The notes beneath the pieces are model-generated. The model was not told the origin of the DNA. It made no database searches and saw only the letters and a program-made list of their open reading frames with translations. Made by a program: the position numbers and the translations under genes. This document shows positions 1 through 64,000 of a stretch of 64,000 bases of DNA, piece by piece. How positions within the stretch are numbered: the stretch's first letter is position 1; the number at the start of each line of letters is the position of its first letter. The stretch is taken from NCBI GenBank assembly GCA_903884535.1, contig CAISEZ010000068.1, positions 1-64,000 on the forward strand. Direction: 5' to 3'. Source of the stretch: an uncultured Verrucomicrobia subdivision 3 bacterium. GTDB taxonomy: Bacteria; Verrucomicrobiota; Verrucomicrobiia; Limisphaerales; UBA11358.

Positions 1-1008
1 GAAATCATGCTGCAGCAGACGCAGGTTAAAACGGTGATTCCGTTTTGGGAACGCTGGCTGCGCGAACTGCCGACCATCGAAGCCGCCGCCCGAGCGCCAT
101 CGGCCAAAATTCACAAGCTCTGGGAAGGCCTCGGCTACTACTCGCGCGTCCGCAATCTGCAAAAGGCCGCGCAACAAATCGTGCAAAGCGGAACGCGGAA
201 AGTGGAACACGGTAATTCCACCTGCCAGTTTCCCGATGATTTTGATGATGTTCTCGCGTTGCCCGGCATCGGCCGTTACACCGCCGGCGCAATTTGCAGC
301 ATCGCCTTCAACCAACCCACGCCGATTCTCGACGGCAACGTTATCCGCGTGCTGACCCGCATTTTTGGTATCGCGGAAAACCCAAAAGAAAAAATCACGA
401 ACGCGCGGCTCTGGCAACTGGCAACAGAACTGGTAGGAATTTCAAAATTTGAAACTAAAAATTTAAAACCCAACTGCTCACACCTGAACCAATCCCTGAT
501 GGAACTCGGCGCGCTCATCTGCACGCCGCGAAATCAACGATGCCTGATTTGCCCGGTGAAAAAACTCTGCGTGGCGTTCAAGGAAAATCGTGCGGCTGAA
601 TTGCCGAATCTCGGCAAGCGCGAGGCGGCGACGGCGCAGCATTTCATCGCCTTTGCCGTCGAGTGCGGCGGCAAGTTTCTCGTCCAGCAAAGACCAGCGG
701 GCGTGGTGAACGCCCATCTGTGGGAATTTCCCAATACAGAAATCACGGACATAAAAACGGATGCGAAGACGGCTTTCCAAACTCATTTTGGTGTTAAGCC
801 AAGCACGGTTCAGCCGCTGCGCACATTCAAACATTCCATCACGCGCTACCGCATCACGCTCGCAGCATATTCTGTTTCATTAAAGAAACGGCCGGGGCGG
901 GCAAAAGGCCGTTGGCTCAAACCGGCGGAATTTGAAAAACTCGCCTTTTCGAGCGCCCATAAAAAACTCGCCAGCGCCGCCGTGAAAAGTATGCTGTCAG
1001 GCCGATGA
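1..1008 (+). CDS. mutY: A/G-specific adenine glycosylase MutY, 5' end cut by window
   Basis: MutY removes adenine mispaired with 8-oxoguanine. The frame is open from base 1 (two codons precede the first visible ATG at 7), and family members have more residues before the MLQQTQV motif, so the start lies upstream of the window. Numbered from that ATG, the helix-hairpin-helix LPGIGRYTAGAI is at 85-96, the catalytic Asp is D109 (LDGNV), and the iron-sulfur loop is C172-x6-C179-x2-C182-x5-C188. The C-terminal part from about 205 is the NUDIX-like 8-oxoG recognition domain. Residues about 144-158, between the HhH and iron-sulfur regions, look like an A/T-rich insert with period-7 structure. The stop overlaps the next ATG by ATGA. 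Confidence 0.95.
   Translation, partial: EIMLQQTQVKTVIPFWERWLRELPTIEAAARAPSAKIHKLWEGLGYYSRVRNLQKAAQQIVQSGTRKVEHGNSTCQFPDDFDDVLALPGIGRYTAGAICSIAFNQPTPILDGNVIRVLTRIFGIAENPKEKITNARLWQLATELVGISKFETKNLKPNCSHLNQSLMELGALICTPRNQRCLICPVKKLCVAFKENRAAELPNLGKREAATAQHFIAFAVECGGKFLVQQRPAGVVNAHLWEFPNTEITDIKTDAKTAFQTHFGVKPSTVQPLRTFKHSITRYRITLAAYSVSLKKRPGRAKGRWLKPAEFEKLAFSSAHKKLASAAVKSMLSGR
437..471 (+). repeat. Weak heptad-period A/T-rich repeat inside mutY
   Basis: About five 7-nt units resembling AAAATTT or GAATTTC run in frame through mutY and encode a segment poor in family-conserved residues. The period is less regular than at other heptad loci in the window, so this could be chance. Confidence 0.4.
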
Positions 1009-2144
1009 TTTACTTCGATTACAACGCCACCGCGCCCGTGATGCGCGAGGCGCGCGAAGCCTGGCTGAATGTCACCGAGAAAATCGGCGGCAACCCGTCG
1101 TCCATGCACCAAGCCGGCACGCGCGCCAGCATCGCGCTCGCCGATGCGCGCGAAAAGCTCGCGGCGTTTCTCGGCTGCCATCCGCTCGACCTCATCTGGA
1201 CCAGCGGCGCGACCGAGGCGAACAACATGGTCACGCATCATTTCTCCAAAACGCTCGGGGAAAAAGACGAAATCTGGATTTCGGCCATCGAGCATCCGTG
1301 CGTCCACGATTCGGCGAAACATTATTTTGGCAAGCGGGCGAAATTGATTCCCGTCACGCGTGACGGCGTGGTGGACATGGATTGGATCACCTCCGAAATG
1401 GCGGACAACCGTCCGGGCCTGATCAGCGTGATGGCGGCGAACAATGAGACCGGCGTCATCCAGCCGTGGCGCGAAATCCACGCAATCTGCAAGGCTTACG
1501 AAGTGCCGTTCTTCACCGACGCGGTGCAGTTCATCGGCAAGATGCCACTGAAAGGATTGGGCGAATGCGATTTCGTCAGCGGCGCGGCGCACAAATTTGG
1601 CGGGCCGCGCGGCGTGGGCTTTTTAAAAATTCCACACCGCAAATCCATCACCCCGCTGCTCCACGGCGGCAAGCAGGAAGGCGGCAAACGGGCCGGCACG
1701 GAAAACGTGGCGATCATCGCGGCGATGATGGCCGCGCTTGACGTGCGCGAGAAGCAAATTTCGCACAGCCAGCATTTATTGCGCGGCGTGTGGCGCGATA
1801 ATTTTGAGCGCGAGCTGCTGCGCACGCTGCCCGGCGCGAGCATCATCGGCCAAAACGTGCCGCGTTTGTGGAACACCGTTTCCGCTTTGATGCCTGAAGG
1901 CGACCGCAAGCATCAATGGGTGGTGCGCCTGGACAAAGCCGGCTTCGCCGTATCCACGGGTTCCGCCTGCACGACCGGCAAGGAAGAGCCGTCGCATGTG
2001 CTCGCGGCGATGGGTGTGAAAACGGCGCAGGCCATGCGCGTCGTGCGTTTCAGCGCCGGCTGGGAAACGAATGAAGCGGATTGGGACGCGCTGGTGAAAG
2101 GCGTCGCCAAGGTTCATGAAGAAATGCACCAAGCGAAAGCGTGA
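1005..2144 (+). CDS. Cysteine desulfurase (NifS/IscS-like), class V aminotransferase
   Basis: This PLP enzyme takes sulfur from cysteine to form a persulfide for Fe-S clusters or tRNA thiolation. It has 379 residues, close to family length. The N-terminal YFDYNATAPV motif, H97, the PLP lysine K197 in AHKFGGPRG, and the active-site Cys322 in STGSACTTG followed by EPSHVLAAMG are all present. The short loop around Cys322 fits the group I IscS/NifS-type layout. The ATG overlaps the mutY stop (ATGA), so the two are probably translationally coupled. No iscU or iscR is adjacent; iscA and hscB lie about 58 kb away. Whether it serves Fe-S assembly or tRNA modification cannot be told from sequence alone. 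Confidence 0.93.
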   Translation: MIYFDYNATAPVMREAREAWLNVTEKIGGNPSSMHQAGTRASIALADAREKLAAFLGCHPLDLIWTSGATEANNMVTHHFSKTLGEKDEIWISAIEHPCVHDSAKHYFGKRAKLIPVTRDGVVDMDWITSEMADNRPGLISVMAANNETGVIQPWREIHAICKAYEVPFFTDAVQFIGKMPLKGLGECDFVSGAAHKFGGPRGVGFLKIPHRKSITPLLHGGKQEGGKRAGTENVAIIAAMMAALDVREKQISHSQHLLRGVWRDNFERELLRTLPGASIIGQNVPRLWNTVSALMPEGDRKHQWVVRLDKAGFAVSTGSACTTGKEEPSHVLAAMGVKTAQAMRVVRFSAGWETNEADWDALVKGVAKVHEEMHQAKA

Positions 2145-2507
2145 TCATTCGCCGCGATAAACTGCCCGTGCCGTGCAAGTCTCGGCCACGACGATTTCCG
2201 TGAGCAGCGGCAGCTTCGGTTTCAACTTTTTCCAAATCCAGACCGCGACATTTTCGCTGGTCGGATTTTCTAGGCCGGGAATTTTGTTGAGATAATAATG
2301 GTCCAGCTTTTCCCAGATCGGTTTGAACGCGGCGGAAATGTCGGCGTAATCCATCAGCCAGCCTAACTTCGGATCGCACTCGCCCGTCACGACAATTTCC
2401 ACGCTGAAGCTGTGGCCGTGCAGCCGGCGGCATTTGTGCGCCTTCGGCAAATGCGGCAGCAAATGCGCCGCTTCAAACTGAAATGTTTTTCGCAATTCCA
2501 TTTTCAT
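2145..2507 (-). CDS. queD: 6-carboxytetrahydropterin synthase QueD / PTPS family
   Basis: Probable QueD, which converts dihydroneopterin triphosphate to 6-carboxytetrahydropterin in queuosine biosynthesis. The protein has 120 residues, normal for the family. Zinc ligands are H15 (FEAAH), H30 and H32 (LHGHSF). The catalytic Cys is C26, with H70 in LDHYYLN and E109 near the C terminus; [11 protein letters not shown] is the usual signature. It is the last gene of a leftward operon, and its ATG overlaps the luxC stop by ATGA. No other que gene is in the window. A pterin synthase role (PTPS proper) is the alternative. It is convergent with the cysteine desulfurase, whose stop is directly adjacent. 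Confidence 0.9.
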
Positions 2508-3862
2508 AATTCAAAATCGGTCCAGATGATCAAATCGCCCAGCGCCGGCCGGCCATCATGCCGCCAGGTTAGCGGAGGGTTCTGCATCTGGCCGAGCGGA
2601 CAAATCCGCGTCGCACCCCAGCGCGCGAATCGCAGCGCCAGTTCTTTCATTTTTTCGGGCGGCGCGGCCACGCCTACCGTGGAAACTTTTCCATAAAGTT
2701 CATCCACGCCTTGCATCACAGCATTTACGTCAGGCACCGGCTTGACGTAAACAAAACGGTTCAGGCAGGAAAACTGGAAGCGCACGTCATGTTCAAACAC
2801 CACGGTCCACGCGGTGGAATTCTGGCTCGACCAAATTTTTGCATCGGCGCGGTGCGTGGCGATCGTTTCGTAAATCGAACGTTTCGACGCAATCGCCGCC
2901 GCCGCTTCCACGGGAATTTTTCCGCGCGGCGCAGTGGCTTCGCGTTTCGCCAGCTCGACCGCGAGCAGTTGCGCAAATTTATCCGACTCCACCGCGCCGC
3001 GTTCCTCGACGTAAAAAACGTGCGGCGAAAGGCAGCCATTTTGATCCCAAGCAATCATGTCGTCTACCGCGTGCGAAACAATCTCGGCAATGGTCTCGTC
3101 GCGCAGCACCTCGCGCGTCACAAAACCAAAACTCACGCGCTGGCCGTAGCCAAGAAACCGCACCTTCGCCGGCAGTTGCGCGCGAATCGCCGCCAGGGTT
3201 TCATCGTTGCCCGTCGCCGTCAGACAATCGGCATGGGCAAACAGAACCATTTCCAATTCGCGGTTTCCGCCCCGCCATTCGGCGATTTCCAGGCACGCGC
3301 CCAATTTGTGATCCAATTCGTAAATGGAATGGGCAAACAGACGGGGCAGAAGCGCCGCGCCGCTGGCGCATTTCACAAACTGCGCCGAACGCGTGAGCAA
3401 TCCCAGCGTGAGGCTCATCAGCGTAGGGTTAGGCAAATTGCCCGCGGCGATATGCACAAGAAATTGCGGTCCATGAACCATTGCTTTGCAATGCTGTTTT
3501 TCGCTGGCATCAGCCACAAACTGATCCAGCCGCTGTGCGTGGCCGAGTTCCTGTTCCAGCAGCGCCTGAAAATTTTCGGGTGTGAAACGGCCGAAAAAAT
3601 CGTCCAGGCCCTTTTCCAGAATCGCTTTGGAAAAGCCTGTAGCCGCCGGACCGAGATCGAGCGCCAGCTTGCGAAATTTATTTGCCGGCTGCTGCCATTC
3701 AGTTGCGACCTCACAAAGAATTTTCACGATCTCTTCCGTCGTGCGCGGCTGGAGATACTTTTCGCGATTGCGCTTCAGCGTGTCGCACGCAGCTTCGATC
3801 ATGGCAGATGACTGCACCGCTTCGGGCGGCAAGTCGGCGAAAAAATAATTGGGTAAGTTCAT
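2504..3862 (-). CDS. LuxC-like acyl-CoA/acyl-protein reductase
   Basis: A 452-residue member of the LuxC family, an NADPH-dependent reductase that turns an enzyme-bound acyl group into a fatty aldehyde. Signs are the central [16 protein letters not shown] stretch (131-146) and the catalytic Cys277 in [12 protein letters not shown], the family hallmark. It overlaps luxE upstream and queD downstream by 4 bases each (ATGA), so the three are one operon. No luxA, luxB or luxD is in the window, so bioluminescence is not implied. LuxC/LuxE pairs without luciferase occur in other bacteria with unknown products. The family call is secure; the substrate is unknown. Confidence 0.88.
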
Positions 3863-4977
3863 GTGCTCATCAAGGAACAGCCTCGCGGCTCGGCCAGTTG
3901 GGCGCGCCCCACCAGTTCAAAACCATCACACAGGCGAACGCCGAGGTCTTCGGTCTGAATGGCGGCGACGGAGAACACGTTTGCCAAATCGAGCACGCGA
4001 ATCAAGCCGGTTTCGCCCTCGGCCACTTCGCGGCCGGTTTCCGGCGAAATGATTTGCACGCGGGCCCAGGGCGGAAAGCGGAACGGCCGTTCGGAATTTT
4101 GAATTTTTAATGTTGAATTATTCATTTCAGCGTCATACGCCTGCGAACTCAATTCGCTCATACCATATTCGCAAAGGATGTTTTTGCGCGGCACGCCGAG
4201 CCGTTCGGTGATGAGCGCGTGCAATTGCGCCTTCTGCAAAACACGGGAACGATTTTTGTAGCCGCCGGTTTCCATCACCAGCGAACCTTCCGGCAGATTG
4301 AAAACGAGGTCTTTGGAAGCCAGATAGTCCAGCAGATGAACAAAGGAAAAGGCCGTGCCCAGCATGATGACCGGTTGTCTCGAATTGATGGCCGCCTTCA
4401 ATTGATTATAAGTAGCAACAAAATCAAGTGTCCACGAACCATCTCCGGCAAGCTGTCCGAAGAATACAGAAGCTGGCAAGGCATATTCGCGGCGCACCAC
4501 ATCAAACATATGAACCAACGAGGAATGCGGCACCATAGTTGGTGGCGGCGTCAGACAAACCAACCACAAATTGCAAATTGCAAACCGTAAATCCGGCGGA
4601 ATATTTTCAAGGAACCAGGCAATCAAGGACGCCTCATAAACCGCCAGCGATTCGGCGCTGTGAAAATGGCGGCTGGGCTTTTGCCCGGTTGTGCCGCTGG
4701 AATGAAAAACGGCGGTGCGTTCGTCCGGCGCGAGGTTGGTCAACTCCAATTCTTTGAAGGCGGCGGTGGGCACGGCGGGAATTTGCGTCCACTGATTCAC
4801 CGTCCCCGGCGTCAACCCGCGCGACTCGCAGATGGTTCGGTAGGCGGGATTGGATTTGAATTGAAGCGAGAAAAGTTCCAGCGCCAGTCCGGAAAATGCT
4901 TGATGGTCGAAAGCGGATTGCCCTTTGGCAATGAACTCGCGCAGACGCGCGGCGAAATGAGAAAGTTCTGGATTCAT
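3859..4977 (-). CDS. LuxE-like acyl-protein synthetase
   Basis: LuxE activates a fatty acid as acyl-AMP and passes it to LuxC. The P-loop-like HSSGTTGQKP (92-101), TPPPTMVPHSSL (143-154), METGGYKNRSR and YGMSELSSQAYD (271-282) match the LuxE family. I chose the ATG at 4977 over an upstream start at 5022, because the upstream 15 residues look like non-coding sequence; neither start has a Shine-Dalgarno site. Two heptad repeats run in frame through the gene, encoding residues about 129-138 and 284-297. Both segments interrupt otherwise conserved blocks and read like translated intergenic repeats. The protein is 372 residues, about normal length. First gene of the luxE-luxC-queD operon. Confidence 0.85.
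   Translation of the reverse strand: MNPELSHFAARLREFIAKGQSAFDHQAFSGLALELFSLQFKSNPAYRTICESRGLTPGTVNQWTQIPAVPTAAFKELELTNLAPDERTAVFHSSGTTGQKPSRHFHSAESLAVYEASLIAWFLENIPPDLRFAICNLWLVCLTPPPTMVPHSSLVHMFDVVRREYALPASVFFGQLAGDGSWTLDFVATYNQLKAAINSRQPVIMLGTAFSFVHLLDYLASKDLVFNLPEGSLVMETGGYKNRSRVLQKAQLHALITERLGVPRKNILCEYGMSELSSQAYDAEMNNSTLKIQNSERPFRFPPWARVQIISPETGREVAEGETGLIRVLDLANVFSVAAIQTEDLGVRLCDGFELVGRAQLAEPRGCSLMST
4094..4128 (-). repeat. Heptad repeat inside luxE, 5 units
   Basis: Five consecutive 7-nt units on the plus strand have consensus GAATTTT (two exact, three degenerate). They lie in frame within luxE and encode the stretch NNSTLKIQNSE. Confidence 0.75.
4567..4594 (-). repeat. Heptad repeat inside luxE, 4 units
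   Basis: Four 7-nt units on the plus strand have consensus CAAATTG (two exact, two degenerate). They lie in frame within luxE and encode DLRFAICNL just before the conserved TPPP segment. Confidence 0.7.
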
Positions 4978-5156
4978 GCGGTGTTTGTTCGTGGCTGGTT
5001 TTCCGCGACAGCCGGCCAGCATGGTAGCACGAACGCCCCTTGCGGCAAGCGCATTGAGGCGCGCGTGGGCTGCATGAACAGTAAACTTGCCGCAAAGATA
5101 TTGGCTGCATAAAAAATTAAAAATCCGCTGCGGGCATTTTTTCTTTATTTTTGCTC

Positions 5157-7595
5157 ATGCCGATTCAATCCTCCGCCATGCCCAAATTGGCTCACCGCTT
5201 TCCATTTCAAATCGCGCTCGGAGCGTTGCTGCTTTACGGCGTCACTTTGAGCCGTGGGGTCACTTTCAACAGCCTGACGCTCACGGCTAAATTGGCCGGC
5301 TGGGATTGGATGCCCATGGTGAGCCAGCCGGTGCTCTGGCTGCTCACCCTGCCCCTGCGGTGGTTGCCCGAAGCGTGGGTGCCTGCAGGACTAAATATAT
5401 TTTCCGCCCTTTGCGGCGCGGCGACACTGGGCATTCTGGTGCGGTCGCTGGAATTGCTGCCGTGGATCCGGCCACTCGAAACGCTCCAAGGCTGGCGAGG
5501 AAAACTGCCGTTGTTGCTCGCCGTGGTGGCGTGCGGGCTGGAATTTAATTTCTGGCAGGACGCCACGGCGGCTACCGGTGAGATGCTCGGCCTGTTATTG
5601 CTGGTGTCGGTGATCTGGTGTGGTTTGGAATATGCCGCCGTGAAAAAACTCCGCTGGCTGCGGGGCGCGGCTTTTTTGTGCGGCCTGGGCGTGGCGGAAA
5701 ACTGGGTGATGCAAATCACTTTGCCCCTGTTTCTCCTGACGCTGGCGTGGTTGCTCAAAAAGCGGATCGTCAACCTGAAGCTCCTGCTGACTTTGGCCGC
5801 TTATGGTTTGGCAGGCCTTTCCGTCTACGCCGTGTTGCCTGTCGCGAATAGTTTTCGGCTTGATTCACCTTGGAGTTTTACTGACTCATGGCGGCACTCC
5901 CTGCGGGAAAGCAAAAGCACATTATTCGGTATTTACAGCCAGTTTTGGGTAATTAATCGGTTCATGGCGATGACGGCAATCCTGTTTTTTCTGCTGCCAC
6001 TGTTGGCGATGCTGTTGCGGTTCAAAAGTGAGAATACCAAAATCCTGTCCAAACTGAACCGGACAATTCTCTGGATTTTCCGGTTCGTGCGCGCGGGCCT
6101 GTTGCTGTTCTGCCTCTGGCTTGCGTTTGATCCAACCTTCGGTCCGCGCCAGCGGTTGGCCCAGCAAGCCAGCCTTTCGCTGCCTTTATTGACGTTTGAT
6201 TATTTGAATGCGCTCGGCATTGGATTTCTCGCCGGCAACCTGCTGCTGATTTTTTTACCGCGGGACAAAATCCGACGCCGGCGGAAATTCCGTGAAGACG
6301 TCGTCATTTGGCTGGAACGCGCCTCGCTTCCGGTTTTATCCGCCGTGTTCGCGCTGGGGCTGTTCGGTCTGGTGATTCGCAATTTGCCTGCGGTCTGTTT
6401 GGCCAACCGCCAGCCGCTGACACAGATCGGTGACGCAATGCTGCGGAGTTTGCCGCCGGGCGGCGGCATCGTCGTCAGCGATTTTCCAAACAAGCTATCC
6501 GTTTTGCAAGCAGCCTTGGCAACACATCCGGCACAATCAGACTGCGTGCCGTTGGATATCGCGATGTTGCCCATGCCCGCCTATCGTAAGCATTGGCAAC
6601 GACTACATGCGGACCACGCCTTGGCGGCCAAACCAGAAACGGAGCTGGGACCGGCAGAAATGTTTTCCGTGATGGACAAACTTTCGCAAAGCAACCGTGT
6701 TTTCTACATCCATCCGAGCTTTGGTTATTTTTTTGAAGTGTTCCATCAGCAGCCCGTGGGCTTGGTCTATGAAATGAAACGACTGCCGGCTCGCTCATTC
6801 ACACCACCGCTGCTGACGGCCACCATGATCGCACAAAACGAAAAATTCTGGGACGAACTCACGCCGCGAATGGAATTACTTTCCAGGCTCGCGGAACCCG
6901 CGACCTCGCCGGTTGAAAAATTGGCCCCGCGCTGTTTATTTTTGGGGGCCGTTTTGCCCGGCCAGATAAACTTGCTCCGCCAATGGTATTCCCTGGCACT
7001 GGACGACTGGGGCGCACAACTACAGCGAAATGGTCGCCTGGCAGCAGCCCAAAAAAGATTCACGCAGGCGTTGCAATTGAACACCAACAACCTGGCGGCA
7101 CAGCTGAATTTATTGGGCAACGCAAATCTTCAAGCCGGAACCCCCATGTCGCTGGAAAACGCCAGCCGGCTCGCCGAAGAAATCGGCACGATGAGTAATC
7201 TGAAATTAATGTTGAGCATTTGGGGGCCGATGGATGAGCCGAGCGCCTGTTACCTGCTTGGTTTTGCCTACCAACAAGCCGGCATGCCGGTTCAAGCCAT
7301 CGAACAATTCGACCGTGCGCATGCTCTTGCGCCGGACGCACTCGCTTCGGAATTTGCGCTGGCGGAACTTTATGCCCGTTATCATTTGCAAGATCGCGCC
7401 GCCGCCACGCTGGCACATTTGCACGAAGCCATCAAAGCCTTGCCGGATTCGACAAATGCGCTCGCGCAACTGGGGTTGCTCGAAGCCCGCGTCCGCTCGG
7501 CGCAAACGAACGATGCCCACCCCGACTTGCTCTCGCCGCTGGCCGGACAAAAATATCTCCCGCGGCTGAACTCCGAAACGAATTTGCTGAAATGA
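5157..7595 (+). CDS. Large membrane protein with DUF2723-like N terminus and C-terminal TPR
   Basis: An 812-residue protein. The first half has about ten hydrophobic segments. The block LNIFSALCGAATLGILVR near residues 75-95 resembles the DUF2723 family (GT-C fold, protein O-mannosyltransferase-like). The second half is soluble, and its last 250 residues contain TPR-like helices (around ALAPDALASEFALAELYAR). Inferred role: membrane glycosyltransferase or a protein acting on envelope glycans, not proven. The DUF2723 catalytic acidic motif (EDSGE region) is not obvious; the equivalent stretch here is LTAKLAGWDW, so activity is uncertain. ATG 5157 is preferred over TTG 5151; ATG 5178 is also possible. 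Divergent from luxE. Confidence 0.75.
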   Translation: MPIQSSAMPKLAHRFPFQIALGALLLYGVTLSRGVTFNSLTLTAKLAGWDWMPMVSQPVLWLLTLPLRWLPEAWVPAGLNIFSALCGAATLGILVRSLELLPWIRPLETLQGWRGKLPLLLAVVACGLEFNFWQDATAATGEMLGLLLLVSVIWCGLEYAAVKKLRWLRGAAFLCGLGVAENWVMQITLPLFLLTLAWLLKKRIVNLKLLLTLAAYGLAGLSVYAVLPVANSFRLDSPWSFTDSWRHSLRESKSTLFGIYSQFWVINRFMAMTAILFFLLPLLAMLLRFKSENTKILSKLNRTILWIFRFVRAGLLLFCLWLAFDPTFGPRQRLAQQASLSLPLLTFDYLNALGIGFLAGNLLLIFLPRDKIRRRRKFREDVVIWLERASLPVLSAVFALGLFGLVIRNLPAVCLANRQPLTQIGDAMLRSLPPGGGIVVSDFPNKLSVLQAALATHPAQSDCVPLDIAMLPMPAYRKHWQRLHADHALAAKPETELGPAEMFSVMDKLSQSNRVFYIHPSFGYFFEVFHQQPVGLVYEMKRLPARSFTPPLLTATMIAQNEKFWDELTPRMELLSRLAEPATSPVEKLAPRCLFLGAVLPGQINLLRQWYSLALDDWGAQLQRNGRLAAAQKRFTQALQLNTNNLAAQLNLLGNANLQAGTPMSLENASRLAEEIGTMSNLKLMLSIWGPMDEPSACYLLGFAYQQAGMPVQAIEQFDRAHALAPDALASEFALAELYARYHLQDRAAATLAHLHEAIKALPDSTNALAQLGLLEARVRSAQTNDAHPDLLSPLAGQKYLPRLNSETNLLK

Positions 7596-7613
7596 CTTTT
7601 CCGACAGAGCTAA

Positions 7614-7630
7614 TCGGCTGATTCAGCCGA
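7614..7630. repeat. Short hairpin between convergent genes
   Basis: TCGGCT and AGCCGA form a 6-bp stem around a 5-nt loop between two converging genes. There is no T-run, so it may be a solitary REP-like hairpin rather than a terminator. Confidence 0.4.
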
Positions 7631-7633
7631 GGT

Positions 7634-8347
7634 TCACGGCGTGCGCAGCCGGAAAAACTGTTGTGCATTGGTGCTTGCGAGATCCAAAGTGAAGTTAGTT
7701 CCGTTCAGGCTTGGAAGATTGGCGATCGTATTCCAGTTCGATCCGGCAGGTGCGGTGCATGATTCCAGAATCCAGCCGTTGGCATCGGTGGTCCATGCTA
7801 GCGTCACGCGCTGCACACTGAGCTGCGTCAGGTTGAGCACTGGATGAAAATCCACCGGCGTGAAGCTCAATTCAAACGGTTCGCTGTCGGAGTAAACGCC
7901 GTTCACATCGTGCAGCTTCAGCGTCACTGAATAGGTATTGCCGGGCGTGCCCGTAATGAGGTTCCAAAGCGGATGCGTATCAAAAAACGGCTGGCCAATG
8001 TAAAACGCTCCGCCAATGGCCATGTAACCACTGCCGGTGTCGTTCCAAACTTCCATGCCGGGTGTTTCGGCCGCCAGAATGAAACGCAAGTCGCACGCGG
8101 GAGACAATAGATAAAAATCGTTGGCCACGTCTTCATCGTCATTCGCGTGAATGCCCAGATCACCGGTGGCATAGCCGGGTTTGCCGGGAAAAATGGAAGG
8201 CAACAACTCGAACGGCAGCGGGAAGTTGATTTGAAATTTTAGCTGACCAGCAGCGCTCCGCCCGACGTGAACCGCATTCTCTACCGCCCCGGCACGCGGA
8301 GCCATCGTCGCCATGATCAAACTGATGATGATTGGAAATACTTTCAT
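7634..8347 (-). CDS. Secreted protein of unknown function with C-terminal FFRLR tail
   Basis: A 237-residue protein with a clear signal peptide (MKVFPIIISLIMATMAPRAGA, cleavage near residue 21). The middle has no domain I recognise; it contains DLGIHANDDEDVANDFYLL and beta-rich segments. The last 90 residues look like a fibronectin-type beta sandwich and end in QQFFRLRTP. From memory, that ending is common at the C terminus of secreted Pedosphaera-type proteins, where it follows a domain comparing measured values. Probably periplasmic or extracellular. It stands alone between a convergent neighbour and a PEP-CTERM gene on the same strand. Function unknown. Confidence 0.75.
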   Translation of the reverse strand: MKVFPIIISLIMATMAPRAGAVENAVHVGRSAAGQLKFQINFPLPFELLPSIFPGKPGYATGDLGIHANDDEDVANDFYLLSPACDLRFILAAETPGMEVWNDTGSGYMAIGGAFYIGQPFFDTHPLWNLITGTPGNTYSVTLKLHDVNGVYSDSEPFELSFTPVDFHPVLNLTQLSVQRVTLAWTTDANGWILESCTAPAGSNWNTIANLPSLNGTNFTLDLASTNAQQFFRLRTP

Positions 8348-8400
8348 CCCAACGTTGAATTAATGTGCGTTCGTTGCGCGACTATTTTACCGCACATGAA

Positions 8401-8432
8401 AAAGCGCGAAGTCTAAACAGACTTCGCGCTTT
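8401..8432 (-). terminator. Rho-independent terminator of the CHRD PEP-CTERM gene
   Basis: A 14-bp perfect inverted repeat (AAAGCGCGAAGTCT and its complement) with a 4-nt loop lies 20 bases after the leftward gene. On the minus strand it runs into a short T-run. Confidence 0.85.
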
Positions 8433-8452
8433 GAATTATTCAAACCGGCGGC

Positions 8453-8977
8453 TTATGCCTTGATCACGTTCTTTTTGCGACGAGCCAGGAAGCCAAGGCT
8501 CGCAGCGCCAACTCCAGCCAGCGCAAGCGTGCCCGGTTCGGGAACAGGCGCCAGCAGCAATTGTCCGCGGATTTCACCGCCCGGAAACGCGGAGGTATGA
8601 ACATTCATATACATGTATCCCGCGAAAAGTTGGGCGACTTGCGTGGAATTAATCGCGAAGGTTTGCTCGGGGATGGCTCCGGCCGTTGCCGCCGGCACAC
8701 CCGAGAACGGGAATACCACCGGCGCATTCGTGCCAACGCCACCGGGACTGTGAATATGGCTGGCGGTCGCGGGCGCCACTAATCCGCTCCAGCTTTCATC
8801 CACGGTGATCTGGGTTTGCGCCGCATTTAGCACCACGGTGCCAAATCCCGTGGCGGGCGAGCCATTCGGTGGATTTTCCCCCAGCCCTGAAAGAAATGCT
8901 GTGAACGTGGTTTGGGCGGACGCGATGCCGGTGGCAAAAACCACACCAGAAACAATGGTAAGAAGTGCTTTTTTCAT
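8453..8977 (-). CDS. CHRD-domain protein with PEP-CTERM sorting signal
   Basis: A 174-residue secreted protein. A signal peptide ends near residue 21 (ASAQ). The CHRD domain (about 25-140) shows GENPPNGSPATG, SHIHSPGGVGTNAP and MNVHTSAFPGGEIRGQL. The C terminus is a canonical PEP-CTERM: VPEPGTLAL, a hydrophobic helix, then ARRKK. PEP-CTERM proteins are cut and anchored or exported by an exosortase, usually in exopolysaccharide-producing bacteria; no exosortase gene is in this window. CHRD domains were first named from chordin, and their role in bacteria is unknown. A terminator follows directly. Confidence 0.9.
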   Translation of the reverse strand: MKKALLTIVSGVVFATGIASAQTTFTAFLSGLGENPPNGSPATGFGTVVLNAAQTQITVDESWSGLVAPATASHIHSPGGVGTNAPVVFPFSGVPAATAGAIPEQTFAINSTQVAQLFAGYMYMNVHTSAFPGGEIRGQLLLAPVPEPGTLALAGVGAASLGFLARRKKNVIKA

Positions 8978-9240
8978 GTTGGATTTATGACTGCTGAATT
9001 ATGGCTGACTTGTGCTTTTAAAACTTTGTTTGCGCCTCAACTACTGAGTGTGATTGTTCCGAAACCGCAGTTATTAGTCAACATTTTTTTGAGAATTAGT
9101 TTATGTTGCGAAGCCCCTTCGATAGCTCAGCAGGGTGACTGGGATTAATTCCGGACGCAATCGGGAGGACACGCAAGGAATTCCCACTTTGATTCCCGTT
9201 TGCCATTACTCCGATTGTGCGCCAAACTGCCGGTTCAAGA
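8978..9240. other. Divergent intergenic region upstream of metG and the CHRD gene
   Basis: This 263-base non-coding stretch must hold the promoters of both neighbours. I see an A/T-rich patch near 9050-9110 but no confident -35/-10 pair, riboswitch or tRNA. Confidence 0.5.
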
Positions 9241-10746
9241 ATGAGCAAACGGTTTTACATCACCACGGCGATTGATTACGTCAACGGGCAGCCGCACCTC
9301 GGCCATGCCTACGAAAAAATTATTGCCGATGTCATCGCGCGTGCCCGCCGCAGCCTCGGCCAGGAAGTTTTCTTTCTGACCGGCCTCGACGAACACGGCC
9401 AGAAGGTCCAGCAGGCGGCACAGGCGGAGAAAAAAAATCCGCAGGAATATTGCGACGGACTCGCGGCGGACTGGCAGGCGTTTGCCAAAAAATTGGAGCT
9501 GACGAATGACGACTTTGTCCGCACCACCGATCCGCGGCACAAAGAGTTCGTGCAGGCCACGCTTTCCAAGCTGAATGCTGCCGGTCATTTTTACAAGGCG
9601 ACCTACACCGGTTTTTATTCGGCGAAAGAAGAGACGTTCCTCACGGAAAAAGATCGCCTGCCCGACGGCAAGTTCGATGCAAGCTACGGCGAAGTGGCGG
9701 AACTCAAGGAAGACAATTATTACTTCAAGCTCGGCGCGCATCAGCAATGGCTCATCGATTACATCGAGACCAATCCGGATTTCATCACGCCATCCTATCG
9801 GCGCAACGAAGTGCTCGGCTTCCTTAAAAACAATACGCTCGAAGACCTTTGCATCTCGCGGCCCGTCGCGCGCCTGAACTGGGGCATCCCCATTCCCTTC
9901 GATCCGGAGTTCGTGACCTACGTCTGGTTCGACGCGCTGGTGAACTACGCCAGCATCGCTCACGCACATGCTGCGCTCGGGCTTTGGCCGGCCGACATTC
10001 ACGTCATCGGCAAAGATATTCTAAAATTTCATGCGGTCTATTGGCCGATCATGCTGAAGGCGATGGGCCTGCCGCTGCCGAAACAGATTCTCGTTCACGG
10101 CTGGTGGCAAAAGGACGGCGCAAAAATCAGCAAAAGCACTGGCAACATCATTGATCCGATCGCGGTCATCAACGAATGGGGCCTGGACGCGTTTCGTTTT
10201 TACGTGTTGCGCGAACTGGACATCGGCCCGGACGGTAACTGGACCGACGCCGGTTTTGGCTCACGCTATCAGGCCGAACTCGCGAACGGCCTCGGCAATC
10301 TCGTCAACCGCTCGCTCTCGATGCTCAAGCGCTATCGCAACGGAATTGTTCCGGCGAAATCAGATGAGCTTGCGGCGGATGCGGCGAAGGCGGCGGATGA
10401 AACCCGCGCGTTGTTTAAGCAAAGCCAGCTCCAAGCCGCGCTGCAAAGCATCTGGGGACTCGTCAACCGCGCGAACAAATTTGTGGATGAAACCGCGCCG
10501 TTCAAACTGGCGAAAGATCCGGCGCAGGCACAGCGGCTGGATGAAGTTTTGTATAACCTCGCCGAGTCCTGCCGCGTGCTCGCCGTTTTGCTGAACCCAT
10601 TTCTGCCGGAAACTTCGACGAAAATTTATGCGCAACTCGGTTTGACAGGCTCGCCGGATAAACTCGCTGATGCGACGTGGGGAGGATTGCAAGCCGGCCA
10701 GACGATTGGCGAACCCGCGCCGCTGTTTCCGCGCAAGGACGTTTGA
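9241..10746 (+). CDS. metG: Methionyl-tRNA synthetase
   Basis: MetRS charges tRNA-Met. The class I signatures are HLGH (19-22) and KISKSTGN (about 294-301), with the anticodon-binding helix region after that. The zinc-knuckle cysteines of the E. coli type are absent: the connective segment reads YSAKEETFLTEKDR, like the metal-free Bacillus/Thermus-type arrangement. At 501 residues it lacks the C-terminal EMAP-like tRNA-binding domain. ATG 9241 gives the usual MSKRFYITTAIDYVNG start; GTG 9217 upstream adds eight unconserved residues and is rejected. Followed by a REPIN-like element whose right hairpin plus TTTT may act as terminator. Confidence 0.96.
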   Translation: MSKRFYITTAIDYVNGQPHLGHAYEKIIADVIARARRSLGQEVFFLTGLDEHGQKVQQAAQAEKKNPQEYCDGLAADWQAFAKKLELTNDDFVRTTDPRHKEFVQATLSKLNAAGHFYKATYTGFYSAKEETFLTEKDRLPDGKFDASYGEVAELKEDNYYFKLGAHQQWLIDYIETNPDFITPSYRRNEVLGFLKNNTLEDLCISRPVARLNWGIPIPFDPEFVTYVWFDALVNYASIAHAHAALGLWPADIHVIGKDILKFHAVYWPIMLKAMGLPLPKQILVHGWWQKDGAKISKSTGNIIDPIAVINEWGLDAFRFYVLRELDIGPDGNWTDAGFGSRYQAELANGLGNLVNRSLSMLKRYRNGIVPAKSDELAADAAKAADETRALFKQSQLQAALQSIWGLVNRANKFVDETAPFKLAKDPAQAQRLDEVLYNLAESCRVLAVLLNPFLPETSTKIYAQLGLTGSPDKLADATWGGLQAGQTIGEPAPLFPRKDV

Positions 10747-10774
10747 GCTTTGGTGGTCTTGGATGAAGTCGTGG

Positions 10775-10876
10775 AAAAGCGGCAGAGGGCTGCCGCATTC
10801 CAAGACGCTTCGCGCGGCACGAGGACGACCAAAAGACGCGCAGCGTCCTGGACTGCTCCAGCCCTCTGGAGCTTTT
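10775..10876. repeat. REPIN-like element 1: paired 7-bp hairpins
   Basis: A 102-bp imperfect palindrome with arms of about 41 nt starting AAAAGC. Each arm carries its own hairpin: GCGGCAG-AGGG-CTGCCGC at 10779-10796 and GCTCCAG-CCCT-CTGGAGC at 10855-10872. The two stems differ in sequence but both pair perfectly, so the changes between arms are compensated within each stem. The loops are each other's complement. Confidence 0.8.
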
Positions 10877-10919
10877 GCTGCAACAATCCAGATGCGCCAA
10901 TGTCAAAAGGAACTGCCGT

Positions 10920-12710
10920 ATGAACCGCCATCAGAAAACGCTGCTGCAAATCGCTCTGATTTGTTTGGGCAGCAGCGTGGCTGCCCAAACTCTCCCGTTG
11001 CCGCCGCGCGCCAACAACGCACCCGACGGCAGCGACTTCATCAAGAAAATCTGGGCACTGGATTTCGCCCAGCGTGAGCAGGCGGTGATGGAAACAGTTT
11101 TTGCCGGCAACATTCCGACGTTCCAGCGAAAGTTTTGCCTCGTCACCGTCACCAATGTTTTCGAGGGTAAAACCAACGTCGGCACGTTTTTCGTCGCTCC
11201 GGATTATCTCGCGGTCGGTTCAAGTGACGATTATTTCCTCGCGCCCGTTTCCCCCAACACCGCCCAACGCATCGCGGACCAGCTCGGCTGCATTTTGCCG
11301 ACGCGCAAAATGGTGGATGCAATTTATGCGGCCGCGGAAGTAAAGCTCACGCCTTCACCGATTCCACCAACGGCGGCGATGACGACGGTTCCGGTCTTCG
11401 CACAAATCAACGAGACGATTCGGACGCAGCGGCTGGCTCTGACGAATTCACATCTACTCGGCGCACTCATGGCCGGGGACAAGAAGGACGTGGTGATTTC
11501 GGCGCGAATGGCGACGGTGACGAACAAAGTGGCGATTTACGGCTGGCATCAGACGAACGGTCTGGCAATCCAACCGCTTTACCTCGGCCACACGACCGCG
11601 TGGGTGGATTACAGTCACGGCATCCGGCTGGTTGCGCAGACCATGCTGGTGAATGGTGAAAAGAAAACTGTGGCGGATGTGCTCGCTGATCCGAAGTTGT
11701 GCGGGCTTATCAGTGATGAAGGCGTGGTGACCCATGCGACCTATGCGACGAATCCACCGACGCCATTGCCCGTCGTCAGCGAAAAAATAAATCTGCCGTG
11801 GCCGCAGAAATTTTCAGCCAGCACGAATTTCAGCGAGATGATTCGTGAGATTCAACTGCCGGACGAGGCGCGGATTCTCATCAACGCTCCGGCACGAGAA
11901 ACTTCCGCAGCGAGCAAGCCGGTGCTGCTGGTATTCTTCGCCCTGCCGAACGGCAACACGATTGAGCAGACCATCGGCAAAAAAATTGGCACCAACGACG
12001 ACTGGCATTTTGACATCCAGCACATCGGCGCGCAGACGCGATGGCTGCGACACGTCATGACGGAGAAAACCATCGTGGTGGCGTATCTGGAAGCGGGCAC
12101 GAAAAGCTGGCCCACGTGGCGCAAGGCACACAATGACCGGAGAATCGCGGAAATTCTCGATGGCGTACGCGGGATTTTTTCCGCGAGCAAAACCGAAGTG
12201 GTGCTCGCCAGCCACAGCGGCGGCGGCAGCCTGATTTTTGGTTATCTGAACGTGGCGGAAAAAATTCCCGACGACGTGAAGCGCATCGCGTTCCTCGACA
12301 GCAATTACGGCTACGATTCAAAACTGCACGCGGATAAAATCAGAAACTGGCTGCTGGCTTCCGGCGAAAATCATCTCTGCGTGCTAGCGTATCAAGATTA
12401 TTTGGGATTGCTTAACGGCAAGACGTTTGTAAGCGAAAACGGCGGAACGTGGGGTCGCAGTCACGCGATGCTCGGTGACTTCGGCGCGCAATTCAAGTTC
12501 CTGAGCCGGACGAATAGCGAACTCGAAACTTTTTCCGCACTTGATGGGCGAATTGAATTTCTACTCAAGGAAAATCCGGACCGGAAAATTTTCCATACGG
12601 TTCAGGTCGAGCGCAACGGCTTCATTCACGCACTCGTTTCGGGCACGGCGTATGAAAGCAAAGGCTACGAATACTTCGGCGAACGAGCGTATACGAGTTG
12701 GATTCAATGA
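10920..12710 (+). CDS. Secreted protein with C-terminal alpha/beta-hydrolase region
   Basis: A 596-residue protein. ATG 10920 is chosen because AAAGGA lies 7-8 bases upstream and a signal peptide follows directly (MNRHQKTLLQIALICLGSSVAAQ). Residues about 25-290 form a region I do not recognise, containing FFVAPDYLAVGSSDDYF and YLGHTTAWVDYSHGIRLV. The rest looks like an alpha/beta hydrolase, with the nucleophile elbow ASHSGGGSL (Ser near residue 430) and a likely acid in AFLDSNYGYD. Probably a periplasmic or extracellular esterase, protease or amidase; substrate unknown. The fusion of the N-terminal domain to a hydrolase is worth a domain search. Confidence 0.7.
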   Translation: MNRHQKTLLQIALICLGSSVAAQTLPLPPRANNAPDGSDFIKKIWALDFAQREQAVMETVFAGNIPTFQRKFCLVTVTNVFEGKTNVGTFFVAPDYLAVGSSDDYFLAPVSPNTAQRIADQLGCILPTRKMVDAIYAAAEVKLTPSPIPPTAAMTTVPVFAQINETIRTQRLALTNSHLLGALMAGDKKDVVISARMATVTNKVAIYGWHQTNGLAIQPLYLGHTTAWVDYSHGIRLVAQTMLVNGEKKTVADVLADPKLCGLISDEGVVTHATYATNPPTPLPVVSEKINLPWPQKFSASTNFSEMIREIQLPDEARILINAPARETSAASKPVLLVFFALPNGNTIEQTIGKKIGTNDDWHFDIQHIGAQTRWLRHVMTEKTIVVAYLEAGTKSWPTWRKAHNDRRIAEILDGVRGIFSASKTEVVLASHSGGGSLIFGYLNVAEKIPDDVKRIAFLDSNYGYDSKLHADKIRNWLLASGENHLCVLAYQDYLGLLNGKTFVSENGGTWGRSHAMLGDFGAQFKFLSRTNSELETFSALDGRIEFLLKENPDRKIFHTVQVERNGFIHALVSGTAYESKGYEYFGERAYTSWIQ

Positions 12711-12738
12711 AGGGAGCGTGGCTCGGCGGCGCGCTCCG

Positions 12739-13935
12739 TCACAACTTCTCGGGTTCGCTTATCAACTGCGCAATCCGTTGGAGCAGGCGGCCGGCGGCGC
12801 CGCCGTCGAGCACGCGATGGTCGAAACTCAACGTAAGATACGCTTCCATGACCGGCACGAACTGGCCTTTGGCCTCGTCCCAATGCGGCATTTTGCGGCC
12901 GGCACCGAGGCCGAGCACAATGGTCTGTTCCGGCAGCGGAATCGGCGTGGCCCAGATCAAACCGAACGTGCCAAAGTTCGTCACGGTGGCGACGGAACCG
13001 CCGGTGGCGTCGGCGGGCAATTTGCGCTGACGCGCCAACTCCACGAGCTCATCGTAGCGACCGACGAGTTCTTTCAACGGCTTTTTATCCGCGCCGCGCA
13101 ACACGGGCACGAGCACGCCGTCCTCGGCTTCGACGGCGAAACCAACGTCGATGGAACTCGGATGGACAATTTTATTTCCAACGAGTCGGCCGGCGACGGC
13201 GGAATTTTCGGAAAGGGCGAGGGCTAAGGCGCGCAAGGCGTAAAGCGCGGGACCGGGCTTGGGCGAACAGGCTTTGCGATGCGCAAGCACGGCGTCGAGC
13301 ACCACGGGCAAACCGACGGTCGCGAGCGGACGCGTCCAACTGCGGCGCATGGCGTCAGCCACCGCCACGCGCATGGAAGACGCGCCGGTCATCTTGTGTT
13401 TTTCCAGACTCGCGATGTATTTTTCGAAATCTTCAACGGTCACGCGGCCGGCCGCGCCACTGCCGGCGACGCCCGCGAGGTCGGCGGCGTGCAGACCGAG
13501 TTCGTCCATACGGGCGCGAAGTCGGGGCGAAAGATAGCTCGCGCCCTTGGCATTCGCCGGGACGGGCAAACCGCGCACGGTGGGCTGCACGCGATTTTTG
13601 TTCGTCGCGTTCAGCGCGGATTTGGAAACGTGTTCCGTTTCGGAAGTTTTTCCCGGCGCGGAAACATCCAAACCCAGATGCGCGGCTTCTTCTTTGGTAA
13701 CCTCAATTTGCCCGAGCACGGCGCCCACGGCGTAGCTTTCGTTGAGGTGCGCGGAAAATTTTTCAATTTTTCCTTTGCACGGCGAGGCGACGGTCATAGT
13801 GGCCTTGTCGGTTTCCACTTCGATCAAATCCTGGTCGGCCTCGACATTGTCGCCGGGCTGCACGAGAAAATTGACGATGCGGGCCTCGGCGATGGATTCG
13901 CCGAGCTGCGGCATGATGATGGGAACCTGCGGCAT
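12739..13935 (-). CDS. pdhC: 2-oxoacid dehydrogenase E2 (dihydrolipoamide acyltransferase)
   Basis: The E2 core of a pyruvate or related 2-oxoacid dehydrogenase, moving the acyl group from E1 via lipoate to CoA. Domains over 398 residues: one lipoyl domain (1-80, lipoyl Lys in VETDKATM), a peripheral subunit-binding domain (about 125-165, YLSPRLRARMDELG then GRVTVEDFEKY), and a catalytic domain ending with SFDHRVLDGG (the HxxxDG motif). The ATG at 13935 gives MPQVPIIMPQLGES; the frame is open to 14301 but that extension is antisense-type noise. It follows E1 beta by only 4 bases. Acyl specificity (pyruvate or branched-chain) is not certain. No E3 is adjacent. Confidence 0.92.
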   Translation of the reverse strand: MPQVPIIMPQLGESIAEARIVNFLVQPGDNVEADQDLIEVETDKATMTVASPCKGKIEKFSAHLNESYAVGAVLGQIEVTKEEAAHLGLDVSAPGKTSETEHVSKSALNATNKNRVQPTVRGLPVPANAKGASYLSPRLRARMDELGLHAADLAGVAGSGAAGRVTVEDFEKYIASLEKHKMTGASSMRVAVADAMRRSWTRPLATVGLPVVLDAVLAHRKACSPKPGPALYALRALALALSENSAVAGRLVGNKIVHPSSIDVGFAVEAEDGVLVPVLRGADKKPLKELVGRYDELVELARQRKLPADATGGSVATVTNFGTFGLIWATPIPLPEQTIVLGLGAGRKMPHWDEAKGQFVPVMEAYLTLSFDHRVLDGGAAGRLLQRIAQLISEPEKL

Positions 13936-13939
13936 AAAT

Positions 13940-14905
13940 TTATTGGCGTAAAATGTTCCGGGCGGCGGCGGCGACGGTCTGCGGCGTGGGCCGGTGCGCC
14001 AGCCACAAATTGGGATGATACGGAATCGGCGTGTCCTTGGCGTTGAGCCGTTGCGGCGGCACATCCAGCAAACCAAAACCTTCCGAGGAAACGCGCGCGA
14101 TGACTTCGGCGGTGACCCCGCCCCACGGAAACGCCTCACCCACGCACAGCAGCCGACCAGTGCGCGCGACGCTGGCAATGACCGTGTCCGTATCGAGCGG
14201 TTTGACGGAACGCAAATCCACCACTTCCACTTCCCAGCCTTCGGTCGCCAATTCAGCCGCCGCCTCGAGCGCGTCATGGACCATCGCGCTGTAGGCGACA
14301 ATGGTGAGGTCGCGGCCTTCGCGGGCGATGCGCGCCTTGCCGATGGGCAGCGCTTCGCTCGGCAATTTTTCCGCCTTGAGATGGCGATAGAGAAATTTGT
14401 GTTCGCAGAAAATCACCGGGTCGTCAATCGCCACGGCCTCGATTAACATGCTGTAAGCGTCCTCAACCGTGGCCGGCGTCAACACCACCAGGCCCGGATA
14501 ATGCGCATAAATCGCCTCGATGCTCTGGCTGTGAAACGGCCCGCCGCCCGAAGTGCCGCCGAATGGCAATCGCACGGTGATGGGGCACGGCACATTCGTG
14601 CGCCAGAACAACGTCGCAGCTTGGTTGACAATTTGATTAAAGCCAACGGTGGAAAAATCAGCGAACTGCATCTCGATGATCGGCCGCATGCCTTCAATCG
14701 CCGCGCCGACCGCCATACCGATCATGGCGTCCTCGCTAATGGGCGCGTCGAATACGCGGCCGGGAAATTCCACCGCCAGATTTTTCGTGGCCTTGAACGC
14801 GCCGCCAAACGCCGCCACGTCCTGGCCATAAATGAAAACGCGCGGATCATCGCGCAGGGCATGCGCCTGGGCTTCGCGGATGGCATCAAGATAGGTGAGG
14901 CTCAC
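13940..14905 (-). CDS. pdhB: 2-oxoacid dehydrogenase E1 beta subunit
   Basis: The beta subunit of a heterotetrameric thiamine-diphosphate E1. It has 321 residues, normal for the family. Characteristic blocks are LTYLDAIREAQ, IYGQDVAAFGGAFKAT, DAPISEDAMIGMAVGAA, GGTSGGGPFHSQSIEA and LRSVKPLDTDTVI. The start is taken as GTG 14905, because the longer frame up to 14965 reads through the heptad repeat (14912-14943) and encodes only repeat peptide. Middle gene of the E1 alpha-E1 beta-E2 operon, separated from E1 alpha by an inverted heptad repeat. Confidence 0.92.
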   Translation of the reverse strand: MSLTYLDAIREAQAHALRDDPRVFIYGQDVAAFGGAFKATKNLAVEFPGRVFDAPISEDAMIGMAVGAAIEGMRPIIEMQFADFSTVGFNQIVNQAATLFWRTNVPCPITVRLPFGGTSGGGPFHSQSIEAIYAHYPGLVVLTPATVEDAYSMLIEAVAIDDPVIFCEHKFLYRHLKAEKLPSEALPIGKARIAREGRDLTIVAYSAMVHDALEAAAELATEGWEVEVVDLRSVKPLDTDTVIASVARTGRLLCVGEAFPWGGVTAEVIARVSSEGFGLLDVPPQRLNAKDTPIPYHPNLWLAHRPTPQTVAAAARNILRQ

Positions 14906-14910
14906 AAGGG

Positions 14911-15003
<93 letters not shown>

Positions 15004-15014
15004 CTTCAGTTTTT

Positions 15015-16040
15015 TCATTCGCGGTGCCCTTCGTTCAGATGTTCCGACGCCAATGCGCGCCAATCTTCCTTGAACGGATCGGGTGCCGGCTCGCGCTGGA
15101 CGGGCGCGACGGCTTCCTCGATTTCGCGGACCGTCTCGCTGCGCCAGACGGCAAGCTGCGCGGCGTCGGCCATTTTGTGGGCGACCAGAAAATCCTCCGC
15201 CACTTTCAGGCAATCGCGTCCGAGCGCAGAATTTTTCAACGCCGGCGGAATGTAGCCGGCGTCATCGTGTTCGCCGTGGCCGCAGAGTCGGAGCAAATGG
15301 GCCACGACCAATTGCGGACCGTGACCGGCGCGGGCGCGGGCGACGGCGGTGTCCAAAGTTTTGAGACACGCCGACAAATCCGTGGCATCCACCGAGTGTG
15401 ATTCTACGCCATAACCGACGGCTTTGTCGGCCAGATCGTCGCAGGCGAATTGCCGGGTGTTGGGCGTGGAATAGGCAAATTGATTATTCGCCACCACGAG
15501 CACGAGCGGTAGTTTTTCGACGGCGGCCTGATTCAGCGCTTCGTGAAATGCGCCGGTGGACGTGGCCCCTTCGCCGAGCGTCACCGCGCCGACGCAACCG
15601 GAAATGCCTTTGATCCGACGCGCGAATAAGACGCCGTTCACCACGGAAATCATCGCGCCAAGGTGGGAAATCATCGGCAGATAACCTTCGCGCGGCCGGC
15701 CGCGGTGGACATTGCCATCGCGGCCGCGCATGGGGCCGAGCGACGAGCCGAGGTAGGTGCGCGCCGCGTCCGCCACCGTTTCGCCAAACGCGAGCCGGCC
15801 GGCGGCATCGCGGATCAGCGGGGCAAAGACATCGGTTTTCTGGAGCGTCAGGCCAATGGCCACGCTCAAGGCTTCCTGCCCGCGGCCGAGGAAGACGCCG
15901 CCGTGGATTTTCCCGGCCCGATAAAGCGCGGCGAACTTGTCATCCAGCAACCGCGCGCGCAACATGCAACGGTAGGCCGTCAGATATTTTGAATCCACCG
16001 TCACCCCCGAGGTTCCGGGTTCAAGCACCGTTTGCGACAT
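15015..16040 (-). CDS. pdhA: 2-oxoacid dehydrogenase E1 alpha subunit
   Basis: The thiamine-diphosphate-binding alpha subunit of E1, 341 residues. It shows the RAGKIHGGVFLGRGQEA block, the HRGRPREG loop, and the ThDP/Mg motif GEGATSTGAFHEALN ending in VVANNQFA (classical GDG...NN with GEG here). ISHLGAMI replaces the phosphorylation-loop-adjacent serines of mitochondrial enzymes. First gene of the leftward operon with E1 beta and E2, divergent from the histidine kinase gene. The ATG at 16040 gives MSQTVLEPGTSG and no better start is visible. Substrate (pyruvate, acetoin or branched-chain oxoacid) is not settled by sequence. Confidence 0.92.
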   Translation of the reverse strand: MSQTVLEPGTSGVTVDSKYLTAYRCMLRARLLDDKFAALYRAGKIHGGVFLGRGQEALSVAIGLTLQKTDVFAPLIRDAAGRLAFGETVADAARTYLGSSLGPMRGRDGNVHRGRPREGYLPMISHLGAMISVVNGVLFARRIKGISGCVGAVTLGEGATSTGAFHEALNQAAVEKLPLVLVVANNQFAYSTPNTRQFACDDLADKAVGYGVESHSVDATDLSACLKTLDTAVARARAGHGPQLVVAHLLRLCGHGEHDDAGYIPPALKNSALGRDCLKVAEDFLVAHKMADAAQLAVWRSETVREIEEAVAPVQREPAPDPFKEDWRALASEHLNEGHRE

Positions 16041-16099
16041 GGGCGGAGTTTATCGCCGGCGGCGCAAGCCAGCAACGATTCTTTCAACAAGTCCTAAAA

Positions 16100-16121
16100 A
16101 AATCGGCTGGCTGACCGATTT
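16100..16121 (-). terminator. Hairpin plus T-run upstream of pdhA
   Basis: AAATCGG and CCGATTT form a 7-bp stem around an 8-nt loop. On the minus strand seven Ts include and follow the stem end. There is no upstream leftward gene for it to terminate, so it could be a leader attenuator of the pdh operon, or chance. Confidence 0.35.
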
Positions 16122-16150
16122 AATATCTGTTACATCCGCAGCGTTCACGG

Positions 16151-18622
16151 ATGTTTCATCCGGCGCGCCGCTACATGCACCCAACCAAATTTCAAGTCCT
16201 GCTGCTCGGCAACGATGCCAAGTTGACCGAAGCCATGTCGGTGACTATCCGGTTGGACCATGGCAATATCGGCGTGGCGGCGACTTATGCGGACGCGCTG
16301 CGGTTCATCCAAAACCATCCGCCGGACGTGGTGCTGCTGGATTTAAAATCCACCGAAGCCGACTGCCTCAACCTGCTCCGTCAGGTGAAACATCATCCGT
16401 TCCCCACGCCGGTGGTGACGCTGGGCCTCTCGCCCGGCGGCGAAAGCACGGCGGTGCTGCGCGCGTTCGATCTGGGCATGAACGAACTGATCCAGTTGCC
16501 CACGGAAAACGGTTTGTTCCGGGCGCGCTTGCGCGGCGCGGTGCAACTCAAACGCCGGCTGGAGGAACTCACCACCAGCCAGCGCGAATTGACCGAGGCG
16601 GTCCGCGCGGCGGAATCCAATTCCAAGGCGAAGTCCGAATTTCTCGCGGCGATGAGCCACGAAATCCGCACGCCGATGAACGGTGTCATCGGCATGGCCG
16701 GGCTGCTGATGGACACGCCGCTCACGCCGGAGCAGCGCGGTTTTCTGGACACGATCCACAGCAGCAGCGAGTCACTGTTGAGCATCATCAACGACATTTT
16801 GGATTTCTCCAAGATCGAGGCCGGGAAAATGGAGCTGGAACGGCGGCCGTTTGATTTGCGCGCCTGCATCGAGGAATCGCTGGATCTGCTGTCGCCACGC
16901 GCGCTGGAAAAAAAACTCGATCTCGGCTACGAGGCGGACGACGCCATTCCCGCCATCGTCGAAGGCGACAGTCTGCGGCTGCGGCAGGTGCTGGGGAATC
17001 TGCTGGGCAACGCGGTGAAATTCACCGAGCGCGGTGACTTTTTCGTGAAGGTGGAAAAAATGGCGCCGCCGCCGGCGGACGCCGGTGAAAATCCGCACGC
17101 CTTGCGCCTGCATTTCACGGTGCGGGATTCTGGCATCGGCATCCAACCGGACCGACTCGCGCGATTGTTCCGGCCGTTCTCGCAGGCGGACGTTTCCACT
17201 TCCCGCAAGTATGGCGGCACCGGCCTCGGGCTGGTCATCAGCCGCAAACTGGTTGAGTTGATGGGCGGCAAAATGTGGGCCGAGAGCGCCCTGGGCGAAG
17301 GCTCCACGTTTCATTTCACCGTGCACTTGGTGGCCGCAGCCGATTCCAAACCGCCAGCGCACACCGCGCGACAGCACCGGCTGGCGGACCTGAAAATTTT
17401 GATTTTGGACGACAACGCATCCAGCCGCAACGCGCTGTATGAACAATGCCGCCGCTGGGGCATGTTGCCGCAGGCGGTGGAAAATTCCGCGGCGGCGGCG
17501 GAACTGATTCGCAAAGGCACGGCGTTTGACCTGGCCTTGATTGACCTGCATCTGCCCGGTATGGACGGCCAGGCGGTCGCGGCCGAACTGCAAAAATTTC
17601 CCGCGGCGGCGATGATGCCCATGGTGTTGCTCACGCCGCTCGGCAAAAAAAACGGAAGCCCGGACGACGCCCGCGTGCTCTTTGCGCATACGGTGGCCAA
17701 GCCGGTGAAACCGGCATTGCTCTGCGCCGCGTTGGAACGCGCGCTGTTAAGCCCGCGCCCCGCCCCGCGCGCCCCGGAGGCACCCAAGCCGGAAATGTTG
17801 CTCGCGGAAAAATTGCCGCTGCGCATTTTGTTGGTGGACGATAATGCCATCAATTTGAAAGTCGCCGTGCGGATGGTGCAGCAGCTCGGTTATCAGCCGG
17901 AAGTGGCGGTCAACGGTCGCGAGGCGGTGGACGCGCTGGACCGGGAGCCGTTTGATTTTATTTTCATGGATGTGATGATGCCCGAGTTGGACGGGCTGGA
18001 GGCGACGCGGTTGATCCGCAAACGGCAGATGGGCGGCGACCAGTTGAATTACCAGTCGCGCATCATCATCGTGGCCATGACGGCGCACGCCATGCAGGGC
18101 GACCGCGACAAGTGCATCGCCGCCGGCATGGACGATTACCTCGCCAAACCGGTCCGGCCAAAAGATGTGCGCGACATGATCGAACGCTGGGGCGGCAAAG
18201 TGATGCAAGACGCCCGGCCCAGCACGCCCGCCGCGCCGGAAAATCCGGCCGGGGATCCGCCCATTGACATGGATCGCATGACGGATTTGACGGACGGCAA
18301 CATTGACGGACTGCGCGAACTGGTGGAAATGTATCTCCTGCAAACGCACAAACAGTTCGCCCAGATGCACGCAGCCGTCCGCGAGGGCAATGCCGACGCC
18401 TTGCGCCGGGTGGCGCACAGTTGCGCCGGCGCCAGCGCTACGCTGGGCATGACTCACCTCGTCCCGAAATTGCGCGAACTGGAAAAACTTGGCGGGTCTG
18501 GCTCATTGACGGGGGCGGCGCAAATCTGTGAAGATGCCGCCCGCGAATATGGCCGCATCCAGGATTTTTTGAAAACTCGCTCGGAGCTGGCCGCCACCGT
18601 GACCAACAGCATGCCCGCATGA
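16151..18622 (+). CDS. Hybrid sensor histidine kinase with receivers and HPt
   Basis: A phosphorelay kinase of 823 residues. Order: an N-terminal degenerate receiver (about 14-130), a coiled coil (135-160), HisKA with phospho-acceptor H170 in [11 protein letters not shown], a HATPase (N box [16 protein letters not shown] boxes DSGIGI and GGTGLGL), a receiver near 415-535 (LILDDNASS, Asp in [12 protein letters not shown]), a second full receiver near 556-680 ([21 protein letters not shown]) and a C-terminal HPt ([15 protein letters not shown]). There is no transmembrane segment, so it is cytoplasmic. ATG 16175 is an equally good start. The stop overlaps the response regulator gene by ATGA; the two surely work together. 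Confidence 0.9.
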
Positions 18623-19812
18623 AAAGAATTTTGATCATCGAAGACGACCAGATTGTCGCCAACGTCTATCGCAATAAATTTGCGGTCGAGGGCTACAAGA
18701 CGGAGACGGCGCCCGACGGCGAGACCGGCCTGAAGGTCATGCGCACGTTCCAGCCGCAGCTCATCATTCTGGATCTGATGCTGCCGGGCATTTCCGGCGT
18801 GGACGTCATCAAGGAAATCCGCAGCGAAACGGAGTTCGCCAAGATTCCCCTCATCGTTTTTTCCAACACTTACCTGACCAATCTGATTCAGGACGCTTGG
18901 CGCGCCGGGGCCAACAAATGCCTCTCCAAATCCAACTGCATGCCGAAGGATGTGGTGGACGTGGTGCGCAATCTCATCGGCGACAGCGGCGCGATTCCGC
19001 AGTCGCAGCCGTCCACCGCCGAAGTCGTGGTGGCCAAGCCGGCCACGCTCACCACGGAAAACGACGCGGAGTTTCAGGCCGACCTGCGCAAGACGTTCAT
19101 TGAAAATCTGCCGACCACGCTGTATTCGCTGCGCACCGGCATGCAGGCCATCATCAAGGCCGAAAATGAAATCGTGCGGCTGAAACAGGTTTACGAACTT
19201 TACCGCCAGGTCCACGCGCTCAACGGCAACGCCGGCATCGCCGGCCTCGTGCAGATCGCTCATATGTCTTCCGCGTTCGAGGCGCTGCTCAAGGAAATTT
19301 ACGAGAAGCCGAAGAACATCAACGCTTCGTCCATCCGCACCATTGCGGCGGCGGTGGATTTCATCGGCCTCTTGTTTGAAAAAGGCACGCTGCCCGACCG
19401 GCAGGAGATTCCCGTCTCGAAAATTCTGGTCGTGGACGACGAGGCCATTTCCCGCCGCGCCATCGTTTATGCGCTGGAAAAAGCCCGGCTCAAATCCGTC
19501 AACGTCGAGGATCCGATGCAGGCCATGCTGCTGCTCACCGAAAATGAATTTGACCTCGTCTTCCTCGACGTGGACATGCCCGGCATGACCGGCTACGAAT
19601 TGTGCGCCAAGCTCCGCGCCCTGCCGCAACACAAGAAAACACCGGTCGTTTTCGTCACCAGCCTCAATGATTTCGACAACCGCACCAGCTCCACCATGGC
19701 CGGCGGCAACGATTTCATCGCCAAGCCGTTTCTCTTCATCGAGCTGACCGTCAAGGCGCTGATCCATGTCCTGCGCGGCCGGCTCAACGCCAGCCAGCTC
19801 CATCGCGAATAA
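18619..19812 (+). CDS. Response regulator with REC-HPt-REC architecture
   Basis: A 397-residue signalling protein without a DNA-binding domain. The first receiver (1-120) has IIEDDQ, phospho-Asp in [12 protein letters not shown] and the conserved Lys in CLSKSN. A helical HPt-like domain (about 150-260) carries [16 protein letters not shown], where the His may accept phosphate. The second receiver (about 270-390) has [23 protein letters not shown] and FIAKPF. It overlaps the hybrid kinase gene by 4 bases and is likely its phosphorelay partner. The output is unknown; it may act by protein-protein contact. Confidence 0.88.
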
Positions 19813-19821
19813 TGTCCAACG

Positions 19822-20268
19822 ATGAAAAAGTTGAAGATTATTCTGCTGCTCCTACCCGTCATTTTTGTCGGCCTGCAGTTCACCAATCCGCCGCGCACGA
19901 ATCCGCCGGTCGTGAACGATCTCGCGGCCACCAATCCGCCGCCGGCGGAAATTACCGCGCTGCTGCGCGCCGCGTGCTACGACTGCCACTCGCACGAAAC
20001 CAAATGGCCGCTGTATTCGCGCATCGCGCCGTCTTCGTGGCTGGTCGTCGGCGACGTGAACGAAGGCCGTGAACACCTGAATTTTTCCGACTGGCCCACG
20101 GACGCGGACGCGGCGGCGAAAAAACTGGACCGCATCAACGAAGTCCTCGGCTACAAGGAAATGCCGCCGACAAAATACACCCTGCTCCATCCCGAAGCGC
20201 GCTTGACCGAAGCGCAATTCAAAAAACTGTTGGACTGGAGTGACACCGCCGGCGCGCCAAAAAAATGA
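19822..20268 (+). CDS. Haem-binding domain protein (Haem_bd family)
   Basis: A 148-residue exported protein. A hydrophobic signal or anchor spans residues 3-20. The single haem motif is CYDCH (52-56), followed by SHETKWPLYSRIAPSSWLVVGDVNEGREHLNFSDW, written here as the family block (key residues W63, S67, W74, G83-R84). MPP and YTLLHPEARLTEAQ near the C terminus also fit Haem_bd. Probably a periplasmic c-type cytochrome-like protein; electron partner unknown. It lies 10 bases after the response regulator and overlaps the downstream esterase gene by ATGA, so it sits in a run of co-directional genes. Confidence 0.85.
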   Translation: MKKLKIILLLLPVIFVGLQFTNPPRTNPPVVNDLAATNPPPAEITALLRAACYDCHSHETKWPLYSRIAPSSWLVVGDVNEGREHLNFSDWPTDADAAAKKLDRINEVLGYKEMPPTKYTLLHPEARLTEAQFKKLLDWSDTAGAPKK

Positions 20269-20897
20269 CCACGTTGCACGGCGAATTCATTCCCGCCGCC
20301 GAAAAAGATTCCCGGCGGATGCTGGTGTTGCTGCATGGCCTCGGCGATTCCTTGGACGGCTGGCGCTGGCTGCCCGAGGCGCTCAAGCTGCCGTCGCTGA
20401 ATTATCTCCTGGTCAACGCGCCGGACGAATATTACGGCGGCTATTCCTGGTTCGATTATCCCGGCGACATTGCGCCCGGCATCCAGCGCAGCCGCAAATT
20501 GCTGTTTGATTTGCTCGATGACTTGCGCGCCAAAAATTTCCCCGCCGACCAGATCACGCTCGCTGGTTTTTCGCAGGGCAGCCTGATGACCATCGAAACC
20601 GGCCTGCATTATCCGCATCGGCTGGCTGGCCTCGTGGGCATCAGCGGCTGGGTTTATGAAATCGAGAATTTAATTCGCGACCTCACGCCCGTGGCGCGCT
20701 CGCAACGGCTGCTGGTCACGCACGGCCACTTCGATCAAATCATTCCCTTCGCCGGCGTGCGCGAGCAAATCCAGAAACTCCAAGCCGCCGGGCTCAATGT
20801 CCAGTGGCACGAGTTTCCCAAGGAACACACGGTTTACGGCGAACCCGAGCTGGCCGTCATTCGCGAATTTGTCCGCGCTGGCTACGACCGGAAATGA
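20265..20897 (+). CDS. Phospholipase/carboxylesterase (alpha/beta hydrolase)
   Basis: A 210-residue alpha/beta hydrolase of the carboxylesterase/phospholipase (LYPLA-like) family. The oxyanion-side HGLGD is at 24-28, the nucleophile S104 is in AGFSQGS, the acid D157 is in HFDQIIP, and H188 is in EHTV. There is no signal peptide, so it is cytoplasmic. It overlaps the haem-binding gene upstream (ATGA). Substrates are likely short acyl or thioester groups; nothing in the context narrows this. An inverted heptad-repeat locus begins at its stop codon. Confidence 0.88.
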   Translation: MTTLHGEFIPAAEKDSRRMLVLLHGLGDSLDGWRWLPEALKLPSLNYLLVNAPDEYYGGYSWFDYPGDIAPGIQRSRKLLFDLLDDLRAKNFPADQITLAGFSQGSLMTIETGLHYPHRLAGLVGISGWVYEIENLIRDLTPVARSQRLLVTHGHFDQIIPFAGVREQIQKLQAAGLNVQWHEFPKEHTVYGEPELAVIREFVRAGYDRK

Positions 20898-20963
20898 AGA
20901 AGGATGAATTTTGAAACTTCGCGCACCGTGCGCTGGTTTCACTTCATCATTCTAACTTCATGC
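20892..20963. repeat. Inverted heptad-repeat pair between convergent genes
   Basis: The left arm has GAA recurring every 7 nt at 20899, 20906 and 20913. The right arm has TTC every 7 nt at 20943, 20950 and 20957, i.e. the same unit inverted. The spacer contains a small hairpin GCGCACCGTGCGC. The arms supply the 3' ends of both flanking genes. Confidence 0.7.
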
Positions 20964-21167
20964 TTTCAGGCTGCGGTTCGCGCCGGGCATCCACATCTGT
21001 TCGGGCCGCGTTTCCACCGGTGCCGACCAGTCCATCGCATTGGCCACGGCTTCGCGCATCTTGGCGAACCACCATTGGCCGCGCACCATGCGGTTCTCAC
21101 GCTTGCGTCCGAAGATGCGGGTCTGGGTGCCGTTGAATCCGAGTTCGAGTTGTTCGTTGGTTGTCAT
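20958..21167 (-). CDS. Small conserved-looking protein with WWF...AMDW core
   Basis: A 69-residue, basic, soluble protein with no signal peptide or membrane segment. Its core is RGQWWFAKMREAVANAMDW followed by APVETRPEQMWMPG. I recall similar short proteins with a WWF..MR..V..AMDW core in other Verrucomicrobia genomes, but cannot check this here. The Trp-rich amphipathic helix followed by a proline-rich tail suggests a binding peptide or small regulator. No Shine-Dalgarno precedes the ATG. The stop codon falls in the right arm of the heptad repeat. Function unknown. Confidence 0.65.
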   Translation of the reverse strand: MTTNEQLELGFNGTQTRIFGRKRENRMVRGQWWFAKMREAVANAMDWSAPVETRPEQMWMPGANRSLKA

Positions 21168-21206
21168 AATTTGGTTTTAATTACGACACCACTTTCGCAG
21201 GCAGGG

Positions 21207-21225
21207 TTGGACAATGGCTGTCCAA
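21207..21225. repeat. Single REP-like hairpin
   Basis: TTGGACA and TGTCCAA form a perfect 7-bp stem with a 5-nt loop, just upstream of the small WWF protein gene. Stem length matches that of the hairpins in the REPIN-like elements. Confidence 0.5.
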
Positions 21226-21273
21226 GCTAAAAATTATTTACGAAAAGTTTCGGGCATGGACCCGAAGAAACCT

Positions 21274-21372
21274 ACCACGAAATACACCAACCACACGAAA
21301 TGCAAAATGGCGGAAATATTTTAGGGCTGGTCAGCCAGCCACATTTTTCGTGTGGTTCGTGTATTTCGTGGT
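21274..21372. repeat. Long inverted repeat of 9-nt phased units
   Basis: Two 27-nt arms (21274-21300 and 21346-21372) match at 26 positions when one is reverse-complemented. Each arm contains the unit CACGAA three times with 9-nt spacing (one unit is CACCAA in the left arm). The loop holds a second hairpin, GGCTGG-TCAG-CCAGCC. It lies just downstream of the SLBB lipoprotein gene and could end its transcript. Confidence 0.9.
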
Positions 21373-21384
21373 TGTAAAAAAACT

Positions 21385-21753
21385 TCAGCGCAGCTCGATC
21401 ACGTCGCCGATTTCCAACGGAATATTCGTGCCGTTGAACAGCACCTTCGGATCCAGCGCCGCGCTTTCGCCCTGCCGCGTGAGGATGATCTGCTTCGGCT
21501 CGTCCGCGCCAACGTAGTTCGCGGTGGCCACCGCCTGCGCCAGAGTCAGACCCGCAACCCAAGGCACGTTGGGATTTTGCACCGCTCCAATAATCGTGAC
21601 GCCGTGAGCTTGCGCTGCCGCCTGCGCCTGTTGTTGCAGCGCCATATTTTGCCCGGCCAGAAAAGCGTTCTGGGCCTTCAGCCGCGCCGTGGACTTGGTG
21701 GTGCAACCGGTCGCGGCCAGCGCCAGAACCAAAATGGCGGACAAAAATTTCAT
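21385..21753 (-). CDS. Lipoprotein with SLBB-like domain
   Basis: A 122-residue predicted lipoprotein. ATG 21753 gives MKFLSAILVLALAATGC, with the lipobox Cys at residue 17; the longer frame from 21774 is unlikely. A short Gln/Ala-rich coiled stretch (30-50) follows. Residues 53-122 (VTIIGAVQNPNVPWVAGLTLAQAVATA then GDVIEL) look like one SLBB/polysaccharide-export type domain. Likely anchored in the outer membrane facing the periplasm. Polysaccharide export is the usual context for SLBB domains, but no wza or wzc gene is near, so the role is inferred only. Confidence 0.75.
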   Translation of the reverse strand: MKFLSAILVLALAATGCTTKSTARLKAQNAFLAGQNMALQQQAQAAAQAHGVTIIGAVQNPNVPWVAGLTLAQAVATANYVGADEPKQIILTRQGESAALDPKVLFNGTNIPLEIGDVIELR

Positions 21754-21795
21754 CGGTTCATTCAACACCGGCAACGGAAAAATGGTTCCGAAAAA

Positions 21796-22572
21796 TTATT
21801 TCGGCGGTAATACAAAGGAATTTTTCCAGCCGGCCACGGCCGCCTTAATTTCTGCCGCGCAATTCGCCCGCGGCTTCACGAAACGCGGAGTGAACCACGG
21901 AAACGCGCCGATCAAATCCTGCGTCACCAGAATCTGCCCGTCACAGTCCGGCCCGCTGCCGATGCCGATGGTCGGCACGGAAATATTTTGCGAAATTTCT
22001 TTGGCGACCGGCGCCGTCACCAGTTCCAGCACGATCGCAAAAGCGCCTGCCTCGGCCAGCGCCTTCGCGTCCGCCAGCAGCGCCTGATGTTCCGCGTCCT
22101 TTTTACCCTTGATGTGATAGCCGCCTTCTTCCAAAACATGCTGCGGCAACATGCCGAGGTGGCCGCAAAACGGAATGCCCGTCGAGATGATCGCTTTGAC
22201 CTGCGGCAAAATTTCCCGCCCGCCTTCCGCCTTCACAAAATCCGCGCCGGCCACCGTCAGGCGTTTGGCGCTGGCCACGGCTTCGGAAATTGTTTCGTAA
22301 CTTTTGAAGGGCAAATCTCCACCCAGCAGCGCGTTTGGCTTGGCGCGGGCGGCGGCGCGGACGTGATGCTCCATTTCGGCCATCGTCACATGCGTGGTGT
22401 CAGGATAGCCGAGCACGACCATGCCCAGCGAATCGCCGACGAGCAGCAGCGGCACGCCCGCCTCGTCGAGCAGCTTCGCCATCGGAAAATCATACGCCGT
22501 GAGCGCGGCGATTTTCTCGCCGCAGGTTTTCATCGCGCGAATTCCGGCAACGGTGATTTTTTTAGAATTCAT
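21796..22572 (-). CDS. panB: 3-methyl-2-oxobutanoate hydroxymethyltransferase
   Basis: PanB adds a hydroxymethyl group from methylene-tetrahydrofolate to ketoisovalerate in pantothenate synthesis. The 258-residue length is typical. Signatures: TAYDFPMAKLLDEAG, LLVGDSLGMVVLGY (Mg-binding Asp), GDLPFKSYE, VKAEGG, GHLGMLPQ, and TIGIGSGPDCDGQILV with the catalytic Glu in FAIVLELV. No panC or panD is in the window. It lies downstream of the heptose kinase gene on the same strand, separated by an inverted CACAGAT repeat that begins 8 bases upstream of its ATG. Confidence 0.96.
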   Translation of the reverse strand: MNSKKITVAGIRAMKTCGEKIAALTAYDFPMAKLLDEAGVPLLLVGDSLGMVVLGYPDTTHVTMAEMEHHVRAAARAKPNALLGGDLPFKSYETISEAVASAKRLTVAGADFVKAEGGREILPQVKAIISTGIPFCGHLGMLPQHVLEEGGYHIKGKKDAEHQALLADAKALAEAGAFAIVLELVTAPVAKEISQNISVPTIGIGSGPDCDGQILVTQDLIGAFPWFTPRFVKPRANCAAEIKAAVAGWKNSFVLPPK

Positions 22573-22580
22573 TTTTGGGC

Positions 22581-22653
22581 CACAGATTCACACAGATGAA
22601 ACACAGATCGGGAAACTAAGATTTTTATCTGTGAAAATCTGTGTTCATCTGTG
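22581..22653. repeat. Inverted pair of 10-nt phased CACAGAT repeats
   Basis: The left arm has CACAGAT at 22581, 22591 and 22602. The right arm has ATCTGTG at 22627, 22637 and 22647. The spacing is one helical turn and the arms are inverted, so a large cruciform or RNA hairpin is possible. The last codons and stop of the heptose kinase gene lie inside the right arm. Confidence 0.9.
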
Positions 22654-23661
22654 GCTAAAACTTTTCACCAATTCCTCTGGGGTCGTGATGGCCGTGCCGA
22701 CTTTGCCGACAACAATTCCCGCTGCGTGATTGGACAAAATCGCCGCTTCAATCGGCGACGCGCCCGCCGCAATCGCCAGCGTGAAGCTCGCGATCACCGT
22801 GTCGCCCGCGCCGGAAACATCGAAGACCTCCTGCGCCACCGTCGGAATGTGAAACGGCTTGTGGCCGCGCTGGCACAGCAACATGCCGAGTTCGCCGAGC
22901 GTGATGAGCAGCAGCGCCGGCGTCAGTTCTTTCAGCAACTGTTCCGCCACCAGCATCAAATTTTTATCCGCAAACGGATTGGCATTTTTGGTTTCATCCG
23001 GCAAATCGGCCAGTTCAAACGCCTCTTTGCGGTTGGGCGTGATGAGCGAGAGGTTGCTCAAATTCAAATGATGGACCGGCTTCGGGTCGAGGCTCAACCA
23101 CACGCCGCGCTCGTGACAGAGCGATTTGATGTCGTTCAAAAGCAGTTGCGTGACGACGCCCTTGCCGTAATCACCCACGATGACCGCATCCGCCTTGGCG
23201 AGCTGCGTTTTGAATTCCGCGAGCAACTTCGCCGTGGTCTTCACGTCCAGCGCGCCGCGCGTCTCACGGTCAATGCGCACGACCTGCTGCTGATGCGCGA
23301 CGATGCGCGTCTTGATGCTCGTATGCCGCGCGGAATTTTTGACGAGGCCGGTGCAGCCGATGTTTTGTTCGCCTAGCAGCCGCAAAAGTTTTTTCGCCGC
23401 ATCGTCATTGCCGATCGCGCCGAACAGTTCCGCCGGCGTGGCCAGCGAAACCAAGTTGCGCGCGACGTTGGCGGCGCCACCGGGCATGAAGCTCTCACGC
23501 TGGAAATCCACCACCGGCACCGGCGCTTCCGGCGAGATGCGCGACACGCCGCCCCAGATGAACTGGTCGAGCATCACATCGCCGACAACGAGCACGCGGG
23601 CCTTTTGCGCGGCGGCCAGAATCTGCCGGGCGCGGGAAGCGGATAACGTTTTGCCATTCAT
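22645..23661 (-). CDS. rfaE1: PfkB-family heptose-7-phosphate kinase (HldE/RfaE domain I)
   Basis: A kinase of 338 residues, likely making heptose 1,7-bisphosphate for LPS inner core. It shows VLVVGDVMLDQFIWG (about 25-40), ISPEAPVPVVDF, the GGAANVARNL motif, and the ribokinase anion hole/catalytic Asp in DVSGAGDTVIA near 290. Only the kinase domain is present; the nucleotidyltransferase half of HldE is absent, so a separate rfaE2 must exist elsewhere. ATG 23661 lies 2 bases after the thiG stop, so the genes are coupled; the longer TTG start at 23667 is rejected. The final SHR residues and stop come from the CACAGAT repeat. Confidence 0.9.
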   Translation of the reverse strand: MNGKTLSASRARQILAAAQKARVLVVGDVMLDQFIWGGVSRISPEAPVPVVDFQRESFMPGGAANVARNLVSLATPAELFGAIGNDDAAKKLLRLLGEQNIGCTGLVKNSARHTSIKTRIVAHQQQVVRIDRETRGALDVKTTAKLLAEFKTQLAKADAVIVGDYGKGVVTQLLLNDIKSLCHERGVWLSLDPKPVHHLNLSNLSLITPNRKEAFELADLPDETKNANPFADKNLMLVAEQLLKELTPALLLITLGELGMLLCQRGHKPFHIPTVAQEVFDVSGAGDTVIASFTLAIAAGASPIEAAILSNHAAGIVVGKVGTAITTPEELVKSFSHR

Positions 23662-23663
23662 AA

Positions 23664-24446
23664 TCAATTCAAGAATGCGGTCAGCGGACTCGTCGCGCTC
23701 GCCGTTTCGCTTGGCGCGCCCAAGCCGATTTCAAAGGCGCTGCGACCGGCTTCCACCGCCAGCTTGAACGCGATGCCCATGCGGTTCGGGTCGTTCGCCA
23801 CGGCGATGGCCGTGTTCACCAGCACGGCGTCCGCGCCGAGTTCCATGGCTTCGGCGGCATGGCTGGGTGCGCCTATGCCTGCGTCCACCACTACCGGCAC
23901 CGTCGCCTGCTCGATGATGATGCGGATCTGATCGCGCGTCTGGATGCCACGATTCGAGCCGATGGGTGAGCCGAGTGGCATCACCGTCGCGCAACCGACT
24001 TCCTGCAAGCGTTTCGCCAGCACCGGATCGGCGTTGATGTAAGGCAGCACGACGAAACCTTCTTTGACTAAAATCTCCGCCGCCTTAAACGTCTCAATCG
24101 GGTCGGGCAGCAGGTAGCGCGGGTCGGGATGGATTTCGAGCTTCACCCATTTCGGCAAACCGGCGGCGACGGCGAGGCGCGCGAGGCGGACGGCTTCCTC
24201 GGCATTCATCGCGCCGCTGGTGTTGGGCAGGAGCAGATACTTTTTCGGGTCGATGAATTCGAGGATGTTCGCGAACGGATCTTTCTTGCCGGACAAATCC
24301 GCGCGGCGCAGCGCGACGGTGACCATTTCCGTGCCGCTGGCGGCGAGCGCATCGCGCATGGCTTCCGACGACGAGAATTTCCCCGTGCCCAAAATGAGGC
24401 GGGAATTAAAAGTGCGTCCGGCAATGACCAAAGGTTTGAACGACAT
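23664..24446 (-). CDS. thiG: Thiazole synthase ThiG
   Basis: ThiG forms the thiazole phosphate of thiamine from deoxyxylulose phosphate, dehydroglycine and ThiS thiocarboxylate. It has 260 residues, normal length. Visible motifs are [29 protein letters not shown], the Schiff-base Lys K102 in [21 protein letters not shown] and [21 protein letters not shown] 24446 ([10 protein letters not shown]) is chosen; the frame upstream is repeat-derived. No thiS, thiF or thiamine riboswitch was found nearby. It is directly followed by the heptose kinase gene. Confidence 0.95.
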
Positions 24447-24505
24447 CGTGAATAATTTAGAAAATTGCGGCGGATTGTCGAGGCGGGAAGAAACGATGAA
24501 TAATA

Positions 24506-24559
24506 AAGACACAAAGCCGCAAAGATCTTTCACTTCGCGCCTTTGCGTCTTCGCGGTTC
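24506..24559. repeat. Inverted 8-nt phased CAAAG repeats
   Basis: The left arm (24506-24527) has CAAAG twice at 8-nt spacing. The right arm (24534-24559) has the complementary units (CTTTGCG, CTTCGCG) with about 8-nt spacing on the other strand. It lies between the dehydrogenase pseudogene and thiG. Confidence 0.7.
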
Positions 24560-24563
24560 AAAT

Positions 24564-27484
24564 TCACGGCTTCACCGTGACGTGGTCGAACAGCGTGGAG
24601 TTCAGCACGGAATTGTTGTGCGCGGTGAGCGCGAGGCCGATGGAAAGATTTTTGTTCAGCGCATTGGTCACGCTGCCGGCCGCCAGCCAGTTCGTTCCGT
24701 CGGCGGAGACGTAGCCATTGAAAAAATTCCCGCTGCGCGCGAGTTTGACCCAGTGCGGGAGCTTCGCCTCCGGGCCGTCGGCGCTGGCGCTGGCACTATC
24801 TGCCGCCGGCCGTGATTGCAGCACCGAGCCGCCCTGCCCGGTCAGCGCGAGGAAAACATATCTGGCACCGGCGGAATCATTCTCGCGCAACATCACGCCG
24901 GCCTTGCACCAAGGATCGGTGTATTGCACGGAGACGACGCGCGCCACGATGCTGCCATCGCCATTCAACGAACGGCTCGCGAAGTGAAACGCGTCGGAGG
25001 TCTCCCAAATGTCGCTGCCTGAGGCAAGCAGATTGAATCCACCGTTGAGAAAACTGGCTTCGCCAGAGACACCGACGTTTCCGATGTCGGTGCCCATCCA
25101 GCCTTTCGGCAACGTCGGCACATTGACGTGCTGCGCGGCAATCCATTTGCCGATGACGGCCACGGCTTTGTCGTCCACCACATTTTTGCCGAGCGGCGGC
25201 ATCTGGTTTTCGCCCACGCGGCTGACACGATAAAACAAAATGGATTTGTTCGTGTCGCCGGGAACGATGACTTTGGCGCCAGCAATGTTCAACTGGTTGG
25301 CAACCGGGCCGTTGATGAGATTTTGTTTTTTGAGCGGCGTTTCAAAGCGCGCATCAAAAAACGCGCCGGCGCCGCCGGGGCGATGGCACATGGAGCAATT
25401 GGCGTCGAGATACGAGCGGACGCGGATCTGCGGCGCGGCGGCGGCGTTGTTGATGTTGAACAGGCGCGGGTAATGGAAAATTTTCCGGTCATCGAAGGCG
25501 GCGTCGAACAATCCGAGATGGCCGAGCGCGTGAAGCTGGTTGGCGGTGACACCGTTTGGGTATTTGAAGCTGCCGTTGAGCTGGCGGGTGTTCACGCCGA
25601 GCACGCCGCCGGTCGCGGGCGTGTGGCAGGTGAGACAATCCTGCCGGCCGGGATAAAACCAGTTTTGCGTGCGCGTGCCGGTCGCGGTCTTGATTTCAAT
25701 TGGCTCGGAGACGCCGATGGTGACGAGGTCGGCATCGGAATTATCCGCGCGCCATTTATAGCTCGCGCCATAAACGTAGCCGTTGGTATCGCGCACCAGA
25801 AGGCGCGTCTCGAGGCGACGCAGGATTTGCGGGTTCGTGTCGTCCACCGGCAAATCAAAATGCTTCACGAAGACCGCACCGGCAGGAAAGGTCCATTCGC
25901 CGTTCGCGGCAAAGCCGATGACGGAATTCGTCGGCAGCGTGAACCAGCGGGTTTTCACCGCGCCATCGGACCACAGCGGCGAATTGACGGCATACGGAAT
26001 GAGAAAATTCGCCGGTTGTAAATTCGTGAGTTCGGCGAAAACGCCGGTCTGCGAAATCAGCTTGGGCATCACGCGCGCCGGCGGGGGCGGACCGCCGCGT
26101 TGCAGCTTGAAAATACGCCCGCCGATGCTGCTCATCTGGCAGAAATAAAGTTCGCCAGCCGAGTCCGTGCCGAACGACGAGAGGCCGGTGTAATCCGTGC
26201 CGGCGTTCGGCCCGGTGCCTTTGGGCATGACGCAGAGCAGCGTCTTCTTCACCGGCGTCGCCGTCTCGTCGAGCGCCCAAATCGTGCGGAAAACATTGTC
26301 GCCGAAAATATATTTCCCGCCGAGATCATGCGCGAATTCCTTGCCGCGATAAACATAGCCGCCGATGACCGCGCGGCCGTCGGTGTGTGGATAATCCAGC
26401 AGCGGCCCGCGGCTAGTGCTGATGAACGGCGGCACCATCTTGCCGAGATTGCCCTCGCAGCGGTTCCATTGGAAATTCAAACCCGATTCGCCCGGCTCAA
26501 TCACGTCAATTTCCTCGCGCGAACTTTCGCCGACGTCGCCGATGAAAATTTTCCCGCTCGGCGGATCGTAGGTCATGCGATGCGGACTGCGCAGACCGAG
26601 GCAGAAGAATTCTTCCAGCACGTTCGATTGGCCGACGAACGGATTGTCGTTCGGCACAAAATAATTCGCCGTGAAGCCGCCGGTCGGCTGGCGCGGTGGC
26701 GCATGGCTCACATCGCCGCCGCGGCAATCCACATCCGCACGAAACACGCCTGAATAAAGGCTTTTGTTGATGAGCTGGTCGTTGTCGCCGACCGAATTGT
26801 CACCGTCGGTCCAATAAAGAAATCCATTCACCGGATGAAAAAACATTCCGCCGCCGTGATGCCAGACGGTCTGATTGGTGAGGTCCACGAAGATTTTCAC
26901 CGAGTCGGGAATCGCCACGCCATTGGCGTCGAGCGTGTAACGTTCCAGCCGATCATGGTAGGTGTCCGGCAGATTGGGAACCGGCCGCGTCGTCGGCGAA
27001 CCGGCGACCGTGCCGGGTTTGACCCAGGTGTAATAGACAAAAATAAAATGATTCGTCGCAAAGCCCGGATGAAACGCGATTCCTAGCAGCCCGGAATCAT
27101 CCCAGCCTTGGCATTGGTTACTAATGTCCAGGACAAGTTTTTTCGCGGCCGCGCCGGGGGCGTTTTGAAACGACCAGAGACGGCCTTCGCGTTCCCAGAC
27201 GCACAGTTCGTCCGTGCCGGGAATGGACATGAGGCCAACGCTGTTGGTAAAGAGCAGATTCGTGAACGCATTGACGCTGACCAGTTGCCGGAAATGCTCG
27301 GAGCGATTTCGGGCATCACGCCGTTGAGAAACGCTCCGATGCACGGACGGTTGGTAAGGCCAAACGATTTTTCGGGAACCACGGGCTTGGCACCGGCGGA
27401 CAAAAAGATACTGCCCAGCAAAACGAGGGACAGCAGCCATTGGCGATTTTGGTGAATCAACTTAATCACACCGGAACAGCGCAT
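24564..27484 (-). pseudogene. Glucose/sorbosone dehydrogenase-cytochrome-DUF1349 fusion, frameshifted
   Basis: A large secreted oxidoreductase in two frames. ATG 27484 (GGAG lies 6 bases upstream) opens a signal peptide and the block PEKSFGLTNRPCIGAFLNG, but this frame runs off at about 27290. The rest, starting AFTNLLFTNSVGL, is in another frame down to 24564. Crossover is near 27270-27290, and one missing base would explain it. Domains in order: a sugar dehydrogenase beta propeller (LLGIAFHPGF, GGGMFFHPVNGFLYWTDGD, GDVGESSREEIDVI), a cytochrome-like region with CLTCH and CSMCH haem motifs, and a C-terminal DUF1349/laminin-like sandwich. It is otherwise intact, so a recent mutation or sequencing error is likely. 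Confidence 0.8.
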
Positions 27485-27556
27485 AAGATTCTCCGTCATG
27501 CGTTCGCCGTCAATTTTTTAAGCAAAAATTCGGAATGATTGAAACAGCGCAACGGG

Positions 27557-27584
27557 TTTCCGCTTTCCGCTTTCCGCTTTCCGC
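27557..27584. repeat. Heptad repeat, four exact TTTCCGC units
   Basis: Four identical 7-nt units TTTCCGC sit in tandem 15 bases upstream of hisA. No inverted partner arm was found nearby. Confidence 0.9.
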
Positions 27585-27598
27585 TTTAACTTGAGCCA

Positions 27599-28354
27599 AT
27601 GTTTCGTCCCTGCATTGACCTGCACGAAGGCAAAGTGAAGCAAATCGTCGGCGGCACGCTCGGCGACGCCGGCTTGCGCACGAATTTTGTGTCCGAGAAA
27701 TCCGCCGCCTGGTTCGCCGAACTCTACAAACGCGACGGACTTTTCGGCGGACACGTCATTCAACTTGGTTCCGGCAATGAAACCGAAGCACGAGCCGCGC
27801 TCACGGCCTTTCCCGGCGGCCTACATATTGGTGGCGGCGTGAATGCGACCAATGCGCGCGGCTGGCTCGATGCCGGCGCCTCGCACGTCATCGTGACGAG
27901 CTGGGTGTTCCGCGAAGGCCGCGTGGATTGGACGCGGCTCGAAGAACTCGTGAAAACCATCGGAAGAGAAAAGCTGGTTCTCGATTTGAGCTGCCGCAAG
28001 CGCGGCGACGATTATTTCGTTGTCACCGACCGCTGGCAGAAATTCACGGAACTGGCCGTGAACGTGGAGACTTTGGAAAAATTTTCCGAATTCTGCGCGG
28101 AATTTTTAGTCCACGCCGTGGACGTGGAAGGTTTGTGCCGGGGCATTGACGGCGAACTTGTGGAAAAACTGGGCCAGTGGTCGCCGATCCCAATGACTTA
28201 CGCCGGCGGCGCGAATTCGCTGGCGGACTTGGAAGCCGTGACAAAACTCGGCGGCGGGAAAGTGGATTTGACCATCGGCTCCGCGCTGGACCTTTTCGGT
28301 GGCAGCGGCGTGAGTTACGCGGACTGTGTAAAATTCAACCGCCGCCAGAAATAA
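27599..28354 (+). CDS. hisA: HisA-type isomerase of the eukaryotic (HIS6/HISN3) kind
   Basis: Phosphoribosylformimino-AICAR-phosphate isomerase, the fourth step of histidine synthesis, a TIM barrel of 251 residues. The motifs are those of yeast HIS6 and plant HISN3, not the usual bacterial HisA: FRPCIDLHEGKVKQIVGGTL, NFVS, GGHVIQLG, GASHVIVTSWVF, LVLDLSCRKRG, HAVDVEGLCRGID and VDLTIGSALDLFGG. Catalytic Asp candidates are D7 (CIDLH) and D129 (LVLDLSC). A TTTCCGC repeat lies upstream, and the 3' end forms part of a hairpin terminator. No other his gene is adjacent. Transfer from a eukaryote or an old paralogue is inferred. Confidence 0.93.
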   Translation: MFRPCIDLHEGKVKQIVGGTLGDAGLRTNFVSEKSAAWFAELYKRDGLFGGHVIQLGSGNETEARAALTAFPGGLHIGGGVNATNARGWLDAGASHVIVTSWVFREGRVDWTRLEELVKTIGREKLVLDLSCRKRGDDYFVVTDRWQKFTELAVNVETLEKFSEFCAEFLVHAVDVEGLCRGIDGELVEKLGQWSPIPMTYAGGANSLADLEAVTKLGGGKVDLTIGSALDLFGGSGVSYADCVKFNRRQK

Positions 28355-28367
28355 ATCCGGCGGCGGT
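28337..28367. terminator. Bidirectional hairpin between hisA and a PEP-CTERM gene
   Basis: ACCGCCGCC and GGCGGCGGT form a 9-bp stem with a 12-nt loop that includes the hisA stop. On the minus strand it runs into TTGAATTTT. A near-copy occurs at 29590-29622. Confidence 0.65.
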
Positions 28368-28404
28368 AATTGGGGCAAATAGTAATTAGGTAGCCGGCTC
28401 CGAT

Positions 28405-29412
28405 TCAGCCTTTACGAGTGAGTCGCCGACTCACAAACAATCCAGCCGCGCCCAACATCAAAAAGCTGCTGGTGACGGGTTCTGGAACGGTAGTGATCGT
28501 AAGATTATCCCAGATGTCGGCGTTGAACAGTTGGTTATTGGCGGCCGAGCTGCCGGACAGACCGGAGTCATCCGCGCCAAGCGATACCTGACTCCCTGCC
28601 AAGGTCAGAGCTGAATCCGGCACGGTGGCGATGGTGTGCCCATCAATGGCCCAAGTCATGTTCACGCCGTCTTGCGTAATAGTCATGGTGTGCCAGGCAA
28701 AACCAATAATACCGACCGGCGTGCTCCCACCCTGGGTTGCCGATAAGGCAATCTGGGCAGCGGGCGCGGTATGGGAACCGAGAAAGTTGTAATATGGATC
28801 GGTGTAGGAGGCCGAGGTTGAACTGGTTCCGGCGGCCCAGTAGCCAGCGGTTGTAGGGTTCGGGTGCGTATTGCCCGTGTAAACACGATACTCTTGATTG
28901 GCACCGCCACCGTTATCATGGAAGGCTTCCACAAGGAGGCCATTGTTGGCAGCGACGTATTGCAGGCTTGTTCCAGTAGTGCCAACGCCCATCGCCGTGC
29001 CCGTGCTTCCATTGACGCCGCTGGAGGCGATACTGGTGCCACTCCCGATATAATTGCCCCAGACGTCGGCGCTAATCACGTATTGGCTTGGGAGCGAGAC
29101 GCCTGTGGTCGCAACCTCGACCGCCCCAACAACCGTGCCGACGGAACTCTGCAGATTATCCACTCGCAAACGCAAACCGAAGGTTGATCCATCGGTAGTA
29201 TTCGGAGCCGCGGGAATACCCAGAGCCGAATAATCATAGCCAAACGTCGCGTCAGATGACGGCCCGGTAGCACCGGGTGTGACAAAGGTGTTGTAATTGG
29301 CCGCGTCAGTCGAACTGCTGAAGCCGTCGGAATAGATGACCTGCGCGTTCAAAGCTAACGGCACCAAAGCCACCACCGCGCAGGAACCAAGCAGGATTAT
29401 TTTTGAGTTCAT
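28405..29412 (-). CDS. Secreted PEP-CTERM protein, concanavalin-like
   Basis: A 335-residue surface protein. The ATG at 29412 gives a signal peptide (MNSKIILLGSCAVVALVPLA, cleaved near NAQV). The body is Gly/Ser/Thr-rich with beta-strand patterns such as VISADVWGNYIG and GFAWHTMTITQDGVNMTWAIDGHTIATV, which look like a lectin/laminin-G type jelly roll. The C terminus is VPEPVTSSFLMLGAAGLFVSRRLTRKG in outline: PEP motif, hydrophobic helix, basic tail. Sorting would need an exosortase, which is absent from the window. It is preceded by a nested inverted repeat at 29501-29557 that may regulate it. Ligand unknown. Confidence 0.8.
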   Translation of the reverse strand: MNSKIILLGSCAVVALVPLALNAQVIYSDGFSSSTDAANYNTFVTPGATGPSSDATFGYDYSALGIPAAPNTTDGSTFGLRLRVDNLQSSVGTVVGAVEVATTGVSLPSQYVISADVWGNYIGSGTSIASSGVNGSTGTAMGVGTTGTSLQYVAANNGLLVEAFHDNGGGANQEYRVYTGNTHPNPTTAGYWAAGTSSTSASYTDPYYNFLGSHTAPAAQIALSATQGGSTPVGIIGFAWHTMTITQDGVNMTWAIDGHTIATVPDSALTLAGSQVSLGADDSGLSGSSAANNQLFNADIWDNLTITTVPEPVTSSFLMLGAAGLFVSRRLTRKG

Positions 29413-29500
29413 AGGTAAATGTTTTGGGGCCATATTTTGAAAATTAGGATTTCCTTAACTTCTAGCGTCTTTTATGACACGCCCGTCGCCTGTTGGCTAC

Positions 29501-29557
29501 AAAAAAAATCAAATTGGCCGCCCAGCCATACCCCTATTTTTGGGGGTAATTTGATTT
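29501..29557 (-). promoter_or_regulatory. Nested inverted repeat with T-run upstream of PEP-CTERM gene
   Basis: The outer arms AAATCAAATT (29506-29515) and AATTTGATTT (29548-29557) are perfect complements. Inside lies TACCCC (29529-29534) with GGGGTA (29543-29548). On the minus strand the outer stem is followed by eight Ts, 89 bases before the PEP-CTERM start. It could be an attenuator, an operator, or the second terminator of the upstream gene. Confidence 0.6.
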
Positions 29558-29589
29558 GAGCCGGGCCGGCAACCGCCGGAAACAAAAAC

Positions 29590-29622
29590 AACCGTCGCCA
29601 GAAATAAATTCCAGCGGCGGTT
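29590..29622 (-). terminator. Terminator of the Cys-motif secreted protein gene
   Basis: AACCGTCGC pairs with GCGGCGGTT (one G-T wobble). On the minus strand a T-rich tract follows. Of about 32 bases 29 match the hairpin at 28337-28367. Confidence 0.75.
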
Positions 29623-29640
29623 GGTTGGAGAATTGGCGGT

Positions 29641-29970
29641 TTACTTGGCGGCTTCCAGCTTGCTGACGGTCATCATTTCCTTGCCGTCCTTTTCGGTGAC
29701 CACGCCGGTGGCGGTCACTTTCTTGGAATCGCCGTGGCAGACGTCTTCGTGCATGGCGTCGCTCACATCATTTTTTGTCAGGTAATAATTGACGGTCTTG
29801 CCGTCCTGCTTGACCTGGATGACATTCTGGCATTTGGCCGTTTCATGGAGCGTGCATTTGCCGCAGACCATGTCGCCGGTGATCGTGGTCACCTTGTCTT
29901 CGGCGAACGCACGCGTTGAAACGCCGGCCAGCACCAGGCCGGCCAGGATTGTGATGATAAATTTCTTCAT
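29641..29970 (-). CDS. Small secreted protein with CxxC motif, possibly DUF6370
   Basis: A 109-residue exported protein. A signal peptide covers residues 1-23 (MKKFIITILAGLVLAGVSTRAFA). The mature part begins with MVCGKCTLHETAKC (three Cys, C-x2-C-x7-C), then VNYYLTKND, VCHGDSKKVTATG and a Lys-rich end. The pattern suits a small metal- or haem-binding periplasmic protein and resembles DUF6370 from memory; related small proteins occur in Planctomycetes and Verrucomicrobia. It has its own terminator at 29590-29622. Function unknown. Confidence 0.75.
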   Translation of the reverse strand: MKKFIITILAGLVLAGVSTRAFAEDKVTTITGDMVCGKCTLHETAKCQNVIQVKQDGKTVNYYLTKNDVSDAMHEDVCHGDSKKVTATGVVTEKDGKEMMTVSKLEAAK

Positions 29971-30046
29971 AGTTTTTTTGGTTTGGTTTTTTGGCTACCA
30001 GTTAAAGACACCATAGCTAATAATTTTGTTCAATTAAAATAATGCC

Positions 30047-30565
30047 CTAAACCGCAAACAAATCCGTCACGGTGATTTTGAACTGGGGCACCAGCTTCTC
30101 CACCAGCACTTCACGGCCGGCCAGAATGCCTTTGAGTTGGAGGCCGAATTCCGTGCTGTGATAAATTTCCACGTTGTCATAGCGCGGGTCAATCATCCAC
30201 AGCCGCGGCACGCGGATCTGGTCGTAGATTTCTTTTTTGGTCACGGTGTCAGCGCGGTGGTCGTCACGGCTGACGATTTCCACGGCGAGAAACAGCTTGC
30301 CGGTGGCGGCCGCCACCAGCGCGAGGTCGGGACAGAAAGCTGAACTGCGGGAAATTTGAACCTGAGTGCGCGGCGGCAGCAATTGCATGGCGGTCAGACC
30401 GGCAACACTTCCGGCCATCTCACGATGCAACCGGTCACAAATCTTTTCATGCCGCTCAACCGGCGCGGATCGCGGCAGGGTCGCGCCCTCGATGATTTCT
30501 TCGTAATGCCGGCTCACGGCCTCAAGAAAACACTCCTTTGAGCTTTCGGCAAGTGGCGTTTTCAT
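30047..30565 (-). CDS. Uma2-family (DUF820) PD-(D/E)xK endonuclease-like protein
   Basis: A 172-residue protein of the Uma2/DUF820 family, restriction-endonuclease fold. The key parts are PDLALV (the PD of the active site), FLAVEIVSRDD (the ExK-type strand), then KKEIYDQIRVPRLWMIDPRYDNVEIY, shown here by its first and last residues K and Y. The ATG at 30565 (MKTPLAESSKECF) is chosen; the longer frame to 30607 adds 14 unlikely residues. These proteins are numerous in Cyanobacteria and Chloroflexi and often mobile, but their role is unknown. Nothing beside it suggests a partner gene. Confidence 0.85.
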   Translation of the reverse strand: MKTPLAESSKECFLEAVSRHYEEIIEGATLPRSAPVERHEKICDRLHREMAGSVAGLTAMQLLPPRTQVQISRSSAFCPDLALVAAATGKLFLAVEIVSRDDHRADTVTKKEIYDQIRVPRLWMIDPRYDNVEIYHSTEFGLQLKGILAGREVLVEKLVPQFKITVTDLFAV

Positions 30566-30678
30566 GCCAAGATGACGACCGGGTTCCAGCCAGCCAGCCG
30601 CCAGCACCGTTTTAATTCAAAAGAGAGCTTGCAAAACGGCGCGGGGCCAGATAGTTTCCACGTCCTTTTGAAAAATTT

Positions 30679-30936
30679 ATGTCAGTAAAAATTCGCATGA
30701 AACGTGTTGGCACCAAGAACACCCCGGTGTTCCGCATCGTGGTGGCCGACAGCCGCAGTCCGCGTGATGGCAAGTTCATTGAAGATCTTGGCACCTATCA
30801 TCCCCTCAAACAGGGTGATAATTACACTTTGAAACTTGACCGCGCCCAATATTGGTTGAGCAAGGGCGCGCAGCCGAGCGATACCGTGGCGAGCTTTATC
30901 AAGAAAGCCGTCAAAGCCGCGCCGGCCGCTGCTTAA
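30679..30936 (+). CDS. rpsP: 30S ribosomal protein S16
   Basis: S16 of the small subunit, 85 residues, normal length. It starts [20 protein letters not shown] and contains [21 protein letters not shown], cited by its ends VADS and TYHP; the C terminus is Ala-rich. First gene of the conserved rpsP-khpA-trmD-rplS operon, 14 bases before khpA. The start is preceded by AAAAATTT rather than a Shine-Dalgarno sequence. TTGCAA at about 30629 and TAGTTT 17 bases on could be a weak promoter, not proven. Confidence 0.97.
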
Positions 30937-30950
30937 CGATTTTCCGCGCA

Positions 30951-31199
30951 ATGCAGGAGTTCGTCGCATACGTCGTCAAGGGACTCGTGCAACATCCGGA
31001 GGCCGCCAGCGTGACTCCGGTGGAGCGCAATGGCGTGACGGTTTACGAATTGCGCCTGCATCCGTCGGATGTGGGCAAAATTATTGGTCGTCAGGGCGTG
31101 ACCATTAATGCAATCCGTTCGCTGCTGCTGGCCGGCAGTGCGAAAAAGGGATTGCGTTGCTCGTTGGAAATTGTCGAAGACAAACCGGCGGGCGTTTGA
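30951..31199 (+). CDS. khpA: KH-domain RNA-binding protein KhpA
   Basis: A small KH protein of 82 residues, the usual neighbour of rpsP. It starts MQEFVAYVVKGLVQHP and has the KH loop GKIIGRQG near residues 42-49. The longer frame beginning at 30852 overlaps rpsP and is rejected. KhpA binds RNA and in some bacteria acts with KhpB/EloR in cell elongation; in ribosome operons it may assist rRNA maturation. It is followed by trmD 15 bases on. Confidence 0.93.
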   Translation: MQEFVAYVVKGLVQHPEAASVTPVERNGVTVYELRLHPSDVGKIIGRQGVTINAIRSLLLAGSAKKGLRCSLEIVEDKPAGV

Positions 31200-31214
31200 A
31201 AATTTGCGGCACGC

Positions 31215-31880
31215 ATGAAGATTGACGTGCTGACCTTGTTTCCGGCGATGTTCGCCGGGCCGCTGGATGAAAGCATCATCAAGCGCGCGCGCACCAAAGG
31301 TTTTTTGGATTTAAAAATCCACGACCTGCGTGATTGGACGCATGATAAACATCGGACGGTGGATGACCGGCCGTTCGGCGGCGGGCCGGGAATGCTCATG
31401 AAGCCAGAGCCGCTGTTTGAGGCGGTCGAGAGTTTACGGCGCGAAAAAACGCGCGTGATTTTGTTTTCGCCGAGCGGGCGGAAGTTCAATCAAACGATTG
31501 CGCGCGAATTGGCGCAGCAGGACGATTTGTTGCTCATCACGGGCCATTACGAAGGTTTTGATGAGCGGGTGCGCGAGGCGCTGGTGGATGACGCGCTGTC
31601 GGTCGGCGATTATGTGCTGACGAACGGTGCCCTGCCGGCGATGATCGTGGTGGATGCGGTGACGCGGCTGTTGCCCGGCGTTTTGGGCGATGACGAAAGT
31701 TCGCTGGACGAATCGTTCAGCCACGGGTTGCTGGAATATCCGCAATACACGCGGCCGGCGGAATTTCGCGGGATGAAAGTGCCGGAGATTTTGCTTTCGG
31801 GCAATCACGCCGAGATCGAAAAATGGCGGCGCGAGCAGGCAAAGTTGCGGACAAAAGAAAAACGCCCAGATTTATTGTAG
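31215..31880 (+). CDS. trmD: tRNA (guanine-37-N1)-methyltransferase TrmD
   Basis: TrmD methylates G37 of tRNAs reading CNN codons, preventing frameshifts. It has 221 residues, the short form. Signatures: [30 protein letters not shown], the SAM-knot region [29 protein letters not shown] and [21 protein letters not shown] in outline (S156, E169, Y172, R175). Third gene of the operon. The stop codon lies at the edge of a REPIN-like element that separates it from rplS. Confidence 0.96.
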
Positions 31881-31944
31881 CAGCCGACGTGAGTCGGCTC
31901 AAAAATGTAGAAAAAAGTTAAAGCCGATTCACATCGGCTGCCAC
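31877..31944. repeat. REPIN-like element 2 between trmD and rplS
   Basis: Two hairpins face each other: AGCCGAC-GTGA-GTCGGCT (31882-31899) and AGCCGAT-TCAC-ATCGGCT (31922-31939). Each is a perfect 7-bp stem with a 4-nt loop; the loops are complementary. The arms differ by a C-G to T-A change that keeps pairing. Confidence 0.85.
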
Positions 31945-31959
31945 GAATAGAAAAATTTT

Positions 31960-32337
31960 ATGAACCAGACATTGTTGAAAAAAATTCAATCGGCGCAGTT
32001 TCGCAAAGAAGCCGCGGTTTTCTCGGTCGGCGATTCGGTGAAAGTCCACACGAAGGTTGTCGAAGGCGACAAGGAACGCATTCAGATTTTTGCGGGCGTC
32101 GTCATGGGCAAACGCGGCACCGGCTTGAATGAGACGTTCACCGTCCGCCGCATCAGCTACGGAGAAGGTGTGGAACGCATTTTTCCGATCCATTCGCCGC
32201 GCGTGGACAAGGTGGAAGTCGAGCGCCACGGCTCCGTGCGCCGCGCCAAGCTCACCTACCTGCGCAAACGCATCGGCAAAGGCGCCACGCTCGTCAAGGA
32301 ACGCGCCAAGGTCGTCGCTCCGAAGGCGGCGAAGTAA
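31960..32337 (+). CDS. rplS: 50S ribosomal protein L19
   Basis: L19 lies at the 30S-50S interface. The protein has 125 residues with a basic Ala/Lys tail. It shows the block [20 protein letters not shown] in outline ([14 protein letters not shown]), then [21 protein letters not shown] and the RRAKLTYLR motif near 97-105. AAAAATTTT directly precedes ATG. Last gene of the rpsP operon; a strong terminator follows 24 bases after the stop. Confidence 0.97.
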
Positions 32338-32361
32338 TCAGCCGATTTTAATTTTAATCAC

Positions 32362-32389
32362 AGGCGAGGCTAAACTCCTCGCCTTTTTT
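32362..32389 (+). terminator. Rho-independent terminator of the rpsP operon
   Basis: An 8-bp perfect stem (AGGCGAGG/CCTCGCCT) with a 7-nt loop is followed by a run of Ts, 24 bases after the rplS stop. Confidence 0.9.
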
Positions 32390-32502
32390 ATTCGCTCAAC
32401 ATGCTCGTCTTGTTGATGTTGCAATGAAGATTGACGGCGGCTGGTCGAAATGGCTACACTGGTTCACCGGCTAACGCATGAAGCGCGGCCGGTAAAAAAT
32501 TT

Positions 32503-32697
32503 ATGTCTGAAGGATATTGCGTCAAATGCAAGGCCAAGAAACCCATCGCCGACGGCGTTGAGGAAACCATGAAAAACGGGCGCAAGGCCATCAAAGGAAA
32601 ATGCCCCACCTGCGGCACCGTAATGTTCAAAATTTTAGGCAAAGCCGCCGCACCCGCCGCACCCGCAACTCCCACCACCCCGCCGCCCCAAGTTTAA
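32503..32697 (+). CDS. Small zinc-ribbon protein (DUF5679-like)
   Basis: A 64-residue protein with two CxxC knuckles, YCVKCKAKKPI (C6, C9) and CPTCGTVMF (C34, C37), spaced to bind one zinc. The block MKNGRKAIKGKCPTCG is typical of DUF5679, a family often found with topoisomerase or in actinobacteria. The tail is Ala/Pro-rich and unstructured. AAAAAATTT precedes the ATG. It is followed 4 bases later by the tandem NDK gene, so they are probably one transcript. Function unknown; DNA or protein binding is a guess. Confidence 0.8.
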   Translation: MSEGYCVKCKAKKPIADGVEETMKNGRKAIKGKCPTCGTVMFKILGKAAAPAAPATPTTPPPQV

Positions 32698-32701
32698 ATT
32701 T

Positions 32702-33874
32702 ATGTCGCAACAGCTCGCCTACGTCATCATCACCCCGTATTCACTTTATAAATCCCGCACCGGCGGCATCCTGACCCGCCTCATCACCCGCACTGGGTTG
32801 GACCTGGCCGGACTTCGGATGTTCGCCCCCAGCGCGGAACTCGTGAAGGAATATGCGGACACCATTCTGTCCGCCCACGACACGCAGGACCGGAAAATCC
32901 AGGAACTGCTCCAGCAATACGTCCTCAAAAATCTTTCGCCCGATCCAAAGACCGGCCGTCGCCGGCGCGTGATGATGATGCTGTTTCGCGGCGATGAAGC
33001 CGTGCGCAAAGTCCGTTCCGTGGTTGGCAATTTGAGCCCTGACCGCCGCGGCGGCGAAACCATCCGCGACACTTACAGCGACCTCATCATGAATGATGAC
33101 GGCAGTGTTCGTTATTTTGAACCCGCCGTGCTAGCCGCGCCGAACGTCGAGGAAGCCGACCGCAAACTGAAAATGTGGGCGCGCTATTCGGACAACGATG
33201 GCGGCGTTTTGGAAAACGTCATCAACTACGCGCCCGGCGACAAACCGGAGCGCACACTGGTGCTCATCAAGCCGGACAATTTCCGGTTTCCCACTGGCCG
33301 CCCCGGCAACGTCATTGATTTCTTCTCGCGCACCGGCCTTTACATCGTCGGCGCAAAAGTGCTGCCGATGAGCACCGCGCAGGCGATGGAATTTTACGGT
33401 CCCGTCCGCGAATTCCTCCGCGCCAAACTGAAAGACGGCGTCAGCGCCAAGGCCAAAGACATTCTGGAAAAAGAATTTAATTTCAAGATTTCCGCCGCCG
33501 ACCAGAAAGCGCTCGGCGAAATTCTGGGGCCGATCCAGGGCGACTCGCAGTTCGACAACATCGTTCGCTTCATGTCCGGCCACGCGCCCGGCGAGATTCC
33601 CGAAGCCGACTGGGCCAAACCCGGCACCGAAAAGTGCATCGCGCTGGTTTATGAAGGCGTTGGAGCGGTGAATAAAATCCGCGACGTGCTCGGGCCGACT
33701 GATCCGTCCAAGGCGCCGCCCGGATCCATCCGCCGCGAATTCGGCTCCACCATCATGGTCAACGCCGCGCATGCCAGCGATTCTGTCGAAAACGCCCAGC
33801 GCGAATTCGGCATCGTCAAGCCGGGGGAAAATAATTTCAAGCAGGTCGTCGAGGAAGCCTTCGGAAAAATATGA
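32702..33874 (+). CDS. Protein with two nucleoside-diphosphate-kinase-like domains
   Basis: 390 residues against about 140 for a normal NDK. The second domain (about 185-390) starts ERTLVLIKPDNFRF and has the catalytic His in VNAAHASDSVENAQREF, matching NxxHGSDS. The first domain (about 4-165) has LAYVIITPYSLYKSRTGGILTRL and GGETIRDTYSD but where the catalytic His should be it reads FEPAVLAAPNVEEA, so it is probably inactive. Inserts are present in domain two (residues 240-310). It may be a housekeeping NDK with a regulatory copy, or a specialised enzyme. A REPIN-like element starts 4 bases after the stop. Confidence 0.85.
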   Translation: MSQQLAYVIITPYSLYKSRTGGILTRLITRTGLDLAGLRMFAPSAELVKEYADTILSAHDTQDRKIQELLQQYVLKNLSPDPKTGRRRRVMMMLFRGDEAVRKVRSVVGNLSPDRRGGETIRDTYSDLIMNDDGSVRYFEPAVLAAPNVEEADRKLKMWARYSDNDGGVLENVINYAPGDKPERTLVLIKPDNFRFPTGRPGNVIDFFSRTGLYIVGAKVLPMSTAQAMEFYGPVREFLRAKLKDGVSAKAKDILEKEFNFKISAADQKALGEILGPIQGDSQFDNIVRFMSGHAPGEIPEADWAKPGTEKCIALVYEGVGAVNKIRDVLGPTDPSKAPPGSIRREFGSTIMVNAAHASDSVENAQREFGIVKPGENNFKQVVEEAFGKI

Positions 33875-33877
33875 CTT

Positions 33878-33938
33878 GGTGGGGCTGATCTGCCGGTCAG
33901 CCTTTTCAATTGGGGCGGCGCAACAGTGCCGCCCGACC
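33878..33938. repeat. REPIN-like element 3 after the tandem NDK gene
   Basis: The left hairpin is GGCTGATC-TGCC-GGTCAGCC (33883-33902) and the right one GGCGGCGC-AACA-GTGCCGCC (33914-33933), each an 8-bp stem with one wobble and a 4-nt loop. In the outer inverted alignment T-A in one arm corresponds to G-C in the other, and A-T to C-G, so pairing is kept. Confidence 0.7.
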
Positions 33939-33947
33939 AGAAACTTC

Positions 33948-33978
33948 AAGCCCACGCCCAGCGTGGGCTTTTTTATTT
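33948..33978 (+). terminator. Rho-independent terminator of the NDK operon
   Basis: A perfect 10-bp stem (AAGCCCACGC/GCGTGGGCTT) with loop CCA is followed by a T-rich tract. Confidence 0.92.
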
Positions 33979-34012
33979 ATCCATGAACAAAAGATTTTCA
34001 CCGTGAAATAAA

Positions 34013-34053
34013 AAAAACAGCGGAGACGCGTATTTTTGCGCTCCGCTGTTTTT
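34013..34053. terminator. Terminator of the PEP-CTERM metalloprotease gene
   Basis: AAAAACAGCGGAG and CTCCGCTGTTTTT form a 13-bp stem around a 15-nt loop, flanked by A-rich and T-rich ends, so it can work in both directions. It lies 24 bases after the leftward gene. Confidence 0.88.
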
Positions 34054-34076
34054 CTAAAAATTTTCCAGTTGCCCGT

Positions 34077-35042
34077 TTATTCGGCTTTCTGGCTGCGTTT
34101 GCGATAGCCAGCCACCGCGATCAATCCAAAGCCCAGCAGCGCCAGGCTGCCGGGTTCCGGCACCACACCGGTCTCCAAAGCCAAGCCCGAAGCGGTGAGG
34201 TTCCAGCCAATCACGTCAAGCGCGGTTAACTCAATGGGTCCCAAGTTCAACTGCGCACCGGGCGTGCCAAAAGCGTCTTGCACATGATTGGTTGCGCCAG
34301 TGGCCCAATCAGAATAATCACCGCTGCTGGATTGGTTGAAGCCGCTTAAATCAGTCACGCCGCCATTGATGGAAAAATAAGCGGTCGCGCTAGAACTGCT
34401 GGTAAAACTCCTGACCCCCGGTGCGCTGTAACGAAACAAATCCAGCGGACCTACCGCACCGGTCGTGGTGGGCAAACTCGAACCGGGGCCGCCAATGCCC
34501 AGAACCTCATCAATCTCGTGCATCGCCACGGCTTGCAGATCGTAGAAACTGCCATTCTGCCCACCGGTGCGAGAGAGATTCATGATCGACGTGTTCAAGC
34601 TGATCGTGCCGTCGGGACCGCCAGTGTAGTTGGCTAAACCGAGTGCCCGCGCCAGCGCGGTTTGCTCTGACACGTTCGCAGTGCCGTTCACCGGATTGTT
34701 TGCCTGATTGGGAAGGCTGGCGATGGCTGTAACGTCGGCCGCGGACAAAGTCTGGTTGTTTTGCAACTGACTGTAATAAGTGCTGTAGCCAGGTGAATAG
34801 TGCAGCGTGCTGCTGCTGCCCAAACCGCTGCTGGTTTCTTGAAACGTAATATTAACCGTGGTGTTATTGGCGATGTAGCTGTCCATCGTCGAAATATCCG
34901 CTAAAATCGACGCCTCGATGGTCGCGGCGTTCGGATCGCTCGTGATGTTCGAGGCGAAGGTGGGAATGATATTCAGGTTGGCCTGGGCCGATACGCAGCC
35001 GGCGGCAACCACGGTGCAAATTTTCAACAAGGGGCTTTTCAT
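34077..35042 (-). CDS. NF038122-like metalloprotease with PEP-CTERM signal
   Basis: A 321-residue secreted protein. Signal peptide 1-21 (MKSPLLKICTVVAAGCVSAQA). The middle carries the zinc-type motif AVAMHEIDEVLGIGG (HExxE near residue 173), preceded by DGTISLNTSIMNLSR, as in NF038122-type metalloproteases. The C terminus is VPEPGSLALLGFGLIAVAGYRKR: PEP motif, hydrophobic helix and basic tail. It would be displayed or released by an exosortase. No exosortase is in the window. The protease role is inferred from the motif; substrate unknown. A strong terminator follows. Confidence 0.85.
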   Translation of the reverse strand: MKSPLLKICTVVAAGCVSAQANLNIIPTFASNITSDPNAATIEASILADISTMDSYIANNTTVNITFQETSSGLGSSSTLHYSPGYSTYYSQLQNNQTLSAADVTAIASLPNQANNPVNGTANVSEQTALARALGLANYTGGPDGTISLNTSIMNLSRTGGQNGSFYDLQAVAMHEIDEVLGIGGPGSSLPTTTGAVGPLDLFRYSAPGVRSFTSSSSATAYFSINGGVTDLSGFNQSSSGDYSDWATGATNHVQDAFGTPGAQLNLGPIELTALDVIGWNLTASGLALETGVVPEPGSLALLGFGLIAVAGYRKRSQKAE

Positions 35043-35125
35043 TTTTCTTCGGGTTCGTTGACTATCACTATTCTGCTTACTCTGATTTAGAAAAAATAAT
35101 AAAACCGGCCGGCACCCGTCAACGC

Positions 35126-35560
35126 TTATTGGGGAAAATTTGGCTTTTTCGTCAGGCTGGCGAGCAACTGCGCGTCGGCGGCGGGAAATTCGTGCGCATC
35201 CAATTCGGCGGGTTCAATCCATTTCACAGCGGCACAGTCCACCGGCTGCGGTTCGCCGGACAAAAGGCGGCAGGTGAAAAATTTCAGGTGGACGGCTTTT
35301 TCGGGATAGACATGCGAAATTTCCTCGAACAATTCGCCAACGGAAATCTCCACGCCGAGTTCCTCGCGGATTTCGCGGACGAGGCACGCTTCAAAAGTTT
35401 CGCCCGGCTCGCGCTTGCCGCCGGGAAACTCCCACAATCCGCCAAGGTGCGATTTGGCGTGCCTTTGCGTGATCAGCAGCTTGCCGGCGCGGAAGATGAG
35501 CGCGGCGCTGACTTCAATCTGATTTCCAATTTTCAATCGCCAATTTCCAACTTGTTGCAA
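35126..35560 (-). CDS. mutT: MutT-like NUDIX hydrolase
   Basis: Removes 8-oxo-dGTP or another nucleoside diphosphate-X substrate. The NUDIX box is GGKREPGETFEACLVREIREELG in outline (G-G-K, E-x-F-E, R-E-x-x-E-E), with GGLWEFPGGK before it. The visible start is odd: the first 13 residues (MQQVGNWRLKIGN) are encoded by a heptad repeat and only a TTG at 35560 can start the frame. The family N terminus is EVSAALIF, so the original start seems to have been replaced by the repeat, or translation begins at a rare codon. Leftward gene, 18 bases from ugd upstream via the repeat. Confidence 0.85.
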   Translation of the reverse strand: MQQVGNWRLKIGNQIEVSAALIFRAGKLLITQRHAKSHLGGLWEFPGGKREPGETFEACLVREIREELGVEISVGELFEEISHVYPEKAVHLKFFTCRLLSGEPQPVDCAAVKWIEPAELDAHEFPAADAQLLASLTKKPNFPQ

Positions 35561-35601
35561 GCAGCGAACGGTTCAATTACCAATTGGAATTTGCAAATTG
35601 A
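35521..35601. repeat. Inverted heptad-repeat pair, covers the mutT start
   Basis: The left arm (35521-35555) has five 7-nt units of consensus AATTTCC; the right arm (35574-35601) has four units like CAATTGG/AATTTGC with the same period, facing the first on the other strand. A CTTG-TTG-CAAG mini hairpin lies at the loop. Confidence 0.75.
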
Positions 35602-35607
35602 AAATGC

Positions 35608-36897
35608 TCACCGTCCCACGCTCTTGTAAATCCAGCCGAGCTTTTCCATTTCAACTGGATCAAACAGATTGCGGCCGTCGAACAAAATCGGATGCGTCAG
35701 GCCTTTTTTGGCGCGGGCCAGATCCAGCTTTTTGAATTCGTCCCATTCGGTGGCGACCACGAGCGCGTCGCAGCCTTCGGCCACGGCGTCCATGTCGTCA
35801 ACGTATGTCACGTTCGGCAGCAGGGATTTCGCCTTGTCCATCGCCTTCGGATCGTGGACGCGCAGCGTCGCACCGTCTTTCAGCAGCCGCTGGCACAGGT
35901 CAATCGCCGGCGAAGAGCGCACGTCGTCGGTGTTTTGCTTGAACGCCAAGCCGAGCACGCCGATTTTTTTGTCCTTCAACACCCAGAGCGTGTCGGTGAT
36001 TTTTTTGATGAACCGTTCCATCTGTTCGGTATTGATGCGTTGCACTTCCTTGAGCAAACGGAAATCGTAGCCGACTTGTTCGGAAATTTTGATGAACGCG
36101 CTCAAGTCTTTCGGGAAACAACTGCCGCCGAAACCGATGCCGGCATTGAGAAACCGGCGGCCGATGCGTTCGTCCAAGCCGATGCCCTGCGCGACTTCCT
36201 GCACGTTCGCGCCGGCAGCTTCGCAGACATTGGCGATGGCGTTGATGTAGGAAATCTTCAGCGCGAGAAACGAATTCGCGGCGTGCTTGATGAGTTCCGC
36301 GGAGTTGATGTCCGTGACGATGATCGGCGCGTTGAACGGCGTGTAAATCTCCCGCATCGCGGCGACGGGCCGCGGCGAACCGACGCCAATGACCACGCGG
36401 TCGGGCTTCATCAAGTCGCCGACGGCAAAACCTTCACGGAGAAATTCCGGATTGCTGACAACGTCAAATTCCACCTTGGCCGGGCAATAGCGCTTGATCG
36501 TCTCGGTGACTTTCTCGCCGGTCTTGACGGGCACAGTGCTTTTGTCCACGACGATTTTGTAGCTGGTCATGGCTGCCGCGATGTCACGGGCGACGCGCTC
36601 GATGTAGCTCAAATCCACCGAGCCGTCCGGCTGCGGCGGCGTGGGCACGGCGATGAAAATCACGTCGGATTTCTGAACGCCTTCCTCCGTGCTGTTGGTG
36701 AACTGGAGCCGGCCGGAGGCGACGTGTTTCTTGACGAGTTCTTCCAAGCCAGGTTCGTAAATTGGAATGCCGCCGGCTTGCAGCATTTTTACTTTGGCCG
36801 CGTCATTATCCACGCAAATAACGTGGTGGCCGACTTCCGCAAAACAGGTTCCGGTGACCAGACCGACATAGCCGGTGCCGATGATGGAGAGTTTCAT
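35608..36897 (-). CDS. ugd: UDP-glucose 6-dehydrogenase
   Basis: Oxidises UDP-glucose to UDP-glucuronate for exopolysaccharide or LPS. It has 429 residues. The NAD-binding N terminus is MKLSIIGTGYVGLVTGTCFAE, the catalytic Cys lies in GFGGSCFPKD (near residue 260), with FLREGFAVGD and LGLAFKQNTDDVRSSPA typical. The ATG overlaps the stop of the upstream TPR protein by ATGA. It fits with polysaccharide functions suggested elsewhere (SLBB lipoprotein, PEP-CTERM proteins), but no glycosyltransferase cluster is adjacent. Confidence 0.96.
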   Translation of the reverse strand: MKLSIIGTGYVGLVTGTCFAEVGHHVICVDNDAAKVKMLQAGGIPIYEPGLEELVKKHVASGRLQFTNSTEEGVQKSDVIFIAVPTPPQPDGSVDLSYIERVARDIAAAMTSYKIVVDKSTVPVKTGEKVTETIKRYCPAKVEFDVVSNPEFLREGFAVGDLMKPDRVVIGVGSPRPVAAMREIYTPFNAPIIVTDINSAELIKHAANSFLALKISYINAIANVCEAAGANVQEVAQGIGLDERIGRRFLNAGIGFGGSCFPKDLSAFIKISEQVGYDFRLLKEVQRINTEQMERFIKKITDTLWVLKDKKIGVLGLAFKQNTDDVRSSPAIDLCQRLLKDGATLRVHDPKAMDKAKSLLPNVTYVDDMDAVAEGCDALVVATEWDEFKKLDLARAKKGLTHPILFDGRNLFDPVEMEKLGWIYKSVGR

Positions 36898-37580
36898 TTG
36901 GTGACAGGGGCGGCGGCGGGTTTCGGCGCGGCCGGCAATTTGGATTTGATTTCCATGGCGCGGAATTCAGCTTCAGAGGCGAGCGTGCCCGCCAAAGGAT
37001 TGTGAATAATTTCCTGATAATAGCTGGCAGCCTCGGTGAATTTGCCCTGCTGTTCCGCAATCCGGCCGAGCGCGAATTTGGCCGGCAAGGCCGCCGCCGC
37101 CGAATCCGCAAATTGGCCGGTGACCTGGCGATACGCCGTGGCCGCGTCGTCCAATTTTCCCTGCGCCTCCAGGCTGCTCGCCACGCCCAACGCCGCGGTC
37201 GCCGCGAGCGGGCCGGTGGAGTTGGCGGCCAGCGCCTTTTGAAATTGCGTCTGCGCATCAACATAACGGCCGGCGCTGAAATAGACGGCCGCCGCCTGCA
37301 ACTGCGCCCGTTGTGCCGCCGCCGTGCCGGCATAATTGTTGGCGACCTGGGCAAAAGTGCCGGCCGTTTGTTCCGGCGCGGCGCTCGGCGGCGTCACCAT
37401 CAATTGCGTCAACGCCTCGCCAGCATTGATTTCATTTTGATCGTGCCGCCACGAAAGAAACGAGTAAAGCCCCGTCACGACCACCACGGCGACCGCCGCG
37501 CCGATGAGCCGATTTTTATTTGCCTCCAGCCAAGGCCAGAGTTTGAACATCAATTCTTCAGGTGCGGGTTGTGATTGCAT
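36894..37580 (-). CDS. Membrane-anchored TPR protein (YfgM-like)
   Basis: A 228-residue protein. ATG 37580 gives MQSQPAPEELMFKLWPWLEANKNRL, then one transmembrane helix (about 27-48), then a soluble domain with TPR-like helix pairs (LQAAAVYFSAGRYVDAQTQFQKAL and LGVASSLEAQGKLDDAATAYRQV in outline) and a Pro/Ala tail. This layout matches YfgM-type proteins, which sit in the inner membrane facing the periplasm and help outer-membrane protein folding. Overlaps ugd by ATGA, so they share a transcript. Role inferred. Confidence 0.78.
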   Translation of the reverse strand: MQSQPAPEELMFKLWPWLEANKNRLIGAAVAVVVVTGLYSFLSWRHDQNEINAGEALTQLMVTPPSAAPEQTAGTFAQVANNYAGTAAAQRAQLQAAAVYFSAGRYVDAQTQFQKALAANSTGPLAATAALGVASSLEAQGKLDDAATAYRQVTGQFADSAAAALPAKFALGRIAEQQGKFTEAASYYQEIIHNPLAGTLASEAEFRAMEIKSKLPAAPKPAAAPVTK

Positions 37581-37731
37581 AATTATGAAAGCACAGTTTT
37601 TCCGCACTGACGCGTGAACGCAAGCCGAAACCCACCCGGTCGGCGGAGAATTTGCGGGACGGAGGGTGAGTCGGCACCCAGGCTGGCTTGCCGCCAGCGT
37701 TGGTTGAAACCGCTCAACTCGCCGGAAACCA

Positions 37732-39366
37732 CTAGCTGGTCACCGTCGGCGGTCCGATGAAGTCCATGCCGACGAGGCAGACGTCATCGTCGAATTCACC
37801 GCCCACGGCGAAGTTACGGATAACCTGCAGCAGTTCGTCGAAAAGAATTCCCGGCGGATGCACCAGCAAGTTTTTCACGTCGAGCAGCAGGCGCTCCTGC
37901 GAATATAGCTCCTCGTTTTCGCCCTGCACTTCGTAAAGCCCGTCGGTGAACAGCATCAGAAAATCGCCGGTGGACAAATTGGTCTCGGTGGTCTGGTAGG
38001 CTGGGTCTTCAAACAAGCCGAGCGCGGGCTGGCCGCGACCGGAGGCGTTGGCCAGCGGCTCGACCTTGTTCAGCGAGCGGCGGATGAGCAGCGGCTTGGG
38101 ATGGCCGGCATTGGAGAACCGCAGCACGCCGGTCTGCCAGTCGGCCGTGAAATAAAACGCCGTGGTGAGCATCGGTGAACCGGTGTTTTTCAGGATGCTG
38201 CACAGATCGTAATTTAATTTCCGCAGATAATTTCCCGGATCGCGGGCGAGCGGTTTTAATTCCTCGGACAGCGCGCGGATCATCGCCGTCACCAGCGCGG
38301 CGCGGACGCCGTGGCCGGTCACATCGCAGATGAACACGCCCACCTCGGTGTCAGAAATGGCGGAGACGCTGAAAAAATCGCCGCTGACGGACTGGGCCGG
38401 CTCGTAGCGGTGGACAAACTGGAAGGCGCTTTGCTCGGTGGTGACACTTTGGGGAAAAGTGGGATACTGCTGCGGCAGCATCGTGAGCTGGATTTCGCGT
38501 GCGGTGCGGAGGTTTTCCTCCATAACCGCGTTTTTGGTGCGCAGTTCCTCGCGGCTGCGCGAGAGTTCGGAGGTCGCGCGGCGGATCTGGTCCTCGGCGT
38601 GCTTGCGCTCGGTGATGTCCTCGACGGTGCCTTCGTAATACAACAGCCGACCCTGTCCATCCCGAACGGCGCGGCAGTTTTCCGAAATCCAGATGATGGT
38701 TTCGTCCTTGCGGTAAATCTTCGACTCGAACCCGCTCAACGTGTCGTTCTCCTGCATCAGCCGCACAAATTCCTCGCGGCGGTTCGGCTCGACGTAAAGC
38801 CGGCTGGCAATGTCCTTGACGTTGGCCATCAGTTCGACCGGCGACTCGTAACCGTAAATTTTCGCCAGTGCGATGTTCGCCAGCAGATAATTGCCGTTCG
38901 GCGTGGTGCGAAAAATGCCTTCGACGAGGTGATCAAAAATGCCGTAGTAATTTTCCTTTTCCTCAACAAGCGCCAGCCGCTCCTGCTGGCGCGCGATGGA
39001 GCAATGGATGGCGTGGCGCAACGTGGCGGCCGCCAGTTGTTCGCGGCCCAGATATTCCTGCGCGCCGCTGAACACCGCCTCGGCCAGAAACGCCTCGTCT
39101 TCGCTCGGGCCGATGACCAGCACCGGCAACTGCGACGCCTTGGTGGTGAGCAACGTGATTTGAAACAGCGCGGCGGTGTTGACCTGCGGAATGTCGAACA
39201 GCACGGCATGAAAGGCATTGGTCGCCACCATCGCCAGCCCGGCGTCGGAGGTCGGCTCGACCGTCACGTCCACCGCGTCGGCGGCGCACAACAGCAAATC
39301 GCCGATACGGCGGGCGGAAGCTTCGTCGCCGCTGATCAGCAAAATTTTGAGCAGATGGTTTTCCAT
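37732..39366 (-). CDS. Receiver-PAS-SpoIIE (PP2C) serine phosphatase
   Basis: A 544-residue signalling phosphatase. Residues 5-125 are a receiver-like fold (ILLISGDEAS; the phospho-Asp position reads VLFDIPQ). Residues 140-270 are a PAS domain ending in YYEGTVEDITERK. A coiled coil (270-310) follows. The catalytic PP2C/SpoIIE domain (310-540) has VSGDFFSVSAI, GVFICDVTGHGVRAAL, FSNAGHPKPLL and FTDGLYEV, with metal Asp residues in GDFF, CDVTGHG and TDGL. Such proteins usually act on anti-anti-sigma factors; none is in the window. Divergent from the EF-G-like gene. Confidence 0.88.
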   Translation of the reverse strand: MENHLLKILLISGDEASARRIGDLLLCAADAVDVTVEPTSDAGLAMVATNAFHAVLFDIPQVNTAALFQITLLTTKASQLPVLVIGPSEDEAFLAEAVFSGAQEYLGREQLAAATLRHAIHCSIARQQERLALVEEKENYYGIFDHLVEGIFRTTPNGNYLLANIALAKIYGYESPVELMANVKDIASRLYVEPNRREEFVRLMQENDTLSGFESKIYRKDETIIWISENCRAVRDGQGRLLYYEGTVEDITERKHAEDQIRRATSELSRSREELRTKNAVMEENLRTAREIQLTMLPQQYPTFPQSVTTEQSAFQFVHRYEPAQSVSGDFFSVSAISDTEVGVFICDVTGHGVRAALVTAMIRALSEELKPLARDPGNYLRKLNYDLCSILKNTGSPMLTTAFYFTADWQTGVLRFSNAGHPKPLLIRRSLNKVEPLANASGRGQPALGLFEDPAYQTTETNLSTGDFLMLFTDGLYEVQGENEELYSQERLLLDVKNLLVHPPGILFDELLQVIRNFAVGGEFDDDVCLVGMDFIGPPTVTS

Positions 39367-39526
39367 GCGTTCCTGTCGTTTGAAAATACAAGGTTTCCGT
39401 CCGCCCGCAAGCGCGTTGCGTGCGCCGGCGGAAAATTTGGTCTTGCCATTGGTGGCCGATTGGGTTTGAAATGATTTCAGTCATAAAGCCCGCTTGGAAA
39501 CCATTAACCACATGTGAATCCGACTT

Positions 39527-41626
39527 ATGAAAAATTATCCTCCCGCGGACATCCGCAACTTCGCCATCGTCGGCCACGCCTCGTCTGGCAAAACCCTGTT
39601 GAGTGAGGCGATGCTGCGTTGCGCCGGGATCATCTCGCGCCTGGGCAGCATCGCCGACGGCACAACCGTGTCCGATTATCATGTCAGCGAAAAACAGCGG
39701 CAGATTTCCGTCTCCGCCACGCTGATGCACGCCGACTGGGCGGGAAAAAAGTTCAACCTGATTGACACGCCCGGCTATCTGGATTTCATCAGCGAAGGAC
39801 TGGGCGCATTGCGCGTCGGCGATTTCGCGCTGGTCGTGATTCACGCGCAGCACGGTCTTGGCGTCGGCACCGACCGCGTGTGGAACTACGCCACCGGCTA
39901 CGGCATTCCAAAAATGATCGTGGTCAATGCGCTGGACCGCGAGAATGTGAATTTCGACGCCGTGTTAAAAGAGGCGCAGGACCATTTTGGTCGGCACGTC
40001 TTTCCGTTGAGCGTCCCGGTGAATTCCGGCCCCGGCTTCAATCGCACGCTCGACGTGTTGCGGAATGAAATCGTCACCTACGCCACCGACGGTTCCGGCA
40101 AATATACCGAGGAACCCGCCACCGGTGAGCTCGGCGAAAAGGTGAAGGCGCTGCACAACGAACTCATCGAGCACATCGCCGAATCGGACGACACGCTGAT
40201 GACCAAATATTTTGAGCAAGGCGGATTGTCGGAAGAAGAATTCCGTGCCGGCATCCATGCGGCGGTTCAGAAAGAATTATTCATCCCACTGTTCGCCGCC
40301 TCGGCGGAAAAAAACTTCGGCGTCGCTCGCCTGATGGATTTCATCGCCAAATACGGCTCGTCGCCGGTAGATCGCAAAAACGTCCCCGCCGTGGACGCCA
40401 ACGGCAACGAAACCGAGGTCGTCCTCGACAGCGCCGAAACCGTGGCCTACGTCTTCAAACACATGACCGAGGCGCAATTCGGTGAACTGTCCTTTTTCCG
40501 CGTCTATTCCGGCAGCGTGACGACCGGCACGGATTTGTTCAACAGCGACCGCAAGATCACCGAACGCGTCGGCCAGATTTTTCTGCTCAACGGCCAGATT
40601 CGTGAGGCCGTTCACTCGCTCGGCGCCGGCGATATCGGCGCGGTGGTGAAGCTCAGGGACACGCACACCGGCAACACGCTGTGCTCGCCGAAACATCCGC
40701 TGACGCTGCCGAAAGTGATTTATCCCAAGCCGAACATCCATGCCGCGCTCATTCCCAAAGTGAAAGGCGAGGAAGATAAAATTGCCACCGGCCTCGCCGC
40801 GTTGCACGAGGAAGACCCGACATTTCTTTACGTCGTGGACGGCGAGCTGCACCAGACCATTATTTCCGCGCAGGGCGAATTGCATCTGGAAGTTGTCGCC
40901 GACCGTTTGCGCCGCCGATATAACGTCCACGTGGACCTTGCCGAACCGCGCGTGAAATACCGCGAGACGATCCGGGCCAAAAGCGAATCCAAATACCGGC
41001 ACAAAAAACAAACCGGCGGTGCGGGCCAGTTCGCCGAAGTCTGGATGCGCATCGAACCCAAACCGCGCGACAGCGGCGTGGAGTTCACGCAATCGCTCGT
41101 CGGGCAAAACGTGGACCGCAATTTCGTGCCGTCCGTCGAGAAAGGCGTCCAGCAAGTTTGCACCGAAGGCGTCCTCGCCGGCTGCCGGGTGACCGACGTG
41201 AAGATTGATTTCTACGACGGCAAGATGCACCCGGTGGATTCGAAGGACATCGCGTTTTAGATCGCCGGTTATTTCGCGTTCAAGGAGGCGTTCACCGCCG
41301 CCAAGCCGCTGTTGCTGGAGCCGATCGAGACGGTCGAGATTCAAGTGCCGGAATCGTTCATGGGCAAAGTCATGGGCGACCTGTCATCGCGGCGCGGAAA
41401 AATTCTCGGCATCGAAGCCGAAGGCGCGTTCCAAATCATCAAGGCGAGCGTGCCGACGGCGGAACTGTATCATTACTCCAGCACGCTCCGTTCGCTGACC
41501 GGCGGCGCGGGCGTCCACACCGAGACGTTCAGCCACTACGAGGAAATGCCGCGTGAGGCGGCGGAAAAAGTCGTTGCCGAGGCGGCGCAGCGGAAGACGA
41601 ACCACGACAATCATAATTCACACTAA
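39527..41626 (+). pseudogene. EF-G-like translation factor (EF-G2 type) with in-frame amber codon
   Basis: A full EF-G paralogue of about 699 codons broken at codon 578 (41258-41260), TAG. Family sequence there is DIAFQIAG, so CAG to TAG is a one-base change. Before it: P-loop GHASSGKTLL (residues 16-25), DTPGYLDFISE, later domain IV motifs; after it the frame continues IAGYFAFKEAF and PVPESFMGKVMGDL-like domain V to 41626. The P-loop shows it is the EF-G2 type, not the main fusA, so loss may be tolerated. It is either a young pseudogene, a read-through gene or a sequence error. A terminator follows. Confidence 0.9.
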
Positions 41627-41641
41627 ATTCCGAAAACCAAC

Positions 41642-41679
41642 ACCTGGCTGCGAAACGCGCTCGCTGCCGGGTTTTTTTT
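41642..41679 (+). terminator. Terminator after the EF-G-like gene
   Basis: ACCTGGC pairs with GCCGGGT (one wobble) around a G/C-rich loop, followed by eight Ts. Confidence 0.75.
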
Positions 41680-41765
41680 GCAAAACTCAAAGTGGGGAAA
41701 TTATCCGGGCGGCGAATCCGCATCGCCGGGAACTGAATTCAGCCGGGCGTTGCCGCCGCCGGCAA

Positions 41766-42020
41766 TCAGCGCACCACCGCCGCCTCGTGTTTTTTCACGG
41801 CGGCGCACAACGCATCCTTGAGCTTGGCGCGCTTGAATTTCATTTCGTCGATCTGCTGGTCGGTGGCGTATTCGACGTCCTCCTCGACGCGGCAGATTTC
41901 GTCATCCAGCTTGTGATACTCGTCGAACGCCGCGCGAAATTTTCCATCCGCCAGCTTGAGCGAGCGGATGGTTTCGCGGTGCGCCGGGAACTCTTTTACG
42001 AACGGGTGATGCAAGTCCAT
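41766..42020 (-). CDS. Small helical protein of the YdcH/DUF465 family
   Basis: An 84-residue, coiled-coil-rich protein. ATG 42020 (MDLHHPFVKEFPAHRE) is the family-type start; the longer frame to 42167 adds repeat-derived residues. FDEYHKLDDEICRVE and MKFKRAKLKDAL are the usual DUF465 blocks. YdcH-type proteins are small and cytoplasmic with no known function. A heptad repeat lies just upstream of its start. It stands alone, divergent from miaB. Confidence 0.8.
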   Translation of the reverse strand: MDLHHPFVKEFPAHRETIRSLKLADGKFRAAFDEYHKLDDEICRVEEDVEYATDQQIDEMKFKRAKLKDALCAAVKKHEAAVVR

Positions 42021-42033
42021 TGGAAGTCCTCCA

Positions 42034-42148
42034 GGTTGAAGGTTGACGGTCGTTGAACTGTGATTTCCATTTCCATGACCGAGTCCAATTAAGCGCAGGT
42101 TCGCTAAAATTGCCAGCCCTTTTTTGCGAATTTCTAATTTCCATTTGC
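42034..42148. repeat. Heptad repeat arms upstream of the DUF465 gene and miaB
   Basis: The left part (42034-42054) has three units like GGTTGAA; the right part (42128-42148) has three units like GAATTTC/TAATTTC. Both have a 7-nt period, but the units differ, so a true inverted pairing is doubtful. Confidence 0.5.
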
Positions 42149-42205
42149 CGCACTGCCGCCTTTCCAAGTCCGCCCGGATGAATTAACTTGGCTTCCTCTC
42201 GAACC

Positions 42206-43558
42206 ATGCCAAGCGTTTTCATAAAAACTTACGGGTGCCAGATGAACGAGCGCGACAGCGAAGCCGTCGCCGCGCAGCTCGTGGCCAAGGGTTATTCCCT
42301 CGCCAAGTCGGAGGCGCTGGCCGACGTGGTGCTGCTGAACACCTGCAGCGTCCGCGACCTCGCCGAACAAAAGGCGATGAACAAGATGAAAAATCTGGTT
42401 GGCACCGCCAAGAAAGACCGGCCGAATCAGATTCTCGGCTACCTCGGCTGCATGGCGCAGAGCCGCGGCCAAGAGCTGATTGATAAACTGCCGGATGTAG
42501 ATTTGGTTTTAGGCACGCAGAAATTTCATCGCGCCGCGGAATACCTCGACGAACTGCTCGCCGGCAAACGCGATAAAATCGTGGACGTCGCCACCGAGGC
42601 GAAAAGCGAGGCGACTATTCGCGAACATCTGCTCAACGGCAGCGCCAAGACTTCGGTGTCCGCGTTCGTCAGTATCATGCAAGGCTGCAACCAGCATTGC
42701 ACGTTTTGCATCGTGCCGGCAACGCGCGGCGAAGAACGCAGCCGGACGATTGACGACATCGTCGGCGAATGCCGCGAACTCGTGGCGCGCGGCGTGCGGG
42801 AAATCACGTTGCTCGGTCAAATTGTGACGAGCTTTGGCAAACGCGATTATCCCGCGCTTGATGGTAAATCCGCCTTCGTCCAACTGCTCGATGCCGTTCA
42901 CGAAATCGAAGGTCTCGAACGCATCCGCTTCACCTCGCCGCATCCGAAAGGTTACGGCGACGATCTGGTCGAAGCTTATGCGCGGCTGCCAAAGCTGTGC
43001 GAGAGCGCGCACATTCCGCTGCAAAGCGGCAGCGACCGATTGCTTAAGTTGATGCATCGCGGCTACTCGCGTAAAAAATTTCTCGGCATCATCGACAAGC
43101 TCCGCGCCGCCAAGCCGGGCATCGGCATCACCACGGACATCATCGTCGGCTTTCCGGGCGAGACCGAAGATGATTTTGAACTGACCCTGTCGCTTTGTCG
43201 CGAAGTGCAGTTCGACAACGCCTACATTTTCAAATACTCGCCGCGCCGCGACACGCCCGCCGCGGACATGCCCGACCAGGTGCCGCAAGAAATCCGGGAA
43301 GAACGCAACGAACGGCTGCTGAATCTGGTCAACGAAATCGCCGCGCGCAAATACGACACGTTCATCGGACAACAAGTTCAGATTCTCGTCGAAGGGCCGA
43401 GCAAGAAGAACGCGGCGCGCTACACCGGCCGCACGCGCTGCAACCGCATTGTGCTGTTCGACGGTAGCGTCCGCCATCAGGGGCAGCTCATGGATGTGAA
43501 GATCGAGCGCACCGGCTCGTTCACGCTTTACGGCGACCCAGCGGTGGTGAATTTGTAA
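42206..43558 (+). CDS. miaB: tRNA-2-methylthio-N6-isopentenyladenosine synthase MiaB
   Basis: A radical SAM methylthiotransferase acting on A37 of tRNAs reading U-codons. The 450-residue product from ATG 42206 starts MPSVFIKTYGCQMNERDSE. Three cysteines of the auxiliary cluster lie in YGCQMN, NTCSVRD and LGCMAQ; the radical SAM cluster is CNQHCTFC. The C terminus (from about 375) is a TRAM domain. TTG 42188 is rejected as start. The TRAM and the radical SAM motif are intact. No partner gene is adjacent. It fits with trmD as another A37/G37 anticodon-loop modifier in the window. Confidence 0.96.
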   Translation: MPSVFIKTYGCQMNERDSEAVAAQLVAKGYSLAKSEALADVVLLNTCSVRDLAEQKAMNKMKNLVGTAKKDRPNQILGYLGCMAQSRGQELIDKLPDVDLVLGTQKFHRAAEYLDELLAGKRDKIVDVATEAKSEATIREHLLNGSAKTSVSAFVSIMQGCNQHCTFCIVPATRGEERSRTIDDIVGECRELVARGVREITLLGQIVTSFGKRDYPALDGKSAFVQLLDAVHEIEGLERIRFTSPHPKGYGDDLVEAYARLPKLCESAHIPLQSGSDRLLKLMHRGYSRKKFLGIIDKLRAAKPGIGITTDIIVGFPGETEDDFELTLSLCREVQFDNAYIFKYSPRRDTPAADMPDQVPQEIREERNERLLNLVNEIAARKYDTFIGQQVQILVEGPSKKNAARYTGRTRCNRIVLFDGSVRHQGQLMDVKIERTGSFTLYGDPAVVNL

Positions 43559-43568
43559 AAGCTTCTAA

Positions 43569-43955
43569 TCAGAAAAATAAATGTTTAGCAGGTCCAAAGA
43601 ATATAATTACGAAAAGAGTGCCATCAAAAAAATATTCAGCATCATTCAATAATTGATTCCAGCCTGAACGGGAACGTGAGGAAATACAAAGCGGACCTAA
43701 TAACTTCGCCGCCGTTGCAGAAAAAAAGAGAAACGGTGAAAAGCCCCAAAGAAAAAACATGCCCACAAATCCGATTAAACCAGCCAGAATTTCAAACGTG
43801 CCAACAGAACCATACGCGAACAGGAAAAATTTTGATTCGGATTTTAGACATTTTGTCGCGTGTTCCATTTGTTTTGAAAACTGACCAAACACGAAACTTG
43901 CAATAACCATGGCCAAGTAACACCCGAGAAGTATTGTAAATTGCAAACGCGTCAT
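43569..43955 (-). CDS. Small membrane protein, A/T-rich, unknown
   Basis: A 128-residue protein with three or four hydrophobic segments (FTILLGCYLAMVIASFVF, FEILAGLIGFVGMFFLWGF, LFVIIFF). It resembles DoxX-like small integral membrane proteins in size, but I do not recognise a motif. The stretch is much more A/T-rich than its neighbours, with codons such as AAA, ATT and TTT favoured, which suggests recent transfer. It is convergent with miaB, 10 bases from its stop. Whether it is expressed is unknown. Confidence 0.6.
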   Translation of the reverse strand: MTRLQFTILLGCYLAMVIASFVFGQFSKQMEHATKCLKSESKFFLFAYGSVGTFEILAGLIGFVGMFFLWGFSPFLFFSATAAKLLGPLCISSRSRSGWNQLLNDAEYFFDGTLFVIIFFGPAKHLFF

Positions 43956-43992
43956 TAGTTCTGAACCTATTCAGTATGCAAAGCGCTGTCGA

Positions 43993-44052
43993 GAACGAAC
44001 AGATTCATTTTCTTCGTGTCCATTCGTGTGAATTCGTGGTTAGCTTTCTGAA
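43993..44052 (+). repeat. Duplicated leader A with 10-nt phased TTCGTGT repeat
   Basis: TTCGTGT at 44013 and 44023 and TTCGTGG at 44033, spaced 10 nt, end 13 bases before the GH114 start codon. The whole leader and the first dozen codons resemble those at 44991-45090. Confidence 0.8.
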
Positions 44053-44970
44053 ATGAAATCGTCGCTGCTTTCCATTTTGCTCGTCCAGCTTCTCGTCATC
44101 AACAATTCCATTTTGGCGCAATCTTTGCCAACGTCCTTCGCCTACGTTTTGCAGGCGGATGCACTCGCCAAAACCAAAGCCGAGGCAGTGGCCAAACTCG
44201 CCGCGTGCGGCCGCGATTGGATTGTGCTCGACGCCAGTTTCAGCACCGAGGAGCCGTGGACGACGGCGGATTTGTCAGCCATTCGCGCCGGGCGCGCCGG
44301 GCGCAAGGTGATCGCCTATCTTTCGATTGGCGAGGCGGAAAATTATCGCGCTTATTGGCAAAGCACTTGGAGCACTACGCCGCCCGCATTTTTGCTCGGC
44401 GAGAATCCGGAATGGAAGGGCAATTTCCGCGTCAAATACTGGCAGGCTGACTGGCAGAAGTTCATTCTCGCCGACGTGGACAAAATCATGGCGGCGGGTT
44501 TCGACGGCGTGTATCTCGACATCGTGGACGGGTTTGAAACCTTTGAGCAAAACGGAAATGATTTCATTGATGACCGGCTCAATCCGGAGACGAAACAAAG
44601 TTACCGGCGCGACATGGTGGATTGGGTGAAAGCTGTCGCCGCCCACGCCCGCAAAACAAATCCCGCCGCGCTGGTCATTCCGCAGAACGGAACGCAACTG
44701 CTGGCGCACGCGGATTTTCTCAGCGCGGTGGACGCCGTCGGCGTCGAAGATCTTTTCACCAACGGCGACAAACTCCAGAAGGCCGCCGACACAAAATATA
44801 GATTGGAAACTCTCGCCCCGATGTCCGCCGCGCACAAACCGGTGCTCGACGTGGAATATCCGAAACGCACGGAACGCCAGGCGCGCGCCCGTGAACAAGC
44901 GGCGCAACACGGCTTCGTCTGGATCGTGACTGACCGGCAATTGAAAACCCTGGGCGAGTCTGGAAAATAA
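44053..44970 (+). CDS. Secreted GH114-like (endo-alpha-1,4-polygalactosaminidase type) protein
   Basis: A 305-residue secreted protein with a signal peptide (about 1-22, ends ILAQS). The TIM-barrel block VIAYLSIGEAENYRAYWQS (about 93-111), then ENPEWKGNFRVKYW and GFDGVYLDIVDGFETF (about 152-167) match GH114/MJ1477-like glycosidases; catalytic acids are likely in IGEAE and YLDIVD. It probably cuts an extracellular amino sugar or galactosaminogalactan polymer, inferred from the family only. Its leader duplicates that of the next gene. Confidence 0.85.
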   Translation: MKSSLLSILLVQLLVINNSILAQSLPTSFAYVLQADALAKTKAEAVAKLAACGRDWIVLDASFSTEEPWTTADLSAIRAGRAGRKVIAYLSIGEAENYRAYWQSTWSTTPPAFLLGENPEWKGNFRVKYWQADWQKFILADVDKIMAAGFDGVYLDIVDGFETFEQNGNDFIDDRLNPETKQSYRRDMVDWVKAVAAHARKTNPAALVIPQNGTQLLAHADFLSAVDAVGVEDLFTNGDKLQKAADTKYRLETLAPMSAAHKPVLDVEYPKRTERQARAREQAAQHGFVWIVTDRQLKTLGESGK

Positions 44971-44990
44971 TTTTGCCACCACGCCTCGGC

Positions 44991-45051
44991 GAATGAACGG
45001 ATTGATTTTCTTCGTGTCTATTCGGGTGCATTCGTGGTTTAATTTCCAAAC
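44991..45051 (+). repeat. Duplicated leader B with 10-nt phased TTCGTGT repeat
   Basis: TTCGTGT 45011, TTCGGGT 45021 and TTCGTGG 45031, spaced 10 nt, precede the ATG at 45052. It matches leader A across about 60 bases and the following codons. Confidence 0.8.
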
Positions 45052-45606
45052 ATGAAACTGTCCCTTTTATCCATTTTGCTCGGTCTCGGCATGGGGCTGC
45101 CGCAGGTTTATGGCCTCGCCAAACCGGCGCAGCTCGGCGCCGCCGCGCGCCGGTTTCCGCGCAACTTCGCCGCCGGCGTGCTGCTGATGCTGCTCGGCAC
45201 GGCGTGGTTCGTCTGGAATGTGAACGGCGAACCAATCGCGGATTTCTCCGCGTTCAAACCTTACATGATGGCGGGGTTCATAGCGGTCGGCGTGGGTTCG
45301 TGTTTTTTCGTGCAGGATTTTCTGGCGGTGCGCGGACTCGCGGTTGTCATGCTGCTGCTGGCGAAATTGATGGTAGACACCGGGCGGCCGCATTTGGACC
45401 AGTCGGCGTTCGTGGTGGTCATCCAGGCTTGGGCGTATGTCTTCGTGGTCATGGGCATCTGGTTCACCATCACGCCGTGGAAACTGCGCGACTTCATCGA
45501 GTGGGCGACGGCCACGGAAGCGCGCACTCGGTTCTTGAGCGGCCTGCGGCTAGCGTTCGCGGCGTTCGTGCTGATCCTCGGCCTGACCGCATTCCGCGCG
45601 ATGTGA
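45052..45606 (+). CDS. Integral membrane protein of unknown function
   Basis: A 184-residue protein with five or six hydrophobic segments (around 8-22, 38-55, 70-88, 90-103, 118-138 and 160-180). No catalytic motif is visible; basic residues lie between helices. Similar small membrane proteins occur in Verrucomicrobia, from memory. The first ten residues MKLSLLSILL almost repeat the start of the GH114 protein, because the leader cassette is duplicated. It is followed 1 base later by pdxH. Function unknown. Confidence 0.65.
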   Translation: MKLSLLSILLGLGMGLPQVYGLAKPAQLGAAARRFPRNFAAGVLLMLLGTAWFVWNVNGEPIADFSAFKPYMMAGFIAVGVGSCFFVQDFLAVRGLAVVMLLLAKLMVDTGRPHLDQSAFVVVIQAWAYVFVVMGIWFTITPWKLRDFIEWATATEARTRFLSGLRLAFAAFVLILGLTAFRAM

Positions 45607-45607
45607 C

Positions 45608-46312
45608 ATGAACCTGGCCGATTTCCGCGAAGATTATCAACGCGGCGCGCTGGATCGCGCGGCGCTGGACGCGAATCCCATCGCACAGTTTGAAACGTGG
45701 TTCCGCGAAGCCACCGGCGATCGGACGCAAAGTCGCTGGCGCAAAATCGGCATTGCGCTCTTCAAACTTTGGAGTGCGATTTGCAATCACCGGCCGCCCG
45801 ACATCAACGCGATGACGCTCGCGACGGTGGATAAAAACGGTAAACCTTCGACGCGCACCGTGCTGTTGAAAACCGTGGACGAACGCGGTTTCATTTTTTT
45901 TACGAACTACGACAGCCGCAAGGGCCGCGAGCTGGCCGAAAATCCCAACGCGGCGCTGACATTTTTCTGGTCGGATTTGGAACGGCAGGTTTGTGTCGCG
46001 GGAACTGTGACTAAATTGCCGGCCACGGAATCGGAAAATTATTTCAAGAGCCGTCCGCGCGGCAGCCGCATCGGCGCGTGGGCTTCGAACCAAAGTGAGC
46101 CGGTGCCCGACCGTGCCGCGCTGGAAGCGAAGTGGCGCGAACTGGAAACGAAATTTCCCGGCGACGTTCCGCTGCCGCCGAACTGGGGCGGATTTATTTT
46201 GCGTCCGGAGCGGATCGAATTCTGGCAGGGCCGCCCGAGCCGCTTGCATGACCGGTTCAGCTATGTGCGGCAACCGGATGGTTCGTGGAGGATTGAACGG
46301 CTTGCACCTTAA
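45608..46312 (+). CDS. pdxH: Pyridoxamine 5'-phosphate oxidase
   Basis: FMN enzyme making pyridoxal phosphate from pyridoxine or pyridoxamine phosphate. It has 234 residues, close to normal. Signatures: NAMTLATVDKNGKPSTRTVLLK, FFTNYDSRKGRELAENP, RGSRIGAWASNQS, and WQGRPSRLHDRFSY near the C terminus with the conserved RLHDR. It starts 1 base after the upstream membrane gene, so probably shares its transcript. A strong bidirectional terminator separates it from the convergent DUF481 gene. Confidence 0.95.
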   Translation: MNLADFREDYQRGALDRAALDANPIAQFETWFREATGDRTQSRWRKIGIALFKLWSAICNHRPPDINAMTLATVDKNGKPSTRTVLLKTVDERGFIFFTNYDSRKGRELAENPNAALTFFWSDLERQVCVAGTVTKLPATESENYFKSRPRGSRIGAWASNQSEPVPDRAALEAKWRELETKFPGDVPLPPNWGGFILRPERIEFWQGRPSRLHDRFSYVRQPDGSWRIERLAP

Positions 46313-46357
46313 AAATCCGCCTCGCAGGAGTCTTACGCCACCATTTTATCGGAAACA

Positions 46358-46394
46358 AAACGGCGGCTTCGGAAATAATCCAAAGCCGCCGTTT
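46358..46394. terminator. Bidirectional terminator between pdxH and the DUF481 gene
   Basis: A perfect 12-bp stem (AAACGGCGGCTT and complement) with a 13-nt loop is flanked by A-rich and T-rich ends. It can end both convergent genes. Confidence 0.9.
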
Positions 46395-46407
46395 GACTTT
46401 CGTAATT

Positions 46408-47172
46408 TTAGAATTTGTATTTGATGCCACTGACGAGCTTAACGTCGTTTTTCAAATGACCCGCCGCCGGACGGCTGTCAAACGTGTCGTCCAACACCAC
46501 CTGCAGGCTCAGGTTTTTGGAGAGCGCGGACTCGATGCCGACTTCGGCATTGACGATGTAATTGTCCAGCCGGTCGAGTTGCGGTAGAAATTCAAGCGAC
46601 TGCCAGATGCGGGCGCCGCCGCCGTTGAATTTGTGCTCAAACCGTTCCGCCAGACGCAGCGTTGCGAAGGTGGTTTCTTGGTTGCCGAGTTCCTGGAAGA
46701 CAACACCGGGACCGACTTCACCGGCCAGCGTGGTATTGGTTTCCTTGATGAAATAGTAACCGGCGCCGGGGCTCAGCGAGACGCGATAATTAATGTCGGC
46801 AATCCCGTCGCGCAAACCATCCAAACGCACATAGCTGAAGGCCCGCTCGGAAAACAAATGGTTCCATTGGCCAAAGGCGTGGAGCAAATCCGCGTTCTTC
46901 ACGGAAGCATTCTTACCGTAAGCTCCGTCAACGCCGAAGCTATATTCGTCCGTCGGCGTCTTGCGCTGCGTCTGCAAACCGGCAGTGAACAGAAGCGTCT
47001 GGCTGTTGCCCCGCGTCAGCGTCAGGCCTGCGGCGGCGCTGCTCTCCCACGGATATTTGATTTCCGGCGTGGCGATGGGGGCGTCTTTGATGGCGCTGGT
47101 ATTGGTGCTGGTTTCGGCAAAGGCGGCCAGCACTCCGATAGTGGCGGCGATGGTTGCAATAGGTTTTTTCAT
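46408..47172 (-). CDS. DUF481 outer-membrane beta-barrel protein
   Basis: A 254-residue outer membrane protein of the YdiY/DUF481 family. ATG 47172 gives a signal peptide (MKKPIATIAATIGVLAAFAE). The rest alternates hydrophobic and polar residues, as in beta strands: WESSAAAGLTLTRGNSQTLLF, then several YxxR and GxGY segments, ending in an aromatic residue, VSGIKYKF, as needed for barrel assembly. Salt-induced in Escherichia coli; role here unknown. It lies 53 bases after gyrA on the same strand, so may be co-transcribed or read by its own promoter. Confidence 0.82.
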   Translation of the reverse strand: MKKPIATIAATIGVLAAFAETSTNTSAIKDAPIATPEIKYPWESSAAAGLTLTRGNSQTLLFTAGLQTQRKTPTDEYSFGVDGAYGKNASVKNADLLHAFGQWNHLFSERAFSYVRLDGLRDGIADINYRVSLSPGAGYYFIKETNTTLAGEVGPGVVFQELGNQETTFATLRLAERFEHKFNGGGARIWQSLEFLPQLDRLDNYIVNAEVGIESALSKNLSLQVVLDDTFDSRPAAGHLKNDVKLVSGIKYKF

Positions 47173-47225
47173 ATCAATAAATGGCCGCACAAAAAACACG
47201 ATTTGTGCGGTCACGGCAAGCCATT

Positions 47226-49901
47226 TTACTCAGCCACTTTTTCAGTCTCAACTACGACCACTTCAGTATCCTCGCCAATGACGGAAGCGATGGCTTGCAG
47301 CTTGTCGCCGGGGTCGAGATTGACGAGTTTCACACCCATCGTGTTGCGGCCGGCCTCGCGGATGCCACCCACCGGAATGCGCACCATTTGCCCGCCCGTG
47401 GTGATGAGCATGATTTCATCCGTGTCACGCACGGTGAGCGCCCCGACCACCCCGCCGGTTTTGTCACCGGTCTTCATGGTAATGATGCCCTTGCCGCCAC
47501 GCGACTGGACGCGGTATTCGTCAAAGCCAGTGCGTTTGCCAATGCCGTTTTCGCCAGCCACGAGGAGCGCGGCGTCGGGGACGACAATGGTGGCGGCCAC
47601 GAGCGCGTCGCCCGGTTCCAAAGTGATGCCGCGCACGCCGCCGGCGGACCGCCCCATCGAACGCACGTCCGCTTCGCTGAAACGAATGCTCATGCCGTCC
47701 TTCGTGATCAAGACGACGTCATCGCCTGGATCTTTCACGTCGTCATTTTCCACAATGCTGCCACGCGTCAATTTCACTTCGATCAGCGCGTCGCCCGGCT
47801 CGATGCCGATGGCGATGATGCCGCCCTTGCGGACATTGGAAAATTCATTGAGCGACGTTTTCTTCACCGTGCCCTGCTTGGTGGCAAAGAAAAGTTCACC
47901 GGGTTGCGACCACGTCACGTCCTCCTTGTTCGCGTCGGTCTTCGACAAGATGCGGATGAGTGCGGCAACTTTTTCGTCGGCCTTCAATTCCAGAAGATTC
48001 GCGATGCTCCGGCCCTTCGCCGCGCGGCCCATGTCGGGAATCTCGTGCACGCGCTCGACATAAACGCGACCGGTGTTCGTGAAGAACATCAGATAGTCAT
48101 GCGTGCTGGCGGTGAACAAATGCTCCACGAAATCATTATCCTCAGCGGTCTCGCCTTCCCTCGTTGTCATGCCGATGACGCCCTTGCCGCCGCGTCGCTG
48201 CGCGCGATATTGGCTGACATTGGTGCGCTTGAGCAGGCCGTTATGCGTGAGCGTGATGATCACGCCTTCGTTCGCGATGAGGTCCTCGATGGCGATCTCG
48301 CCTTCGTCCGGCACGATTTCCGTTTTGCGCGGCGTCGCGTATTTTTCTTTGATGGCCTGAAGCTCGGCTTTGATGATCGCCATCACGCGCGATTCTTTCG
48401 CCAGAATATCGAGCAAGTCCTTGATCACTTCAACCAAGGCTTTGTATTCCTTGTCAATCTTGTCGATTTCCAACCCGGTCAACTGATACAAACGCAGTTC
48501 CAAAACCGCGTCCACCTGCCGCTCCGTCAGCGCGTAACGTCCGGCTTCCAAACGCGCCTCACTGCGGATCAAAATGCCCCACTTCTCCACCTGCGCGCGC
48601 GACCACTCGAACGCGAGCAGTTTCACCCGCGCTTCATCGCGCGTTTTGCTGGAACGGATGATGTGGATGAACTCGTCGAGGTTCGACAGCGCGATGAGAT
48701 AACCTTCGAGCAACTCGGCGCGTTCCTCGGCCTTGCGAAGTTCAAAACGCGTGCGGCGCAAAACCACTTCGCGGCGGTGCTCGATGTAGCACTGGATGAT
48801 TTCTTTCAGGTTGAGCGTCTTTGGACGTCCGTGGTCAATCGCAAGCGCATTGACACTGAAGGAAACTTCGAGCTGTGTGTGCTGAAACAATTTGGCGATG
48901 ACAACTTTCGGATTCGCATCACGCTTGAGTTCAATGACGAGGCGGCAATGTTCATCCGATTCGTTGCGCATCGCGGAAATCTCCGTGATGATTTTTTCAT
49001 TCACGAGGTTCGCGATCTGTTCTTCGAGGCCGGCGCGGTTGACGTTGTAGGGAATTTCCGTGATGACCAGCTGTTCGCGATTGCCCTTCATCTCCTCCAC
49101 GCCGATGCGGCCGCGCACCTTGAGGCTGCCCTTGCCGGTGGTGAAATAATTCTTGATGCCCTCGATGCCGCAGAGATAACCACCGGTCGGAAAATCCGCG
49201 CCCTTGATGAACTTCATCAATTCGGGAATCGTGATCTCCGGTTTGTCGATTTGCGCGCAGATGCCATCCACGACTTCGCCGAGATTATGCGGGGCCATGT
49301 TCGTAGCCATGCCGACGGCGATGCCCGTGCCGCCGTTGACGAGCAAGTTCGGAAATGCGGCCGGGAAAACTTTCGGCTCGGTGAGACGCTCGTCGTAGTT
49401 CGGAACGAAATCCACCGTGTCCTTGTCCATGTCCTGCATTAGCGCCGCGCCGAGATGCGTCAAGCGCGCCTCGGTATAACGCATCGCCGCCGGCGGATCA
49501 TTCTCGACGGAACCGAAGTTGCCTTTGCCGTCCACGAGCTTCTCGCGCATCGCCCACGGCTGCGCCATGTGCACGAGCGTCGGATAGATCACCGCTTCGC
49601 CGTGCGGATGGTAGTTGCCGGAAGTGTCGCCGCAGATCTTCGCGCACTTGTAAGGCTTGCGTCCCGGGAACAACGACAGCTCGTGCATCGCGTAAAGGAT
49701 GCGTCGCTGCGAGGGCTTCAATCCGTCGCGCACGTCGGGCAACGCGCGCGAAATGATCACGGACATCGAGTAGTCGAGGAACGAGTTCTTGATCTCGTCG
49801 GCGACATTGATCTTGGAAATCTTTTCGCCCTGAGTGTAGGCGCCGCCGCTCGGTTGTTGCTGCGGTGGGACAGGTGGTGTGGGGTCAGTTTCGTCTGGCA
49901 T
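47226..49901 (-). CDS. gyrA: DNA gyrase subunit A
   Basis: Breaks and rejoins DNA in supercoiling. 891 residues. The catalytic Tyr is Y142 in AAMRYTEARL. The quinolone-resistance region reads HPHGEAVIYPTLV (98-110): the positions of E. coli S83 and D87 are A103 and P107. The GyrA box QRRGGKG is intact near residue 540, followed by a six-bladed C-terminal domain. There is a Pro/Gln-rich N-terminal stretch before EKISKINVADEI. It follows gyrB by 33 bases. Confidence 0.97.
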   Translation of the reverse strand: MPDETDPTPPVPPQQQPSGGAYTQGEKISKINVADEIKNSFLDYSMSVIISRALPDVRDGLKPSQRRILYAMHELSLFPGRKPYKCAKICGDTSGNYHPHGEAVIYPTLVHMAQPWAMREKLVDGKGNFGSVENDPPAAMRYTEARLTHLGAALMQDMDKDTVDFVPNYDERLTEPKVFPAAFPNLLVNGGTGIAVGMATNMAPHNLGEVVDGICAQIDKPEITIPELMKFIKGADFPTGGYLCGIEGIKNYFTTGKGSLKVRGRIGVEEMKGNREQLVITEIPYNVNRAGLEEQIANLVNEKIITEISAMRNESDEHCRLVIELKRDANPKVVIAKLFQHTQLEVSFSVNALAIDHGRPKTLNLKEIIQCYIEHRREVVLRRTRFELRKAEERAELLEGYLIALSNLDEFIHIIRSSKTRDEARVKLLAFEWSRAQVEKWGILIRSEARLEAGRYALTERQVDAVLELRLYQLTGLEIDKIDKEYKALVEVIKDLLDILAKESRVMAIIKAELQAIKEKYATPRKTEIVPDEGEIAIEDLIANEGVIITLTHNGLLKRTNVSQYRAQRRGGKGVIGMTTREGETAEDNDFVEHLFTASTHDYLMFFTNTGRVYVERVHEIPDMGRAAKGRSIANLLELKADEKVAALIRILSKTDANKEDVTWSQPGELFFATKQGTVKKTSLNEFSNVRKGGIIAIGIEPGDALIEVKLTRGSIVENDDVKDPGDDVVLITKDGMSIRFSEADVRSMGRSAGGVRGITLEPGDALVAATIVVPDAALLVAGENGIGKRTGFDEYRVQSRGGKGIITMKTGDKTGGVVGALTVRDTDEIMLITTGGQMVRIPVGGIREAGRNTMGVKLVNLDPGDKLQAIASVIGEDTEVVVVETEKVAE

Positions 49902-49934
49902 GATACGGATTCGGGAAAAATTGTTTCGGGGCTA

Positions 49935-52655
<2,721 letters not shown>

Positions 52656-53699
52656 CTATTTTTTTCCGGCCAAATAAATTCCGGCCACCGCCTTGGCCAC
52701 TTGGTTGGCCGCACCGTCTTCCCCGGAATTGCACAGCACCACAATCATCAGGCGGTCATCCGGAACCCGCAGGTTGGCCGCCGCAAATCCGGACGTGCTG
52801 CCGGGATGGCCGATGGTTTTGCGGCCGTTCAAGGTTTCCAAAAACCAGCCGAATCCATAGCCGGTCAGCGTGCCGTTGTTCAATTTTGCCGAAGTCCACA
52901 TCTGCTCCTTGCTCGAATTTTTAAGGATTTTTTCCGTGTTCAACGCCGCGTCCCATTTCATCAAATCACCGACGGTGGAGACAATTTCCCCGGCGGAAAA
53001 CAGATCGGTATAATCCACATCGCGGTTGACCAGCCCTTTGGCTTTGTCCTGGTCGTAGCCGGCCGCGCGCAATTTGAGCACGCGGCTGGGCTCGCGATTC
53101 GTCGTGGCGGACATTTGCAGCGGCCGGAGAATTTTATCGGAAAGAAACGCCCAATATTTCTGGCCACTCACATTTTCGATGATGTAACCCAGAAGATTAT
53201 AGCCCGAGTTGCTGTAAGAAAATTTTTCGCCCGGCGGAAACACGAGCGGCACGGCACCGAGCTGGGCGATAAACTGGGCTTGCGTCAGATGCCGCGCCAG
53301 TTCGAAGCCGTCCAGCCCGGTGTAGTTTTTGATGCCAGACGTGTGGGTCAACAGGTGGCGGACCGTGATTCCAGCCCAACTAGCCGGGGTGTTGGTCAAA
53401 TAAAGGCTGACTGGGGCATCCAAGGAAATTTTACCCTGCTCCACCAGCAACAGGATACACGCCGCCGTGAACTGCTTGGTCACCGAGCCGATTTCAAAAA
53501 CGGTTTCCGGCGTCGCCGGCACGCTCCACTCCAGATTCGCGAACCCATACGCCGCCGTTTTGACTTCCTGGTCTTGCCGCACCACCTTGAGCGCCAGACC
53601 AGGAATGTGGTGCTGCGCCATGGCGGCGGTGACGAGATCATCCACCGGGTCCGCCGGGCATTTCAGCGTCAACAGCAATCCCATCATTAAATAAATCAT
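52656..53699 (-). CDS. Secreted class C beta-lactamase-family serine hydrolase
   Basis: A 347-residue exported enzyme of the beta-lactamase/penicillin-binding fold. ATG 53699 gives a hydrophobic signal (MIYLMMGLLLTLKCPADP); the frame to 53819 is longer but repeat-like. SxxK is GSVTKQF (Ser near residue 55), YxN is YSNSGYN, and the third motif reads HPGSTSG in place of KTG. Such proteins act as esterases, peptidases or D-aminopeptidases; true beta-lactamase activity is unlikely. Leftward, ending next to the gyrB upstream region. Confidence 0.85.
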   Translation of the reverse strand: MIYLMMGLLLTLKCPADPVDDLVTAAMAQHHIPGLALKVVRQDQEVKTAAYGFANLEWSVPATPETVFEIGSVTKQFTAACILLLVEQGKISLDAPVSLYLTNTPASWAGITVRHLLTHTSGIKNYTGLDGFELARHLTQAQFIAQLGAVPLVFPPGEKFSYSNSGYNLLGYIIENVSGQKYWAFLSDKILRPLQMSATTNREPSRVLKLRAAGYDQDKAKGLVNRDVDYTDLFSAGEIVSTVGDLMKWDAALNTEKILKNSSKEQMWTSAKLNNGTLTGYGFGWFLETLNGRKTIGHPGSTSGFAAANLRVPDDRLMIVVLCNSGEDGAANQVAKAVAGIYLAGKK

Positions 53700-53898
53700 C
53701 CTCACCCGCGGATGATAACTTGCTGATTTTATTTCCGCCACCAAGACTTCATGTGGTAGCGGGCGGCATGCTACCCGGAGGCACAAGCGGCTTGGACGAC
53801 CGCCCAGATATTTTGACAAGACAAATAAGCGCAGCTACCAAGTCCATTGCGCTGCAAATCACGCTTGATTTACTGGCATTCAAAATTACTTTCTCCGG

Positions 53899-56796
<2,898 letters not shown>

Positions 56797-56875
56797 GCCA
56801 AGCCATTGGCAAAAAATGGTTGGTTGAAAGCCGTCCAATGGCGGATTGTTTGATAACAACTAAATTATTTAAGCC

Positions 56876-57316
56876 ATGAAAATTACCGACGTTTTGCGGG
56901 CGGAACACGCCGTGTTCCACAACTTATTCGACCACATCGAAACGACTGTGCCCCGGCTCACGGCGCTCGCCGAGGTCAAGCATCTCGCCGTGCTCGTGGA
57001 GAAATTACACGGGCCGCATTCCAAGACCGAGGACGATTTGTTCATCGAGCCGCTGGAGCCGTATTTCGATCAGATGGGCCAGCGCGAAACGTTTCACGCC
57101 GAGCACGAGCACATCGAGGCGGCGCTCACCAAAGTCCAGGGAGCGCGCACGCTCAAGGAGGCCAAAAAGATTCTGCTCAACGCCATCGCCGCTTCCCGCA
57201 AACATTTCGACAAGGAAGAACGCATCGTGTTCCCCATGGCGGAACGCATCCTCAAGGCCAAAACACTGAACGAACTCGGCGAGCAATGGCTGCATCGCCG
57301 CGACGTTTCAAAGTGA
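56876..57316 (+). CDS. Hemerythrin-like HHE-domain protein
   Basis: A 146-residue helical protein of the HHE cation-binding family. Candidate metal ligands: H11 (RAEHAVFH) and H15, H45-H48 (LHGPHSKTEDD), E53, and the FHAEHEHIE block (H76-E81), H113 in SRKHFDKEER. Likely binds two iron atoms; possible roles are oxygen or nitric-oxide sensing, or iron homeostasis. Its last 9 bases overlap the convergent radical SAM gene. It follows gcvP with an 80-base gap. Confidence 0.85.
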   Translation: MKITDVLRAEHAVFHNLFDHIETTVPRLTALAEVKHLAVLVEKLHGPHSKTEDDLFIEPLEPYFDQMGQRETFHAEHEHIEAALTKVQGARTLKEAKKILLNAIAASRKHFDKEERIVFPMAERILKAKTLNELGEQWLHRRDVSK

Positions 57317-58780
57317 CTTGGCCACGCGGCGGAAATGGTAGCCGAGAATGGCCAGTTCAATGGCGTGCGGAAACTGGCGCGGCCGCCGGATCAGCGTGCC
57401 CCAGAACAACCGCCAGTAGCCCACGCGCCCCCGGTGCCACACGCCCAGCACCCAGAACGTTTTTAGAAAGGCAAAAAAATCGGCGCGCGACAATCGCCGG
57501 CGCGGACCTGCCGGCCGATGGCTCTTGAGAAAAGTGCGGATGCGCCGGTAATAGTTGCCCGGCTCGTAAAGTTTTTTTACGAGATCGCGGTAGCCGGCTT
57601 GCAGAAACTCGCGGTTTAACTTGGGTTTGAAGTTCAGCGCGGCGTCCGTGTTGTTGCCGGAACTTTCCATTTCGAGACGCCCCTCGGTTTTCAACCGCTG
57701 CCACAGCCGCGTCTGCGGCAGCGCGGTCAGCAGGCCCACCATCGCGGTCGCCACGCCGGAGCGCTGGATGAATTCAAATTGCCGCTTGAAGATGTCCTTC
57801 TGGTCGCTGTCGAAACCCACGATGAAACCGCCCATGACCTCCAGCCCGGCTCGTTGCAGCGTTTGCACCGACGCCACCAAATCGCGGTTCCGGTTTTGCA
57901 GCTTGTGACATTCCGTCAGCGCCTCGATGGAAGGCGTTTCAATGCCGACAAAAACTTTTTTGAAACCCGCCGCAACCATCAGCGCGCACAGTTCCGGATC
58001 ATCGGCGAGATTCACCGACGCCTCGGTGAGAAAGCCGATGCGGGTCCGCGTGCGTTGCCGCCATTCGATCAAAGCGTGCAGCAGCGTTTTCGTCCACGCC
58101 TTGTTGCCGATGAAATTGTCGTCCACGATAAAAACCATGTCCTGCCAGCCGCGTTGCCGCAGGCCATCCAGTTCGGCGATCAACTGCGCCGGCGTTTTGG
58201 TGCGCGGCACGCGGCCGTTCATCACGATGATGTCGCAAAATTCGCAGTCGAACGGACAGCCGCGCGAGAATTGCACGGACATCGTGACGTAATGGCGGAA
58301 TTGAATGAGGTCCCAGCGCGGTGCCGGCGTGCGCGTGATGTCCGGCCGGTGCGGTGCCTGATAAATGGTTTGCAGCTGTCCGCTCTGCATGTCGGCCACG
58401 ACCTGCGGCATGATTTCCTCGGCCTCGCCGAGAACGAAATGTTGGATTTCTGGAAATGCCTCGTGGCCGGTGGTGAACAGCGGTCCGCCGGCGATGACCG
58501 TTTTGCCAAGCCTTGCGCAGCGCGCCACGATTTCACGCACCGAATCCTTGTTGACAATCATCGCGCCCAGCAAAACATAATCCGCCCGGCGAAGGTCTTC
58601 GTCTTTGAGTTTCTCGACGTTCAAATCCACCAGCTTGAGTTCCCACTCCGGCGGCAGCATGGCGGCCACCGTCAACAAACCGAGTGGGGCCATGGAGGCT
58701 TTTCGTGAAACAAAACGGATCGCGTGTTTAAAACTCCAGAACGTGTCCGGCGTCTGCGGGCTGATCAGCAATATTTTCAT
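57308..58780 (-). CDS. B12-binding-domain radical SAM protein with DUF4070-like C terminus
   Basis: A 490-residue enzyme. The N-terminal 150 residues are a cobalamin-binding domain (MKILLISPQTPDTFWSF, VLLGAMIVN, GGPLFTTGHE). The radical SAM core follows with FSRGCPFDCEFCDII (CxxxCxxC near 176) and VDDNFIGN. The C terminus has the basic YRRIRTFLKSHR stretch of DUF4070 proteins. Hopanoid C-3 methylases belong to this group, but similar proteins act on other lipids, so the substrate is open. It is convergent with the hemerythrin gene and overlaps it. Confidence 0.82.
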   Translation of the reverse strand: MKILLISPQTPDTFWSFKHAIRFVSRKASMAPLGLLTVAAMLPPEWELKLVDLNVEKLKDEDLRRADYVLLGAMIVNKDSVREIVARCARLGKTVIAGGPLFTTGHEAFPEIQHFVLGEAEEIMPQVVADMQSGQLQTIYQAPHRPDITRTPAPRWDLIQFRHYVTMSVQFSRGCPFDCEFCDIIVMNGRVPRTKTPAQLIAELDGLRQRGWQDMVFIVDDNFIGNKAWTKTLLHALIEWRQRTRTRIGFLTEASVNLADDPELCALMVAAGFKKVFVGIETPSIEALTECHKLQNRNRDLVASVQTLQRAGLEVMGGFIVGFDSDQKDIFKRQFEFIQRSGVATAMVGLLTALPQTRLWQRLKTEGRLEMESSGNNTDAALNFKPKLNREFLQAGYRDLVKKLYEPGNYYRRIRTFLKSHRPAGPRRRLSRADFFAFLKTFWVLGVWHRGRVGYWRLFWGTLIRRPRQFPHAIELAILGYHFRRVAKSL

Positions 58781-58880
58781 GGGTGGCGTTCACTGAACCA
58801 CCTTCCAATCTAGACCCGTTCAAAAAATCCGCGAGCGGAATAGCGCATCAGACCGTCCACATTTTTTGCCGTGCGCAGGG

Positions 58881-59633
58881 CTATTTAAGTTCAATGCCGA
58901 CCGGACAATGATCGCTGCCCAAAACTTCCGGCCGGATGAAGGCCCGTTTGAGCTGCGGCCGCAGCGCTTTTGAAATTAAAAAATAATCCAGTCGCCAGCC
59001 GATGTTCCGCGACCGTGCTCCGGACATCGGGCTCCACCAACTGTAATGTCCCCCGCCCTTTTCAAACTCGCGGAAGGTGTCCACAAAACCGGCGTTCACA
59101 AAAGCGCTGAATCCATTCCGCTCCTCGATGGTGAAACCGTGGTTGCGGACGTTCGCCTTGGGATTCGCCAGATCAATTTCGGTGTGCGCCACGTTGAGGT
59201 CGCCGCAAAAAATCACCGACTTTTTCTTTTCCAGTTTTTTTAGGTAAGCGAGAAAGTCCGCGTCCCAAACCTGGCGGTAAGGCAGCCGCTCCAGTTCGCG
59301 CTTCGAGTTCGGCGTGTAAACATTCACCAGGAAAAAATCTTTGTATTCGGCGGTCAGCACGCGGCCTTCCCGGTCATGTTCGACAATGCCGACGTGCGGC
59401 GTGACTTTGAGCGGACGTTCCTTGGTGAAAATCGCCGTGCCAGAGTAACCTTTCTTTTCCGCGCAATTCCAGAACGTCGTGTAGCTCGCGGGCCAGAGCT
59501 GCTCCACCTGGTCGGGCGTGCATTTGGTTTCCTGCAAACACAGCACGTCCGGTTTCTCGGTGTCGAGAAATTCCAAAAAGTTTTTCTTCAGCACGGCGCG
59601 CAGGCCGTTGACGTTCCAGGAAATCAGTTTCAC
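58881..59633 (-). CDS. xth: Exodeoxyribonuclease III
   Basis: AP endonuclease and 3'-5' exonuclease for base-excision repair, 250 residues. GTG 59633 gives [13 protein letters not shown], the usual family start; ATG 59651 adds six residues. Metal and catalytic motifs: NVNGLR (N8), LQETKC (E34), [22 protein letters not shown] (D145, N147), and the SDHCPV end (D240-H241 in SDH). It fits with mutY and mutT as DNA-damage repair. Upstream lies the 58-aa ORF region. Confidence 0.95.
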
Positions 59634-59726
59634 GGTCGGAAAAATACCCAAAGCCAGCTTTCGGTGCCAATCTTCGCTGAATGAAAATGGAGTGGTGAAT
59701 GATCTGCTAAATTGACCGGGCTTGAT

Positions 59727-59903
59727 CTAGCCGGAAATCCCGAAGTTGTTCCAATCAATCCGAACGGTCTTGTCGTCGTGCAGCCACTGCCCAAACGCAT
59801 CGTCACCATCGGATTGGGGAGGCCCAGCGATAGATGGCCAGACCTGCTGATCGGGATCAGCGTTCGTGAACTCTGTTTTTTTATCTGGTGAGTGCGATGC
59901 CAA
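59727..59903 (-). CDS. Possible small ORF or gene remnant, 58 codons
   Basis: An uncharacterised minus-strand reading frame starting at TTG 59903, ending TAG. The peptide, beginning MASHSPDKKTEF and ending DWNNFGISG, is acidic with segments QQVWPSIAGPP and DDAFGQWLHDDK. No ATG fits, no Shine-Dalgarno is present, and I know no related family. It could be a real short gene, the 3' remnant of a longer one, or chance. Confidence 0.35.
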   Translation of the reverse strand: MASHSPDKKTEFTNADPDQQVWPSIAGPPQSDGDDAFGQWLHDDKTVRIDWNNFGISG

Positions 59904-60026
59904 GCGGGTGAAAAATTGACCATTGCCGCGGCAAAAGCAAGCCGCGATTTTGGTTTTCGAAAATTGCGGTCAGCCGCCGCACGTTGACGGGGCGTGATTG
60001 AACCGCTACCTTGCTGGCAGTTAAAA

Positions 60027-60413
60027 ATGATTGCCAACCTCGCCAGCAAACCCACCGCCGCGCCCAATTTTCGCACCGGCGACGAGCGGCTCGTCAAGCT
60101 CACGGCCAGCGCAGCCCATAAAGTTGCCACGTTGCTGACCAAGCAAGGGCGAGCGAACGGCGTGCTGCGCGTGGCGGTGGTCGGCGGCGGCTGCTCCGGC
60201 CTGCAATACAAAATGGATTTGCAGGACGGACCGGCCAGCCGCGACATCCTCGTCGAAAGCGGCGGCGTGCGCGTGGTCGTGGATCCCAAGAGCGCGCTCT
60301 ACGTCACCGGCAGCGAACTGGATTACATCGAGGCGTTGCAGGACGGCGGCTTCAAGGTGAAGAACCCCAACGCCGCCACGAGTTGTTCCTGCGGCGAGAG
60401 CTTCAGCGCGTGA
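60027..60413 (+). CDS. iscA: A-type iron-sulfur carrier (IscA/ErpA/HesB family)
   Basis: Carries Fe-S clusters to target proteins. 128 residues from ATG 60027; the frame from 59994 adds eleven non-family residues. Conserved cysteines: VVGGGCSGLQY and SCSCGESFS (CxC). TASAAHKVATLL is the usual first helix. The N-terminal 25 residues are extra and basic. It lies upstream of hscB with a heptad repeat between; together they form a short Fe-S assembly locus without iscU or hscA. Confidence 0.92.
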   Translation: MIANLASKPTAAPNFRTGDERLVKLTASAAHKVATLLTKQGRANGVLRVAVVGGGCSGLQYKMDLQDGPASRDILVESGGVRVVVDPKSALYVTGSELDYIEALQDGGFKVKNPNAATSCSCGESFSA

Positions 60414-60421
60414 CGCATTAG

Positions 60422-60511
60422 TTTTTAATTTTAAGTTGTAAGTTTTGAGTTAAGCGGCCGCGTTCTGACAATTAAAAACTAAAAATTTAGAATTTAAAAT
60501 TTAAAATTGAT
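60422..60511. repeat. Inverted heptad-repeat pair between iscA and hscB
   Basis: The left arm (60422-60456) has five 7-nt units like TTTTAAG; the right arm (60470-60511) has six units of consensus AATTTAA, two exact. The arms face each other around a CGGCCG-containing spacer. The last unit includes the hscB start codon. Confidence 0.85.
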
Positions 60512-61112
60512 GGATTACTTTGTCCTGCTCAACGAACCGCGCCGGCCCTGGCTGGACGCGGACCGGCTCAAGCAAAAATTTCTCGCGCTTTCGGCCAGCG
60601 CGCACCCCGATCGCAGCCATTCCGCCAGCGCTGCCGACAAGGCTGCCGCCACCCAAAAATTCACGGAGCTGAACGCCGCCTACAATTGCCTGGCCGAACC
60701 GAAATCGCGCCTGCTGCACCTGCTCGAACTCGAACTCGGCACGAAGCCGAAGGACATCCAGGCCATCCCCGCCGCGCTCGCCGATTTGTTCGCCGAAGTC
60801 GCGACGCGCTGCCGGCAGGCGGATGGTTTTCTCGTCGAGAAAAATCAAGCGACCTCGCCGCTGGTGCAAGTGCAGTTGTTCGAGCGCGGACAGGATTGGG
60901 TAGAAACGCTGAACGGTTTGCAGCGGAAGCTGAATGAACTGCGCGAACAAATTACCGGCGAATTGCAGGCTCTCGACGAAAAATGGATTTCAGGCGACGC
61001 CGCTTCGCGCCCGGAAATTCTACCGCGGCTGGAGGAACTTTACCGGCTGTTCGGCTATTTCAACCGCTGGCAAAACCAGATTCAGGAGCGGGTGACGCAG
61101 CTCTCATTCTGA
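60510..61112 (+). CDS. hscB: Fe-S cluster co-chaperone HscB-like J protein
   Basis: A 200-residue J-domain co-chaperone that helps HscA release clusters from IscU. MDYFVLLNEPRRPWLD starts the J domain; the HPD motif is in ASAHPDRSH (near 34). The C-terminal three-helix bundle follows from about 85 to the end (LVQVQLFERGQDWVETL and YRLFGYFNRWQNQIQERV in outline). ATG 60510 overlaps the final heptad unit. No hscA, iscU or fdx is next to it. Confidence 0.88.
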   Translation: MDYFVLLNEPRRPWLDADRLKQKFLALSASAHPDRSHSASAADKAAATQKFTELNAAYNCLAEPKSRLLHLLELELGTKPKDIQAIPAALADLFAEVATRCRQADGFLVEKNQATSPLVQVQLFERGQDWVETLNGLQRKLNELREQITGELQALDEKWISGDAASRPEILPRLEELYRLFGYFNRWQNQIQERVTQLSF

Positions 61113-61128
61113 AAGCCCGCGGGATTTA

Positions 61129-61617
61129 TCAATGTTTCGGCAGCGGCAGCGTGTCGCCTGAGTTGGCCGGCTGATAGACCGCCGGCTGGAGATTCAGCAG
61201 CGGATCACTTTTCTTGTGGTGCCGCCACGCGAGGAACGAAGAACCACCCAGCAGCGCCAAGGCCACGAGCACGATGCCGGCCAGGCCGAGCTTCCAATTC
61301 AACTTCGCCAGCACCAGCGTCAGATGATCCAGCCACGTTTTCTTGGATTCACCCAGCGGCGGCGGCGCGGCGTAATTCTTGGTGCCGCTCAATTCCGCGT
61401 CGAGCGCGGCGAGGACTTTCGTCGTGTCGAGCTTGAGCAACGCGGCGTAATTCTTCACCGAACCCCGGATGTAAATCGGCGCGGAGAACACGTTGAAGTT
61501 GCCTTCCTCCAAAGCCCGGATGTGGTCGGTGCGAATCTTGGTGGATTCGGCGACCTGCTCGACCGTGAGATTTCTGGCCTCGCGCGCGGCGCGGAGCTGT
61601 TCGGCGACCGTTGACAT
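61129..61617 (-). CDS. RodZ-like helix-turn-helix membrane protein
   Basis: A 162-residue protein. The N-terminal HTH_25 domain (1-70: AAREARNLTVEQVAESTKI, HIRALEEGNFNVFSAPIYIRG) matches the cytoplasmic part of RodZ. A single membrane helix lies near 113-130 (LAGIVLVALALLGGSSFL). The periplasmic tail is only 30 residues, much shorter than in RodZ, so either a truncated RodZ or a distinct regulator. Divergent from the sigma factor gene with a 99-base gap. Confidence 0.85.
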   Translation of the reverse strand: MSTVAEQLRAAREARNLTVEQVAESTKIRTDHIRALEEGNFNVFSAPIYIRGSVKNYAALLKLDTTKVLAALDAELSGTKNYAAPPPLGESKKTWLDHLTLVLAKLNWKLGLAGIVLVALALLGGSSFLAWRHHKKSDPLLNLQPAVYQPANSGDTLPLPKH

Positions 61618-61716
61618 TGCGCTTTATTTAGCGGGTTTGCGCGCCAATTAGCAATCTTGGAAATGATTTCAATTCCGTTGAACCTTTGCTCGCCACGCGC
61701 ATTCCACTTGAGGAAC

Positions 61717-62262
61717 ATGCTGGAAGTGGCCGCACCCGAACAACTGCCCGTGGACCAAGCCCGCGCCGGACAACCGGCGGCGTGGGAGGCGCTCTTCCGG
61801 CGCTACCAACTGCCGCTTTATGTTTACGTCTTTGAACTCGTCCGCGACGAACAGGCCGGCCTGGACATCGTGCAGGAGACATTCATTGCCGCCGTCCGGC
61901 ACGTCCGCAGTTTGCGCGAAGACGCCAAATTTGGCAGCTGGCTGTTCGGCATCGCGCACCAGAAAGTCATCCAGCGCTGGCGCAAACGGCAGGAAATCCT
62001 GTTCGATGAAATTCCCGAATCGCCGGACGAATTTGAAGCTGCACCGGACGACCTGCTCATCCGGCGCGAACAGGAAACTGAATTTATGAATCGGCTCGAA
62101 CAACTACCGCCGGCGCAACGATCGGTTTTGCTGCTGCATTTCGTCGAGGATTTTCCGCTGGAAGAAATTTCGCGCATCACTGAAACCCCGCTGGGCACGG
62201 TGAAGTCACGGCTGCATTACGCCAAGAAATCCCTGCGCAAATTATTGGAGGAAGCAAAATGA
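61717..62262 (+). CDS. ECF-type RNA polymerase sigma factor
   Basis: A 181-residue sigma-70 family, ECF factor from ATG 61717. Region 2 is WEALFRRYQLPLYVYVFELV then DIVQETFIAAVRHV; region 4 is LPPAQRSVLLLHFVEDFPLEEISRIT in outline, with helix-turn-helix LGTVKSRLHYAKKSLRKLL. No zinc-binding anti-sigma domain is fused. The stop overlaps the next ATG by ATGA, so a downstream membrane protein probably controls it. Promoter of the operon must lie in the 99-base gap before it. Confidence 0.9.
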   Translation: MLEVAAPEQLPVDQARAGQPAAWEALFRRYQLPLYVYVFELVRDEQAGLDIVQETFIAAVRHVRSLREDAKFGSWLFGIAHQKVIQRWRKRQEILFDEIPESPDEFEAAPDDLLIRREQETEFMNRLEQLPPAQRSVLLLHFVEDFPLEEISRITETPLGTVKSRLHYAKKSLRKLLEEAK

Positions 62263-62687
62263 AAACGCCGCGTGAAATCCTGCTCGCCCGCAATTCGGCC
62301 GCCACTCCGAAGCTCGACGCCATCCGCCGTAAAGTGGTTGAGAAATTGCAAATCTCGGCAAGGAAGGAACAAAGTTGGCCGGCTGCCTTGGTTGCTTGGT
62401 TGATTAATTGTTCAAATACATTCTGGCTGGAACTCATCTGGCCGTGCCGCCGGATTTGGACCGGTCTGGCCGCGATCTGGCTGCTCATTCTCGCCGTCAA
62501 CCTTGCGCAACACGAGGCCACGCCCGCCGGAAAAATTTCCGCCGCGCCGGTCCTGATGAGTTTCAGCGAGCAGCAACGCTGGATGAACGAACGGTTCGCC
62601 GACCGCGCGCCGGCGGCCGACGCCGAGCCGCCCAAAATCTTTGTGCCCAAACCGCGCACGGAAAATTTTCAACCGCTCACTGTATGA
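62259..62687 (+). CDS. Single-pass membrane protein, candidate anti-sigma factor
   Basis: A 142-residue protein. The N-terminal 60 residues are basic and cytoplasmic (KTPREILLARNSAATPKLDAIRR), then one membrane helix near 67-84 (IWTGLAAIWLLILAVNLA), then a Pro-rich outer tail. There is no HxxxCxxC zinc motif, so it is not a standard ZAS anti-sigma factor. Its position, fused by ATGA to both the sigma gene and the next gene, makes an anti-sigma role plausible, but this is inference. Confidence 0.65.
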   Translation: MKTPREILLARNSAATPKLDAIRRKVVEKLQISARKEQSWPAALVAWLINCSNTFWLELIWPCRRIWTGLAAIWLLILAVNLAQHEATPAGKISAAPVLMSFSEQQRWMNERFADRAPAADAEPPKIFVPKPRTENFQPLTV

Positions 62688-64000
62688 ACGAAAAACCAAA
62701 ATGCAAATTGCGCTGGCGACTGTTGCGCTGGGGACTGATTGGACTGGCCGGCCTCGTCACGCTGGCCGCCATTTTGGTCACGGAAGAAAACTGGCGCGGC
62801 AAACGCGCTTGGGAAAATTACCGGCGCGACGCCGAGGCGCGCGGCGAACATTTTGCGTGGACGGCCTTCGCGCCGACCAACGTCCCGGACGACCAGAATT
62901 TTTTCTGCGCGCCCATCGTGGTTGAGGCTTTGAAGTATTGGATCGGCGGAGATGCGGACTATTCCCGTCCGTCCGCCTACCGGATGAACTTCAAGCTCTA
63001 TCGCGGCGCCGCCGGAATTTGGCCGAAACCCGGCGGCAACTGGCAGAACGGCACGTTCACGGATTTGCAGGAATGGCAGACCTATTTCCAGAACTTCAAC
63101 GCGACGTCCGAAGGGAAGACCAACGGCTTTCCCATGCTCGCCCAGCCGCAATCGCCCGCCGCCGATGTGCTGCTGGCGTTGAGCAGTTTCAATCCGGCGC
63201 TCGGAGAACTGCGTCAGGCCAGCCGGCGTCCGATGGCGTGGATGCCGCTAAACTATGACAACGGTTTCGAAGACGCCGTCACCCTCATGCCGTGGCTGGC
63301 AAACGAAAAGCGCTGTGCGCAACTGTTGCATCTGCGCGCCGTAGCCGAGTTGCAGGCCAATCAAAGCGCCGCCGCGCTGGAGGACGTGAAGCTGCTCCTG
63401 CGCCTCACCGACACCATCCGCAACCAACCGTTCCTGATCTCGCATCTGGTCCGCATCGCCATGCAGGCCATCACGCTCCAGCCGGTTTACGAGGGGCTCG
63501 CGCAACATCGCTGGAACGATGCGCAGCTTGCCGACCTCGAAGCTGTGCTCGGTGAAAAAGATTATCTGGCCGACTTCCAGTTCGCCATGAGCGGCGAACG
63601 CGCCTGTGCTATCTATACTTTCGAGCTTCAGCGCCGCGCGCGCGAAATGAAAAGATATGCCGGGGATGAAGTCGGAAACCTGATCGTTACCAACAGCCTG
63701 CGCTTGATGCCGAGCGCATTCTTTTACCAGAACGAACTCGCCATTTGCCAGTTGTATGATCAGTTCGTCCTCCCGGTATTGAACCTTTCAAACCACACCG
63801 TTTCGGTCTCCGCCTGCCGCAACGGCCAGATAAATTTCGTGGAGCAGGCCAAACATTGGTCGTTCTACAAAATCGAGGCACGGATGCTCTTCCCCGCCAT
63901 CGGTAAGGCGGTGACAAAGTTTGCGCTCATCCAAGCGCAGTTGGATTTGGCACGCACGGCCTGTGCGCTGGAACGCTTCCGCCTCGCGCACGGAAATTAT
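62684..64000 (+). CDS. Large membrane-anchored protein, 3' end cut by window
   Basis: Open for at least 439 codons to the window end. A basic N-terminal tail (MNEKPKCKLRWRLLRWG) is followed by one membrane helix (18-34). The soluble part is Trp-, Tyr- and Phe-rich with helical segments (LLHLRAVAELQANQSAAALEDVKLLLRL in outline) and no catalytic motif I recognise. The ATG overlaps the stop of the upstream gene by ATGA, so sigma factor, putative anti-sigma and this protein form one unit. It may be the sensor or target of the sigma system. Unknown family. Confidence 0.7.
   Translation, partial: MNEKPKCKLRWRLLRWGLIGLAGLVTLAAILVTEENWRGKRAWENYRRDAEARGEHFAWTAFAPTNVPDDQNFFCAPIVVEALKYWIGGDADYSRPSAYRMNFKLYRGAAGIWPKPGGNWQNGTFTDLQEWQTYFQNFNATSEGKTNGFPMLAQPQSPAADVLLALSSFNPALGELRQASRRPMAWMPLNYDNGFEDAVTLMPWLANEKRCAQLLHLRAVAELQANQSAAALEDVKLLLRLTDTIRNQPFLISHLVRIAMQAITLQPVYEGLAQHRWNDAQLADLEAVLGEKDYLADFQFAMSGERACAIYTFELQRRAREMKRYAGDEVGNLIVTNSLRLMPSAFFYQNELAICQLYDQFVLPVLNLSNHTVSVSACRNGQINFVEQAKHWSFYKIEARMLFPAIGKAVTKFALIQAQLDLARTACALERFRLAHGNY

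Follow-up and report, generated by a model that had tools for sequence, protein, structure and literature searches.

A solitary HIS6/HISN3-type hisA as the probable working HisA of an uncultured Verrucomicrobia subdivision 3 bacterium

Introduction

Why would a bacterium carry, apart from any other histidine gene, a HisA that resembles the enzyme of yeast and plants more than that of ordinary bacteria? The question is raised by a gene in a 64,000-nucleotide stretch of DNA (contig CAISEZ010000068.1; hereafter the window) from an uncultured Verrucomicrobia subdivision 3 bacterium. A first-pass annotation, made from the sequence alone, had proposed either a transfer from a eukaryote or an ancient paralogue kept in this lineage. 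We found no paper in the open literature that treats the corresponding subfamily, hisA_euk (TIGR02129), in bacteria, Verrucomicrobia included. TIGR02129 is a curated family whose description mentions yeast, Arabidopsis and Fibrobacter succinogenes.

Results

Identity of the gene

The window gene (Table 1) matched the hisA_euk profile (NCBIfam TIGR02129) with 377 bits (E 4.9e-113) against a curated cut-off of 229.3 bits, and the alignment, from positions 3-255 of the 255-position model to residues 2-248 of the 251-aa protein, indicates a full-length member. The ordinary HisA profile (TIGR00007) gave 70.6 bits, below its cut-off of 228.95, so that the initial impression of motifs matching yeast and plant HisA rather than ordinary bacterial HisA holds at the level of whole-family profiles. 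A sequence search of the PDB returned only two strong matches, Medicago truncatula HISN3 (283 bits, E 1.9e-83) and yeast His6 (239 bits, E 5.4e-70), and the third match was a HisF at 39 bits. Pairwise identity was ~55% to the Medicago protein, ~50% to the yeast protein and ~21% to E. coli HisA, while the nearest bacterial proteins were 70-89% identical. An AlphaFold model of the product, built from bacterial relatives only and leaving out plasmid and phage rows, reached a pLDDT of 89.9 and matched structures 9fcg (Z 40.4) and 2agk (Z 34.4) versus ordinary HisA and HisF structures at Z 27.6 and lower. The gene is a further member of a known subfamily, and an ordinary one for its order.

Table 1 Features of the hisA locus in the window
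Feature	Position	Strand	Basis or remark
Gene for 958 aa protein	24564..27440	-	Glucose/sorbosone dehydrogenase domain, weak cytochrome c matches
Intergenic region between divergent glucose/sorbosone dehydrogenase-like gene and hisA	27441..27598	.	Sequence
Four head-to-tail CCGCTTT heptamers	27560..27587		Repeat count; end 11 bases before hisA start
hisA, eukaryotic-type subfamily (TIGR02129), ProFAR isomerase	27599..28354	+	251 aa, ATG to stop, complete ORF
Codon of Asp7	27617..27619	+	Counterpart of catalytic Asp7 (E. coli/Salmonella HisA) and Medicago Asp57
Codons Asp129-Leu130-Ser131	27983..27991	+	Alignment
Codons His172 to Glu177	28112..28129	+	Alignment
Terminator-like hairpin over hisA stop codon/last codons	28338..28367	-	12-pair stem, pattern match only

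The only hisA found, in a scattered pathway

The assembled genome comprises 3.9 Mb on 165 contigs and is 93.6% complete. When it was searched with PF00977 for a normal hisA, a check that the first-pass annotation had suggested, two strong matches were obtained, namely the window gene and a gene on contig C94 that is hisF (TIGR00735, 361 bits), and no ordinary hisA was found besides the window gene. Five other pathway genes were located on as many contigs: hisD (C50, an intact ORF of 430 aa), hisB (C49), hisH (C70), hisI (C80) and hisG (C108); hisE was not recovered with an E. coli query. The flanking ORFs of the window hisA hold no his gene, in agreement with its description as solitary, and its isolation follows from the dispersal of the pathway genes over the genome. 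A PriA-like dual HisA-TrpF function was also considered and set aside as unneeded, since the genome has its own separate trpF and therefore requires no double duty from the window's HisA.

Distribution of the two HisA types

We found hisA_euk in 108 of 111 good genomes of the same order (completeness at least 90%, contamination at most 5%) and, in the close set, in all 25 good genomes. In a draw of 289 Verrucomicrobiota genomes, 124 carried hisA_euk (above the TIGR02129 cut-off), 147 the ordinary type (139 above the TIGR00007 cut-off plus 8 at 165-225 bits that were counted as ordinary HisA), 18 neither and none both; the hypergeometric figure for this mutual exclusion is 1e-62, a value that ignores kinship. 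Reading both searches together, hisA_euk was the only type in 13 families and ordinary HisA the only type in 42, with both types present in three families (f3, f5 and f11) and mixed genera limited to two (g3 and g17). This pattern suggests that the types mostly track descent, with some exchanges. hisA_euk thus replaces ordinary HisA and is not an extra paralogue. The proposal of an ancient paralogue survives in one half, in that the gene is an old and very divergent form of HisA, but not in the other, as no normal hisA is kept alongside it. Vertical descent through all Verrucomicrobia, which had been named as an observation that would speak against the original reading, is seen for the order but not for the phylum. 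As the subfamily is standard across the whole order, the gene is unremarkable in its host and was not acquired recently from a eukaryote. None of 14 well-known control genomes attained the hisA_euk cut-off.

Several further occurrences were recorded. Outside the phylum, a plasmid search returned a single record, from Paenibacillus cellulosilyticus (54% identity), where a solitary hisA_euk lies on a 509 kb plasmid (L146, 5995-6753). A phage search gave one short faecal record and a viral-contig search two contigs. An unverified 'Bacteriophage sp.' record (L147) has hisA_euk beside apparent rarA and penicillin-binding protein genes, while a contig from IMG/VR (L182) has it beside groEL; the DNA of both looks cellular. 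A scan of genome contigs for relatives returned close relatives alone. Genome G157 of the phylum (L203) holds two tandem copies ~1.9 kb apart that share 251 of 253 residues, and genome G205 (L204) a truncated 82-residue copy (about 1753-1998) upstream of the full one.

Locus context and selection

Ordinary hisA loci of the phylum were adjoined by hisF or hisH in 29 of 30 cases (equal flanks), versus 2 of 189 hisA_euk loci near another his gene, although many of the 189 were taken with wider flanks and some are the same gene fetched twice. The two exceptions (L073 and L075) come from MAGs of the same phylum with 74-75% identical proteins and show hisD-hisB-hisH-hisA on one strand, with hisA in L075 starting 2-3 bases after hisH, an arrangement that ties the hisA_euk type to the histidine pathway. 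In many relatives the neighbourhood of the window gene is kept, with panB-rfaE1-thiG-hisA on one side and hisA-DUF6370-Uma2-KH-trmD-rplS on the other. Several of the more distantly related members of the order have thiG directly next to hisA. In this genus the two are separated by the gene for the 958 aa protein, which is absent from several such distant members.

Comparison of the window hisA with ten relatives yielded dN/dS values of 0.08-0.14, showing that the gene is under purifying selection. A recent foreign origin was also considered from composition and rejected, the G+C content of hisA (58.5%) being that of its neighbours (57.4% for the window). The intergenic region upstream presumably holds the predicted hisA promoter; a sigma-70-like site sought on its + strand was not found. 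Just before the gene, L040 has three CCGCTTT heptamers in the same place as the four of the window, and other relatives have degenerate CTTT repeats in 7-base phase. The hairpin over the end of hisA resembles, as a pattern match only, a terminator for the convergent - strand gene.

Active-site residues and predicted function

To compare residues we used an alignment of 192 subfamily sequences, yeast and Medicago among them, and 31 further sequences. Asp7 was kept in 99% of the 192, and the Asn found in this column of the Medicago chain is the engineered D57N named in the titles of 9fcf and 9fcg. Asp129, Ser131, His172 and Glu177 were present in all 192 sequences, and this set extended by Tyr201, Ser228 and Asp231 was present in 98-100%, yeast and Medicago included. 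The catalytic residues Asp129 and Asp176 of E. coli HisA are absent from the window protein: the column of E. coli Asp129, invariant in ordinary HisA, holds Ser131 in the subfamily, which has its own invariant Asp129 two residues earlier, and the columns of Thr171 and Asp176, also invariant in ordinary HisA, hold His172 and Glu177. Salmonella HisA was crystallised with ProFAR as a D7N/D176A variant (title of 5a5w), from which we infer that Asp7 and Glu177 form the acid/base pair of the subfamily.

The enzyme would be a (beta/alpha)8 barrel that carries out the fourth step in the synthesis of histidine, an Amadori rearrangement that turns ProFAR into PrFAR, and its product would then pass to HisF-HisH. 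As judged from the alignment, Asp7 would be retained as one catalytic acid/base and Glu177 most likely plays the second part, taken by Asp176 in Salmonella HisA, while Asp129/Ser131 and His172 may reshape the remaining pocket. We put at about 0.92 the probability of the joint reading that the gene is the working HisA (5'-ProFAR isomerase) of this bacterium, a solitary HIS6/HISN3-subfamily form in place of ordinary HisA with an activity predicted from sequence, and that in this order hisA_euk is the usual HisA, passed on by vertical descent.

Position of the eukaryotic sequences

In a tree rooted on ordinary HisA and containing two eukaryotic hisA_euk sequences (yeast and Medicago), a branch with 100/100 support parted the two HisA types, and the placement inside ordinary bacterial HisA that the first-pass annotation had named as contrary evidence was not seen. 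The window gene grouped with its own genus (100/95) and then with its own order, which as one clade had modest support (76/72 in one tree, 78/36 in another), and it did not join the eukaryotic sequences to the exclusion of its bacterial relatives. The yeast sequence grouped with families f2, f3, f5 and f23 (96/91) and the Medicago sequence with L185 and L209 (95/88). Constraining yeast and Medicago into one clade cost 52.7 log units and was rejected (AU p=0.0024). Joining the window's order to Medicago (p=0.026) or to yeast (p=0.008) was also disfavoured by AU tests, in which the groups were picked once the tree was known, the yeast sequence forms a long row and the eukaryotic sequences are two.

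The subfamily may have a long history in bacteria, with the eukaryotic copies derived from it. We tentatively propose, at somewhat short of even odds, that the HIS6/HISN3 subfamily arose in bacteria, that its greatest known diversity lies in Verrucomicrobiota and their relatives, where it has repeatedly swapped with ordinary HisA, and that fungi and plants received HisA from bacteria of this kind on two or more independent occasions. Of the other plant enzymes of the pathway, HISN2 has been assigned a position near Deltaproteobacteria (PMC8102479), and horizontal transfer is regarded as the source of both HISN2 and HISN6 (PMC10978614); a non-cyanobacterial source of HISN3 would fit that pattern.

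An old transfer in the opposite direction, from an early eukaryote into the ancestor of many bacteria, after which the gene spread from one bacterium to another, would suit the dominance of the ordinary type in the 14 control genomes, which leaves hisA_euk patchy in the prokaryotes sampled. We consider it unlikely, as the two eukaryotic sequences occupy two separate and shallow places within bacteria and do not form one clade (a weak test with two sequences), whereas a single eukaryotic source would require bacteria nested inside eukaryotes. Acquisition of the gene by this particular lineage from fungi, plants or other eukaryotes is very improbable: the similarity in the PDB is highest to Medicago and yeast and the family was named from eukaryotes, but the gene is present order-wide in a conserved neighbourhood, many bacterial families carry hisA_euk, the nearest bacterial proteins exceed the 50-55% identity of the eukaryotic ones, and the AU tests disfavour both groupings of the order with a eukaryote. 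Transfer from a eukaryote, the first of the two original proposals, is not supported, and a recent arrival in this lineage from plants or fungi does not fit. That the gene is an additional paralogue of altered function, beside a normal hisA missed by the assembly, is scarcely credible, since the incompleteness of the genome and some active-site positions unlike ordinary HisA stand against the lack of any genome with both types, the shared catalytic Asp7 and the two MAGs in which hisA_euk directly follows hisD-hisB-hisH.

Discussion

The reading of the gene as the normal HisA of its order corrects the picture given by the name 'eukaryotic-type HisA', which, with two eukaryotic sequences behind that judgement, seems a poor label for a subfamily found mainly in bacteria. 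This form is common in the phylum, where it stands in cleanly for ordinary HisA and never accompanies it, so that one pathway step is served by two very different enzyme forms, one in operons and one solitary. The distribution also bears on the source of this enzyme in fungi and plants, and inhibitors of plant or fungal HisA could also be active against many Verrucomicrobiota of gut and freshwater. Two results merit further study: the mutual exclusion of the two HisA forms and the separate placement of the eukaryotic sequences.

Among known systems, the closest is the hisA_euk family itself (yeast HIS6, plant HISN3), with which the window protein shares its full length, all subfamily-specific invariant residues and the fold (Z 34-40); it differs from the yeast and Medicago enzymes in being bacterial, at 50-55% identity, and encoded by a solitary gene in a conserved bacterial neighbourhood. 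With ordinary HisA (TIGR00007; E. coli, Salmonella) it has in common the TIM barrel, Asp7, the GGG and GG phosphate-site motifs, an invariant Trp146 and a structural match of Z 27.6, but it is only ~21% identical, scores under the family cut-off and lies outside any hisH-hisA-hisF cluster. The dual HisA-TrpF enzyme of Actinobacteria (PriA/HisAp) belongs to the same barrel family (Z about 26-27), but its profile TIGR01919 gave just 26 bits against a cut-off of 306. HisF (TIGR00735) is a paralogous barrel (Z about 25-27), but its profile gave 22 bits versus a cut-off of 294.6, and the hisF of this genome is a separate gene.
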